A program made the position numbers and the translations under genes. Under the pieces are notes generated by a model. That model had not been told where the DNA came from, ran no database searches, and worked only from the letters and a program-made list of their open reading frames with translations. Source: Kiritimatiellota bacterium (GTDB lineage: Bacteria; Verrucomicrobiota; Kiritimatiellia; RFP12; UBA1067). From it: 49,888 bases of DNA. The stretch lies in NCBI GenBank assembly GCA_009778475.1, contig WRJS01000014.1, forward strand, positions 1 to 49,888, in the 5' to 3' direction. Below are positions 1-49,888 of the stretch, piece by piece (position 1 is the first letter of the stretch; each line of letters begins with the position of its first letter).

Positions 1-3000
1 CCGCCGCAGGTCGTGGTGATGATGCGTTCGCCGGGGGCGAACGCGCTGGACATCGCCAAGACGATTGCCACGCCGCTGGAGGAGCAGATCAATGGCGTGG
101 AGGGGATGCTCTATATGTCCTCGGATTGCGATGACATGGGCAACTACGCGCTGACCGTCACGTTCGAGGTCGGCACGGATCTGAACATCAACATGGTGAA
201 GGTTCAGAACCGTATCGCGCAGGCGACGCCGCGCTTGCCCAAGGAGGCGGTGGACATGGGCGTCACGGTGGAGACGCGCTCGGCGGACATCATGGGCTTC
301 TTCTATGTGCAGTCGCCGAACGGGACGTACACGTCGCTGCAGATGAGCGATTACATTTTCAGCAACATCCGCCCGGAGTTGCTGCGCGTGCCGGGCGTGG
401 GCGGCGTGACGGTGTTCGGGGCGCGTAACAGTATGCGCATCTGGCTGGACGCGGACCGCATGAGCGCGATGGGCATGAGCGCCAACGAGGTCATCGGCGC
501 CATCCGCAGCCAGAACATCCAGGCCTCCGCCGGGGCGGTCGGCGCGGAGCCGGCGGACGGCTCGCAGCAGGTCTGGACGCTGACCGCGCAGGGGCGGCTG
601 GACAGCGTGGAGGACTTCGCGAACATCGTGGTGCGCCCGGCCAGCCGTGGGGCGCTGGTGCGCTTGGGCGACATTTCGCGCATCGAGTTCGGCGGCGACC
701 TCTACGGCATTTCCGCGCTCTACAACGGCGCGGCCTGCGCGCCGTTCGCGGTCAACCAGATGCCGGGCAGCAACGCCATCGACACCATGAAGGGCATTGA
801 GGACCAGTTGGCGCTGATTCAGGCGCGTATGCCCGACGACATGATCTGCCGCATCTCGTATGACGCGACGCGGTTCGTGAAAACCGCCATCACCGAGATT
901 GTCACGACGCTGCTGCTGACGTTCGCGCTGGTGGTGGCGGTGTGCTACCTGTTCCTGCAGGACTGGCGCGCGACGCTGATTCCGTCGCTGAGCATCCCCG
1001 TGTCGCTGCTCTCGACGTTCGCGGTGCTGATGGTCGCGGGCTACTCCATCAACATCCTGACGCTCTTCGCGCTGGTGCTGGCCATCGGCGTGGTGGTGGA
1101 CGACGCGATCGTGGTGGTGGAGCGCTCGCTCCACAACATCGAGACGCGCAAGATGCCGCCGCGCGAGGCCACCCTCATGGCCATGGAGGAGATCACCAGC
1201 GCGGTCATCGCGACCACCCTCGTGCTGATGGCTATCTTCGTGCCGGTGGGGTTCGTGGGCGGCATCTCGGGCAAGATTTACCAGCAGTTCGCGCTCACGC
1301 TCTCTGCGGCGGTCTGCTTCTCAACGCTGACCGCGCTGACGCTCAGCCCCGCGCTCTGCGCCATCCTGCTGCGCCATCAGGAGCCCATCCGCCGCGGGCC
1401 GCTCGCGTGGTTCAACGCCGTGCTGGACTGGTTCCGCAGGGGCTACGCCGCCATCGCCTCCACCGTCGCCAAGCGAAGCCTGCTGTCGCTGCTGATGCTG
1501 CTGGCGACCGCCGCCACGGCGGCATGGATTTTCCTCGTGACCCCCAAGGCCTACCTCCCCGACGAGGACCAGTCCGTGCTGTTCATCGACATGAGCCTGC
1601 CCGAGGGCGCGTCCCAAGCGCGCACGTCCGAGGTGGTGGCCGAGGTCTCGCGCATCGCCCGCGCGCAGGAGGGCGTGGACTGGGTGCTGTCCGTCGCGGG
1701 GCGCAGTTTCATGGGCGGCGCCGCCGAGAACGTCGGCCTGTTCGTCGTGGGGCTGAAACCGTGGGACGAGCGCACCACCACGAACCTGCACGTCAAGGCC
1801 ATCCAAGCGGCGACCAAGGCCAACCTCGCGCACCTCGTCGGCGCGACGATCAACATCATCACCCCCCCCGCCATCCCCGGCATCAGCGCCAACGGCGGCA
1901 TCGACGCGAACCTCCAGGCGTATGACGACCCCGACCCCCAGCGGCTCGAGGAAGCCATGCGCCCGTTCCTCGGCGGGCTGAGCGCCCTCCCCATGCTCGC
2001 CTTCTCCACCTACACCGCCCAGACGCCGCACCTGCGCCTGAAAGTGGACCGCACCAAATGCGAGATGTACAACGTCCCCGTCGCCACCCTCTTCGAGACC
2101 CTCCAGAACTACCTCGGCGCGCGCTACGTCAACGACATCAACCTCGGCACGCAGGTCAACATGGTCATGCTCCAGTCCGACGCGCCCTTCCGCGCCGCGC
2201 CCGACGACGTCCTGCGCCTGTACGTCCGCAGCCAGACCGGCGCGATGGTCCCCGTCGGCAGCCTCGTCGAACTCGAGACCGAACTCGCCCCGCGTCTCGT
2301 CAAACGCTTCAACCAATACCCCTGCGCCCCCATCATGGCCATCCCCTTCGTGCCCAGCGGCATGGCCATGGGGATGATCCGCGAGCAGGCCAAGACCCTG
2401 CCCCCCGGCTACGGCATCGCATGGTCCGGCCTGAGCTACCAAGAGGACAAGACCTCCGGCCAGGTCGGCATCCTGATGCTCGCCGCGCTGGTGTTCGGCT
2501 ACCTCTTCCTCGTCGCGCAGTTCGAGAGCTGGACCCTCCCCGGCGCGATCATGCTCTCGATCTTCGTCGCCACGGCCGGCGCGCTGATCGGCCTGCAGAT
2601 CTGGGGGCTGCCGCTGAGCATCTACGCGCAGCTGGGGCTGCTGCTGCTCGTCGGCCTCGCGAGCAAGAACGCCATCCTCATCGTCGAGTTCGCCCAATCG
2701 CGCCACGAGCAAGGCCTCTCCATCATCGCGGCCGCGGCCGACGGCACCAGCCAGCGCTACCGCGCCGTGCTGATGACCGCCTTCACCTTCATCCTCGGCG
2801 TGCTGCCGATGGTGTACGCCACGGGCGCGGGCTCCGCCAGCCGCGTCGCCATCGGCGTGACCGTTTACACCGGGATGCTCGCCGCCACCGTCGTGGGCAT
2901 CGTCCTCGTGCCGGGCCTGTACGGGATGCTCCAGCGCCTGCGCGAACGCGCCCACGCGCTCATCGGCAAACCCCTCGCCGAATCCGCGAACAACGCCGAC

Positions 3001-3024
3001 AGCGACGAGTGGAGCCACACATGA
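1..3024 (+). CDS. RND efflux transporter, inner-membrane permease (HAE1/AcrB type), 5'-truncated by the window edge
   Basis: Proton-driven drug or solute pump subunit of a tripartite envelope efflux complex. The frame is already open at base 1, so the gene starts outside the window; by comparison with AcrB only about 35 residues (first membrane helix and start of the porter domain) are missing. Visible landmarks are the MYMSS and MRIW porter-domain segments, YLFLQ..RATLIP after the first half-domain, the proton-relay acidic pair in VVVDDAIVVVER, and the second-half relay lysine in GLASKNAILIVEF. Both halves are intact to the stop. Membrane-fusion and outer-membrane partners would lie upstream and are not visible. 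The rsmE start codon overlaps its stop (ATGA). Substrate cannot be told. Confidence 0.95.
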   Translation, partial: PPQVVVMMRSPGANALDIAKTIATPLEEQINGVEGMLYMSSDCDDMGNYALTVTFEVGTDLNINMVKVQNRIAQATPRLPKEAVDMGVTVETRSADIMGFFYVQSPNGTYTSLQMSDYIFSNIRPELLRVPGVGGVTVFGARNSMRIWLDADRMSAMGMSANEVIGAIRSQNIQASAGAVGAEPADGSQQVWTLTAQGRLDSVEDFANIVVRPASRGALVRLGDISRIEFGGDLYGISALYNGAACAPFAVNQMPGSNAIDTMKGIEDQLALIQARMPDDMICRISYDATRFVKTAITEIVTTLLLTFALVVAVCYLFLQDWRATLIPSLSIPVSLLSTFAVLMVAGYSINILTLFALVLAIGVVVDDAIVVVERSLHNIETRKMPPREATLMAMEEITSAVIATTLVLMAIFVPVGFVGGISGKIYQQFALTLSAAVCFSTLTALTLSPALCAILLRHQEPIRRGPLAWFNAVLDWFRRGYAAIASTVAKRSLLSLLMLLATAATAAWIFLVTPKAYLPDEDQSVLFIDMSLPEGASQARTSEVVAEVSRIARAQEGVDWVLSVAGRSFMGGAAENVGLFVVGLKPWDERTTTNLHVKAIQAATKANLAHLVGATINIITPPAIPGISANGGIDANLQAYDDPDPQRLEEAMRPFLGGLSALPMLAFSTYTAQTPHLRLKVDRTKCEMYNVPVATLFETLQNYLGARYVNDINLGTQVNMVMLQSDAPFRAAPDDVLRLYVRSQTGAMVPVGSLVELETELAPRLVKRFNQYPCAPIMAIPFVPSGMAMGMIREQAKTLPPGYGIAWSGLSYQEDKTSGQVGILMLAALVFGYLFLVAQFESWTLPGAIMLSIFVATAGALIGLQIWGLPLSIYAQLGLLLLVGLASKNAILIVEFAQSRHEQGLSIIAAAADGTSQRYRAVLMTAFTFILGVLPMVYATGAGSASRVAIGVTVYTGMLAATVVGIVLVPGLYGMLQRLRERAHALIGKPLAESANNADSDEWSHT

Positions 3025-3746
3025 ACCGCATCCTCTTCTCAGGCGAGGGAGTCCCCCCCGGCGGCATCGTCATGCTGGCCGGCACCCGCGCCACGCATAT
3101 CCTCAACGTCCTGCGCGCGCAGGTGGGCGACCAGTTGAAGACGGGCTTCATCAACGGCCCCGTCGGCACGTCCCGCGTCATGCGCATAACCAACGACGCC
3201 GTGTGGCTCTCGACGTGCCACAACGAGACCGCGCCCGCGCCGTGGATCGACGTCATCCTCGCCGCGCCGCGCCCCAAGGTGATGAAGCGCCTCTGGTCGC
3301 AGTTCGCCGCGCTCGGCGTGGGGCGGATCGTCGTGGTGAACGCCTTCAAGGTCGAAAAGTCCTACTTCCACACCCAGTGGGTCACGCCGGAACACTACGC
3401 GCCGCTGCTGATCGAAGGCCTCATGCAGTCCGGCACGTCGCAGGTGCCGGAGGTGCACGTCAAGGAGCGCTTCAAGCCGTTTGTCGAGGACGAGCTCGAC
3501 GCGCTGTTCCCCGACTCCCTGCGCCTGCTCGCGCACCCGGACCCGGATGAGGACGGCGCCACCGCGCTCCCCGAGCCCCCCCAAGGCCGCCGCCCCCTGC
3601 TGGCCATCGGCCCCGAAGGCGGGTGGATCGACTACGAGCTGGAGATGCTCACCGCCAAAGGCTTCATCCCCTTCTCCCTCGGCCCGCGCACCCTCCGCAC
3701 CGACACCGCCGCCATCGCCCTCATCGCCACCCTCATGGCGAAATGA
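3021..3746 (+). CDS. rsmE: 16S rRNA (uracil1498-N3)-methyltransferase RsmE
   Basis: SPOUT-class methyltransferase that makes m3U1498 in 16S rRNA. The 241-residue length fits the family (about 240). The AdoMet-binding trefoil knot is clear near the C-terminus: IGPEGGW followed by SLGPRTLRTDTAAI. The N-terminal PUA-like domain has the usual THILNVLRAQVGD segment. The ATG at 3021 overlaps the stop of the RND permease by 4 bp (ATGA), suggesting translational coupling, although the functions are unrelated. A longer reading frame runs upstream through the RND gene, but family length and homology place the start here. Confidence 0.93.
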   Translation: MNRILFSGEGVPPGGIVMLAGTRATHILNVLRAQVGDQLKTGFINGPVGTSRVMRITNDAVWLSTCHNETAPAPWIDVILAAPRPKVMKRLWSQFAALGVGRIVVVNAFKVEKSYFHTQWVTPEHYAPLLIEGLMQSGTSQVPEVHVKERFKPFVEDELDALFPDSLRLLAHPDPDEDGATALPEPPQGRRPLLAIGPEGGWIDYELEMLTAKGFIPFSLGPRTLRTDTAAIALIATLMAK

Positions 3747-3892
3747 TTTTTTGACAGGATGAACAGGATGAAGATGAAACGTCAAAAGCCAAGGTTTTGC
3801 GCCTCTGCGAAAACATCTCCCAGGACATTCTCCCAGAGCGCATCAACTTGGACATTCCTTGTTGAATGTTGGATATTCAGAAAGGCTTCCCC

Positions 3893-4330
3893 ATGCTGAC
3901 CGTCTCCAAAGAATGCCGCTTCGACGCCGCCCACGTCCTGACCAACCACGCCGGGCACTGCAAGAACCTCCACGGCCACACCTACCGCCTCATCGTCGAG
4001 GTCGCCGAAAGCGCGGCCGCCAGCGACATGGTGATGGACTTCAAGGATTTGAAGCAGGTCCTGCGCGACGTCATCCTCGCGCGCTTCGACCACGCCTTCC
4101 TGTACGACGAGACCAGCGCGGTCGAATGCGACATCGCCGGGACGATCGCCCGCCACGACATGCGCCGCGTGCCGCTGCCCTTCCGCACCACAGCCGAAAA
4201 CCTCGCCCGCCACTTCTTCCGCGAACTCGCCCCCCACGTCAACGTCCTCGCCGTCCACCTCTACGAAACCCCCGAGTCCTGCGCGACCTACCGCAATTGC
4301 CGGGAGCGCAGGGCTTCCGCCCTGCAATGA
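3893..4330 (+). CDS. queD: 6-carboxy-tetrahydropterin synthase (QueD/PTPS family) with a repeat-derived C-terminal tail
   Basis: Converts dihydroneopterin triphosphate to 6-carboxytetrahydropterin in queuosine/7-deazaguanine synthesis. Zinc ligands are visible in FDAAH and in HGHTY, and the catalytic cysteine in CKNLHGH. The FDHAFL segment and the ETPES motif near the end are typical. I use the ATG at 3893, seven bases after AAAGG; an in-frame ATG at 3866 would add nine residues with no family support. After the normal end (ETPESCATY) the protein runs on for about a dozen residues (RNCRERRASALQ) encoded by the dispersed palindrome at 4302-4325, so the original stop seems to have been replaced by repeat sequence. 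No other queuosine genes are nearby. Confidence 0.9.
   Translation: MLTVSKECRFDAAHVLTNHAGHCKNLHGHTYRLIVEVAESAAASDMVMDFKDLKQVLRDVILARFDHAFLYDETSAVECDIAGTIARHDMRRVPLPFRTTAENLARHFFRELAPHVNVLAVHLYETPESCATYRNCRERRASALQ
4302..4325 (+). repeat. Palindrome arm (GGGAGCGCAGGGC family), copy in the queD 3' end
   Basis: A 24-base unit identical to both arms of the inverted repeat at 39085-39145. It begins GGGAGCGCAGGGCTTCC and ends CGCCCTGC, and itself contains the near-palindromic core GCAGGGC..GCCCTGC. Here it is translated as the last residues of QueD, and the queD stop lies two bases beyond it. Confidence 0.85.
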
Positions 4331-4344
4331 GGAATTCGAAAAAT

Positions 4345-4376
4345 ATGGAGTGCGGCGGAAAGCCACCGCACTCCAT
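4345..4376. repeat. Hairpin repeat of the ATGGAGTGCGGCGG family
   Basis: ATGGAGTGCGG and CCGCACTCCAT are perfect complements around a short GC-rich centre. The same motif recurs as half or variant copies at 6645, 19743 and 42224, and its right flank (GATGACAAC) resembles the GTGACAACATCAAG flank of the copies near 6711 and 25872. It may also act as a terminator for queD, but no T-tract follows. Confidence 0.7.
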
Positions 4377-4433
4377 AGATGACAACCCAAAGTCAATCTG
4401 CTAGAGCGGAATTTCCATGCCCACCTGTGGCGC

Positions 4434-4462
4434 TTGACAGGCAACCCAAGGTATAGTATGGT
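4434..4462 (+). promoter_or_regulatory. Sigma-70-type promoter
   Basis: TTGACA, a 17-base spacer and TATGGT. The predicted start of transcription is near 4469. It could drive the small ORF at 4476 and the ABC exporter at 4640. Confidence 0.6.
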
Positions 4463-4475
4463 AATGGATGTTCTT

Positions 4476-4607
4476 ATGAAAAAGCAGAAGGTTTATTTGG
4501 AGACCGCCTTGTCCGGTTCCTGTTTTGACAAGGGCTGGGATGCCGGTGCGGATACCGTGGGGTTGTTCACGGGAATCGCGGAGGGCATATCCGGCGTGTT
4601 CAAATGA
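4476..4607 (+). CDS. Possible small protein, 43 aa, unknown
   Basis: Short open frame beginning MKKQKVYLETALSG and ending EGISGVFK, directly after a good promoter. The predicted transcription start is only about 7 bases before the ATG, so translation would be nearly leaderless; no Shine-Dalgarno is seen (an in-frame ATG at 4464 would precede the transcription start). It has a glycine-rich, mildly hydrophobic C-terminal half. No family recognised. The arrangement (strong promoter plus tiny ORF starting MKK) is like the two small ORFs at 39305 and 39695, but the sequences are not similar beyond the start. It may equally be untranslated leader of the exporter mRNA. Confidence 0.35.
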   Translation: MKKQKVYLETALSGSCFDKGWDAGADTVGLFTGIAEGISGVFK

Positions 4608-4639
4608 CAAAATAGCGCGAGGGAGTTTCAAACGCAAAT

Positions 4640-6586
<1,947 letters not shown>

Positions 6587-6642
6587 GGGGCTGCAACATA
6601 CAGATAACGATACACGAATGCAAAGACAAAGGCGACCCCGAC

Positions 6643-6732
6643 AATATGGCGTGCGGAGGCGGTATGCGTCCCCCCCCAAAAAAAAGGGGGGGGGTGCCAC
6701 ACTCCATATATGTGACAACATCAAGTTAAATG
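6643..6732. repeat. Composite repeat with a C8-A8-G9 tract, in the 6587-6878 intergenic region
   Basis: Starts with ATGGCGTGCGGAGG, contains eight C, eight A and nine G in a row at 6670-6694 (a potential hairpin), closes with CACACTCCATATATG, and continues into TGTGACAACATCAAGTTAAA, which recurs at 25871-25890. The outer ATGG..CCAT arms match the hairpin family at 4345. The rest of the intergenic region holds only the promoter listed next. Confidence 0.6.
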
Positions 6733-6805
6733 ACCACAAGCCCCAGTCCCTGTTCTCTCCGGGGGTGATTCATTTAATATTGGAATCTCCAAAGCCTGAT
6801 TTTGA

Positions 6806-6834
6806 TTGACAGGGTGGTGCGATTACTGTACATT
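6806..6834 (+). promoter_or_regulatory. Sigma-70-type promoter of the antitoxin/RhuM-Fic pair
   Basis: TTGACA, a 17-base spacer and TACATT, about 45 bases before the antitoxin ATG. Confidence 0.6.
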
Positions 6835-6878
6835 TTCATCCGTTCATCACTCATTGTCAACTTTTAGTTTTTTTCGTT

Positions 6879-7196
6879 ATGGCTACGATACAAGTCCGCG
6901 TGGATGACGGCATGAAGGCGGCGGCGGATGCGCTTTTTGAAAGCCTTGGACTCGACACGTCCACGGCAATGCGGATGTTCATTGCCGCCGCCGTGGACAA
7001 CCGCGGCATACCGTTCGATGTCAGAAAAACACGCAAGCGTATTGAAGTCAACGATGGCTTTGGCTCGTACATCTGCGAAGATGGGAATTTTCATGACTAC
7101 AGCAAGCTCAAGCCCAAGCTGGATGCAGCCGCCAAGGAAACGATCGGACCGTTCAACTCCGTCGATGGGCTGATGAAGAGCCTCAATGATGCGTAA
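6879..7196 (+). CDS. RelB/DinJ-family antitoxin
   Basis: Protein of 105 residues. The first 50 are a ribbon-helix-helix of the RelB/DinJ type: MATIQVRVDD, then MKAAADALFESLGLD, then STAMRMFIAAAVDNRGIPF, a pattern of that family. The C-terminal half should bind and neutralise the partner. It overlaps the next gene by 11 bp, as toxin-antitoxin pairs often do. DinJ proteins usually pair with YafQ/RelE-type RNases; here the downstream gene is a RhuM-Fic/Doc protein, an unusual partner. It likely autoregulates the promoter at 6806. Confidence 0.8.
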   Translation: MATIQVRVDDGMKAAADALFESLGLDTSTAMRMFIAAAVDNRGIPFDVRKTRKRIEVNDGFGSYICEDGNFHDYSKLKPKLDAAAKETIGPFNSVDGLMKSLNDA

Positions 7197-8193
7197 ATCA
7201 ACGAAAAAAGCCCTTGCCGTCCGTGAAGCCCCAGTTGGCTACAACGCCAGTGCCGTCGTGCTGTACCAGGCGGCGAACGGCAGGGTTGACCTGAGCGTCC
7301 GCTTGGAGCAGAACACCCTCTGGCTGAATCAGCATCAGATGGCTGAATTGTTCGACGTTGGGCAGAGCGCAATTGCCAAGCATATCCGCAACATCTTTGA
7401 AATAGGTGAGTTAGACAAAAATTCAGTTTATTCCAAATTGGCATATACTGCCCTCGACGGGAAAATTTACCAAACTGGATATTACAACCTCGACATGATC
7501 ATCTCCGTCGGGTATCGCGTCAACTCGGTGCGCGGGACGCAGTTCCGCATCTGGGCGACGCAGGTGCTGCGCGACCACATTTTGAAGGGGTGCTCCATCA
7601 ATGAGCGACGGTTGAAGGAGTTGCGCCAGTCCATCCGGTTGGTCGCGAACGTGCTGGAACATTATGATGTCACGACCGATCAGGCGAAAGCCATCATCCA
7701 GGTCGTGGTGGACTATGAGAAGGCGCTCGACATCCTTGACGATTACGACCACCAGCGCGTGCGCCCTGCCGGGTGCGCCCGTTCCGAGGCGCAAGGCATC
7801 GGCTACGACGAGGCGTTGAAGGTCATCGCCCAGATGCGCGAGAAGTTCGGCGGCTCGGAATTGTTCGGGCGCGAGAAGGACAACAGCCTGCAAGGCTCCC
7901 TCGCGGCCGTGATGCAGTCGTTCGGCGGGCAGGACGTTTACCCGTCGAAGGAGGAGAAGGCGGCGCACCTGCTGTATTTCCTCGTCAAGAACCATTCGTT
8001 CGTGGACGGCAACAAGCGCATCGCCGCGACGCTCTTCCTATGGTTCCTCGAGAAGAACCGCCTCATGTTCCGCGAGGACGGGACGCGGCGCATCGCGGAG
8101 AACGCGCTTGTCGCCATCACCCTGATGATCGCGGAGAGCAAGCCCGCCGAGAAAGAAACCATTTGCCAGCTGGTCACGCACCTGATCGCGTGA
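7186..8193 (+). CDS. RhuM-family protein fused to a Fic/Doc domain, probable toxin
   Basis: 335 residues. The N-terminal RhuM (virulence-associated) domain is recognised by NTLWLNQHQMAELFDV, SVYSKLAYTALDGK, YYNLDMIISVGYRVNS and GTQFRIWATQVL, with a helix-turn-helix-like start. From about residue 200 a Fic/Doc fold follows, with the catalytic loop HSFVDGNKR starting at His270; Fic enzymes AMPylate and Doc phosphorylates targets, and the DGNKR ending is closer to Doc (xxNKR) than to classic Fic (GNGR). Two adjacent ATGs (7186, 7189) are both possible. The overlap with the upstream antitoxin gene suggests a toxin-antitoxin operon. Target and chemistry are unknown. Confidence 0.82.
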   Translation: MMRKSTKKALAVREAPVGYNASAVVLYQAANGRVDLSVRLEQNTLWLNQHQMAELFDVGQSAIAKHIRNIFEIGELDKNSVYSKLAYTALDGKIYQTGYYNLDMIISVGYRVNSVRGTQFRIWATQVLRDHILKGCSINERRLKELRQSIRLVANVLEHYDVTTDQAKAIIQVVVDYEKALDILDDYDHQRVRPAGCARSEAQGIGYDEALKVIAQMREKFGGSELFGREKDNSLQGSLAAVMQSFGGQDVYPSKEEKAAHLLYFLVKNHSFVDGNKRIAATLFLWFLEKNRLMFREDGTRRIAENALVAITLMIAESKPAEKETICQLVTHLIA

Positions 8194-8209
8194 CGGAGGA
8201 TTGATTGCC

Positions 8210-10342
8210 ATGCCAAAGAAGCAAAAGCCGAAACAGAAGATTGATAACGCGGTCGAGCCGCCGAGTTTGTTTGACAACATGGAGATGCTTGCCGCGCCGG
8301 CCGTTGCGCCGGAGGTCGCCCCCGCGGAGGACGGCGAGGGCGGCGGTACGGAGGCGCAACCGCTGCACATCCATTCCGGGCATGGGGGCGTGGGGCCGCT
8401 GCGGGAGCTTGTCAACGACAACTTCCTCCAGTTCGCGTCCTACACGATCTGCAACCGCGCTATCCCGACGGTCGAGGACGGGCTCAAGCCCGTGCAGCGG
8501 CGCATCATGCACTCGCTTTGGGAGAAGGACGACGGGCGTTTCATCAAGGTCGCGAACGTGGTCGGCCACACTATGCAGTACCACCCGCACGGCGACGCGT
8601 CCATCGGCGACGCAATCGTGAACCTCGTCAACAAGCGTTACCTCATCGAGGGGCAGGGCAACTACGGTAACCTCTTCACGGGCGACCCCGCCGCCGCCGC
8701 GCGCTACATCGAGTGCCGCCTGACCGAGCTGGCGCGTGACGAGATTTTCAACCCCAAGCTCACCGCCTACATCCCGAGCTACGACGGGCGCAACAAGGAG
8801 CCCGTCCTGCTGCCCTCCAAGCTGCCGCTCCTGCTGATGCTCGGCGCGGACGGTATCGCCGTCGGGCTCGCGACCTCCATCCTGCCGCACAACTTCATCG
8901 AGCTGCTCAAAGCCCAGGTCGCCATCATCCAAGGCAAGAACCCCCGCAGGCTCTACCCCGACTTCCAGACCGGCGGCACCATCGACGTCAAGGACTACGC
9001 CGACGGCATCGGCAAGATCAAAATCCGCGCCGTCATCGAGCCGCGCCAGAGCAACAAGCTCGCCATCACCGCGCTGCCGTGGGGCAAGACCACCGAATCG
9101 CTCATCGGCGACATCGAGGAGGCCATCAAGAAAAAGAAAGTCCCCGTCCGCGAGATCAACGACTACACCGCCGAGAAGGTCGAGATCGAGCTCATCCTCT
9201 CCACCGGCGCCACGCAGGAGCAGGCCACCAAGGCCCTCTACGCCTTCACCGCCTGCGAGACCACCGTCTCCAGCCGCCCCGTCATGCTCCACCGCAACCG
9301 CCCCACCGAGATGACCGTCTCCGAGCTCCTGCGCGCCAACACCGAACAGCTCCTCCACCTCCTCAAACGCGAACTCGAGATACGCCTCGCCGAACTCGAC
9401 GACCTCTTCCACGACAAGACCCTCGAGCAGATATTCATCGAGAACCGCATCTACAAACGCATCGAAGAGCAGACCACCTACGAGGCCGTCCAGCAGGCCG
9501 TCCTCGACGGCTTCAAGCCCCACCGCAAACTCCTCCGCCGCGACATCACCCCCGACGACGTCGAAAAGCTCCTGCAAATCCGCATCCGCCGCATCTCCCG
9601 CTACGACATCGAGAAAAACCGCCAAGAGATACAAGGCATCCTCAAAGAAGAGCGCGACACCCGCCACAACCTCAAACACCTCAGTGACCACGCCATCGCC
9701 TACCTCAACGCCCTCATCGACAAGCACAAGAAACGCTACCCCCGCCTCACCAAAATCAACGACGACGCCTTCGAGGAAATCGAAGTCCGCGAGCTCACCG
9801 CCTCCGAGCTCACCATCAAAATCGACCGCGACAACGGCTACCTCGGCACCGACATCCGCGGCGGCGAAGAGCTCTTCAAATGCTCCTCCCTCGACAAGCT
9901 CCTCATCGTCTGGCGCGACGGCCGCTACAAGATGCTCCCGCCCCCCGACAAATGCTTCGTGGACAAAAACTACATCTACTGCCGCCTCTACGACCGCGAC
10001 AAAGAGTTCACCGCCATCTACACCGAACCCCACTACGGCTTCACCTACATCAAACGCTTCAGCTTCGGCGGCCTCATCCAGAACAAAGACTACCGCCTCG
10101 CGCCCGAGAAGAGCGACCTGCTCCTGCTCGAAGAGGGGACGCCCGAATCCGTCTTTGTCAAATACAAGCCCGCCAAGAGCCAGCGCATCCACCAGCAGGA
10201 ATTCACCCCCTCCGACGTGCTGGTGAAAGGCGTCAGCGCGCGCGGCATCCAGATGACCTCCAAAGACATCTCCCGCCTCACCACCAAGAAACCCTCCTGG
10301 TGGAACGACGACGAGGCGCCCCCCAAAGGCGTGTTCACATAG
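8210..10342 (+). CDS. Type IIA DNA topoisomerase A subunit (ParC/GyrA-like)
   Basis: Breaks and rejoins DNA in topoisomerase IV or gyrase together with a B subunit not present in the window. Core motifs are VEDGLKPVQRRIMHSLWE, HPHGD and GNYGNLFTGDPAAAARY, with the catalytic tyrosine at residue 166, then the tower and coiled-coil helices and a short C-terminal region (710 residues in total), shorter than E. coli GyrA with its full beta-pinwheel. A 50-residue low-complexity N-terminal extension precedes the core. The ATG at 8210 lies nine bases after GGAGGA; the TTG at 8201 abuts that site and is unlikely. The Bacteroidetes/PVC topoisomerase IV A type fits best. Confidence 0.9.
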   Translation: MPKKQKPKQKIDNAVEPPSLFDNMEMLAAPAVAPEVAPAEDGEGGGTEAQPLHIHSGHGGVGPLRELVNDNFLQFASYTICNRAIPTVEDGLKPVQRRIMHSLWEKDDGRFIKVANVVGHTMQYHPHGDASIGDAIVNLVNKRYLIEGQGNYGNLFTGDPAAAARYIECRLTELARDEIFNPKLTAYIPSYDGRNKEPVLLPSKLPLLLMLGADGIAVGLATSILPHNFIELLKAQVAIIQGKNPRRLYPDFQTGGTIDVKDYADGIGKIKIRAVIEPRQSNKLAITALPWGKTTESLIGDIEEAIKKKKVPVREINDYTAEKVEIELILSTGATQEQATKALYAFTACETTVSSRPVMLHRNRPTEMTVSELLRANTEQLLHLLKRELEIRLAELDDLFHDKTLEQIFIENRIYKRIEEQTTYEAVQQAVLDGFKPHRKLLRRDITPDDVEKLLQIRIRRISRYDIEKNRQEIQGILKEERDTRHNLKHLSDHAIAYLNALIDKHKKRYPRLTKINDDAFEEIEVRELTASELTIKIDRDNGYLGTDIRGGEELFKCSSLDKLLIVWRDGRYKMLPPPDKCFVDKNYIYCRLYDRDKEFTAIYTEPHYGFTYIKRFSFGGLIQNKDYRLAPEKSDLLLLEEGTPESVFVKYKPAKSQRIHQQEFTPSDVLVKGVSARGIQMTSKDISRLTTKKPSWWNDDEAPPKGVFT

Positions 10343-10363
10343 GCGGTTCCCTTAGCCCCTGCC

Positions 10364-10912
10364 CTATCTCTTTATCATCCCGATTTCGCGGGCGTAAGCG
10401 AACATACCCCCTGCCTCGACCACGGGCGCGACCGCCCCGACGGGCTTGAGCGCGAACACCGCGCCATCCGACAGGCGCGTGACGGTACTTGCGGCGATGT
10501 CCACCTCCGCCTCGTCGCCGGTCTTGAATTCGCCGCACAGGCGCGCCTCCGACTCCAACGGGAACACCTCGCCCGTGGCGACGGCGTTGCGGAAGAAGAT
10601 GCGTGCGTAACTCTGCGCCACAACCGCCTTCGCGCCAGCCGCGCCCAGCGCGATGGGAGCGTGCTCACGCGACGACCCGCAACCGAAGTTGCGCCCGCCG
10701 ATGACGATCGGGTACGGCGTCGTGCCGTCCGCGTTCGCCGCAAACTTCGGAAAGCCCTCCGGCAGCCCCGCCAGCGCGTAAGAGCCGAGCTTGCGGTACT
10801 CCTCGGGTATCGTCGGCACGAGGTTCAGGTAACACGCGGGGATTAACAGGTCCGTGTCGATGTTGTCCTCCAGCACATACACGGGTCCGCGGATAACAGT
10901 TGGTTTAGACAT
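10364..10912 (-). CDS. leuD: 3-isopropylmalate dehydratase small subunit (LeuD-type)
   Basis: Swivelling domain of an aconitase-superfamily dehydratase that isomerises 2- to 3-isopropylmalate in leucine synthesis (or homoaconitate if of the archaeal type). Landmarks: DNIDTDLLIPACYLN, GGRNFGCGSSREHAP and SYARIFFRNA. It has 182 residues from the ATG at 10912, which stands eight bases after GGAG; two upstream in-frame ATGs are poorly placed. It follows a small membrane-protein gene by 26 bp on the same strand. Its large subunit partner is most likely the leuC-type gene at 45983, about 35 kb away, which is unusual because these are normally adjacent. Confidence 0.88.
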   Translation of the reverse strand: MSKPTVIRGPVYVLEDNIDTDLLIPACYLNLVPTIPEEYRKLGSYALAGLPEGFPKFAANADGTTPYPIVIGGRNFGCGSSREHAPIALGAAGAKAVVAQSYARIFFRNAVATGEVFPLESEARLCGEFKTGDEAEVDIAASTVTRLSDGAVFALKPVGAVAPVVEAGGMFAYAREIGMIKR

Positions 10913-10938
10913 TTTCATTTCTCCTTTTTTCAACGGGT

Positions 10939-11451
10939 TCACTTTTTTCGAAATTTATAGACATCTTTCAGCACGATGTTATCAGGAACGCCAAGCGCGT
11001 GCCTTTTTTGCGTAAATTCTTCCTGTGTTAGATGTCCATATACTTCTGGGATGCTTGTGTCAAGAATCCAATAATCGAAAACATCATGAGCCGGTTGCAT
11101 ATACGTGCTATTGGGATCATCTGGGTAGCGTCGCTCCAATTCATTTCGCTTGGCGATAATAAACCGCTTGTCATGTCCAATTTCCACAACTTTTGTTGGG
11201 ATGTGAGGTGTGGTATCATTCCAGATTCTAGTTGGAGGTACGACTATTATCTGATGTACCGAGGAACGGAAAAGTAAATAACCCCCGCAAAGCTCCGCTT
11301 CAAAATCATCAGTGCCAGGACCAACGTTTGCACACATGATAAACATGAAAGCGATTCCTATACACAACAAGGCAAATCCAACGCCCAAACACCCGATGAT
11401 GCTTGTAATGCCATCATGTGTTTTCTTTTGTTGGTCTTTTTCCTCAGTCAT
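10939..11451 (-). CDS. Small membrane-anchored protein, DUF3997-like
   Basis: 170 residues with one hydrophobic helix at about 19-40 (SIIGCLGVGFALLCIGIAF and onward), then a soluble domain. The segment CGGYLLFRSS..QIIVVP, followed by DKRFIIAKRN, YWILDT, VYGHLTQEEFTQKR and PDNIVLKDVY, resembles the DUF3997 family of small, often lipoprotein-like proteins of unknown function; this assignment is from memory of the pattern only. AAAGGAG precedes the ATG. It lies upstream of leuD but has no evident metabolic link. Confidence 0.75.
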   Translation of the reverse strand: MTEEKDQQKKTHDGITSIIGCLGVGFALLCIGIAFMFIMCANVGPGTDDFEAELCGGYLLFRSSVHQIIVVPPTRIWNDTTPHIPTKVVEIGHDKRFIIAKRNELERRYPDDPNSTYMQPAHDVFDYWILDTSIPEVYGHLTQEEFTQKRHALGVPDNIVLKDVYKFRKK

Positions 11452-11504
11452 TCTAAACTCCTTTCCCGTATGTGTCCCGTGGTGTAATGCGATAGCTCCG
11501 CCTT

Positions 11505-11564
11505 CATAAACTCACGCTTCGCCTCCTGCGTTCCTTTCAAATCGTCTCATCGTCCTTGGGTTCG
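11505..11564 (-). repeat. Accessory-region repeat, copy A, spanning the stop codon of the DUF1016 gene
   Basis: About 60 bases align with copy B at 15037-15107, most strongly over TTTCAAA.CGTCTC.TC and CTCACG.TTCGCC. In both copies the repeat covers the end of a reading frame finishing ..KDDET(I/F)-stop on the minus strand. Copy B has 11-12 extra bases in the middle. Confidence 0.6.
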
Positions 11565-12637
11565 AGGAAATAATCAACCTGCCGCTGGACGTTCCCGCCC
11601 GTGAGCGACTTGCGGCGGGCAAGGCACTCTTTCGCCTCGTGAAGGATTGTTCTGATCTTTTCCTCCAGCAACGCCTTCGGGGGAAGGTTCGTCCAGTATT
11701 CCGCGACGGCAATCCCCGCCTTGTCCATCTCCAGCAGTTCAATCTGATTCCGGCTGGCTTGGGTACATAAGATCAACCCGATAGGTTCATTTTCACCTTC
11801 TTGGCGTTCGTATCGGTTCAGCCATTTCAGGTAGAACTCCATTTGCCCTTTATACTGCGGGATGAACTTGCCGACCTTTAACTCCACCGCCACGAGGCGT
11901 TTTAACAGGCGGTGGTAGAAGAGCAAATCGAGCGTGAAGTCCTCGTCGTCCATCGTCATGCGCTTCTGCCGCTCCACGAACGTGACCCCGTGACCAAACT
12001 CAAGGATGAAACGCTCGAGTTCCGTCAAGATGGCTTTCTCCAAATCCGCCTCAAGGAAATTCTCTTTCAGCCCCAGAACGTCCAGCAGGTACGGGTCTTT
12101 GAACACGTTGAACGGGACGACGGATTTCTCCGTCAGCGAGGCATTGGCAATCTCCTGCCGCTCGTAGGCTTTGCGGGAGATTTGGCGACGCAATTCAAGT
12201 TTCCCCAAATGCCGAGCCGCCGCATCGTTGGCATAATACAACCTCGCCTCGTGCGACGGAAGCGGCAACAACTCAATAAAATGCGACCAACTCAATTGTG
12301 TCGCCAGCGGCGACACAATCTCTATATCTGTAAACTCCTCCGCGAACTGAACCATGCGTCGCAGGTTTCGCAACTCAAAACTCTTACCATACCGTTCAAC
12401 CAATTGTTGCGCCAGTAGCGCAACAATTCGTTTGCCATACTCCCCTCGCCCGCCGCCAAGCACGACCGTATTGATGTGCCGCCCGATTTCCCAATACATC
12501 AGCGTCACCTCGCGGTTGGCGTATGCCCCCGCGCGGGACTTGCGAGTCTCGATGATTCCCGCGATGCTCGCGAACAGCGAACGTTCGTCTATCTGCACAT
12601 CGACCACCCCGGTAATCTCTTTCTTTCTCTTGCTCAT
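11537..12637 (-). CDS. DUF1016 (YhcG-type) PD-(D/E)XK nuclease
   Basis: 366 residues. The N-terminal DUF1016 domain is shown by YWEIGRHI, YGKRIVALLAQQLVERYG, LRRMVQFAEEF and LSWSHFIELL; the C-terminal half is the predicted PD-(D/E)XK nuclease with FTLDLLFYHRLLKRLVAVELKVGKFIPQ split as D...(x)n...ELK, followed by GQMEFYLKWLNRYE and GLILCT. Such proteins occur in defence islands and near restriction systems; their biological target is unsettled. I prefer the ATG at 12637 (AGG seven bases before); an in-frame ATG at 12652 is also possible. It is the last gene of the minus-strand accessory block. Confidence 0.87.
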   Translation of the reverse strand: MSKRKKEITGVVDVQIDERSLFASIAGIIETRKSRAGAYANREVTLMYWEIGRHINTVVLGGGRGEYGKRIVALLAQQLVERYGKSFELRNLRRMVQFAEEFTDIEIVSPLATQLSWSHFIELLPLPSHEARLYYANDAAARHLGKLELRRQISRKAYERQEIANASLTEKSVVPFNVFKDPYLLDVLGLKENFLEADLEKAILTELERFILEFGHGVTFVERQKRMTMDDEDFTLDLLFYHRLLKRLVAVELKVGKFIPQYKGQMEFYLKWLNRYERQEGENEPIGLILCTQASRNQIELLEMDKAGIAVAEYWTNLPPKALLEEKIRTILHEAKECLARRKSLTGGNVQRQVDYFLEPKDDETI

Positions 12638-12707
12638 TATCTGCCTCGTCATTCAAAAACTCAAATACCCCTCGGTTCGATGATATGCCCCGTCAATGGT
12701 GATCGGC

Positions 12708-12803
12708 TCATACTGTGACGGTGATGATCTGTTTAATTCCTTTGACGAACGAACCGTAAGGTGGCGGGTTGCTTCCCTTTTTCATATCATCTGATTTAGA
12801 CAT
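12708..12803 (-). CDS. Possible small ORF, 31 aa
   Basis: Begins MSKSDDMKKGSNPPPYGSF and ends IITVTV. GAGGAA stands six bases before the ATG, a good ribosome site. It overlaps the end of the 71-codon frame at 12782 and precedes the DUF1016 gene on the same strand. No family recognised; it may be the remnant of a larger gene. Confidence 0.35.
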   Translation of the reverse strand: MSKSDDMKKGSNPPPYGSFVKGIKQIITVTV

Positions 12804-12997
12804 CGGGATTCCTCACGCAGGGCGTTACCTTCGATGAAACGGCGGAAAATTTTGGCGACACCCCCGAAAACCTGACTGGAGCGGACGGCGTTTGCCGTGC
12901 TGACGAGCGTCGCCAAATCGGAGAACGGGACGCCTATGATGGTTAGGTTTTCTCGGTCTATGGGGATGGGGATGTCGCAGAGTTGGTCGTAGTTCAT
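12782..12997 (-). CDS. Possible small ORF, 71 aa, perhaps a gene remnant
   Basis: Begins MNYDQLCDIPIPIDRENL. The hydrophobic stretch LTIIGVPFSDLATLVSTANA is followed by KIFRRFIEGNALREE. That last part resembles, on the DNA level, the frame just upstream of the HD gene (14700-14735: LRRRFIEDNTLN), suggesting two diverged pieces of a common sequence. No clear ribosome site. I do not recognise a family. Confidence 0.35.
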   Translation of the reverse strand: MNYDQLCDIPIPIDRENLTIIGVPFSDLATLVSTANAVRSSQVFGGVAKIFRRFIEGNALREESRCLNQMI

Positions 12998-13074
12998 TTT
13001 TTAGTGTTTTCTTTTTTCTGTAACCCATACCAAAATTGTAGTTGGCAATAGTTTTTATCGCTGCTAACACTTGA

Positions 13075-14694
13075 TTATTGCTGGAGAAAATCATGTATGT
13101 TCTCATTGACATACTGGACGAAATATTCAAGAACTCGATTCATGATGGCTTTATCTTTTACAAAAACATAAAATGCGACATCGCCACACAGTAACTTATA
13201 ATCACGAGGGGGCAGCAATTCTTTCAGTTTATAAGCTTTCTTTGTCCCATTTTCGTTTTTATAGATATATAATTCTGAAATATCATAAAAATTATTTTGT
13301 TTGTGAGGGATTGCTAATTCGCCTTTGCGAATGGATAATTTTTCTTCTATATGTGTTTGTAAAGAACTTCTCGCTTCGTCATTTTGAACAAACTTGGGCA
13401 CTTTATCTCGATTAATATCAGAAAATCGCTTTAAAAACTGATTATAATCAAACAATGTTTTCCAACTCGTCTTCAAAAAAGTTCTGTCCGTTAACTGGTT
13501 TAGTAATATTGGCGTGGTTGCATGAATATTCTCGTCTTTTGACCGACATAAATTAGTTGCTCTTTGTATGTAATAGTACACATCATTATCTGTAACTTTT
13601 TTATCTGCTATTGCCTCACAGCTAAATAATTCTTTTTTGTTTACAGCCTCTGGATACAAAGAAGGGTTGCTAAATAAATTATTCTCCTCTTGGTATAAAG
13701 AGAATAAGTGTGATAGACACTGAGCATATAAGTAATCAGTATAAACAACGATGTGATGATTACATACCCACATATAAAGACTATCTCTACAATCAATCAG
13801 TTTTTTTAATGAAGATAAAGCTCCTATTTTAAAACAAACATGCTTTGTTTCGGATATAGCTAAAAATGACAAAATTCTTTGTTTATCAATAAATCCGCCA
13901 ACATTTCCTGTCATATAGTTGTCTCTCATCAAATAGTCCATTTTATCAACATCAAACGTTCCGTTTATCAATTCAATAATAATATTTCTATCCCAAAAGT
14001 TTCTCCAACTCTTGGCTTCGCGACCACAATACTTTGTTCCTGTAATTATTCTACAAATAAAATCCAAGTCTAATTGAATTCTCGGATTTTTTAGGCTAGA
14101 AAAAATCGAATTCAACTGCTCTCGGAAATTCTTCGCAATCACATAACATGACATCAACTCGTGTGCAGAACCTTTTTCCGTTGACGCTTTATCGACTCCA
14201 AAGGTCGATAAATTAGTTTCAATCTCTTCCTTCACATAAAACTTTTCTCCAATGTGTGATAATGGGGCATGTCCAACATCGTGTAGAAGGGCAGCGTATT
14301 GCAAGTGCATTTGGAGAAAAAGCAAGCGGTCTTCAATACTATGTTCCCTTAAGAAGTCAGAGTGTCCAAGTATATGCTCCTCGATATTTGATTTTAACTC
14401 TTTGGAAATATGGCAATAAGCGTCATTTGCCAACTTCATTACCCCTAATGAATGTTCAAATCTTGTGTGATTTGCAGACGGGAAAAGATGCCGTGCTGTC
14501 AGCTGACCAATGAACTTTAATCTTTGAAAAGATGCAGTATCGATAATTGATTCCACGTCTTGATCTATTTCAACATAACCATGTACAAGGTCAAAAATAA
14601 TTTTTATTTTGTTTTCCACAACAGAAACCCCATCTTTCCTTTTCTCTACCCCCGTCAGTAGTTTTACCCCCTCCTGTTCGTCCGACTTTCTCAC
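13075..14694 (-). CDS. HD-domain phosphohydrolase, SAMHD1/dGTPase-like, AT-rich
   Basis: 539 residues. The HD metal site is complete: His81 in TRFEHSLGV, His138-Asp139 in ALLHDVGHAPLSH, and Asp250/Asp253 in FDVDKMDYLMRDN, the layout of SAMHD1 and related dNTP triphosphohydrolases. FQRLKFIGQL and the LFPSANH segment are also typical. A C-terminal region of about 200 residues has no recognised domain. Base composition is strikingly AT-rich compared with all neighbours, which indicates recent transfer. Start: the GTG at 14694 is used; a later in-frame GTG just before ENKIKIIFDLVHG is an alternative. Neighbours are DUF4143 and DUF1016 genes, so a role in defence (nucleotide depletion) is plausible but inferred. 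Confidence 0.85.
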   Translation of the reverse strand: MRKSDEQEGVKLLTGVEKRKDGVSVVENKIKIIFDLVHGYVEIDQDVESIIDTASFQRLKFIGQLTARHLFPSANHTRFEHSLGVMKLANDAYCHISKELKSNIEEHILGHSDFLREHSIEDRLLFLQMHLQYAALLHDVGHAPLSHIGEKFYVKEEIETNLSTFGVDKASTEKGSAHELMSCYVIAKNFREQLNSIFSSLKNPRIQLDLDFICRIITGTKYCGREAKSWRNFWDRNIIIELINGTFDVDKMDYLMRDNYMTGNVGGFIDKQRILSFLAISETKHVCFKIGALSSLKKLIDCRDSLYMWVCNHHIVVYTDYLYAQCLSHLFSLYQEENNLFSNPSLYPEAVNKKELFSCEAIADKKVTDNDVYYYIQRATNLCRSKDENIHATTPILLNQLTDRTFLKTSWKTLFDYNQFLKRFSDINRDKVPKFVQNDEARSSLQTHIEEKLSIRKGELAIPHKQNNFYDISELYIYKNENGTKKAYKLKELLPPRDYKLLCGDVAFYVFVKDKAIMNRVLEYFVQYVNENIHDFLQQ

Positions 14695-14762
14695 ATTTAA
14701 GGTGTTATCCTCAATGAAACGTCGGCGAAGGTCGAAGTCGGCATCCTGAGGATGGTGAACAT

Positions 14763-14873
14763 TTACACAGATGATATCGCCTCGGCGGCGGATGTGTCAA
14801 TCAAGAGTCCAAGCAGTGAATTCGTTTTGAGATTCGCTGGTTCGCGATTCTGGTTCTGTTCTTGCGGTGACAT
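14763..14873 (-). CDS. Possible small ORF, 36 aa
   Basis: Begins MSPQEQNQNREPANLK and ends with LLGLLIDTSAAEAISSV. GGGGA lies five bases before the ATG. It sits upstream of the HD gene on the same strand; the 70 bases between contain a frame ending RRRFIEDNTLN that resembles part of the 12782-12997 ORF. No family recognised; an antitoxin-like or leader peptide role cannot be judged. Confidence 0.35.
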   Translation of the reverse strand: MSPQEQNQNREPANLKTNSLLGLLIDTSAAEAISSV

Positions 14874-15036
14874 AAGTTCCCCTTTCTTAAAAAAGATTCA
14901 TCTGAAAAAACATTCTAAAATTATGGATTAAAGCGTTTCTAAAAGCAAGCAAGGAATGTGGGGCAACCTTAATCCCTCGGGGCGGCGATACGCCCTTCCT
15001 GCGCACGTCCCATAGTGCGACGTGATAACCCCCATT

Positions 15037-15107
15037 TTCAACCTCACGTTTCGCCATACGTTGCTCTCCCGCGTTCTTTTCAAAACGTCTCGTCATCTTT
15101 GGATTCG
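15037..15107 (-). repeat. Accessory-region repeat, copy B
   Basis: Diverged copy of 11505-11564, covering the end of the 45-residue ORF (..KDDETF-stop). Between it and the 36-residue ORF (14874-15036) I see only a short frame without a convincing ribosome site. Confidence 0.6.
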
Positions 15108-15217
15108 GTATCCCTGCGGGATGTCGGGACGCTGGATTTGTTTTTTTGGTTGACCTCCACCCATTCGGCACGGATGGCTGTGAGCGCACAAAAATCATTT
15201 GAACTCGATATGCTCAT
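15080..15217 (-). CDS. Possible small ORF, 45 aa, overlapping the DUF4143 ATPase stop
   Basis: Begins MSISSSNDFCALTAIRAEW and ends TESKDDETF. Its ATG overlaps the ATPase stop codon (ATGA), so it could be translated by coupling. The last codons and the stop lie in repeat copy B, and match the end of the DUF1016 protein (KDDETI). It may be a deletion remnant carrying the tail of a lost gene. Confidence 0.4.
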   Translation of the reverse strand: MSISSSNDFCALTAIRAEWVEVNQKNKSSVPTSRRDTESKDDETF

Positions 15218-16557
15218 TGTGTTTTATCCTTCCCCAACAGCCAGTCCGCCACGTTCAGTTTGCGGATGCCGTCATAGACGGGGTTGAAGTCGATGTCGGT
15301 GGTTAGCAGGTACTTCGGGTTGGAGTCCCGGATCGCCCTCAGCGGCGCAAGTTCGCGCTCCAAGGTTTTCGGGTCGATCGTCGAAAACGCCACTTGGAAA
15401 TAGGCGACATTCCTGTCGTGGTCAATGACCACGAAATCAATTTCCTGCCCGTTCCATTTGCCGACGTGGACGTTGACGTAGCGCCGCCGCAGTTCAAGGT
15501 ACACCATGTTCTCAAGCAGATGCCCCAGATCCGCAGACTTGCCCTTTGCCAGGCGCACCTTGCGGAACCCCGTGTCCGACAGGTAATATTTGTCGAGCGT
15601 GCGCAACAAGCCCTTGCCCTTCAAATCGTAGCGAGACACCTTGTAAAACAGGTACGACTCGGTCAAATAGTCGAGGTACTGGCTCACCGTCTTGTTGTCG
15701 ATGGGCATATTTTCAGCCTTGAACGCCTTGGCAATCGAACTGGGCGAAACCAGCGAGCCGATGGAATCCATCAGGAAATCAACCAGTTTCCGAAATGAAG
15801 CCTGTGCGTAAATTTCATGCCGCTGGAAGATGTCCTTTTCAATGATGGTGTCCAGAACGGATTGCAGAAACCCTTTGCTTTGCTCTTGGTCGTCGGCGCC
15901 CAAACCAACGGCGTAAGGCATCCCGCCGTCGTACTGGAAATCGAACATGCGCTCGTTCATGACCATTCCGACGGGAAGGACACCGCCTTTCGCTAAATTC
16001 CCAAAACTTTCTTTTTTTGAAAGTTTTAGGAATTTAGCCTTGGCGTCATCGTCAGGGCTAATTTGTTGCGGTTCGCCATAGAGGCGTTGAAATTCGTCAT
16101 ACTCGCTGTACGAGAAGGGCAGGACTTCGGTCGGGATGTACCGCCCCGTCAACAGCGTCGCTAATTCGCCGGAAAGCAGGTGGGCGTTGGAGCCGGTGAT
16201 GTACACATCGCAATTCGGCTTGATGTACAGGCTGTCCACGAGACGCTGGAAGTCCGCAACATTTTGAACCTCGTCGAGGAAGATGTAATTCATCTTATCG
16301 GCGACGAGCCTGTTTTTGATGTGGGTGTGAACCTGGAAAATGTCGCCCAGCGCCAGCGTCTCCAAATCCTCAAAATTATAAAACTGGATTTGCTTGCGCG
16401 TCACGCCCTTTTGACGCAACTCGTCCGCGAACATCTGCAAGAGCGTGGACTTCCCCGCGCGACGCACCCCCGTGATGACCTTGATGACGTCCCTGTCCTT
16501 CAGGTCGCGGAGCCGTTGCATATACCGTCTGCGCTCGACAAGCCGTTTCGCTTTCAT
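15214..16557 (-). CDS. AAA ATPase with DUF4143 domain, carrying a repeat-encoded insertion
   Basis: 447 residues. Walker A GVRRAGKST (Lys36), Walker B YIFLDEVQNV, sensor TGSNAHLLSG, then TGRYIPTEVLPFSYSEY; the C-terminal DUF4143 nuclease-like domain has ENMVYLELRRR and GKWNGQEIDFVV. Family members normally go from the PFSYSEYDEF segment to an FxxY.GGMPYAV segment within about 25 residues; here an extra stretch of roughly 30 residues (FLKLSKKESFGNLAKGG and onward) is inserted at about 172-204, and its DNA is a 20-bp hairpin (15992-16038). Function of the family is unknown; it is frequent in accessory regions of gut anaerobes. Fusion to no other domain. Confidence 0.87.
   Translation of the reverse strand: MKAKRLVERRRYMQRLRDLKDRDVIKVITGVRRAGKSTLLQMFADELRQKGVTRKQIQFYNFEDLETLALGDIFQVHTHIKNRLVADKMNYIFLDEVQNVADFQRLVDSLYIKPNCDVYITGSNAHLLSGELATLLTGRYIPTEVLPFSYSEYDEFQRLYGEPQQISPDDDAKAKFLKLSKKESFGNLAKGGVLPVGMVMNERMFDFQYDGGMPYAVGLGADDQEQSKGFLQSVLDTIIEKDIFQRHEIYAQASFRKLVDFLMDSIGSLVSPSSIAKAFKAENMPIDNKTVSQYLDYLTESYLFYKVSRYDLKGKGLLRTLDKYYLSDTGFRKVRLAKGKSADLGHLLENMVYLELRRRYVNVHVGKWNGQEIDFVVIDHDRNVAYFQVAFSTIDPKTLERELAPLRAIRDSNPKYLLTTDIDFNPVYDGIRKLNVADWLLGKDKTQ
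15992..16038. repeat. Perfect-stem hairpin element within the DUF4143 ATPase gene
   Basis: Two 20-base arms (15992-16011 and 16019-16038), starting GCTAAATTCC and ending GGAATTTAGC, are complementary with one mismatch (G-T wobble possible in the transcript) around a loop of seven T. AT-rich and unlike the other repeat families in the window. It remains in frame and encodes KFLKLSKKESFGNLAK. Confidence 0.8.
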
Positions 16558-16817
16558 GGCGTGGGGGTTCCTTCCCTAATTTTCTGTTTTCTGTTTCGCA
16601 CATTCGTCATGCCCTATCCTCCAAAACAGTTTCACACAGTATGCCACATCACCCGCCACATGGCAAACCAAAACGGTAACGCACGGCATCCTCGTTTTGC
16701 GATGCCCTTCCCTTCGTTGGATATTGGACATTCCGTCTTTGTTATCTACCCCGAAATACGTTTTGTTTTTTACATACTGGAAGTGTTTGTTTGTAGTGTT
16801 TTTTATCGGTTTTCTGT

Positions 16818-16847
16818 TTGCGGAGGCTATGCCCCAATTGCTATACT
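16818..16847 (+). promoter_or_regulatory. Promoter directly at the start of the repeat-protein gene
   Basis: TTGCGG, 18-base spacer, TATACT. The -10 box ends six bases before the ATG at 16854, so if this is the promoter the mRNA would be essentially leaderless. The rest of 16558-16817 shows no gene. Confidence 0.4.
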
Positions 16848-16853
16848 CCCTAC

Positions 16854-19706
16854 ATGGATACAATCAAGAAAATGGTAGTCGGAATTGTTCCGGCATGTGT
16901 CGCGCTGTTGGCGGCGGACACGTGTCTGGCTTCGGAGATATTCATTGACGTGCCCGAGATTGTCCCGGTCATGGCGCGGTTGAAGAAGGGCGAGATGTCG
17001 CGGGAGGAGGCTGTCCGCACGCTGGCGGCCGTGGCGAACGGGTACAGGGAAGCCATGGAGGAAAGCCTTTCGCCTATCGCCGGAAAAGGGCGGTGGGACG
17101 AACGCGCCATGTATTGCGGTACCGTGCTGGCGGCGATAAGCAGGCTCAAGGACAAAGCCTCGCTTCCGTTTTTTGAGGAGATGTCGCTCGCCATTTACGA
17201 GGACACTCGCAAGACGGCGATTGCGGGGTACATTGAGGTCGCCGAGCCTGTGGACGCGCTCCCGTTCATCGAACGGATTGAGCGGGATTGGCGTTACACC
17301 GAGCGCGACCGCGAGGCCGCATACCATCAACTGGCCAAATTCTTCATGGACTACAAGGCATGGAAACGGGAGCAGGAGAATTGGGGGCGGCGCGTGTCGC
17401 CCACTTCCCCCTATCCCGAACTTGCCAAGGCGGACAAGGGGAAGGTCTTCACCTTCATGCTGGAAAGGTTGCAGACAGAGCAGAACTCGGGCATCGCGCA
17501 GACGTTGGACAAACTGCTCGCGAGGCTGCTCTCCGGTTACGCGTCCAGCGTCCAGCGGGCGCAGGTCGCGGAAAGGTTTGACGACGGGAATTACGGTAGT
17601 TATTGGCTGGACGCCAGGACGGCTGTCGCCAAGACGCCGGAAAGGAGGCGCAAGGATTTTCGCGCGAAGGGCGAACTCCTCGAAGGGCGGGACGCGCGGG
17701 TATGGCAGAAACAAAAACCACCATTGCCCGACGACCCGGCCGCGCTGGCGGAACTTGCGCGGAAGGAGGCGGATGTTTGGGTGCGCCGCGCGGTGGTGCC
17801 AAAACTCGCTGACCAAGCGCTTTTGATGGCGTTGGCGGAAAACGACCCTGACCACGAGGTGCGCCGGCTGGCCGTCCTCCATCTCGCCGACCAAGCGTCC
17901 CTTGCGCGCATCGCGACGAATGACACCTACACATTGGCGATGCGCTGGGCCGCGGTGTCCCAGTTGGACGACCAGGCGCTGCTTGCGGAAATCGCCCAAA
18001 GCGACGCGGACGCGAATTTGCGTTGCGAGGCGATTTCCAGACTCGCCGACCAGCCGCTCCTTGCGCGCATCGTGCGGGATCGCGGCGAGGACAAGAGAAC
18101 ACGCCAATTGGCGATGCACGCGCTCACCGACCAAACGCTTTTAATGGAATTCGCAAGGAACGGCAATGAGAAATGGGAACGCCACGCAGCGGTGTATAAA
18201 ATCAGCGACCTGTCATGCCTTGCTGAAATCGCAAGGGACAGTCAGGATGGTTTTATGCGCCAAGTCGCGGTGGACAAGATCAACGACCAGACGCTCCTTG
18301 AAGAGATTGCAAGAATCGCGAACAGGGACGATTGGGATTGGGCGCGTTGGAAAGCCATCGGCAAACTCACAAACCAAACGCTTCTCGCCGAACTCGCGGC
18401 AAACGACGGCGATGTTCGGGCGCGTTGCGCGGCAATCCGCAAACTGACAGACCGAACACTCCTTCAAGGTCTTGCGAAGAATGACAAAGAACCGGACGTG
18501 CGCAAGGAGGCGGCAAGCAAACTCAAGGGCTTGACGCTTTTCCCCGAGTTCGGATTCACGCCAAACGCGCACGATGCCAACGTGCGCCAGGCGGCGGTCC
18601 AAAAAATGACCGATCAGGCCCTCATCGCGAAAATCGCCCAAAAAGACACGGACATGGGAGTGCGCAGGACGGCGGTGGCAAGACTGACCGACCAAGCCCT
18701 GCTTGCCAAAATCGCGCAGAATGACAAGGGCGAACATGTGCGTGGCGCGGCGGTGGAAAGGCTGGACAACCAAACCCTCCTTGAAAAAATCGCCCAAACG
18801 GACAAGCATGAGAGTGTGCGCCGTGAGGCGGTCAAAAAATTGACCAACCAAACCCTCATCGCGGAAATCGCGGAAAACGACAAGCACGAATGGGTGCGCG
18901 GTGACGCGATGCGGATGCTGGAGGACCAAGCCGCCATCGCGTGGATCGCAAAAAGCAGCGCGAATGAGCGTGTGCGCGTCAAGGCAATAGAACGGTTGAC
19001 CGACCCAGCCATCCTTGCCGACTTTGCGCAAAACGCCCAAACCGATTGGGAACGCACCACGGCAAGGAATCAAATCTATTGGATGACCTGCACATTAGAC
19101 GACACCGCCCGCCTTAAAAAACTCGCGAGGAATGCCGACGCGAAAGTCTCCGGGGAGGCAAAAGCACGGCTCAAGGAATTGGAATGGCGTGACAGACCTG
19201 AAAACCAAACAAACGCCGCGCAAGATAACGCAGACCCGTGGCCGCGCCAAACGGCGGTGTATCGGTTGACCGACCAGACACGCTTGGGCGAAATCGCAAC
19301 CACGGACGACGACCGCTTCGTGCGCCTTGCCGCAACCTACAAACTCCGCGACCAGAAAATCCTCGAAACATTGGCCGTCCACGACAGCGACTACTTTGTG
19401 CGTCTGGCGGCTGTATCCCAACTCACGGATCAGGCACTCCTCATGCAAATCGGGAAAAGTTCCAAAGACGAGGCCATGCTGAAGACCCTCCTTCCGCGCG
19501 TCAACGCCACCCATCAAACCTTCTTTGCGGAAATCGCAAGGCTCAACGCGCATCACAGCACCATGGACCTTGCGATATCCAGAATCACAGACCTGGCGCT
19601 TCTTGCCGAAATCGCAAACGACGATCCCCCAAACGATCACTGGTCCAAGGAAAAGGCGAGACATCGGTTAAAAATGTTGAAAGCGCAAAATAGCGGCATC
19701 CAATAG
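16854..19706 (+). CDS. Secreted protein of about 20 LRV/HEAT-like repeats
   Basis: 950 residues. An N-terminal signal peptide (MDTIKKMVVGIVPACVALLA, cleavage likely after CLA) is followed by a helical region of about 270 residues, then about 20 tandem units of 26-27 residues with the pattern VRxxAVxxLTDQxLLxxIAxND, for example in 17764-18960 and again 19232-19470. This matches the leucine-rich-repeat-variant/HEAT-like solenoid class, which binds proteins. Repeat 10 and the 19080-19225 stretch are degenerate. Residues before position 16854 (from a TTG at 16818) overlap the promoter and are not used. No partner is apparent; a periplasmic binding or scaffold role is inferred from fold only. Confidence 0.82.
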   Translation: MDTIKKMVVGIVPACVALLAADTCLASEIFIDVPEIVPVMARLKKGEMSREEAVRTLAAVANGYREAMEESLSPIAGKGRWDERAMYCGTVLAAISRLKDKASLPFFEEMSLAIYEDTRKTAIAGYIEVAEPVDALPFIERIERDWRYTERDREAAYHQLAKFFMDYKAWKREQENWGRRVSPTSPYPELAKADKGKVFTFMLERLQTEQNSGIAQTLDKLLARLLSGYASSVQRAQVAERFDDGNYGSYWLDARTAVAKTPERRRKDFRAKGELLEGRDARVWQKQKPPLPDDPAALAELARKEADVWVRRAVVPKLADQALLMALAENDPDHEVRRLAVLHLADQASLARIATNDTYTLAMRWAAVSQLDDQALLAEIAQSDADANLRCEAISRLADQPLLARIVRDRGEDKRTRQLAMHALTDQTLLMEFARNGNEKWERHAAVYKISDLSCLAEIARDSQDGFMRQVAVDKINDQTLLEEIARIANRDDWDWARWKAIGKLTNQTLLAELAANDGDVRARCAAIRKLTDRTLLQGLAKNDKEPDVRKEAASKLKGLTLFPEFGFTPNAHDANVRQAAVQKMTDQALIAKIAQKDTDMGVRRTAVARLTDQALLAKIAQNDKGEHVRGAAVERLDNQTLLEKIAQTDKHESVRREAVKKLTNQTLIAEIAENDKHEWVRGDAMRMLEDQAAIAWIAKSSANERVRVKAIERLTDPAILADFAQNAQTDWERTTARNQIYWMTCTLDDTARLKKLARNADAKVSGEAKARLKELEWRDRPENQTNAAQDNADPWPRQTAVYRLTDQTRLGEIATTDDDRFVRLAATYKLRDQKILETLAVHDSDYFVRLAAVSQLTDQALLMQIGKSSKDEAMLKTLLPRVNATHQTFFAEIARLNAHHSTMDLAISRITDLALLAEIANDDPPNDHWSKEKARHRLKMLKAQNSGIQ

Positions 19707-19732
19707 ATTTGTTCCCAAACCATTGACTTGAT

Positions 19733-19764
19733 GTTGTCATATATGGAGTGCGGCGGGGTTCCGC
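19733..19764. repeat. Half copy of the GTGACAACATCAAG / ATGGAGTGCGG repeat family
   Basis: TGATGTTGTCATATATGGAG is the reverse complement of the CTCCATATATG..ACAACATCA junction at 6701-6722. It then continues as ATGGAGTGCGGCGG like the element at 4345. A further GCACTCCATAT lies at 19931. Confidence 0.6.
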
Positions 19765-19845
19765 TTCGGGGCGCATACAGCCGCTATTGCAATATAGTGT
19801 CTATCAATAACATTGACACAGTTGGACATCTCAATGGCAAGCGTC

Positions 19846-19914
19846 GTAGAGACGGATGATTATCCGTCTCCGCAGGGCAATGACACGGGGAGACGGATAA
19901 TCATCCGTCTCTAC
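19846..19914. repeat. Perfect 26-bp inverted repeat
   Basis: Arms 19846-19871 and 19889-19914 (starting GTAGAGACGGATGATTATCC) are exactly complementary around a 17-base loop. Each arm contains a smaller palindrome (GACGGATgATTATCCGTC). It lies between two same-strand genes in the gene-free stretch 19707-20124 and could form a terminator-like structure without a T-tract. Confidence 0.85.
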
Positions 19915-20063
19915 GCATTATCCCAAAAAAGCGCACTCCATATTGCATACCTCTCATCAAACGGCCATGTGGCAATGGCGTGCATGAATGGCGGGTGACA
20001 GGGTTTTAGAGCAGGTCTAATAAATTGCCGCGAAACCGTATTCTGGTTATTGCGTCTATAGGC

Positions 20064-20092
20064 TTGTTATCCGCCCGCCAATCTGTTATCGT
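20064..20092 (+). promoter_or_regulatory. Possible sigma-70-type promoter for the HzsA-related gene
   Basis: TTGTTA, 17-base spacer, TATCGT, 33 bases before the ATG; GGAGG follows at eight bases from the start codon. Confidence 0.4.
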
Positions 20093-20124
20093 TTTCAACG
20101 TGTTACGAAATGGAGGTTTGACCC

Positions 20125-22695
20125 ATGAATTTCAGATTGCTTCTTGTTGTGCTTGCCGCGCGGTGTGCGTGCGCGGCCGTTGCGGCGGAGATGCCGGCGG
20201 AGGTGGCGGCGGAGTATGCGGAGACGCAGCGGGCGATCGCGGAGTCGCGCGCGTGGAACGTGGCGCGGCTGGCGCGGGAGTCGGCGACGCCGGAGGCGAT
20301 GCTGTGCGCGGCGGAGCGGTGGCCGTCGGTGGTCATCCTGAAGCGCACGCAGGCGCTGGCGGCGCACCTCGGGCGCGAGGGCGTGGACGTGGGCGGGGCC
20401 GTGAAGAAACTCGCGGCGTTCGTGGCGTCGCCCGTCACGCCGGAGGAGGACAGGGCGCGTTTCGCGGAGATCGCGGCGGTGCGCCGTGCGCTGGCGTTCA
20501 AGAACCCGCTGCTGAGTTTCGACCGCATCGTGTTCCTGAAGCATGACCGCATGACGCGCGGTGAGTTGCACATGTGCGACCAGTATCTGGGCTTCAACCA
20601 GAAGAAGGGCGGGGGCGTGTTCGTGCTGGAGGGGGCGTTCGGCGATGCGCCGTCGGTGCGGCCGCTGCTGGCGGAGCCTGTGGCGAAGGGGCGGCTCGCG
20701 GGCAGGGCGCTCGGCGATGAGGGGTCGTTCGTGGGGCTGTGCCTGGACTATGACGCGTCGCGGCTGGCGTTCGCGTACACGGAGGCGGAGTGGGGCGTGC
20801 CGGAGGATGGCTGGGACTGGAAGGATCAGCCGGGGGGCGTGCAGAAAGTCGGCGGCCAGCCCAATCACGCGAAGCATTATTACTGGAAGCCGGAGGGCGC
20901 GTTCCACATTTTCAGCGTGGGCGCGGACGGCAAGAACCTCGTGCAACTGACGGACGGGATGTGGAACGACACGCACCCGTGCTTCCTGCCGAACGGGCGC
21001 ATCGTGTTCGTGTCGGAGCGGCAGGCGGGGCAGACGCGGTGCAGCGCGCGCGCGTTGCCGTGCACCACGCTGCACTGCATGATGGCGGACGGCAGCGACC
21101 TCGTGAAGATGAGTTACCACGAGACGACGGAGTGGCACCCGAGCGTGGACAACGCGGGCATGATCGTCTATACGCGCTGGGACTACGTGGACCGCGACTC
21201 CGACGTGGCGCATCACCCGTGGCTGTGTTTCCCCGACGGGCGTAACCCGCAGTCGTTCCACGGCAATTACCCGCGCATCCGCGAGTCGCGCCCGTGGATG
21301 GAGATGTCCATCCGCGCCATCCCCGGCTCGCCGCTCTACATGGCCACCACCGGCATCCACCACGGCGAGGCCTACGGCTCAATCGTCACCATCGACCCGC
21401 GCATCGACGACGACCACTCGACCGGCCAGGTCAGGCGCGTCACGCCCGAGCATTTCTTCCCCGAGTCCGAGGACCTGCCCGGCCACCCCATGAAGCGCGG
21501 CACCATGACGCGCCACGCCGACTCCACCGCGCACCTCGACCCGTTCGGTGCGCCGTGGCCGCTCTCGGAGACGCACTTCCTCGCGGTGTACAGCCGCGGC
21601 AAGAAGGAACCCTACGGCATCTACCTCTGCGACATCTTCGGCAACCGCGAACTGCTCTACCGCGACAACGCAATCAGTTGCCTCGACCCCATCCCGTTCG
21701 CCCCGCGCGCCCGCCCGCCTATCCTCGAGAGCCACTCGAAACTGATGGCCGCCGACCGCGCGCCCGGCGAGCCGCGCCCGCTCATGGGCGAGGTCGCGCT
21801 CATGGACGTGTACGAGAGTCAGGAGCCGTGGCCCGAGGGCGCCGCCATCCGCTCCCTGCGCGTCGTGACCGTGTTCCCGAAAGACACCTTCGCGCAGGAC
21901 GACCCCAAGGTCGGCATAGCCGAGCAGTCGCTCGCGCGCGGCGTGCTGGGAACCGTCCCCGTCGAAGCCGACGGCAGCGCGTACTTCACCCTGCCCACAG
22001 GGTGCGAGGTTTATTTTCAGGCGCTGGACGAAAACGGCCTTGCGGTGCAGACCATGCGCTCCGGCACCTACGTTCAGCCCGGCGAGCGCCTGACGTGCGT
22101 CGGGTGCCACGAGAGCAAGAAGACCTCCTCCGGCTCGCGCCGCGACGGCAAGATCCCGCTGGCCCTCGCGCGCGCACCCTCGCAGTTGCAGCCCGACGCC
22201 GAGGGTTCCTACCCCCTCACCTTCCCGCGCCTCGTGCAGCCCGTCCTCGACAAGCACTGCGTGGAGTGCCATGTCAAAGAGACCGCCGACCGCAAGGCCA
22301 AGAAGCCCGACGCGAAAGGCCCGCCCGACCTGCGCGGCGACGTGTTCGGCAAGTGGGGCTGGTCGGAGGCCTACCGCTCGCTCACCGTCAACCACGCCAA
22401 GCCCGACAGCATGGCGTGGGGCATGTGCGGCGGCAACGGCGTGGTGCAGTCGCACAACGAGCCGCAATACTCCGTCCCCGGTCAGGTCGGCGCGCGCGTC
22501 ACCAAGCTCTACGCGCTGCTCTCCAAAGGGCACGGCGGCGTGAAGCTCACCCCCGAGGAGATGCGCCGCATCACCTGCTGGCTCGACTGCAACAGCGTCT
22601 TCTACGGCGACTACTACGAGATGGGCAAGCAGGCCAAGGGCGAGGTCGTCTGGTCCAAGCTCGGCGTCCCCGAAGCGTTCAGGACGGCGCGGTGA
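20125..22695 (+). CDS. HzsA-related secreted di-haem cytochrome with beta-propeller
   Basis: 856 residues with a signal peptide (cleavage near AVAAE). The central part contains PD40/WD40-like propeller blades (FHIFSVGADGKNLVQLTDG, THPCFLPNGRIVFVSER, DLVKMSYHETTEWHPSV). Two c-type haem motifs follow: CVGCH at 658-662 and CVECH at 712-716. This propeller plus two-haem arrangement is that of the hydrazine synthase alpha subunit-related family, which is abundant in planctomycetes and related bacteria that do not perform anammox. Function is unknown; a redox or carbohydrate-related periplasmic role is guesswork. Haem attachment needs a cytochrome c maturation system not seen here. It stands alone between unrelated genes. 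Confidence 0.85.
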   Translation: MNFRLLLVVLAARCACAAVAAEMPAEVAAEYAETQRAIAESRAWNVARLARESATPEAMLCAAERWPSVVILKRTQALAAHLGREGVDVGGAVKKLAAFVASPVTPEEDRARFAEIAAVRRALAFKNPLLSFDRIVFLKHDRMTRGELHMCDQYLGFNQKKGGGVFVLEGAFGDAPSVRPLLAEPVAKGRLAGRALGDEGSFVGLCLDYDASRLAFAYTEAEWGVPEDGWDWKDQPGGVQKVGGQPNHAKHYYWKPEGAFHIFSVGADGKNLVQLTDGMWNDTHPCFLPNGRIVFVSERQAGQTRCSARALPCTTLHCMMADGSDLVKMSYHETTEWHPSVDNAGMIVYTRWDYVDRDSDVAHHPWLCFPDGRNPQSFHGNYPRIRESRPWMEMSIRAIPGSPLYMATTGIHHGEAYGSIVTIDPRIDDDHSTGQVRRVTPEHFFPESEDLPGHPMKRGTMTRHADSTAHLDPFGAPWPLSETHFLAVYSRGKKEPYGIYLCDIFGNRELLYRDNAISCLDPIPFAPRARPPILESHSKLMAADRAPGEPRPLMGEVALMDVYESQEPWPEGAAIRSLRVVTVFPKDTFAQDDPKVGIAEQSLARGVLGTVPVEADGSAYFTLPTGCEVYFQALDENGLAVQTMRSGTYVQPGERLTCVGCHESKKTSSGSRRDGKIPLALARAPSQLQPDAEGSYPLTFPRLVQPVLDKHCVECHVKETADRKAKKPDAKGPPDLRGDVFGKWGWSEAYRSLTVNHAKPDSMAWGMCGGNGVVQSHNEPQYSVPGQVGARVTKLYALLSKGHGGVKLTPEEMRRITCWLDCNSVFYGDYYEMGKQAKGEVVWSKLGVPEAFRTAR

Positions 22696-22845
22696 AAGAA
22701 AACGCAGATGATGGACGCAGTGGACAAAATGGGCGTAGCGGACGATATGGACAACAGCCGTGTCTATTCTGTTCATCTTGCCCACCCCGTCCACTTCGCC
22801 CACCCCGTCCACCCTTTAACCCCTAACCCTTAACCCCTTCTCACC

Positions 22846-24069
22846 ATGAACTTCTGGAAAGACACATCGTACCCGATCATCCTCTCCTGCGCGCGCGGGA
22901 TGGTGCCGCAGACCGTGGGCGAGCTCACGCGCATGGGCTACGCCATCGTTGACGCCACCGACAACATCGCCGTCGTGCGCGGCAATATGCGCGACGTGAT
23001 GCGCCTGAACCTCCAGCTGCGCACCGCGCACCGCGTCCTCGTGCCGCTGCTCCGCGCCGAGTGCCGCCACCTGCGCGAGCTCTACGACGCGGCCTACAGC
23101 ATCGAGTGGGAAAACCTCTTCGACGCGGACGGCTATTTCATGGTCAACTCCATCGTCAACAACGACACCGTGCGCGACACCCGCATGCCGTCACTGAAAA
23201 CCAAGGACGCCGTCGCCGACCGTATGCGCAACTTCTGCGGCGGCCGCCCGGACTCGGGGCACGAGACGCACGGCGCGGCGGTGTTCCTCTACTGGCAGGG
23301 CTCGGAGGCCACGTTCTTCATCGACACCACGGGCGAGCCGCTCTCGCGCCGCGGCTACCGCAAGCTCCCGGGCGCGGCCCCGATGCAGGAGACCCTCGCG
23401 GCGGGGTGCGTGCTGGCCTCGGGCTGGGATCCCGCGACGCCGTTCGTCCTGCCCATGTGCGGCAGCGGCACCCCGGCCATCGAGGCCGCGCTCATCGCGC
23501 TCAACCGCGCGCCCGGCAGCTTCAAGAGCCACTTCGCGTTCATGGCGCTGAAGGGCTACCGCATCACCATCCCCGGCGAGCGCGCCGGAACGAGCGTGCG
23601 CCAGCGCTTCGGCGCGTCGCCCGAGCAGATATGGAAAGAGATGGTGCTGACCGCCCGCGAGCAGGAACGCAAGGAGGGCATGCCGCCCATCATCGCCACC
23701 GACATCAGCGAGGAGGCCATCGAGACCGCGCACATGAACGCCATCGCCGCAGGCGTCGCCGAGCACATCACGTTCTACGAGTGCGACTTCGCGGAGACGA
23801 AGATGCCGCCCGCGCCGGGCGTCGTATTCCTCAACCCCGAATACGGCGAGCGGCTTGGCGCGGACATGGACCTCGAGCCCGTCTATAGCCGCATCGGCGA
23901 CTTCTTCAAGCAGAAATGCACGGGCTACACCGGGTGCGTGTTCACGGGCAACATGGAGATGTCGCGCAAGATCGGCCTGCGGTCACTGAAGCGCATCCCC
24001 TTTTTCAACGGCCCGCTCGACTGCCGCCTCATCATCTTCGACCTCTACGAAGGGACAGAAAACCCATGA
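22846..24069 (+). CDS. THUMP-domain RNA methyltransferase, RlmL/Trm14-like
   Basis: 407 residues. The N-terminal part is a ferredoxin-like/THUMP region (IILSCARGMVPQTVGEL onward), the C-terminal part a Rossmann methyltransferase that should make N2-methylguanosine in RNA: DTTGEPLSRRGYRKLPGAAP is the linker typical for RlmL, LPMCGSGTPAIEAAL binds AdoMet, and IIATDISEEAIETA holds the acidic ribose ligand. The catalytic loop reads LNPEYGERLG, where RlmL has NPPYGERL, so the second proline is Glu. RlmK-type C-terminal domain is absent. It overlaps the kinase gene by 4 bp (ATGA). The 150 bases before it hold short GTGGAC.. direct repeats but no gene. Confidence 0.85.
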   Translation: MNFWKDTSYPIILSCARGMVPQTVGELTRMGYAIVDATDNIAVVRGNMRDVMRLNLQLRTAHRVLVPLLRAECRHLRELYDAAYSIEWENLFDADGYFMVNSIVNNDTVRDTRMPSLKTKDAVADRMRNFCGGRPDSGHETHGAAVFLYWQGSEATFFIDTTGEPLSRRGYRKLPGAAPMQETLAAGCVLASGWDPATPFVLPMCGSGTPAIEAALIALNRAPGSFKSHFAFMALKGYRITIPGERAGTSVRQRFGASPEQIWKEMVLTAREQERKEGMPPIIATDISEEAIETAHMNAIAAGVAEHITFYECDFAETKMPPAPGVVFLNPEYGERLGADMDLEPVYSRIGDFFKQKCTGYTGCVFTGNMEMSRKIGLRSLKRIPFFNGPLDCRLIIFDLYEGTENP

Positions 24070-25730
24070 ACGCAATCTCCGTGACAATCCACGGGCAGGC
24101 GCCCGTCATGGTCTCCTCCGGGACGCTCCTGCGCGACGTGCTGCCCACCGTCAACAAAGACGGCCTGCCCGTCGTCGGCGCGATCGTCAACAACATGGTG
24201 CAGTCGCTGTGCATACCGCTCATGGCCGACGTCACCGTCAAGCCCCTGACCGCCACCGACGAGCACGGCTGGAACGTTTACCGCGCCTCCTGCTGCTTCC
24301 TCATGGCCAAGGCCGCGCACGAGCTGTTCCCCGACCTCGAATGCCGCGTGCGCAACTCCGTCGGCCCGGGCCTCTACTGCACCGTCGCCTGGCCCGACCT
24401 CCGCGAGGACGCCCTCGCCGACAACGTCGCCCGCCTCAAGGCCGCCATGCAGGAGATGGTGCGCCAAGACCTCGCCATCACCTACGAGCTCGTCACCTAC
24501 GAGGCCGCCGTCAACCGCTTCCGCGACGCGCACCAGACCGACAAGCTCAACCTCCTCGCCCACCGCAACCCCCCCGCCGTCTCCCTCACCTGCTGCGGCG
24601 ACTACCGCGACATCAGCCAGACCGCCCTCGTGCCGCGCACCGGCATCCTCAAGCGCTTCGACCTCGTGCCGCACGCCGAAGGCTTCGTGCTGAACATCCC
24701 CTCCTCCGCGAACCCCGGCGAACTGCTCCCCCTCCCCCCCGGCGAGCACCTCTTCGAGGTTTACCGCGAGCACATCGAGTGGGGCAAGATCGTCGGCGTC
24801 ACCACCGTCGGCCAGCTCAACCAGACCATCCTCGAGAAACGCGCCGCCGACTTCGTGCAGACCATCGAGGCCCTCCACAACAAGAAGCTCGACCGCATCG
24901 CCGACCGCATCACCCAGCGCCGCCCCCCCGTGCGCCTCGTGCTGATCGCCGGCCCCTCCTCCGCCGGCAAGACCACCACCGCCAAGCGCCTCATCACCCA
25001 CCTGCGCGTCAACGGCCACAACCCCATCCTCATCTCCACCGACAACTACTTCGTCGGCGACGAACTCAACCCCCGCGACAAAGACGGCAGCCTCGACTAC
25101 GAGCACATCGAGGCCATGGACCTGCCCCGCCTCAACAGCGACCTCCTGCGCCTCATGGCCGGCGAGGCCGTGCGCATGCGCACCTTCGACTTCAAGCGCA
25201 AGCAGGGCCTCGACCAAGACCACGAGACCCGCCTCCCGCCCGACGGCATCATCGTCATGGAAGGCATCCACAGCCTCAATCCCCAGATGTCCGCCGACGT
25301 GCCGAAGGCGGCCAAGTTCCTCATCTACGTCAACACCCTCACCCAGCTCGGCATCGACGGCGGCAACCGCATCTCCACCGCCGACACCCGCATCATCCGC
25401 CGCATGGTGCGCGACCACCAGTTCCGCAACCGCTCCGCATTCGACACCCTGCGCCTCTGGAAATCCGTCACCCGCGGCGAGCGCCGCTGGATCTACCCCT
25501 ACCAGCACCACGCCGACGCCGTGTTCAACTCCTCGCTCGACTACGAGCTCGCCGTGCTCAAGCCCATCGCCACGCTCCTGCTCAACCAGATCAAGCCCTG
25601 GCACGAGGAATACATCGAGGCCCGCCGCCTCTCCGGCCTGCTGCACAACTTCTCCTCCCTCTCCGCCGACGTCGTCCCCGGCGACTCCATCCTCCGCGAG
25701 ACCATCGGCAACAGCCTGCTCGAATACTGA
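24066..25730 (+). CDS. Uridine kinase-like nucleoside kinase with N-terminal TGS domain
   Basis: 554 residues. The first 65 form a TGS-like domain (SVTIHGQAPVMVSSGTLLRD), a threonyl-tRNA-synthetase-like region follows (about 70-240), and the C-terminal half is a P-loop kinase: Walker A GPSSAGKTT, STDNYFVGDELNPRDKDGSLDYEHIEA as the substrate-binding stretch, IVMEGIHSLNP as Walker B, RIIRRMVRDHQFRN lid. This TGS-synthetase-like-kinase fusion is a known bacterial arrangement annotated as uridine kinase or nucleoside kinase. Translationally coupled to the upstream methyltransferase by ATGA, hinting at an RNA or nucleotide salvage link. Substrate is not proven. Confidence 0.85.
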   Translation: MNAISVTIHGQAPVMVSSGTLLRDVLPTVNKDGLPVVGAIVNNMVQSLCIPLMADVTVKPLTATDEHGWNVYRASCCFLMAKAAHELFPDLECRVRNSVGPGLYCTVAWPDLREDALADNVARLKAAMQEMVRQDLAITYELVTYEAAVNRFRDAHQTDKLNLLAHRNPPAVSLTCCGDYRDISQTALVPRTGILKRFDLVPHAEGFVLNIPSSANPGELLPLPPGEHLFEVYREHIEWGKIVGVTTVGQLNQTILEKRAADFVQTIEALHNKKLDRIADRITQRRPPVRLVLIAGPSSAGKTTTAKRLITHLRVNGHNPILISTDNYFVGDELNPRDKDGSLDYEHIEAMDLPRLNSDLLRLMAGEAVRMRTFDFKRKQGLDQDHETRLPPDGIIVMEGIHSLNPQMSADVPKAAKFLIYVNTLTQLGIDGGNRISTADTRIIRRMVRDHQFRNRSAFDTLRLWKSVTRGERRWIYPYQHHADAVFNSSLDYELAVLKPIATLLLNQIKPWHEEYIEARRLSGLLHNFSSLSADVVPGDSILRETIGNSLLEY

Positions 25731-25871
25731 CCGGCACATGGGGGGCGAATAGAGCCGTTTATTGCGGTGGGCATACTTAATGGGACATCCCATCCTGCGG
25801 CTCGCGGTTTGATACATAATGACTGATGTTTGATGAGAAGGACGCTGTTTAGACCTATTGCCAACAGGCAT

Positions 25872-25900
25872 GTGACAACATCAAGTTAAAATGTTATATT
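25872..25900 (+). promoter_or_regulatory. Putative promoter of the TonB receptor, with a repeat-derived -35 box
   Basis: GTGACA, 17-base spacer, TATATT. The -35 and half of the spacer lie in the repeat TGTGACAACATCAAGTTAAA (25871-25890), shared with 6712-6731, where no -10 follows. The rest of 25731-25936 holds no gene. Confidence 0.45.
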
Positions 25901-25936
25901 TTGAACCTCGGGGCGAGGGGATGCGTTTGATAGGGC

Positions 25937-28018
25937 ATGAGAAAACACTGTTTCATTTTATTGACCGGCATTGCCATGGGCGCACGTGCCCAGGAGGGCG
26001 CGGCGGACACGAACCTGCCGCCGATCGTGGTGACGGCGACGGCCATCTCGAAGTATCGCGTGGAGGAGACGGAGGGGGCGCGGATCCCGTTCAAGGCGGA
26101 GGAGTCGCCGCAGGTCGTGGACGTGCTGACGGAGGATTTCATCCGCGACCGCAACCCGGCGGACCTGGACAACCTGCTCCTGCTCCAGCCGGGCGTTTAC
26201 ACGGGCGGCAAGACGCTGCTCTCGCGCACGGCGGGGCAATACACCCTGCGCGGGCTGTCGGGCAGCCAGGTGCTGCTGAACGGTACGGTGCCGTTGTCGG
26301 CGGGCATGGGGACGTTCATGGACCCCGCGCTGATCGACCATGTGGAGATCCTCAAGGGCCCCGTGGGCGCGGTCTATGGCGGGCAGGGCGGCACGCTGGG
26401 GGCTTACGGCGCGGGCGGCTCGATCGTGGTCTATCAGAAGCGTGCGCGGGCCGACGAGACGTTCGGCAGCGCGGAGCTCAGGTCGTCGTTCTCGGAGGGC
26501 GGCGGTCAGCGCTACCGTCTGCTGGGCGACGTGAACGGCGCGGTGGCGGGTGACTCATTATGGGCGCGTCTGCCGCTGGGTATCGACATCAGCCGGCCGT
26601 TCTGGATGCAGCGCGGCTACGACTGGGGGCAGAGCTACACGCTCGCGCCGTCCATCCGCTGGGAGACCAAGGACTGGCTGCGCATGGGCGTGGATTCGAG
26701 CATCAGCCACATTGACCGGCCGGGCTATCAGGGCATCTCGATCTACAAGGGCAAGCCGCGCAAGGACAACGTCATCTGGAACGACTGGGACACCAACCAC
26801 GCGCTGCCCGGCATGAGGGACAACTACCTCGCCCTCACGATCATGCCGTGGGTCGAGGCGGACGTGACCGAGTCGCTGACCCTGCGCACGGGCGGCGGCA
26901 TGGCGTGGAACTTCATCGACTACGACCACCTCGGGCCCTCCAGCGGCATCCCGACCGCGCGCACGCCGTATGAGGCCAGCACGGGCGACACCACCGCGCG
27001 CGCCTACAACGCCTACCTCCACGCGACCTACAAGCTGGAGACCGGCCCCGTCACGCAGACCATCGTCAGCGGCGTGGACTGGACGCTCCAGGGGCAGCGC
27101 GGCAAAAGCTCGTTCCAGGCCGTCGCCGCGCCCAGCTACATCGACCGCAGCACGCTCGCGAAAACCGAGACCGAGGTCCAGCGGATGGGCGTCTTCCTGA
27201 ACGACGCCCTCGAGTGGGGCGACCTCCGCGCCATGGTCGGCATCCGCTACGGCGGCTACCTCAGCAACGAGGGCAACACGGCCGGAACCTGGTCCCCCCG
27301 CGCGGGCGTCTCCTACCTCGTCACGCCGTGGCTCATCCCCTTCGCCAACGTGATGTGGAGTTCCTCGCCCAACTTCGGCAGCCTCGGCGAGGACGGCCGC
27401 GAGCTCACCGACTGCTGGACCGCCACCCAGTACGAGGCCGGTCTGCGCGTCGCGCCCGTCAACGACTTCTGGCTCACCGCCTCCGCCTTCCGCATCGAGC
27501 AGGACAAGACGCCGCTCAGCACCTCCGGCAGCCCCAACGGTCCCTTCGTCTCCGACGGCGAGACCGTCTCGCAAGGCATCGAGCTCTCCGCCGTCGGCAA
27601 CATCCGGCGCAACTGGTCCGTCTATGCCGCCTACACCCTCATCGACTTCGAGGACAAGAACAGCGACCAGAAATACGACCGCTTCTCGCCCCACGCCGCC
27701 TCCTTCTACACCACCTACAAGCTCGAGGACACATTCCTGAGCGGCACGGTGCTCGGCTTCGGCTGCCGCTACCGCGACGGCTCCGACCAGACCCTGCGCG
27801 GGATGTACCAAGGCCCCGACTACCGCATCCGCGCGTTCACCGTCTTCGACGCATCCGTCGAGTGGCCGCTGCCCAAGTCCTGGCACCTCGGCGACGCCTC
27901 CCTCTCCTTCGCCGTCAAGAACATCCTCGACCAAGGCTACATCGAGTCCGCCCGCAACATGCAATGCTTCGTCGGCGACCCCCGCACATTCGAGCTCGCC
28001 CTGCGCTTCAAGTTCTAA
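25937..28018 (+). CDS. TonB-dependent outer-membrane receptor
   Basis: 693 residues. Signal peptide (MRKHCFILLTGIAMGARA), TonB-box-like PPIVVTATA at about 28-36, plug domain (SPQVVDVLTEDFIRDRNPADLDNLL, TLRGLSGSQVLLNG, DHVEILKGPVGAVYGG), then a 22-strand barrel ending in the outer-membrane terminal pattern FELALRFKF. The closest known type is the ferric-siderophore receptor group (FhuA-like), judged from the plug and the size. No TonB, ExbBD or ABC importer is next to it, so the ligand cannot be stated. The upstream ATG at 25921 is out of frame. Confidence 0.9.
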   Translation: MRKHCFILLTGIAMGARAQEGAADTNLPPIVVTATAISKYRVEETEGARIPFKAEESPQVVDVLTEDFIRDRNPADLDNLLLLQPGVYTGGKTLLSRTAGQYTLRGLSGSQVLLNGTVPLSAGMGTFMDPALIDHVEILKGPVGAVYGGQGGTLGAYGAGGSIVVYQKRARADETFGSAELRSSFSEGGGQRYRLLGDVNGAVAGDSLWARLPLGIDISRPFWMQRGYDWGQSYTLAPSIRWETKDWLRMGVDSSISHIDRPGYQGISIYKGKPRKDNVIWNDWDTNHALPGMRDNYLALTIMPWVEADVTESLTLRTGGGMAWNFIDYDHLGPSSGIPTARTPYEASTGDTTARAYNAYLHATYKLETGPVTQTIVSGVDWTLQGQRGKSSFQAVAAPSYIDRSTLAKTETEVQRMGVFLNDALEWGDLRAMVGIRYGGYLSNEGNTAGTWSPRAGVSYLVTPWLIPFANVMWSSSPNFGSLGEDGRELTDCWTATQYEAGLRVAPVNDFWLTASAFRIEQDKTPLSTSGSPNGPFVSDGETVSQGIELSAVGNIRRNWSVYAAYTLIDFEDKNSDQKYDRFSPHAASFYTTYKLEDTFLSGTVLGFGCRYRDGSDQTLRGMYQGPDYRIRAFTVFDASVEWPLPKSWHLGDASLSFAVKNILDQGYIESARNMQCFVGDPRTFELALRFKF

Positions 28019-28102
28019 AAAGCGGGTTCAGGAGGGCATCCTGTCCGACACAGGCGAGTGCCCATGAAAAATATGCAAGGGTGTGGCGCGGCAAGCAGGG
28101 CG

Positions 28103-28166
28103 CTAGTGTCCTGTAAAACACAGATTTCACGATGGAGGGCGAGCGTCCTCGCGAGCCGTTAGACGC
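28103..28166 (+). repeat. Repeat: CTAGTGTCCTGTAAAACACA followed by a TGGAGGGCGAGCG palindrome half
   Basis: The first 20 bases recur at 34764, 42186 and 49841. The following stretch (GATTTCACGA, then TGGAGGGCGAGCGTCCTCGC to GTTAGACGC) is identical to the right side of the element at the window end, and its reverse complement matches 49803-49836 exactly over 34 bases. It ends two bases before the exosortase stop. Confidence 0.85.
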
Positions 28167-28167
28167 A

Positions 28168-29190
28168 TTAGCGGAGTAATGCGAACGTGAACACCGCCAG
28201 CGCGGCCGTCAGGCCGACAATGAGAAACGCATGGTTAAGGCTGGCGGTCCCGGCGGGCGCGCCCTGTGCGGGCTGCCGTTCAGGGAACAGGCGTTCCGTC
28301 CAAGCCCATGCGCCACGTCTGCTGAAAAACCTCGCAAGCGCGACGATCACCAGTATGCTGGGCAAGAAAAGCATAGCCCCTGAATAGTCGTGGAAATACC
28401 CCATCGCGAATTGACGCCCGCAGAAGCGCGCGACAATCATGACCGAGACGATGCGCAGAATGTTACAGGTGATTCCAATCGGGACGGAACAGGCGATGAG
28501 CGCCCAGCGCTGAAGCCTGTCCTTCTGGAAGAAATGCGCGAATGTCGTGCTGAACGCCACCAGCGACAATGTGATGCGTGCGCCGCTGCACGGGGGGGCA
28601 ACGGTGAGCGTGAACGGCGTGTCTGACGCCCGCAGGAGCAGATCCGTCCCCGAGCGCACGAGTCCCTCCACGCTGAGACTATTGAAGATGCCCGCCGCCG
28701 CCGCCGCCGAGAATGTCCGCAACTGGAGCATGAAAACGTCCAGATAGACACCGATCGGGACAGTAAACAGGAAGAGCCACGCGGGGAACAGCATCAGCCG
28801 CCCGACACCCTCACCCCAGTACGCATACGGGACCGCCCATGTCAGCCCGATCAGGGAAAGCTGGCGGATACGCTCATGCCCCCCGTTTGCGCCGACCCAC
28901 GCCATCGCGAGAAAAAGGACAACCCAGCCGAAGCCGCGCCACGACGGCATCCCCGCCGCCGGCCGGAAATTCCTGCGGCTCTGATAAATGGCAAAAAAGC
29001 TGACGAGCGGGGTCCACGCGAACACCGTATCTTCAAGAGGGTCAATGAAACGCGCCACAGCCCACGCGAACACCCCCCGATAGTGGCACCACCCTGCCAC
29101 GGCAAGGACTGCCAGCAGGGACCAGCGCACGACCACAAAAAGAGCGTTGGACGCCGCCTCGGCCCCCTCCCTTTTCCTTTTTTTCTTCAA
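28168..29190 (-). CDS. Exosortase / archaeosortase-family membrane protease
   Basis: 340 residues with about eight membrane helices. The catalytic triad is visible: Cys in VAPPCSGARITLSLVAFS, Arg in CNILRIVSVM, His in YFHDYSGAML. Exosortases cut and sort proteins with a C-terminal PEP-CTERM-like anchor in the cell envelope, often with exopolysaccharide genes. No such substrate is encoded in this window. The start is the TTG at 29190, six bases after AGGA; no in-frame ATG precedes the first helix. Only 13 bp separate it from yebC, and the stop lies next to a dispersed repeat. Confidence 0.87.
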   Translation of the reverse strand: MKKKRKREGAEAASNALFVVVRWSLLAVLAVAGWCHYRGVFAWAVARFIDPLEDTVFAWTPLVSFFAIYQSRRNFRPAAGMPSWRGFGWVVLFLAMAWVGANGGHERIRQLSLIGLTWAVPYAYWGEGVGRLMLFPAWLFLFTVPIGVYLDVFMLQLRTFSAAAAAGIFNSLSVEGLVRSGTDLLLRASDTPFTLTVAPPCSGARITLSLVAFSTTFAHFFQKDRLQRWALIACSVPIGITCNILRIVSVMIVARFCGRQFAMGYFHDYSGAMLFLPSILVIVALARFFSRRGAWAWTERLFPERQPAQGAPAGTASLNHAFLIVGLTAALAVFTFALLR

Positions 29191-29203
29191 GGCAATCCTG
29201 GCG

Positions 29204-29965
29204 CTACTCGTGCGCCTGTTCGGCGATGGCGTCGTCCACCGACATATTGGTGTACACGTCCTGCACGTCGTCGTGGTCTTCGAGCATGGAGACGAATTTG
29301 TTGACGGCCTTGGCCACGGAGAGGTCCGAGACCGGCACCAGCTGCACAGCCACCAGGCCGACCTGCGAGTTCTCCTGGTCGAACGCGATGCTGGCCGCCT
29401 CCAGCGCGGCGCAGACTTCCGCGAACGCGCTCGGCTGGGTCGTGACGGTGAAGCCGCCCTCCTCCGTAATCATGTCGTCCGCGCCCGCGCCCAGCACGAC
29501 CTCCATCAGCCCGTCCTCGGTCAGGCCGTCGGTCGCGGGGACCATGATGGTGCCCTTGCGCTCGAAGCCGCGCGAGACCGCGCCCAGGCCCGCGAAGTCG
29601 GAGTTGTTCTTCTTGAAGATGTTGCGCACCTCGGCCGCGGCGCGGTTCTTGTTGTCCGTCAGCACTTTCACGACGAGGCCCACGCCGCCCTGCGCGTAAC
29701 CCTCGTAGGTGATTTCCTCAAGGATGTCCGCCGCCAGCTCGCCCGTGCCCTTTTTGATGGCGCGGTCGATGTTGTCGTTCGGCATGTTCACGGATTTCGC
29801 TTTCGCCATGAGCGTGCGCAACGTCGGGTTGTTCCCGGGGTCGCCGCCGCCGGCTTTCGCCACGATCGTCATCTCCTTGGCGATTTTCGAGAACACCTTG
29901 CCGCGCTTGGCATCCGCCGCGCCCTTCTTGTGTTTAATGGTTGCCCACTTGCTATGACCGCTCAT
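29204..29965 (-). CDS. yebC: YebC/PmpR family DNA-binding/translation factor
   Basis: 253 residues beginning MSGHSKWATIKHKKGAAD, the universal start of the family, with KRGKVFSKIAKEM, YEGYAQGG and the C-terminal acidic domain. Family members act as transcription regulators or, as recently shown for some, help ribosomes through difficult sequences. GAGGG precedes the ATG at 29965; an upstream in-frame start at 29989 is not needed. It is the middle gene of a minus-strand group: radical SAM, yebC, exosortase. In many bacteria yebC is next to ruvC; not here. Confidence 0.93.
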   Translation of the reverse strand: MSGHSKWATIKHKKGAADAKRGKVFSKIAKEMTIVAKAGGGDPGNNPTLRTLMAKAKSVNMPNDNIDRAIKKGTGELAADILEEITYEGYAQGGVGLVVKVLTDNKNRAAAEVRNIFKKNNSDFAGLGAVSRGFERKGTIMVPATDGLTEDGLMEVVLGAGADDMITEEGGFTVTTQPSAFAEVCAALEAASIAFDQENSQVGLVAVQLVPVSDLSVAKAVNKFVSMLEDHDDVQDVYTNMSVDDAIAEQAHE

Positions 29966-30007
29966 CGTATCCCTCTTCGTTTCGCGCACCTTGCGGTGCG
30001 GCTGTTC

Positions 30008-30928
30008 TTACACTCCCACCGCGCCTTCGCCGGCCTGCATGGTCTGCCCCAGCAGGCCGTCCGGCGCGTCGCCTTCAAAATCCTGTATCCATCCGTTTTC
30101 GAACCCAAGCTCCTCGGCCGCGCCCGTCAGCCGCGCGTACTCGTCCGCGCGGATCCTGCGGCGCCACCCGTCCATCTCCAGCGCGCGGTGCACCGGCGTG
30201 TACTGCGCCATCACGCTGACATGCACGCCCGTGCCGATCTCCGCCGCCAGCCACGCGAGGTTCGCGACCGCCTCATCCACGCGCCCCGGCAACGCCAGTA
30301 TGCGGCAGATCACGCCGCGCACCGCGATGCCCTCCGCGTCCGTCTGCAACGCGCCCAAGCGGTTCCAGAACCACGTGAGCGTCTGCCGCGACGCCTCGAC
30401 ATAATCCCTCGCGCCGGAGCCCTCCGCGGCCGTCTCCGGCGATGCGTAGCGCAGGTCCACCAGCGCCACGTCGATCAGGTCCGCGAACGCATCCAAAACC
30501 TTCGGCGACTCAAAACCCGATGTATTATACACAAACGGTAGGGCGTTGCCAACCTGAATCAGCGGCCCGGCCGCTTCTTTTATTTGCGGTAGCCAAGGGG
30601 TCGGCGACACGAGGTTCCAGTTGTGGCAGCCCTTCTTGGCAAGCCCCCGGAAAATCTCGCGCAGGCCCTCGGCGGTGAGATCCTCGCCCAGCCCACCCTG
30701 GCTCCACGGGTGGTTCTGGCAATACACGCACCGCATCGTGCAATGCGAGAAGAAGACCGTCCCCGACCCGCGCGTGCCGCTGACCGGCGGCTCCTCGCCG
30801 AAGTGCGGCCCGTAGCGGAACACGCGCGGCGCGGCGCCCGCCCCGCAATACCCCGTCTGCCCGGCAGCGCGGTCCGTCCCGCACCGCCTCGGGCAGAGTT
30901 CGCACGCGCTCAAAAACTTTTCGCTCAT
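30008..30928 (-). CDS. Radical SAM protein, PflA/PflX-like (COG1313)
   Basis: 306 residues. Radical-SAM cluster motif CTMRCVYCQN with Cys63, Cys67 and Cys70. The N-terminus carries four more cysteines in CELCPRRC and GYCG (Cys9, 12, 16, 28), a zinc or Fe-S site typical of the PflX/COG1313 group. The SHCTMRCVYCQNHPWSQGG segment, followed by NWNLVSPTPWLPQI and LVDLRYAS, matches that family of putative glycyl-radical-activating or AmmeMemoRadiSam-like enzymes of unknown substrate. No glycyl-radical enzyme is adjacent. The ATG at 30928 has no clear ribosome site; GTG at 30934 is an alternative. It is followed by yebC after 42 bp. Confidence 0.83.
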   Translation of the reverse strand: MSEKFLSACELCPRRCGTDRAAGQTGYCGAGAAPRVFRYGPHFGEEPPVSGTRGSGTVFFSHCTMRCVYCQNHPWSQGGLGEDLTAEGLREIFRGLAKKGCHNWNLVSPTPWLPQIKEAAGPLIQVGNALPFVYNTSGFESPKVLDAFADLIDVALVDLRYASPETAAEGSGARDYVEASRQTLTWFWNRLGALQTDAEGIAVRGVICRILALPGRVDEAVANLAWLAAEIGTGVHVSVMAQYTPVHRALEMDGWRRRIRADEYARLTGAAEELGFENGWIQDFEGDAPDGLLGQTMQAGEGAVGV

Positions 30929-31012
30929 TTGCACGGGAATAATGATAGGCGGTTTTTGAGGGGAAGGCAAGCTTTTCGGGATGGGCGGCGCCCCGCGGAA
31001 CGTTCTGAAAAC

Positions 31013-32809
31013 CTACTTCATTCCGTCGCGGATGCGCGTCATGCGCGCGAGGCTGTCCAGCATCCCGCCCTCGCGGTTGCGCAAGCGCCAGATGTCCGGG
31101 AACCTCTCAATGAGGGCATCCATCGCGATCCGCAGGTCACGCAGGAGATCGGGGTCGCATCGTGTCTCATCGCCGAGTAGCAGCAACCCCTTCGCGATAG
31201 CCGTGTGCATCATGGAAAAGGCATACTGCGTTTCCAGCTCGAGGATGGATCCGGTGCCGGGGATGGACTCTTCGATATACGCAAGGACTTTTAACGAGTC
31301 TTCTAAGGCTTCGACGGTGACCCCTTGCGCGACGGGGCGCGTCATGGGCTTGGTGAAGATGTGGTAGAGTTCCGTGCTGTTGGCGTGGAGGGCGCCGGTG
31401 AGGAGGTACATCTTTCCGAGGGCGGAGATTTCCGCGCCCATGCCGCCGGTGAGGTGGATGTCCGATATCTCGTGCCACGGCGCGGCGCGGTTGGTTTCAA
31501 GGCACCAGCTGAGCCCCGCCGCGACGGTGAAGCCGGGGAAGCTCAGCCCCAGCGGGTGCCAGTGGCCGCCGTCGCCCCAGTCGCAGACGAGCAGACCGGC
31601 GGCGCGGTGCTTCAGGCCGTTCTCGGCGGCGGAGAGGATGTTGGCGAACATATTGCCGGTGCGGCCGCCGAGGCTGTTCCAGGAGGAGGTTCCGGGGCAG
31701 ACCCAGAAGGGGATGCCGGCGGCGGCGAAGCGCGCGCCGTGCGCATCGAAGGGGTGGTCGGCCTCGTAGCCCCACTCCAGCGCGAGCGCGTCCTTCGGGA
31801 CCTCGGGGATGAGCTCGGGGTGGTTGTTGATGATGTCGCCCCAGAACGCCATGCGGAAACCGCGCGCGGCGGTCATCTCGTGCAGGCGCAGGAGGAAGTC
31901 GAGATAGACGCGGCCTTCGCCCTTCTGCTCGATGGCCTCGCGGGAGCGCCCGTTGCCGCGCAGGTCGAAGGGTTCGTCACACCCGACGTTGAAGAGGCGC
32001 GAGGTGAAGTTCGGGAGCAGCTCGTCGTAGAGGCCGTTGAGGAAATCAAACGTGCGCGGGTCGGTGGGGCAGAGGGTGGTGGGCCGTTCCCAGACGCCGC
32101 CCCACGGGAGGGGCGCGCCGCCCTGCGGGAGCTCGGCGAGGTGGGCGTACTGCGGCAGTTTCAGCCAGCGTTCCATGTGGCCGAGGGAGTTCTGGTTCGG
32201 GGCGAGCTCGATGCAGCGTTCGGCGCAGTGGGCGTCGAGGGCGCGAACCTCCGCCGGGGTGAGCGGCGAGGCGTCCTTCCAGACGTCGCTGTGCTTGGCG
32301 TAGGCGAACGTGTGCTCGGTGTAGAGTTGGAGGTGGTTGAACTTCATCTCCGCGAGGCGGTCGATGAGCCACAGGAGGGTCTCCATGGTGGGGACTTTGT
32401 CGCGGCTGATGTCGAGCATCACGCCGCGCGTGGGGAAGTCCGGCCAGTCCTCGATGTCGCAGCAGGGGAGCGCGCCGCCCTCAGAGGCCGTGACGATCCG
32501 CACGAGGGTCACGGCGGCGTAGAACAGGCCGGCACTGTCGTGGGCCTGCGCGACGATGCCGCCTGGGGCGATTCTCATGCGGTAGGACTGCTCGGGGGCG
32601 GAGCAATCCGCAATGCGGAAGTAAACAGGGCCGGGGGCGGCAGAGCGGCGGATCGTGGCGCGGAGGGACTTCTCCAGATACCTGCTCGCCGGAACGGTCA
32701 TGGCGTAGTCCCCTGCGACGAGGATTTCAGGGCGCTCCGCCAGGGTATATTGGCCGGGACGCTGCGTGACTCGCCGCGGGACTGGGAAGGTGTCCGGGAA
32801 AGGGCGCAT
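31013..32809 (-). CDS. Beta-N-acetylhexosaminidase, glycoside hydrolase family 20
   Basis: 598 residues. A GH20 N-terminal domain (residues 1-120) is followed by the TIM barrel from DWPDFPTRGVMLDISRDKVP. The catalytic Asp278-Glu279 pair is in FNVGCDEPFDLRG, where many members have H.GGDE; the surrounding order fits the family. Other barrel motifs are NHLQLYTEHTFAY, NQNSLGHMERWL and FWGDIINNHPEL. There is no signal peptide, so the enzyme should be cytoplasmic and act on imported amino-sugar oligosaccharides. It starts two bases after the stop of the RodZ-like gene and is probably co-transcribed with it. Confidence 0.85.
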   Translation of the reverse strand: MRPFPDTFPVPRRVTQRPGQYTLAERPEILVAGDYAMTVPASRYLEKSLRATIRRSAAPGPVYFRIADCSAPEQSYRMRIAPGGIVAQAHDSAGLFYAAVTLVRIVTASEGGALPCCDIEDWPDFPTRGVMLDISRDKVPTMETLLWLIDRLAEMKFNHLQLYTEHTFAYAKHSDVWKDASPLTPAEVRALDAHCAERCIELAPNQNSLGHMERWLKLPQYAHLAELPQGGAPLPWGGVWERPTTLCPTDPRTFDFLNGLYDELLPNFTSRLFNVGCDEPFDLRGNGRSREAIEQKGEGRVYLDFLLRLHEMTAARGFRMAFWGDIINNHPELIPEVPKDALALEWGYEADHPFDAHGARFAAAGIPFWVCPGTSSWNSLGGRTGNMFANILSAAENGLKHRAAGLLVCDWGDGGHWHPLGLSFPGFTVAAGLSWCLETNRAAPWHEISDIHLTGGMGAEISALGKMYLLTGALHANSTELYHIFTKPMTRPVAQGVTVEALEDSLKVLAYIEESIPGTGSILELETQYAFSMMHTAIAKGLLLLGDETRCDPDLLRDLRIAMDALIERFPDIWRLRNREGGMLDSLARMTRIRDGMK

Positions 32810-32811
32810 GG

Positions 32812-33765
32812 TCAGTCCACGTACAGATCCGGGAGGGGGGCGACGGTCTCGAAGATTTTAGGTGCCTGGCCCGTGGCGGGCTTCGAGCCGGTCATGGTGA
32901 ACAGCAGGCCGATCCCCGCCACCATGCAGACGAGCAGGACGACGCCCCCGATGATGAACACGGTCCGGTGCTGCTTGAACATCGTGTCGGGGAGCGAGTC
33001 GCCGAGCGCGGTCGCTTTCAGGTGGTTGATGCCCTCCATGAACTTCCTCATGCGGTCGTGGCGGCGCTGGGAGGCGACGGCGTTTTTCTCTTCGACCTCC
33101 GGGACGGGCCGTTGACTCTGGTGCTTGTCCATGTCGAAGATGCGCCCCTGCGGCCGCCTCTCCGTTTTCCGGCGCGGCACAGGCTCGGCCGCGTCCGCCT
33201 GTGACGCGTCAGCGGCGGCCTGCGGCCTGAACAGGTCGGGCTCGCCGGAGGGATCTGCGAACGGCTCTTCCGGCTCCAGCACAAGCACGGGCTTGGGGCG
33301 CGCAGTGTCGTCGCGCACGTCCTGCGCGGCGACGGGCGCGTCGTCAAGGGGCGCGGGTTCCGCGAACGCCTCTTCCGCATCCGGCGCGGCGCTCTCGATG
33401 GCGCGGACGGACGGGCGGGCGGGCGCCTCGGGGCGTTGCGCGGCGTCCGAGACCGTGCGCGTGAGCGGCGCGTCCGGCGCGGGCGCCTCGGCAGTGTCCT
33501 CGAACGCGCGTTTGCCGACGACCGGCGGGCGCTTGCCCGTGTACAGGTCCATGAACTCGCGGATGAGCGGGCCGGGGTCCAGCTCGAGAAATTCCGCGTA
33601 GAGCTTGATGAAGCCCCGGCCGTAGATGGGCGCGGCGATGCGGTGGCAGTCCTCGCGCTCCAGATCCTCGATGACCTGCACCTTCATGTGCGTACTCTCC
33701 GCGACGGCCGAGAGGCTCAGCCCCTTCTGTTCGCGCGCTGTTTTCAATATCTCGCCAAAAGCCAT
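32812..33765 (-). CDS. RodZ-like helix-turn-helix membrane protein
   Basis: 317 residues. N-terminal RodZ-type helix-turn-helix (GEILKTAREQKGLSLSAVAE, LEREDCHRI, YGRGFIKLYAEFLELDP), a long Ala/Pro/Glu-rich disordered linker (about 85-235), and one membrane helix near 270-290 (VFIIGGVVLLVCMVAGIGLL) with only about 25 residues beyond it. In RodZ the cytoplasmic HTH binds MreB and the periplasmic part is larger, so this is a shortened relative. GAGGG lies just before the ATG. It leads the GH20 gene. Confidence 0.8.
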   Translation of the reverse strand: MAFGEILKTAREQKGLSLSAVAESTHMKVQVIEDLEREDCHRIAAPIYGRGFIKLYAEFLELDPGPLIREFMDLYTGKRPPVVGKRAFEDTAEAPAPDAPLTRTVSDAAQRPEAPARPSVRAIESAAPDAEEAFAEPAPLDDAPVAAQDVRDDTARPKPVLVLEPEEPFADPSGEPDLFRPQAAADASQADAAEPVPRRKTERRPQGRIFDMDKHQSQRPVPEVEEKNAVASQRRHDRMRKFMEGINHLKATALGDSLPDTMFKQHRTVFIIGGVVLLVCMVAGIGLLFTMTGSKPATGQAPKIFETVAPLPDLYVD

Positions 33766-33854
33766 GGTATCCCTCCTGAAAGCGCAAAAGTATAGCGGAA
33801 GTCAAAACGAAAATCAATCCCCATCCGGCGGCTTATAAGATATTCCAATTCCTC

Positions 33855-33884
33855 TTGAAAAGCATACGCCCTTTAGGATATGAT
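33855..33884 (+). promoter_or_regulatory. Sigma-70-type promoter of the SDR gene
   Basis: TTGAAA, 18-base spacer, TATGAT, 25 bases before the ATG at 33910, with CAGGAGGG as ribosome site. Confidence 0.6.
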
Positions 33885-33909
33885 ATGACTTTTCAAACAG
33901 GAGGGTGTC

Positions 33910-34767
33910 ATGTCTGTTCCATTTAAAGTTGATTTGAGTAATCGTGTGGCGGTGGTCACGGGCGGCGGCGGCGTGCTGTGCGGCGCGTTCGCGAAGGCGC
34001 TGGCGGAGTGCGGCGCGGCGGTGGCGGTGGCGGACCTCAAGCTCGAGGCCGCGCAGCGGGTGGTGGACGAGATCGCCGCCAGCGGCGGCAAGGCGCTGGC
34101 GGTCGCGTGTAACGTGCTGGACAAGGCGAGCCTCGAAAGCGCGAACGCCGAAATCGAGGCGGCGCTCGGGCCGGTCTCGATCCTCATCAACGGCGCGGGC
34201 GGCAACCACCCCAAGGGCACCACCGCCATGGAGTACCTCAACCCCGACGACCTGCTCAACGAGGCCCGCGACTTCGTGACGTTCTACGACCTCGACCCGA
34301 AGGGCATCGAGTTCGTGTTCAACCTCAACTTCATCGGCACCCTGCTGCCGACGCAGGCCTTCACGCGGCAGATGGCGCGGAACCGCGCGGGCGTCATCAT
34401 CAACGTCTCGTCGATGAACGCCTTCCGACCGCTCACGAAGATCCCGGCCTACAGCGCGGCCAAGGCCGCGGTGAGCAACTTCACCCAATGGATGGCGGTG
34501 CACCTGTCCAAGGCCGGCATCCGCGTGAACGCCATCGCGCCGGGCTTCTTCCTGACCGACCAGAACCGCGCCCTGCTGACCAACCCCGACGGCTCGCTCA
34601 CGCCGCGCTCGGACAAGATTCTCGCGCATACGCCCATGGGCAAGTTCGGCGAGCCGGGCGACCTGCTCGGCGCGTTGCTCTGGCTCGTCTCCGACAAGGC
34701 CGCCGGGTTCGTCACCGGCGTCGTCGTCCCCGTTGACGGCGGCTTCGCCGCCTACAGCGGGGTCTAG
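33910..34767 (+). CDS. Short-chain dehydrogenase, D-mannonate oxidoreductase-like
   Basis: 285 residues. NAD-binding TGGGGVLCGAFAKAL, acidic VADLK after strand 2, ILINGAGGNHP, catalytic Ser in INVSSMNAF and Tyr/Lys in YSAAK. The inserted segment around FVTFYDLDPKGIEFVFNLNF and the length fit the SDR group annotated as mannonate oxidoreductase (fructuronate reductase) in hexuronate catabolism rather than plain 250-residue SDRs. It reads alone from its own promoter. Its TAG stop is the second to fourth base of the repeat CTAGCGTCCTGTAAAACACA. Confidence 0.82.
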   Translation: MSVPFKVDLSNRVAVVTGGGGVLCGAFAKALAECGAAVAVADLKLEAAQRVVDEIAASGGKALAVACNVLDKASLESANAEIEAALGPVSILINGAGGNHPKGTTAMEYLNPDDLLNEARDFVTFYDLDPKGIEFVFNLNFIGTLLPTQAFTRQMARNRAGVIINVSSMNAFRPLTKIPAYSAAKAAVSNFTQWMAVHLSKAGIRVNAIAPGFFLTDQNRALLTNPDGSLTPRSDKILAHTPMGKFGEPGDLLGALLWLVSDKAAGFVTGVVVPVDGGFAAYSGV

Positions 34768-34783
34768 CGTCCTGTAAAACACA
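34764..34783 (+). repeat. CTAGYGTCCTGTAAAACACA repeat, copy supplying the SDR stop codon
   Basis: One base (T to C) differs from the copies at 28103, 42186 and 49841. The SDR stop codon TAG lies inside it, so the repeat may have entered at the end of that gene. Confidence 0.75.
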
Positions 34784-34792
34784 GATGCATTT

Positions 34793-35638
34793 TTAGTCCG
34801 CAGCTTCCACAACCTCAATCTCCGGCGAGATGAATTCGCGCAGGCGCGCTTGGATGAAATCCTGCCGCGTGAACGCGGCGGAGGCGCACCCGGCGCACAT
34901 ACCGCGAAACGCGATGGTCACCGTGTCGCCCTCGATGTCGATTAGCTCGATGTCGCCGCCGTCGCGGCGGAGGTGCGGGCGTATCTCGCGCTCGATGATT
35001 TCCTCGATCAGCTTCATCTTCTGGATGTTGGAAAGCCTCCTCTGCGGCGGCGCGGCGGCGGACTTTTCCGTACGCGCCTGCCGGACGGCGTCAATCAGGT
35101 TCTGCACGGCCTCCCGGCACATTCCGCACCCGCCGCCGGCCTTGCAGTAGTTCGTGACTTTGTCCACGGTGTCCAGACCGTTCTCGGTAGCGACCCTGCG
35201 AATCTCGTTCTCCGAGACACCGAAGCAGGTGCACACGATATGATCCTCCAGGTTCTTGACGATGACCTCACCTGTGCGGTAGTTGTGGATGGCCGCCTCG
35301 AGCGCCTCGCGCCCCATGACGGAGCAGTGCATCTTCTGGTCAGGCAGCCCGCCGAGGAAATCGGCGATGTCCTTGTTGGTGATGCGCTGCGCCTCCTCGA
35401 TGGTCTTGCCGATAAGCATCTCCGTGAGCGCGGACGATGACGCGATCGCGCTCGCGCACCCGAACGTCTGGAATTTCACGTCGCAGATGCGCTTGTCCGG
35501 CCCGAGCTTGAACATGAGCGTCAACGCATCGCCGCACGCGAGCGATCCGACCGTGCCGGTGCCGTCGGGGTTCTCAATCTTCCCGACGTTCCGCGGGTTC
35601 CTGAAATGCTCCATCACTTTCTCGCTGTAATCCCACAT
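34793..35638 (-). CDS. nifU: NifU-type iron-sulfur cluster scaffold, three-domain
   Basis: 281 residues. IscU-like domain with Cys35, Cys61 and Cys105 (GSLACGDAL, TFGCASAIASSSALTE, QKMHCSVMG), central BFD-like [2Fe-2S] domain (CTCFGVSENEI and CKAGGGCGMC, 136-174), and C-terminal Nfu domain with CAGC at 248-251. This full-length architecture assembles clusters in nitrogen fixers but also serves as a general scaffold in many anaerobes. There is no nifS or nitrogenase gene nearby. The ATG at 35638 follows GGAGGA at eight bases; a longer frame upstream lacks support. It would supply the many Fe-S proteins of the window (Rnf, Ior, LeuC, radical SAM). Confidence 0.9.
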   Translation of the reverse strand: MWDYSEKVMEHFRNPRNVGKIENPDGTGTVGSLACGDALTLMFKLGPDKRICDVKFQTFGCASAIASSSALTEMLIGKTIEEAQRITNKDIADFLGGLPDQKMHCSVMGREALEAAIHNYRTGEVIVKNLEDHIVCTCFGVSENEIRRVATENGLDTVDKVTNYCKAGGGCGMCREAVQNLIDAVRQARTEKSAAAPPQRRLSNIQKMKLIEEIIEREIRPHLRRDGGDIELIDIEGDTVTIAFRGMCAGCASAAFTRQDFIQARLREFISPEIEVVEAAD

Positions 35639-35679
35639 GCGGATAATCCTCCGTTTTCCTTGAACCGCAGATAACGCAG

Positions 35680-35994
35680 ATTTCACAGATTGAAAAAATC
35701 CTGTAAAATCCTGTTAATCCTGTCTAAAATAAACCTCCGTTTTTATTACACAGAGTTTCACAGAGGAGTCACAGAGGCACACAGAGTTTTGGAAAAAATT
35801 CTCTGTGACTCTTTGTGGTATCTCTGTGGTTCTCTGTGCAACATTTATTCGCCCGTTTTCTTTCGCCACAAAGGACGCTATTCTTGTGCCTATCGTGAAA
35901 ACCATTGCGTCTATTGTGGTGAAAATTCATCCGCATCCCTCATTCCCCTGCCATGGCCTGATTCCTCATTTCAAATTCCTGATTCCTAATTCCC
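35680..35994. repeat. Intergenic repeat region with a CACAGAG inverted repeat
   Basis: 35683-35725 is a run of variants of AATCCTGT; the same motif in the other orientation is at 3751-3772 (GACAGGATGAACAGGATG). 35749-35838 is a large imperfect inverted repeat of CACAGAG / CTCTGTG units around a TTTTGGAAAAAATT centre. 35839-35994 is AT-rich with short direct repeats (ATTCCTGATTCC..) and no gene. Simple mononucleotide-poor junk-like repeats of this sort are known from many anaerobe genomes. Confidence 0.6.
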
Positions 35995-36795
35995 CTAGTA
36001 GTACCGCTTGGTGAAATGCGACGGCCTATGCCTATGGATTTTAGCATTCGTTTTTTCGAGTCTCAGGTAATACCATGCGTATCCGAAGTCGGCGTTCGAG
36101 AACTGGCTGACGCGGTTGTTGGCGAGGTGCTCCTGATTGCGCTTGATGATGGCATCGCCCGTCTCCTTGACGGCCTCGGCGAGGAGGTCGGCGGCGGACT
36201 CAATGCGTTTGCGCTGGATGAGAATCCAGGCGAGCAGGGAGTAGAGGACGTTTTTTTCACTGCGGTAAACCCTGCCAATGTGTTGCCGGAAGAACATCCT
36301 GATGTCGTCGGTCTCGGCTTTGAGCATGTACATTCGGGTAATCTTGATTTCCATCTGTATGTGGCGATAGACGCGCACATCAGCGAACAGCGCGTCAACT
36401 TTCTTGAAGTCCTTGTCAACATTGCTTGCCCAATAGAGCCTGATAAGCTGGGCCGAGATTTGATGCTTCGCAGACGGAATCCAAGGGATGACGCGCTTGA
36501 GCTTGATGAATGCGGCAATAGCCTGATTGACATCCTCATACCAATTATCTATAGCATTTCCTCGCAATGCGGAGGTTTGTTGTTGCGGCTTCTTCTGATT
36601 TTCGCACAAGTCGTCCATAATGTCTCGATCCCTTTTGTCAAGCCACCGATGGAGCAGGCGGGAAATCTGCCGTTGCCCGACGATGAACACGAGCAAAGCC
36701 AAGGGGATAGACCATCCCCAGTGTATCACGCCCGTCACCGCCAGCGCGAATCCCGCAAGCAGGCCCAACACAGCATTTAAAATCAACAGTCTCAT
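35995..36795 (-). CDS. Membrane-anchored protein, tandem paralogue 2
   Basis: 266 residues. Two membrane helices at about 3-22 and 26-45 (MRLLILNAVLGLLAGFALAV, WGWSIPLALLVFIVG), then a cytoplasmic helical domain with a conserved stretch YSLLAWILIQRKR and a basic end HFTKRYY. It aligns over its whole length with the preceding gene: SLLAWILIQR versus SLFAWILVQR, EHLANNRVSQFSNADFG versus AALANNRLNQFTNAALG. The helical part looks TPR-like. GGAG lies eight bases before the ATG at 36795. Family not recognised. Confidence 0.8.
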   Translation of the reverse strand: MRLLILNAVLGLLAGFALAVTGVIHWGWSIPLALLVFIVGQRQISRLLHRWLDKRDRDIMDDLCENQKKPQQQTSALRGNAIDNWYEDVNQAIAAFIKLKRVIPWIPSAKHQISAQLIRLYWASNVDKDFKKVDALFADVRVYRHIQMEIKITRMYMLKAETDDIRMFFRQHIGRVYRSEKNVLYSLLAWILIQRKRIESAADLLAEAVKETGDAIIKRNQEHLANNRVSQFSNADFGYAWYYLRLEKTNAKIHRHRPSHFTKRYY

Positions 36796-36863
36796 TTCAC
36801 TTCTCCTTTCCGTTTCGCCTGCTGGATACGGGACCTCATGCCCGCGGGATTCGCCATCCGCCA

Positions 36864-37682
36864 CTAGTAGTGCCGCTTGGCAAACGGCGACTGGCGCTGG
36901 GTCTTGACCTTGGGTTGCTCGAGGTGCAGGGCGTACCACTCCTCGCCGAGGGCGGCGTTGGTGAACTGGTTGAGGCGGTTGTTGGCGAGGGCGGCGAGGT
37001 TGCTTTTGACGACGTCGCTCTCCATCTTCTTGCTGGCCTCGAGCAGGACTTTGTTGGCCTCGCCGGGGTCGTTGCGCTGGACGAGTATCCACGCGAAGAG
37101 CGAGTACAGGAGCGCGCCCTGGCCGTAGCGGGTCTTGGCGGCCTGCTTGCGGAAGAATTTCTCGATGTCGGCGGTGGGGGCGTTGAGCATGTGCATGCGG
37201 GCGATCTTGAGCGTGGCCATCATGGGCTCGACGTAGAGGGCGGAGGGGAGCAGTTCGTCCACACGCCGGAAGTCCTTCACGGACCAGTAGAGCTGGATGC
37301 GCAGGGTCGCGATCTGGCGGTGCATCAGGAACATCCAGCGGTTGTAGCGCTCGAGCCTGGCGGAGGCGGCCAGCGCCTGCTCGACGATGCGCTTCTGGTC
37401 GCGCTCAATCTCGGTCTGCGCCTGCTTGAGGCTGCCGGGCGGGCGCATCTGCCACATGTGGACTTTCTGCTGCATCCGCTTCTGCCCTTCGGTCATGATG
37501 ACCTGCACGGCGGTCATGTCGTTCTTGATGCGGCGGCTGAGCAGCCAGGCGGCGAGGCCTTGCCCCGCGACGAACACGAGCAGCCCCCAGAGGATCGACC
37601 ACCCCCAGTGCGATGCCTTGGTGGCCGTGAAGACGACCGCGACCAGCACCCCGAACACACCATTCAAAATCAGCGTCAACAT
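36864..37682 (-). CDS. Membrane-anchored protein, tandem paralogue 1
   Basis: 272 residues. Two N-terminal helices (MLTLILNGVFGVLVAVVFTA, GWSILWGLLVFVAGQGLAAW), then an alpha-helical domain ending PFAKRHY, closely paralogous to the downstream gene 68 bp away. AAAAGGAG abuts an ATG at 37688; the next ATG (37682) is better spaced and gives the paralogue-matching start MLTLILN. Function unknown; a duplicated pair expressed together, so a hetero-oligomer is possible. Confidence 0.8.
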   Translation of the reverse strand: MLTLILNGVFGVLVAVVFTATKASHWGWSILWGLLVFVAGQGLAAWLLSRRIKNDMTAVQVIMTEGQKRMQQKVHMWQMRPPGSLKQAQTEIERDQKRIVEQALAASARLERYNRWMFLMHRQIATLRIQLYWSVKDFRRVDELLPSALYVEPMMATLKIARMHMLNAPTADIEKFFRKQAAKTRYGQGALLYSLFAWILVQRNDPGEANKVLLEASKKMESDVVKSNLAALANNRLNQFTNAALGEEWYALHLEQPKVKTQRQSPFAKRHY

Positions 37683-37806
37683 CTGCATCTCCTTTTCGAT
37701 AATCGGGCGACCGCGCGCCCGGCTTTGTTCATCCTTGCCTTTGTCAGGCGAAAGGAGTATCATTGTCTTAAATCGCATCGATAAAGACAAGCATGGAATG
37801 GATGAA

Positions 37807-39117
37807 ATGAAAACTTTGGCATTGCGGCTTCACGGCAAGGACGACCTCCGCCTCGAGCGTTTCGCGCTCCCGGAGATTACGGATGACGAGATCCTCGCGG
37901 ACATCGTCACGAACAGCATCTGCATGTCGGACTATAAGGCGACGATCCAGGGCGCGGCGCACAAGCGCGTGCCGGACGATGTCGCGCAGAACCCCGTCAT
38001 CCTCGGCCACGAGTTCTGCGGCAAGCTGCTGGAGGTCGGCAAAAACTGGCAGCACAAATTCCGCGCGGGGCAGAAGTACGGCGTGCAGCCGCAGCTGAAC
38101 ATCCCCGGCCGCGAGCACTGGGCGCCGGGCTACTCGTTCCGCTGGATCGGCGGCAACGCCACGCGCATCATCATCCCGCGCGAGGTGCTGGAGCTCGACT
38201 GCCTGCTGACCTACGACGGCGACGCCTACTACAAGTCCTCCATCGCCGAGCCGGTGTCGTGCATCGTGGGCGCGTTCCGTTGCAGCTACCACTTCAAGGC
38301 CGGCGAGTACGCCCACCAGATGGGCATCAAAAACGGCGGCACGATGGCCATCCTCGCGGGCGCGGGACCCATGGGGCTGAGCGCGATCGACCTCGCGCTC
38401 CACGGCCCGGAGCACCGCCCCGGGCGCCTCGTCATCACCGACGTTGACCAGACGCGCCTCGACCGCGCCGCGCAGATTTTCCCCGTCGCCCACGCGCGGG
38501 ACTGCGGCGTGGAACTCATCTACCTCAACACCTCCGGCATGGGCGACCCCGTGCCACGCATCAAGGCGGTCAACGGCGGCAACGGCTTCAACGACGTGAT
38601 GGTGTTCGCGCCCGTCCCCGCGCTCATCGAGCAAGGCTCCGCGCTGCTCGACTTCCTCGGCTGCCTCAACTTCTTCGCCGGGCCCGCGCATCAGGACTTC
38701 AAGGCGGCGGTGAATTTCTACGATGTCCACTACATGGGGCATCACATCGTCGGCTCGTCGGGCGGGAACACCAAGGACTTGCAGGACTCGATGGACTACG
38801 CGGCGCAAGGGCTCGTCACGCCCTCGGTGATGATCACGCACGTCGGCGGCATCGACTCCGTTGCGGACGCGACCAAGACCCTCACGCAAGTGCCGGGCGG
38901 CAAGCGGCTGGTCTATACGCACGTGTCCATGCCCATGACCGCGATCACCGACTTTCCCGCGCTCGGCCAGCGCGACCCCTACTTCGCCGCGCTCGCCGAC
39001 ATCTGCGCCCGCAACAACGGCCTCTGGTGCTCCGAGGCGGAGGAGTACGTTTTGAAGAACGCACCGAGGCTGGAGGAGGATTCCGGGAGCGCAGGGCTTC
39101 CGCCCTGCCAATATTAA
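37807..39117 (+). CDS. Zinc-dependent dehydrogenase, L-sorbose-1-phosphate reductase (SorE)-like, with repeat-derived tail
   Basis: 436 residues. Medium-chain dehydrogenase fold: NSICMSDYKATIQGAAHK, VILGHEFCG (Zn ligands), and the nucleotide loop ILAGAGPMGL. Almost every block (CMSDYKATIQGA, HEFCGKLLEVGKNWQHKF, INFYDVHY-like NFYDVHYMGHH, GGNTKDLQD) is shared with bacterial SorE, so it probably reduces a keto-sugar phosphate. The normal end is near EYVLKNAPRLEE; the last residues GSAGLPPCQY are encoded by the palindrome at 39085-39145. ATG 37807 is chosen by homology; ATG 37798 would add three residues. Confidence 0.85.
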   Translation: MKTLALRLHGKDDLRLERFALPEITDDEILADIVTNSICMSDYKATIQGAAHKRVPDDVAQNPVILGHEFCGKLLEVGKNWQHKFRAGQKYGVQPQLNIPGREHWAPGYSFRWIGGNATRIIIPREVLELDCLLTYDGDAYYKSSIAEPVSCIVGAFRCSYHFKAGEYAHQMGIKNGGTMAILAGAGPMGLSAIDLALHGPEHRPGRLVITDVDQTRLDRAAQIFPVAHARDCGVELIYLNTSGMGDPVPRIKAVNGGNGFNDVMVFAPVPALIEQGSALLDFLGCLNFFAGPAHQDFKAAVNFYDVHYMGHHIVGSSGGNTKDLQDSMDYAAQGLVTPSVMITHVGGIDSVADATKTLTQVPGGKRLVYTHVSMPMTAITDFPALGQRDPYFAALADICARNNGLWCSEAEEYVLKNAPRLEEDSGSAGLPPCQY

Positions 39118-39180
39118 CGATGCAGGGCGGAAGCCCTGCGCTCCCGGCGCTATGCGCTCCCGGCATTTGCGCTCCCGGAC
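39085..39180. repeat. Perfect 24-bp inverted repeat plus two partial copies (GGGAGCGCAGGGC family)
   Basis: Arms 39085-39108 and 39122-39145 are exact complements around a 13-base loop; each arm equals the unit at 4302-4325. Two shorter pieces (TGCGCTCCCGG) follow at 39153 and 39170. The stem may terminate the SorE-like gene, whose stop lies in the loop. Confidence 0.9.
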
Positions 39181-39243
39181 AACACGGCACAGGGGGCGGC
39201 GGCATAAAGGGGACGAAGGGGACAGAGGGGCACAAACCCCTTC

Positions 39244-39272
39244 TTGACCTCCGTGCACCATTGGGGTAATAT
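39244..39272 (+). promoter_or_regulatory. Strong sigma-70-type promoter, module 1
   Basis: TTGACC, 17-base spacer, TAATAT, followed by GGGAGGA and the ATG at 39305. Nearly identical to the promoter at 39633. Confidence 0.7.
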
Positions 39273-39304
39273 ATTTGTTTTTAGGGAATCATGGGAGGAT
39301 TAAA

Positions 39305-39496
39305 ATGAAAAAAGATGGACGTGATCAATTGCTTGAACGTGTCAGCGAGACCGGGGGGGACGTCGCCAGCAAAGCCGGGGCGCCGCGCAAGCCCTCGAAA
39401 CCTGCGGTGCTGGTGGCACCCGCCCGTAAGCGCATATTCCCAATCCCGGGGCTGCCGATCGTCAAGATCATTGATATGAGGGCTGTATTGAAATAA
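39305..39496 (+). CDS. Small protein, 63 aa, module 1
   Basis: Begins MKKDGRDQLLERVSETGG; the middle is Lys/Pro/Ala-rich and positively charged, the end is hydrophobic (IFPIPGLPIVKIIDMRAVL). Strong promoter and ribosome site (GGGAGGA, five bases before ATG) argue that it is expressed. Family unknown. Upstream DNA from about 39204 is duplicated before the next small ORF. Confidence 0.6.
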   Translation: MKKDGRDQLLERVSETGGDVASKAGAPRKPSKPAVLVAPARKRIFPIPGLPIVKIIDMRAVLK

Positions 39497-39632
39497 ACGA
39501 CCGCCCAAGTTAAATGCGCTGCGCGGCATAAAGGGGGACGGAGGGGACCTAAGGGACACAGGGGTAAAACACTTTCGTCTCCTTCGTCCCCTCTGTCTCC
39601 TTCGTCCCTTCCAGCAGGGCAAAAAACCCCTC

Positions 39633-39661
39633 TTGACCTCCGTGCGGCATTGGGGTAACAT
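39633..39661 (+). promoter_or_regulatory. Sigma-70-type promoter, module 2
   Basis: TTGACC, 17-base spacer, TAACAT, in a copy of the module 1 upstream region. Confidence 0.65.
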
Positions 39662-39694
39662 ATTTGTTTTTGGAAATCATGGGAGGATCGGGAA

Positions 39695-39787
39695 ATGAAG
39701 AAAGACGGGAACGCATTCATCATCAGCGTTGAGTCCATCCGTGAAACCTTGATGCTTTTGAACAAACGGCCCAACGTCAAACGGTGA
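39695..39787 (+). CDS. Small protein, 30 aa, module 2
   Basis: MKKDGNAFIISVESIRETLM, then a basic end. It shares only MKKDG with module 1, although the upstream 100 or so bases are near-identical, so the coding parts have diverged or were exchanged. GGAGGA lies seven bases before the ATG. It precedes the DUF6941-like gene by 31 bases and may be its leader gene. Confidence 0.5.
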   Translation: MKKDGNAFIISVESIRETLMLLNKRPNVKR

Positions 39788-39818
39788 ATGCAATTTTTAT
39801 CAAACGAAAGGAGAGATC

Positions 39819-40241
39819 ATGTTACCTGACTTGCAAGCGAGCATATTGTGCGATGACGTGCGCCAGGAGCGCAACGGGAAGTTCATGCTGATCGGGATTT
39901 TCGACGGGCTCGCGCACCCGTCGAACCAGCCGGTCTGCCCGCGCATCTGCCTGGTGAACCGCTGGTGCATGGGCGAGGGCGAGTTCACGCAGAAGTCGCG
40001 CATCATGGCGCCGGACCGCGTGACCGTCGTGGCGGAGGGCCAGCCCGTGCCGATCAAGTTGTCGAACGACCAGCAGGTCGCGACGACCGTCGAGGTGTTC
40101 ATCAATCTGGCATTTCATCAGGAGGGGACTCACTGGGTGGAAGTCCTCCTGGATCAGCAGCTGCGTATGCGCTATCCGCTTCATGTGCGGAAACTGGCGC
40201 CCCAGAAGCATCCCGGCCAGCCGCCGCCCCATACGCCATAG
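39819..40241 (+). CDS. DUF6941-like protein
   Basis: 140 residues. The pattern ASILCDDVRQE..GKFMLIGIFD, a later beta-rich stretch (VEVFINLAFHQEGTHWVEVLLD) and a proline-rich end match, as far as I recall, a family of small bacterial proteins of unknown function called DUF6941. AAAGGAG precedes the ATG. No signal peptide. The last 140 bp overlap the 3' end of dnaG on the opposite strand. Confidence 0.75.
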   Translation: MLPDLQASILCDDVRQERNGKFMLIGIFDGLAHPSNQPVCPRICLVNRWCMGEGEFTQKSRIMAPDRVTVVAEGQPVPIKLSNDQQVATTVEVFINLAFHQEGTHWVEVLLDQQLRMRYPLHVRKLAPQKHPGQPPPHTP

Positions 40242-42138
40242 CCGGGTCGGCGAGGCTTGCCAGCATCATGAGTTGGCAAGCCCGCTCCCACGGCTCTGAC
40301 TTCAGGCGGTGGATCTGCGCGGACAACGAGAGGCGCGGCATATCGCTTTCCGCGGCGTGCGCGTCGAGCCTGTCGCGGGTCTGCTGGAGCGCGTCGATCC
40401 ATAGCCGCGTGATGAGGCCCTTGGCCGCGTCGAGCGGCGTGCGCTCGCGCGCACTCATCATCTTCTGCTTGTTCGCGATGATGTTGCCGAGGAGGGTCTG
40501 CCACTCGGGCTCGACGGTTGCGCCGAGCCCCGCCACTTTGTCGCCGCCGTCCCTGTGCTGCCCCATCACCGCGCTCATCACGGCGCGCGTGAACGTGTGC
40601 CGCAGCAGTTCCGGCGGCAGGTGTTTTTCCACGAGCGCCAGCACCTCCGCGTCATGCTCATGCTCCACGAGGAACTCGCACAGCAGGAACTCCGTGCGCG
40701 ACGGCGGCTCCGGCGGCGGCGGCGCGTCGAGGTCGGGCGGCGCATCCTCCTCGGGGGCGAAATCATCCGGCGGCGGCTCCTCGGCCTTGAAACTCGCCCT
40801 GTACGCCGCCTGTTGGCGCTGGTGCTCGCGGTGGCGCTCCAAATCCTCCTCGAACGCCGAGAGCGGCAGGTGCAGCAGGCGCGCCGCCTCCTCCGTCAGA
40901 TGCGAGCGCTGCACCGCGCTGGAGCAGGCGGCCAGCATCTCGATCACGCCGCGCGAGACACGGTTGAGCGCGTCGATGCTGTCGGGGTTCGCCTCCGCCT
41001 TGCGCAGGGCCGCGACCTGAAACTGCGTGATGGACACCGCGTTTTCGAGCAGGTCGCGGAACGCCGCCGCGCCCTGCTTGCGCAGGAGGGAGTCCGGGTC
41101 CTCGCCCTCGGGCATCTGCGCCACGCGCACGGGGATCTCCGCCGCGAGGAACAGCGCACCCGTGCGCAACGCGGCCTTGCCCCCGGCCGCGTCGCCGTCG
41201 AACGCCAGCACCACGCTGTCCGCGTGCCGCTTCAGCAGCGCGACGTGCTCCTCCGTGAAGGCCGTACCCTGCGCGGCCACGGCCGTCTCGAGGCCGCACG
41301 CATGGCAGCGGATCACGTCGATCTGCCCCTCGCAGATAATGGCCTCGCGGCGCGGGTGCTTCACGATTTTCGCGGCGGCCTTGTCGAGCGCGTACAGCAC
41401 GCGGCTCTTGATGAAGATGTCGGTCTCCGGGCTGTTGACGTATTTCGCGGGGTGCGCCTTGGGGTCGAGGACGCGGCCGCTGAACGCCACCACGCGCCCC
41501 TGCCGGTCGCAGACGGGGAACATCAGGCGGCCCGAGAAGCGGTGGTAGAAATCATCCGGCCGGCTGGCGTCGCGCGGCGGCACCAGCGCCCCGGCGGCGA
41601 CGAGCAGGTCGGTGCCGTAGCCGTACTTCTCCCCCCACTTCACGAGCGCGTCGCGCGGCCGCGCCGGGGCGTAGCCGATGCCGAATGCCTTGACGGTGTC
41701 ATCCGAAAGCCCGCGGTCGGCGAGGTACTTCCGCGCGGTCTCCGCCGCGCGCGTCTCGCGGAGGCAACGCTGATAAAACGCGGCGAGTTCCGCATGGAGC
41801 GCGTAGAGCCGGTTGCGGACCTGCGCGGTGTCGTCCACATTCTCTTTGAGCGCCACCCCGGCGCGGTCGGCCAGCAGGCGCACCGCGTCCATGAACGCCA
41901 GGCCGTCCAGTTTCATCAGGAACGTGAAGACGTCGCCGTCCTCCCCGCACCCGAAGCAATGGTAGCGCTGGCGCGCGGGGTTGACATGGAACGAGGGCGT
42001 CTTCTCGCCGTGGAACGGGCAGCAGCCCTTGTAGGACGCGCCCGCGCGTTTGAGCGCGACCCTCGCCCCGATAAACTCAACGATGTCAACCCGCGCGCGG
42101 ATTTCATCGAGCGCCGAATCTGTGAATTTCCCCGCCAT
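40102..42138 (-). CDS. dnaG: DNA primase
   Basis: 678 residues. Zinc-binding domain CCPFHGEKTPSFHV..YHCFGCGEDGD with Cys40, His43, Cys61 and Cys64; RNA-polymerase domain; TOPRIM with ICEGQIDVIRCHACGL and LAFDGDAAGGKAAL; then a C-terminal helical region for DnaB binding with a Pro/Asp-rich linker around residue 455. It makes primers for replication. The ATG at 42138 gives the conventional start. The end is proline-rich and overlaps the DUF6941-like gene by 140 bp in convergent orientation. The rpsU-dnaG-rpoD arrangement common in other bacteria is absent. Confidence 0.95.
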   Translation of the reverse strand: MAGKFTDSALDEIRARVDIVEFIGARVALKRAGASYKGCCPFHGEKTPSFHVNPARQRYHCFGCGEDGDVFTFLMKLDGLAFMDAVRLLADRAGVALKENVDDTAQVRNRLYALHAELAAFYQRCLRETRAAETARKYLADRGLSDDTVKAFGIGYAPARPRDALVKWGEKYGYGTDLLVAAGALVPPRDASRPDDFYHRFSGRLMFPVCDRQGRVVAFSGRVLDPKAHPAKYVNSPETDIFIKSRVLYALDKAAAKIVKHPRREAIICEGQIDVIRCHACGLETAVAAQGTAFTEEHVALLKRHADSVVLAFDGDAAGGKAALRTGALFLAAEIPVRVAQMPEGEDPDSLLRKQGAAAFRDLLENAVSITQFQVAALRKAEANPDSIDALNRVSRGVIEMLAACSSAVQRSHLTEEAARLLHLPLSAFEEDLERHREHQRQQAAYRASFKAEEPPPDDFAPEEDAPPDLDAPPPPEPPSRTEFLLCEFLVEHEHDAEVLALVEKHLPPELLRHTFTRAVMSAVMGQHRDGGDKVAGLGATVEPEWQTLLGNIIANKQKMMSARERTPLDAAKGLITRLWIDALQQTRDRLDAHAAESDMPRLSLSAQIHRLKSEPWERACQLMMLASLADPAMAYGAAAGRDASGAPVSAHEADSAYAAADPGGLPPSESPPDEMPD

Positions 42139-42185
42139 AGATGCGGAAGCGATAATACCACGGGGACACGCGGCGGGTCAAGGGG

Positions 42186-42258
42186 CTAGTGTCCTGTAAA
42201 ACACATTTTGCGTGGCGTGTCCGTATGGCGTGCGGCGGCAAGTGGAATTCCCATACGG
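42186..42258. repeat. Two repeat families side by side before tRNA-Glu
   Basis: CTAGTGTCCTGTAAAACACA at 42186-42205 (same 20 bases as 28103 and 49841), then CCGTATGG..CCATACGG hairpin at 42221-42258 with a TGCGGCGG core of the ATGG.GTGCGGCGG family. AAAAAATAAC follows, so it could terminate transcription rightward. Confidence 0.7.
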
Positions 42259-42278
42259 AAAAAATAACAGAAAGGGGC

Positions 42279-42308
42279 TTGCGTATGGCGGGGGAGATTT
42301 GGTATTGT
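42279..42308 (+). promoter_or_regulatory. Putative promoter of tRNA-Glu
   Basis: TTGCGT, 18-base spacer, TATTGT; transcription would begin about 7-10 bases before the mature tRNA end. Confidence 0.5.
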
Positions 42309-42320
42309 GGTTCCCACTTT

Positions 42321-42395
42321 GCGCCCATCGTCTATCGGTTAGGACACCAGGTTTTCATCCTAGTAAGCGGAGTTCGACTCTCCGTGGGCGCGCCA
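42321..42395 (+). tRNA. tRNA-Glu (anticodon TTC)
   Basis: 75 bases including the encoded CCA. Acceptor GCGCCCA pairs with TGGGCGC, the T arm CGGAG-TTCGACT-CTCCG is perfect, the D loop has GGTTAGGA. The anticodon loop is TTTTCAT, giving TTC for Glu. One anticodon-stem pair (second from the outer end) reads C-A, a mismatch. Upstream promoter and discriminator G73 fit. Confidence 0.93.
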
Positions 42396-42447
42396 CCCCC
42401 TTCCCGCCCCCCCTTTCTTAAAAATGCGCTTGGCGTGCGCGGAGTGC

Positions 42448-42476
42448 TTGAATTATGCCGGGCGTTGGTGTATATT
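42448..42476 (+). promoter_or_regulatory. Sigma-70-type promoter of the rnf genes
   Basis: TTGAAT, 17-base spacer, TATATT; GGGAG follows, ten bases before the rnfA ATG. Confidence 0.6.
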
Positions 42477-42509
42477 AAACCCTTTTAGGCTTTTGGGAGT
42501 TTGCATTTT

Positions 42510-43088
42510 ATGGAGTATGTGATTCTTTTTGTCAGCGCGATCCTGGTGAACAATTTTGTGCTGAGCCGGTTCTTGGGCATCTGCCCGTTCCTCGGCGTGT
42601 CGAAGCGGATGTCAACGGCGCTGGGGATGTCGGGCGCGGTGATGTTCGTCATGACGATCGCGGCGGCGGTGACGTGGCTGATACAGACGTTCCTGCTCGT
42701 GCCGCTGGGGCTGGACGGCTTCCTCCAGACGCTGTCGTTCATCCTGGTCATCGCGTCGCTGGTGCAGCTGATAGACATCGTGATGAAGCGCTTCGCCCCG
42801 CCGCTCCACGCGGCGCTGGGCATTTACCTGCCGCTCATCACGACGAACTGCGCGGTGCTGGGCGCGGCGGTCATCAACATGAAGTCGGGCCACGGGTTCT
42901 TCAAGTCGGTGCTGTTCGCGTTTGCGGCGGCGATCGGGTTCGCGCTGGCGCTGCTCATCTTCGCGGGGCTGCGCGAGCGCATCGAGCGGGCGGACCCGCC
43001 GCGCTGCTTCAAGGGCGTCGCAATCTCGCTCATCACGGCGGGGCTCCTGAGCCTCGCGTTCATGGGCTTCAGCGGGCTCGTCAAATAA
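42510..43088 (+). CDS. rnfA: Rnf/Rsx electron transport complex subunit A
   Basis: 192 residues, six membrane helices, no extra domain. NNFVLSRFLGICPFLGVSK and LPLITTNCAVLGAAVINM are hallmark stretches of RnfA, each with the cysteine that holds the membrane [2Fe-2S] cluster between RnfA and RnfE. The ATG at 42510 is used; the TTG at 42501 follows GGGAG by one base and is too close. It is first of three rnf genes with 13-bp and 10-bp gaps. In known operons RnfE, D and G are also present, but not here. Confidence 0.93.
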   Translation: MEYVILFVSAILVNNFVLSRFLGICPFLGVSKRMSTALGMSGAVMFVMTIAAAVTWLIQTFLLVPLGLDGFLQTLSFILVIASLVQLIDIVMKRFAPPLHAALGIYLPLITTNCAVLGAAVINMKSGHGFFKSVLFAFAAAIGFALALLIFAGLRERIERADPPRCFKGVAISLITAGLLSLAFMGFSGLVK

Positions 43089-43101
43089 GGTGCTCTTCAT
43101 T

Positions 43102-43902
43102 ATGGATCCTGTCATCACATCTGTTTTGGTCCCGACGCTGTGCGTCGGCGGCTGCGGGCTGGCCAGCGCGGTGGCGCTGGGGATCGCGGATAAGTTCCTG
43201 AGCGTGCCGGAGGACCCGCGCGTGCAGGCCGTGCTGGCGGCGCTGCCGGGCGCGAACTGCGGCGGGTGCGGCTTCGCGGGGTGCGCGGATTACGCGAGCG
43301 CGATTGTGCTGCATGGCGCGGAGGCGAGCCTGTGCGCACCGGCCGGGAGCGCGGGCGCGGCCGCGATTGCGCAAGTCATGGGGCAGGCGCCGGGCGCGGC
43401 CGCGGAGCGGAAGGTCGCGCTGGTGCTGTGCTGCGGCGATGAGACGGAAGCGGTGCGCCGCGCGCATTACAACGGCATCACGGATTGCGCGGCGGCGCAT
43501 GCCACGGCCGGCGGCGACAAGGCCTGCGCCTACGGCTGCCTCGGGTACGGGTCGTGCGCACGGGTGTGCCCCGTGAACGCGGTGCGCGTCGAGAAGGGCA
43601 TCGCGGCCATCGACAAGGAGGCATGCATCGCGTGCGGCAAGTGCGTGAAGGTGTGCCCGCGCAAGCTGGTGAAGCTCGTGCCGGCCTCGGCGCAGATCCA
43701 TGTGCTGTGCAGCTCGAAGGACAAGGGCCCGGCCGTGAAGAAGGTGTGCGGCACGGGGTGCATCGGGTGCCACATGTGCGCCAAGAAGGCGGGGGATGCG
43801 ATCGTGATGGACGGCTCGCTCGCGGTCGTGGATTACGCCAAGGAATTGAAGGACACGGAAATCATCGCCAAGTGTCCGGGGCATTGCATCAGGAAGGCAT
43901 GA
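43102..43902 (+). CDS. rnfB: Rnf electron transport complex subunit B (ferredoxin-type)
   Basis: 266 residues. N-terminal membrane helix (VLVPTLCVGGCGLASAVALG), then the four-cysteine cluster NCGGCGFAGCADYA, then ferredoxin motifs ACAYGCLGYGSCARVCP and CIACGKCVKVCP, and more C-terminal cysteines (CIGCHMC) than the shortest RnfB forms. RnfB takes electrons from ferredoxin and passes them into the complex. The ATG at 43102 is preferred over the GTG at 43090, which would begin before AAGG is spaced. Confidence 0.93.
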   Translation: MDPVITSVLVPTLCVGGCGLASAVALGIADKFLSVPEDPRVQAVLAALPGANCGGCGFAGCADYASAIVLHGAEASLCAPAGSAGAAAIAQVMGQAPGAAAERKVALVLCCGDETEAVRRAHYNGITDCAAAHATAGGDKACAYGCLGYGSCARVCPVNAVRVEKGIAAIDKEACIACGKCVKVCPRKLVKLVPASAQIHVLCSSKDKGPAVKKVCGTGCIGCHMCAKKAGDAIVMDGSLAVVDYAKELKDTEIIAKCPGHCIRKA

Positions 43903-43912
43903 TTTAGGCATT

Positions 43913-45268
43913 ATGAAAACCACATCCTCACCGTTCGTTTTTTCTGGCGGCATCCACCCTGCTTACCACAAGGGGCTCTCGGCGGGGGAGCCGATCCGCG
44001 CAATCGATCTGCCGCCCCATCTGGCCGTGCCGATGTCGCAGCACTTGGGCGCGCCGGCAAGGCCCGTCGTGAAGCACGGCGACCATGTGAAGCGGAACCA
44101 GCTCATCGGCGAGGCGGCCGGGGTCATCTCCGCGCCCGTCCATGCGCCGGTGGCGGGCAAGGTCACGGGCATCGGGCATACCGCCGTCACGGCCGCGGGG
44201 CGCACCTGCGAGGCGGTCATCATCGAGCCGCACACGCCTGCGGATGCGGAGACGCTCGCGCCCATCGCGGACTGGCCGCGCGCGGACAAGGCCGCGCTGC
44301 TGGCCCGCGTCGGCGAGGCCGGCATCGTGGGCATGGGCGGCGCGGGGTTCCCGACCAAGGTCAAGCTCTCGCCCCCGGCCGGGAAACCCATCGACACGCT
44401 CATCCTCAACGGCGCCGAGTGCGAGCCGTACCTCACCTCCGACCACCGCATGATGCTGGAGCGCGCCGAGGGCATCCGCATCGGCGCGGAAATCATCCGC
44501 GCCGTCCTCGGCGCGAAGGCCGTGCGCGTCGCGATTGAGGACAACAAGCCCGACGCCATCGCCGCCATGGAGAAGGCGTTCGCGGGCATGGCCGGGGATG
44601 TCGCGATCTTTGTGCTGGCGACGAGCTACCCGCAGGGCGCGGAGAAGCAGCAGATTTATTCCGTCACCGGGCGCGAGGTCCCGCGCGGCGGCCTGCCCAT
44701 GGACATCGGGTGCGTGGTGGAGAACGTCAGCACGGCGTATGCGGTGTTCGACGCCGTGGTCAACGGGCAGCCGCTCACGCACCGCGTGGTGTCCGTGACG
44801 GGCGACGCGGTGAACACCCCGTCCAACCTGCTCGTGCCGAACGGCGCCAGCTACGCCGACCTCGTGGCCGCCTGCGGCGGGCTGAAATGCAAGGCCGCCA
44901 AAATCATCTCGGGCGGGCCGATGATGGGCTTCGCGGTCAACGCCCTCGACGTGCCGACCGGCAAGACGACCTCCGGCGTGGTGCTGCTCTCCGCCGCGCG
45001 GGCCGCGACCTCGGGCTACACCTCGCAGGCCTGCATCTCCTGCGGCCGCTGCGTGGAGGCCTGCCCCATGCGCCTCATCCCCTCCGAGATCAGCCAGTTC
45101 GTCGAGGCCGACGACATCGAGGGCGCGGAGACGGTGTGCATCATGGACTGCATCGAGTGCGGCTCATGCGCCTACGTCTGCCCCGCGCACCGCCCGCTCA
45201 CCCAGCACTGCCGCCGCGGCAAGGCCCTCATCGCCGCCAAACGCGCGGCCGCGGCCGCAAAGCGATAG
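43913..45268 (+). CDS. rnfC: Rnf electron transport complex subunit C
   Basis: 451 residues. FSGGIHP start, barrel-sandwich domain (VISAPVHAPVAGKV), FMN/NADH-binding part (GMGGAGFPTKVKL, LNGAECEPYLTSDHRMM) and two [4Fe-4S] sites CISCGRCVEACPM and CIECGSCAYVCP. RnfC exchanges electrons with NAD. The protein is of normal length and intact. A run of Lys/Ala ends it. The next gene begins 11 bp later. Confidence 0.95.
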   Translation: MKTTSSPFVFSGGIHPAYHKGLSAGEPIRAIDLPPHLAVPMSQHLGAPARPVVKHGDHVKRNQLIGEAAGVISAPVHAPVAGKVTGIGHTAVTAAGRTCEAVIIEPHTPADAETLAPIADWPRADKAALLARVGEAGIVGMGGAGFPTKVKLSPPAGKPIDTLILNGAECEPYLTSDHRMMLERAEGIRIGAEIIRAVLGAKAVRVAIEDNKPDAIAAMEKAFAGMAGDVAIFVLATSYPQGAEKQQIYSVTGREVPRGGLPMDIGCVVENVSTAYAVFDAVVNGQPLTHRVVSVTGDAVNTPSNLLVPNGASYADLVAACGGLKCKAAKIISGGPMMGFAVNALDVPTGKTTSGVVLLSAARAATSGYTSQACISCGRCVEACPMRLIPSEISQFVEADDIEGAETVCIMDCIECGSCAYVCPAHRPLTQHCRRGKALIAAKRAAAAAKR

Positions 45269-45279
45269 AGTTGCCCACA

Positions 45280-45978
45280 ATGGATAAAAAAGCAAGACCG
45301 TTTGATTTCTGGTATGCGGTGAACAACACCGAGATTGTTGTCCCGGCGCGTCGGCACTTGGAGACGTTCGGGAACACCATCCTCAACTATTTCCTCGTGT
45401 GCGAGATGATGGACGACCCGCAGCGGGTGCGCGTGCGCGAGGGGCGCATGCAGGCGTTTAAGCCGCAGATCGTCGCGCCCTCGGCGTATGCGTCGATGGA
45501 GCTTGAGGGCTTCGGCGAGCAGGCGCAGCGCTACATGGAGTGGCTGCGCGAGAACGAGGACTCCGTGCGCATCCTGCGCTACGGCTACACGCTGAAGCAG
45601 GAGTCGTTCAGCGAGCAGGTCGTCTCGGACAACCTGCTCGCCGTGCTGGAACGCGTCAAGGCCGAGGTGGCCGCGAAGGACGACCCGTTCGCGGCCGTCG
45701 TGCGCGGCGTGGACGAGCCGTGGGACGTGTGCCTCGTGCGGCTGTTCTGGAAGACGATCGAGGACTCCGCGCCGTTCAACATCCGCGACCTGCATGAGCG
45801 GCGGCTGTTCGAGTTGCAGGACGGCATCCCTGCCGGGGTGCGCGAGGAAATCGAGAAGGGCTTCGCGGCCGCGGCGCGTGATTCGCGCCTCATCAAGCCG
45901 CTGGGGCTGATGCTCCAGGAGTATGGCCTGTTCGAGCATTATCAGGACCGTTTTTTCAACTTGGTGAAACGAGGGTGA
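45280..45978 (+). CDS. Conserved-looking protein of unknown function, between rnfC and leuC
   Basis: 232 residues, no membrane helix or signal peptide. It starts MDKKARPFDFWYAVNNTEIV; blocks such as TFGNTILNYFLVCEMMDD, YASMELEGFGEQAQRYMEWL and YGYTLKQESFSEQVV, with a later ILRYGY segment, look like a folded all-alpha/beta domain. I do not recognise a family. Gaps of 11 bp before and 4 bp after indicate co-transcription with rnf and leuC, so a link to electron transfer or the dehydratase is possible. Confidence 0.75.
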   Translation: MDKKARPFDFWYAVNNTEIVVPARRHLETFGNTILNYFLVCEMMDDPQRVRVREGRMQAFKPQIVAPSAYASMELEGFGEQAQRYMEWLRENEDSVRILRYGYTLKQESFSEQVVSDNLLAVLERVKAEVAAKDDPFAAVVRGVDEPWDVCLVRLFWKTIEDSAPFNIRDLHERRLFELQDGIPAGVREEIEKGFAAAARDSRLIKPLGLMLQEYGLFEHYQDRFFNLVKRG

Positions 45979-45982
45979 GGCA

Positions 45983-47299
45983 ATGACCATTACGGAGAAG
46001 ATTCTGGCGCGGGAGTCGGGCGCGCGCGTAGTCGCGCCGGGGGACAACATCTGGGTCAACGCGGGCATCCTGCTGACGCATGACGTGTGTGGTCCGGGGA
46101 CTATCGGTATCTTCAAGCGCGAGTTCGGCGAGGGCGCGCGGGTGTTCGACCCGGAGCGCGTCGTCATCCTGCCCGACCACTACATCTTCACGGCGGACGA
46201 GAAGGCGCGGCGCAACATCGACACCCTCCGCGCGTTCGCGCAGGAGCAGGGCCTGCCGCATTTCTATGACGTGGGCTCGCCGCGCTACTGCGGGGTGTGC
46301 CACGTCGCGCTGCCGGAACTGGGTCACGTGCGCCCCGGCGAGACGATCTTCGGCACGGACTCGCACACCTGCACGCACGGCGCACTCGGCGCGTTCGCCA
46401 CGGGCATCGGCAACACCGACGCGGGGTTCATCATGGGCACGGGCAAGCTGCTCGTGAAGGTGCCGCCGACCATCCGCTTCGTGCTGGACGGCGAGATGCC
46501 GCCATACCTCTCAGCAAAAGACCTCATCCTCCACATCATCGGCGACATCGGCGTGGACGGCGCGACGTACTGCGCCATGGAGTTCACGGGCAGCGCCATC
46601 GCGTCGCTCAGCATCGAGGAACGCTGCACCATCTGCAACATGGCGGTCGAGGCTGGCGCGAAGAACGGCATCATCGCGCCCGACCAAAAGACGCTCGACT
46701 ATGTGAACGCCCGCACGGCGAAACCCTACGAGCCGCTCCACAGCGACCCCGGCGCAACGGTGCAGGCCGAGCGCCGCTACGACGTGTCGAAGCTCGAGCC
46801 CGTCGTTGCCCGACCGCACCTGCCCGACAACACCGCCCTCGCCCGCGACTGCCGCGATGTGAAGGTCGATCAGGTTTACATCGGCTCCTGCACGGGCGGT
46901 AAGCTTGAGGACTTCATCATGGCCGCGCAGGTGATGAACGGCCGTACGGTCGCGGTGCGCACCCTGCTCGTACCCGCCACGCGCCAAGTCGAACAGGGAC
47001 TGCTCGACACCGCGATCGACGGGCAGAGCCTCCGCGCGATTTTCGAGGCGGCGGGCGTCGAACCCATCGCGCCGCCCTCCTGCGCCGCATGCCTCGGCGG
47101 CCCCATCGACACCTTCGGGCGCACCCATTCCGACGAGGTGGTGGTCAGCACCACCAACCGCAACTTCATCGGCCGCATGGGCTCCAAAGACGCCCTCATC
47201 TACCTCGCCTCCCCCTACACCGCTGCCGCCACCGCCCTCACCGGCCGCATCACTGACCCGAGGGATGTGGATTTCCCAAAAACGTCCCTCGGCACGTGA
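45983..47299 (+). CDS. leuC: 3-isopropylmalate dehydratase (LeuC-type) large subunit
   Basis: 438 residues, the short archaeal-type LeuC/HacA length. Aconitase-family motifs: LPDHYIFTADEKARRN, FGTDSHTCTHGALGAFATGIG, IGSCTGGK and SCAACLGG, which supply the three [4Fe-4S] cysteines (in GSCTGG and CAACLG), followed by STTNRNFIGRMGS. GAGG lies just before the ATG. The family can act on isopropylmalate, homoaconitate or citramalate derivatives; LeuC is the most usual reading. The matching small subunit gene (10364-10912) is far away. The gene sits between the unknown 232-residue protein and iorA. Confidence 0.88.
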   Translation: MTITEKILARESGARVVAPGDNIWVNAGILLTHDVCGPGTIGIFKREFGEGARVFDPERVVILPDHYIFTADEKARRNIDTLRAFAQEQGLPHFYDVGSPRYCGVCHVALPELGHVRPGETIFGTDSHTCTHGALGAFATGIGNTDAGFIMGTGKLLVKVPPTIRFVLDGEMPPYLSAKDLILHIIGDIGVDGATYCAMEFTGSAIASLSIEERCTICNMAVEAGAKNGIIAPDQKTLDYVNARTAKPYEPLHSDPGATVQAERRYDVSKLEPVVARPHLPDNTALARDCRDVKVDQVYIGSCTGGKLEDFIMAAQVMNGRTVAVRTLLVPATRQVEQGLLDTAIDGQSLRAIFEAAGVEPIAPPSCAACLGGPIDTFGRTHSDEVVVSTTNRNFIGRMGSKDALIYLASPYTAAATALTGRITDPRDVDFPKTSLGT

Positions 47300-47324
47300 C
47301 ACGCTGCCGGGGTTTTGATATGAT
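47296..47324 (+). promoter_or_regulatory. Promoter-like signal upstream of iorA
   Basis: GTGACA (covering the leuC stop codon), 17-base spacer, TATGAT. Confidence 0.45.
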
Positions 47325-47356
47325 ATTCTTTTTTCGCATCGAAGTGGAGTGAAGTG

Positions 47357-49129
47357 ATGAGTCGGAAGGTTTTATTGTCGGCGAACGAGGCGGTGGCGTG
47401 GGCGGCCGCGAAGGCAGGGTGCGCGGTGGCCTCCGCGTATCCCGGTACGCCCAGCACGGAGATTCTGGAGAACGTGGCGAAGTTCAAGGACACCATCTAC
47501 TGCGAGTGGGCGGTAAACGAGAAGGTCGGCATGGAGGTCGCCGTCGGCGCGTCCATCGCCGGGGCGCGGGCGCTGACGACCATGAAGCACGTGGGGCTGA
47601 ACGTCGCCATGGATCCGCTGATGACCTATACCTACGTCGGGGCGAACGGCGGCCTGGTCATCGTCGTGTGCGACGATCCGGGGATGCACAGCTCGCAGAA
47701 CGAGCAGGACTCGCGCGTCCTCGTGCGGTTCGCACGCGCACCGCTGTTCGAGCCTTCGGACAGCCAGGAGGCGTTCGACATGGTGCAGGCGGCGTTCGAG
47801 GTCTCGGAGCAGTTCAACGTGCCGACGTTCGTGCGCCTCACCACGCGCACGTCGCATACCTCGACGGTGGTGGACGTGGGCGCGGACTTCGCGCCGAGGA
47901 AGGGCGAGCGCAAACCCTACGCCAAGGACATCCGCCGCTACATCCCCGTGCCGATGTTCGCGCGCGCTCAGCGCGTCCAGGCGCAGACGCGCACCGAGGC
48001 GTTGCGCAAGCACGCGTGCGAGAGCGCGTTCAACCGTATCGAGGAGGGCGACGCAAGGCTCGGCATCATCACCTCGGGCGTGACGTACCAGTACGTCAAG
48101 GAGGTGTTCCCCGAGTTCGCCGTCCTCAAGCTCGGGCTGGCGAACCCTTTGCCGCATGATTTGGTCAAGGCCTTCGCGGCGAAGGTCGGGCAGGTGCTGG
48201 TCATCGAGGAGCTGGACCCCGTGCTGGAGGAGCAGGTGCGCGCGATGGGCATCCGCGTGCTGGACCACGCGGTCGAGCTGAATATGCTGGAGATGAACCC
48301 CATGCGCCTGACGGCGTTGCGGAAGGAGATTCTGGGCGACGTGGAGGTACGCCCCGGCACGCCTCCTGCCGCCCTGCCGACGCGCCCCCCCGTGCTGTGC
48401 GCGGGCTGTTCGCACCGGGGCGTGTTCTACACGCTCGCCAAGCTCGGCGCGACCGTCACGGGCGACATCGGCTGCTACACGCTCGGGGCGTTCCCGCCGC
48501 TCAGCGCCATGGACACCACCATCTGCATGGGCGCGTGCGTGGGCAACGCCTTCGGCATGGAGAAGGCCGGGCTGCCCGGCCGCACCTGCGCCGTCATCGG
48601 CGACTCCACGTTTTTCCACTCCGGCATGACGGGCATCCTCAACGTGCTGTACAACGGCGGCAAGACGACCACGGTCGTCATGGACAACCGCATCACGGGC
48701 ATGACGGGCCATCAGGAGAACCCCGGCTCCGGCAAGAATCTCTGCGGCGACGCGGCCCCCGTCACGGACATCGCCGAGGTCGCCAAGGGCATCGGCTTCA
48801 AGCACGTCGCCAAGGTGGACGCGTATGACCTCGCGCAATTGGAGAAAGTGCTGGCGGAGGCGCTCGACGCGCCCGAGCCCGCCGTCGTCATCGCCTACGG
48901 CCCGTGCCGCATCTCCGCCAAGCTGCAGAACGCGGGGACGTATGCCGTTGACCAAGACAAATGCAAGGCCTGCGGCGCGTGCCTCAAGCTCGGCTGCCCC
49001 ACCATCGAGCGCGGCGATGCCGTCGCCGACGGCAAGCGCCACAAGGCGCACATCAGCCGCGTGCAATGCTCCGGGTGCAACCTCTGCATCCAAGTCTGCA
49101 AATTCGGCGCCATCTCAAAAATCCGCTAA
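47357..49129 (+). CDS. iorA: Indolepyruvate ferredoxin oxidoreductase, alpha subunit
   Basis: 590 residues. TPP-dependent oxidoreductase that decarboxylates aryl pyruvates from Trp, Phe and Tyr to acyl-CoA and reduces ferredoxin. N-terminal domain I (NEAVAWAAAKAGCAVASAYPGTPSTEI), ECVNEK-like EWAVNEK, TPP-binding GDIGCYTLG and GDSTFFHSG..NVLYNGGKTT, and two C-terminal [4Fe-4S] sites (CKACGACLKLGCP, CSGCNLCIQVC). The ATG at 47357 follows GGAG at seven bases; the GTG at 47354 is nearer. The beta subunit follows after 18 bp. Confidence 0.95.
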   Translation: MSRKVLLSANEAVAWAAAKAGCAVASAYPGTPSTEILENVAKFKDTIYCEWAVNEKVGMEVAVGASIAGARALTTMKHVGLNVAMDPLMTYTYVGANGGLVIVVCDDPGMHSSQNEQDSRVLVRFARAPLFEPSDSQEAFDMVQAAFEVSEQFNVPTFVRLTTRTSHTSTVVDVGADFAPRKGERKPYAKDIRRYIPVPMFARAQRVQAQTRTEALRKHACESAFNRIEEGDARLGIITSGVTYQYVKEVFPEFAVLKLGLANPLPHDLVKAFAAKVGQVLVIEELDPVLEEQVRAMGIRVLDHAVELNMLEMNPMRLTALRKEILGDVEVRPGTPPAALPTRPPVLCAGCSHRGVFYTLAKLGATVTGDIGCYTLGAFPPLSAMDTTICMGACVGNAFGMEKAGLPGRTCAVIGDSTFFHSGMTGILNVLYNGGKTTTVVMDNRITGMTGHQENPGSGKNLCGDAAPVTDIAEVAKGIGFKHVAKVDAYDLAQLEKVLAEALDAPEPAVVIAYGPCRISAKLQNAGTYAVDQDKCKACGACLKLGCPTIERGDAVADGKRHKAHISRVQCSGCNLCIQVCKFGAISKIR

Positions 49130-49147
49130 GCGAAAGGACTCCCGCAC

Positions 49148-49738
49148 ATGAAGACAGTCAACATCTCTTTGGTCGGCGTCGGTGGGCAAGGCATCCTGCT
49201 TACCAGCGACATCCTCGCCAAGACCGCCGCGCTCGACGGCTTCGACGTGAAGAAGAGCGAGATCCATGGCATGGCCCAACGCGGCGGTAGCGTCATCAGT
49301 CAGGTCCGCTTCGGCAGCAAGGTCTATTCGCCCATCATCCCCGACGGCGCGAGCGACCTGCTCGTCTCGTTCGAACGCCTGGAGGCCTTGCGCTGGCGGC
49401 ACCTGCTCGCCCCCGGCGGCAAGGTGCTGGTCAACGACATCAACCTCACCCCTGTCACGGTCTCCAGCGGCCAGCAGCCCGCGGTCACCGACCTGACCGA
49501 ACGCCTCGCCGCCGAGTACCCCGGCGCACGCTACCTCAACGCGCAGGAAATCGCCGAGGCCCTCGGCAACATCCGCGCCATGAACATGGTCATCGCCGGG
49601 GCCGTCTCCACGCTCACGCCATTCCGCGCAGAGGTCTGGCGGCAGGCCATGCGCGAGCGCATCCCCGCCGCGTTCATCGACATGAACCTGCGCGCGTTCG
49701 ACGCAGGGCGCACGGCGCTGGCAGGAAACGAGGAATGA
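49148..49738 (+). CDS. iorB: Indolepyruvate ferredoxin oxidoreductase, beta subunit
   Basis: 196 residues. Starts NISLVGVGGQGILLTSDIL, then HGMAQRGGSVISQVRFG, both hallmark motifs of the gamma/beta domain of pyruvate-type ferredoxin oxidoreductases. Its partner is the adjacent alpha subunit. AAAGGA stands 12 bases before the ATG. Length is normal for IorB. Confidence 0.94.
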   Translation: MKTVNISLVGVGGQGILLTSDILAKTAALDGFDVKKSEIHGMAQRGGSVISQVRFGSKVYSPIIPDGASDLLVSFERLEALRWRHLLAPGGKVLVNDINLTPVTVSSGQQPAVTDLTERLAAEYPGARYLNAQEIAEALGNIRAMNMVIAGAVSTLTPFRAEVWRQAMRERIPAAFIDMNLRAFDAGRTALAGNEE

Positions 49739-49802
49739 CGGAGGGATTTCCCCTTAAAACCGTTACGTGATTTTCCCGCCCGTGCATGGTTGGAGATGTC
49801 GT

Positions 49803-49888
49803 GCGTCTAACGGCTCGCGAGGACGCTCGCCCTCCATCCCCTAGTGTCCTGTAAAACACAGATTTCACGATGGAGGGCGAGCGTCCTC
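49803..49888. repeat. Large inverted repeat of the GGCTCGCGAGGACGCTCG family around CTAGTGTCCTGTAAAACACA, cut by the window end
   Basis: The left arm 49803-49836 is the exact reverse complement of 28133-28166. After CCCC comes the 20-base CTAGTGTCCTGTAAAACACA (49841-49860) and GATTTCACGA, then the right arm TGGAGGGCGAGCGTCCTC, truncated at base 49888. A shorter form of the arm sits inside the ABC exporter gene at 4879. Confidence 0.88.

What the first reader, a model, noticed from the sequence alone, without database searches (positions are those of the whole stretch)
15980..16050. Palindromic element inserted in frame in a DUF4143 ATPase
A 20-bp stem with a 7-T loop lies in the coding sequence and encodes a stretch of about 30 residues (FLKLSKKESFGNLAKGG onward) that DUF4143 proteins normally lack between the ..SYSEYDEF and GGMPYAV segments. 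The insertion keeps the frame. Rickettsia palindromic elements are the known precedent for repeats that add peptides to proteins; this one is AT-rich in a GC-rich genome and of unrelated sequence, so it may be a separate family.
Basis: partly seen in the sequence, partly recalled or inferred. Interest (0 to 1): 0.65.

Follow-up and report, generated by a model that had tools for sequence, protein, structure and literature searches.

The report
Gene carrying its protein's own DNA-binding site
The palindrome inside this ATPase gene is not a jumping repeat: across dozens of related genes its variable bases track three amino acids in the DNA-reading helix of the protein the gene encodes, which suggests that members of a very common, little-understood candidate anti-phage gene family (PDC-S01) each carry a binding site for their own product.

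Summary
The hairpin is real: 20-bp arms, one mismatch, 7-T loop, at 15992-16038, inside the minus-strand AAA_14/DUF4143 ATPase gene 15214-16557. Most homologues lack about 28-34 residues there. The mobile-repeat reading fails: the arm is unique in this genome. The closest homologues, in termite-gut Bacteroidota, Spirochaetota and Kiritimatiellota, carry 1-4 hairpins at the same spot, with different arms that co-vary (9 of 14 pairs show two-sided changes). Other DUF4143 genes carry such palindromes at the promoter or 5' end (23/79 against 13/427 control genes). The variable bases follow residues at the start of the recognition helix of the protein's own winged helix: D-x-K-T goes with TTCC, and the residue x with the next base (N:T, H:C, V:A, D/Q/S:G). 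This protein has D-N-K-T and the site TTCCT. The association holds between proteins under 25% identical, and a test written down before the genes were fetched gave 4/7 correct against 1.3 expected (p=0.023). The gene is mosaic: its ends group with its own genus, while its middle block, carrying helix and site type, groups with a Bacteroidota gene. Best explanation: the palindrome is the cognate operator of the encoded ATPase, lying inside its gene. Binding, repression and any defence role are untested.

The parts
15992..16038 (.). Palindrome: arms 15992-16011 and 16019-16038, loop 16012-16018. Half-sites, read towards the loop, are TTCCTAAAACTT and TTCCCAAAACTT. Proposed operator.
15214..16557 (-). 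AAA_14 + DUF4143 ATPase gene, 447 aa; best PADLOC match PDC-S01
15946..16065 (-). Residues about 165-204: extra, palindrome-encoded junction segment; 165-169 and 175-194 predicted with pLDDT below 50
16099..16485 (-). AAA_14 ATPase domain, residues 25-153 (groups with the same-genus homologue L045)
15622..15810 (-). Winged helix-turn-helix, residues about 250-312 (helices 252-264, 272-281, 288-300; strands 304-311)
   Evidence: assignment as a winged helix from the order of elements and sequence pattern is inference
15688..15699 (-). Specificity residues D287-N288-K289-T290 at the start of the recognition helix
15388..15840 (-). Pfam DUF4143 match, residues 240-390; includes EIDFVV (372) and YFQVA (386), a PD-(D/E)XK-like pattern without the lysine (own reading)
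15373..15915 (-). Exchanged block tested as residues 215-395; groups with L039 (Bacteroidota), while the ends group with L045 (same genus)

Best explanation
The palindrome is a double-stranded DNA binding site (operator) for the protein that the gene encodes. DUF4143 ATPases carry a winged helix whose recognition helix begins with four key residues; three of them specify three bases of each half-site (TT-S1S2S3-N-AAA). In most family members with a detectable site it lies at the promoter or 5' end of the gene. In the clade of the window gene it lies inside the coding sequence, at the joint between the ATPase and DUF4143 domains, where it is translated as a variable, probably disordered linker and can be duplicated in tandem. 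Most likely the protein binds its own gene and limits its transcription; inside the gene, as a roadblock to RNA polymerase. Shown here by sequence: the site, its co-variation, its link to the recognition helix, the mosaic. Inferred: binding, repression, roadblock. Confidence about 0.85 for cognate binding site, about 0.55 for autorepression.
For: Arms co-vary across 28 units: 89.8% of cells paired, 9 of 14 pairs with two-sided changes, covariation 0.313 against at most 0.078 for slid controls. Palindromes of at least 11 bp within 90 nt upstream of 23/79 DUF4143 genes against 13/427 other genes, Fisher p=6.5e-12. They overlap or adjoin promoter-like elements: just upstream of TATCTTTG in L120, L126, L131; spanning TTGACG-TATAAT in L064; at the presumed transcript start in L133, L088. 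D-x-K-T goes with TTCC: 13/16 clusters against 3/32, p=1.3e-6; the base after TTCC follows x: N:T 12/13, H:C 3/3, V:A 5/5, D/Q/S:G 4/4, M:G 2/2, K:C 1/1. Proteins below 25% identity with identical helix triplet share 38% of arm 5-mers against 3.4%; cluster permutation p=2e-4, the floor. Test written down before fetching: 4/7 correct, 1.28 expected, p=0.023. Internal and upstream sites of the SHNT genes share the arm TGACGAAA. Site type changed with the block carrying the winged helix. No other copy in the genome, so the own gene is the only visible target.
Against: No binding or expression data. Many DUF4143 genes show no detectable palindrome. Exceptions to the code: L256 (DNKT, TTCCA), L064/L066 (DQKT, TTCCT), L258 (SNKT, TTCCT), L324 and L342; L042 and L044 (DNKT) carry both CGCC and TTCC-type sites. 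The h2-to-base rule was drawn up after seeing both the first and second gene sets; only the last 7 genes are truly out of sample. The independent-pairs test on the tree was underpowered. The window clade has no upstream site that I could see, so its only site is about 520 nt inside the gene. Similar hairpins also lie next to unrelated genes in Bacteroidota.
Confidence: 0.7

Rival explanations
1. The palindrome is the DNA address of a mobile or homing gene: the AAA/PD-(D/E)XK-like protein recognises the site and the gene spreads into or next to such sites, or its block is exchanged there.
For: Many copies per genome (34 in G388); sites on both sides of the gene in L197; internal sites of the SHNT genes map to Q residue 388-392, and the window site precedes the block tested at 215-395, so sites lie near both edges of the exchanged block.
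Against: Sites are intact, not split by the gene; no empty site found in the own genome; no target duplication examined; the PD-(D/E)XK-like motif of this protein lacks the lysine (own reading of the sequence).
Confidence: 0.15
2. The hairpin acts in the messenger RNA (structure, stability, translation, co-translational folding).
For: Very stable hairpin, -35.1 kcal/mol, z -9.4; arms co-vary; some 5' sites begin at the presumed transcript start.
Against: Several sites lie upstream of the -7 box or span -35/-10, outside the presumed transcript; recurrent C-A mismatches on the sense strand; an RNA role does not predict agreement with the recognition helix.
Confidence: 0.07
3. A mobile palindromic element inserted in frame, like the Rickettsia palindromic elements.
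For: Peptide-coding palindrome, frame kept, extra residues in a predicted disordered loop.
Against: Single copy in the genome; always at one site of one protein family or at the 5' end of its genes; arms differ between homologues yet co-vary.
Confidence: 0.03
4. Palindromes kept by mutation bias (template switching between arms) without function.
For: Concerted change of both arms, including in tandem units of L042.
Against: Does not explain position at promoters or the link with the helix residues between proteins under 25% identical.
Confidence: 0.03

Closest known systems
PDC-S01 (PADLOC phage defence candidate; ATPase fused to a PD-(D/E)XK-type domain)
   Same: The protein matches it over nearly full length (5-443, E=6.5e-141). 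Reported as the fourth most common defence gene in prokaryotes, with experimental validation pending for most such candidates (PMC12988326).
   Different: I found no report of a cognate palindrome, recognition code or autoregulation; the only paper in the library that names DUF4143 is on Thermus Argonaute.
Operators inside coding sequences with transcriptional roadblocking (E. coli PurR at purB, cited in PMC4132739; lac O2 in lacZ, own knowledge)
   Same: A regulator site inside a coding sequence; roadblocking is an established effect.
   Different: Here the site lies in the gene of the binding protein itself, at a domain joint, is translated as a linker, and changed type together with the specificity domain.
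Rickettsia palindromic elements (and Wolbachia, Methanocaldococcus counterparts)
   Same: In-frame, peptide-coding palindrome in a loop region.
   Different: Not repeated in the genome, not in unrelated genes, arms not a sequence family.
PARCEL (PMC2996958)
   Same: Palindromic DNA encoding variable-number protein repeats, spread between phyla.
   Different: PARCEL units are 25-residue amphipathic repeats (DUF285-like) in ORFs of unknown function, many membrane-targeted; here a linker in a AAA ATPase.

Membership tests
Rickettsia palindromic element-like mobile element | Many copies of one palindromic sequence in the genome | tested here: not met
   arm at up to 3 mismatches: only itself; covariance model: only itself in G000
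Rickettsia palindromic element-like mobile element | In-frame insertion in unrelated genes | tested here: not met
   coding hits are in DUF4143 genes at the same joint; others are intergenic
PARCEL | 25-residue tandem amphipathic repeat in tracts (DUF285/TIGR02167) | tested here: not met
   no such Pfam match; units here are 13-14 codons of hairpin plus spacer
AAA_14/DUF4143 ATPase | Pfam PF13173 and PF13635 over cut-off | tested here: met
   107.8 and 76.8 bits
PDC-S01 phage defence candidate | PADLOC profile match over the protein | tested here: met
   E=6.5e-141, 5-443
PDC-S01 phage defence candidate | Protection against phage | not testable with these tools
   no experiment; listed as candidate in PMC12988326
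Cognate autoregulatory operator | Palindrome at promoters of the regulator's own genes above background | tested here: met
   23/79 against 13/427
Cognate autoregulatory operator | Site bases co-vary with recognition-helix residues | tested here: met
Cognate autoregulatory operator | Protein binds the site and changes transcription | not testable with these tools
   needs binding and reporter assays
Known structured RNA family (Rfam) | Match over gathering score | tested here: not met
   only sub-threshold chance hits

The most novel reading that the evidence does not exclude
PDC-S01/DUF4143 ATPases are self-addressed DNA-binding machines: each gene carries its own cognate palindrome, read through an additive three-residue to three-base code, and site and specificity domain can be exchanged together between genes as a cassette, so that occupancy or loss of the self-site is the signal that controls a defence or self/non-self decision.
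Probability: 0.25. Interest if true: 0.92.

Novelty: new variant of a known kind. Interest (0 to 1): 0.78.

Why it matters
DUF4143/PDC-S01 genes are among the most numerous candidate antiviral genes in prokaryotes, and neither a mechanism nor a ligand turned up in the papers searched. A cognate DNA site with a readable code gives a direct, testable handle on the family: what DNA each protein binds, which residues set it, and that specificity and site can move together between phyla. It also warns that in-frame palindromes are not always selfish repeats.

Tried and rejected
Repeat family within the genome: none. General abundance of this hairpin in host genomes: a census of 295 kb of G122 shows 4 hairpins of at least 12 bp in 239 kb of open reading frames and none of this type. 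Viral contigs: no relative found. Rfam: nothing. PDB by sequence: nothing; by fold: archaeal AAA+ ATPase 2fna, then STAND and Orc1/Cdc6 proteins, low TM-scores. Independent-pairs tree test: too few supported pairs. First attempt at start-codon assignment missed many genes and was replaced by one based on the Walker A motif. An IQ-TREE run failed and was redone with treekit. No paper on DUF4143 with palindromes.

Full report
OBSERVATION. The inverted repeat 15992-16011/16019-16038 (GCTAAATTCCCAAAACTTTC / GAAAGTTTTAGGAATTTAGC, 7-T loop) is present as described, within the single ORF 15214-16557 on the minus strand, an AAA_14 plus DUF4143 protein. As RNA the region folds far better than shuffles (z -9.4). 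Among 115 genomes of the same family, homologues break at residue about 153-157 and resume at about 201-207: the extra residues are real. The arm occurs only here in the 3.97-Mb genome, up to 3 mismatches.

THE CLOSEST RELATIVES. A scan of GTDB species genomes found 43 homologous loci. The nearest, in MAGs of Bacteroidota, Spirochaetota, Kiritimatiellota and others, several of them apparently from termite guts, carry at the same joint one to four copies of a related peptide, [K/N]S[P/Q]NLSKxESxx, each encoded by a hairpin of about 14-12-14 nt. Homologues at about 45% identity lack it. The arms differ between genes, and between tandem units of one gene, but stay complementary: CGCC/GGCG, CCTC/GAGG, CCCC/GGGG, GCGA/TCGC. 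Over 28 units, 9 of 14 pairs show changes on both sides; the covariation score is 0.313 against at most 0.078 for slid pairings. In single-unit genes the hairpin stretch aligns without a gap to the normal linker and helix start, so the extra residues of the window gene are best read as an additional copy of a site that already occupied this place (inference).

SITES OUTSIDE THE CLADE. A covariance model of the unit found, besides the DUF4143 joints, intergenic hairpins, several directly in front of other DUF4143 genes: L191, L193, L201, and both sides of the gene in L197. A systematic scan gave a hairpin of at least 11 bp within 90 nt upstream of 23 of 79 DUF4143 genes against 13 of 427 other genes (p=6.5e-12; genes are related, so p is optimistic, while the control set contains loci chosen for hairpins, which is conservative). 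Positions are operator-like: upstream of the Bacteroidota -7 box (TATCTTTG) in L120, L126 and L131, across TTGACG-TATAAT in the Ruminococcus gene L064, or at the presumed transcript start in L133 and L088 (promoter calls are my reading of consensus motifs). In the SHNT group (TGACGAAA arms), several genes have the same arm upstream and inside the gene.

THE LINK TO THE PROTEIN. The DUF4143 region has helices 252-264, 272-281 and 288-300 followed by strands 304-311 in the AlphaFold model (pLDDT above 85 there), a winged-helix pattern. Aligning proteins by recognition helix and listing their sites showed at once that D-x-K-T goes with TTCC, D-K-[EQ] with CGCC, SHNT with TGAC, HHxT with ATC. This was then checked on further DUF4143 genes from other genomes and subfamilies: the D-x-K-T/TTCC link held even in the 380-residue subfamily, where the hairpin has a 3-nt loop and the half-sites point outward. 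The base after TTCC follows residue x: N:T in 12 of 13, H:C 3/3, V:A 5/5, D/Q/S:G 4/4, M:G 2/2, K:C 1/1. By clusters at 60% identity, D-x-K-T against TTCC is 13/16 versus 3/32 (p=1.3e-6). Pairs of proteins below 25% identity share 38% of arm 5-mers if the helix triplet is identical and 3.4% if it has no match; over 34 cluster representatives the permutation p is 2e-4, the floor. The rule for x was drawn up after seeing both gene sets; I therefore wrote the full code into the notebook before fetching 40 more loci. Of 7 evaluable genes 4 matched, 1.28 expected under shuffling, p=0.023. The window protein has D287-N288-K289-T290 and half-sites TTCCT and TTCCC.

MOSAIC. At the DNA level the ends of the window gene (codons 5-146 and 398-441) group with L045, of the same genus (support 99/95), while the middle (215-395) groups with L039 of Dysgonamonadaceae (100/99); grouping the middle with L045 is rejected (AU p=3.9e-5). 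L045 has DKQV and CGCC; L039 has DNKT and TTCCT. The helix and the type of internal site therefore changed together. The breakpoints were not mapped base by base.

MECHANISM. The simplest account is that the protein binds its own gene. With a site at the promoter this would be autorepression; with a site about 520 nt inside the gene, a roadblock, as known for other repressors (PMC4132739). Neither binding nor repression has been shown. The PADLOC profile PDC-S01 matches the protein (E=6.5e-141); PDC-S01 is reported as the fourth most common defence gene in prokaryotes and as an ATPase joined to a PD-(D/E)XK-type domain, with validation pending for most such candidates (PMC12988326). A homing or self/non-self role remains open.

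LIMITS. Many family members show no palindrome, five genes break the code (L256, L064, L066, L324, L342), L258 breaks its first position, and L042/L044 carry both site types. The tree-based pair test had too few supported pairs. Similar hairpins next to unrelated genes (GH2, amylase, TonB receptor) could be terminators or further targets.

Noticed in passing
window 13075-14694 (-): AT-rich (about 31% GC at 13001-14000) gene with weak similarity to HD-domain dGTPases, next to the DUF4143 gene; probably acquired.
   Followed up: partly
window 16818-19706 (+): 962-aa ORF of repeated HEAT-like units (LTDQxLLAxIAxxDxxxxVRxxAV); no NCBIfam match from 16878 on.
   Followed up: partly
window 19845-19915: Perfect 27-bp inverted repeat with 17-nt loop just after the repeat ORF.
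   Followed up: no
window 39083-39147: Perfect 26-bp inverted repeat with 13-nt loop.
   Followed up: no
L195 (G114:C85) 3752-3777: Weak covariance-model hit in the same-genus genome, in a region reading as repeats of 'STIAIVELSNRGDSPN'.
   Followed up: no
L187, L188, L189, L190: Hairpins with AAACTT/AAGTTT cores next to a TonB receptor, a metallo-beta-lactamase-fold gene, a GH2 gene and an amylase gene in Bacteroidota; terminators or possible further targets.
   Followed up: partly
G388: 34 DUF4143 matches in one 2.8-Mb genome (that of locus L069, a Clostridiales MAG).
   Followed up: no
L133, L132, L130, L136, L126, L139: Each of these DUF4143 genes has the same palindrome arm (TGACGAAA) upstream and inside at codon about 351-355.
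   Followed up: yes
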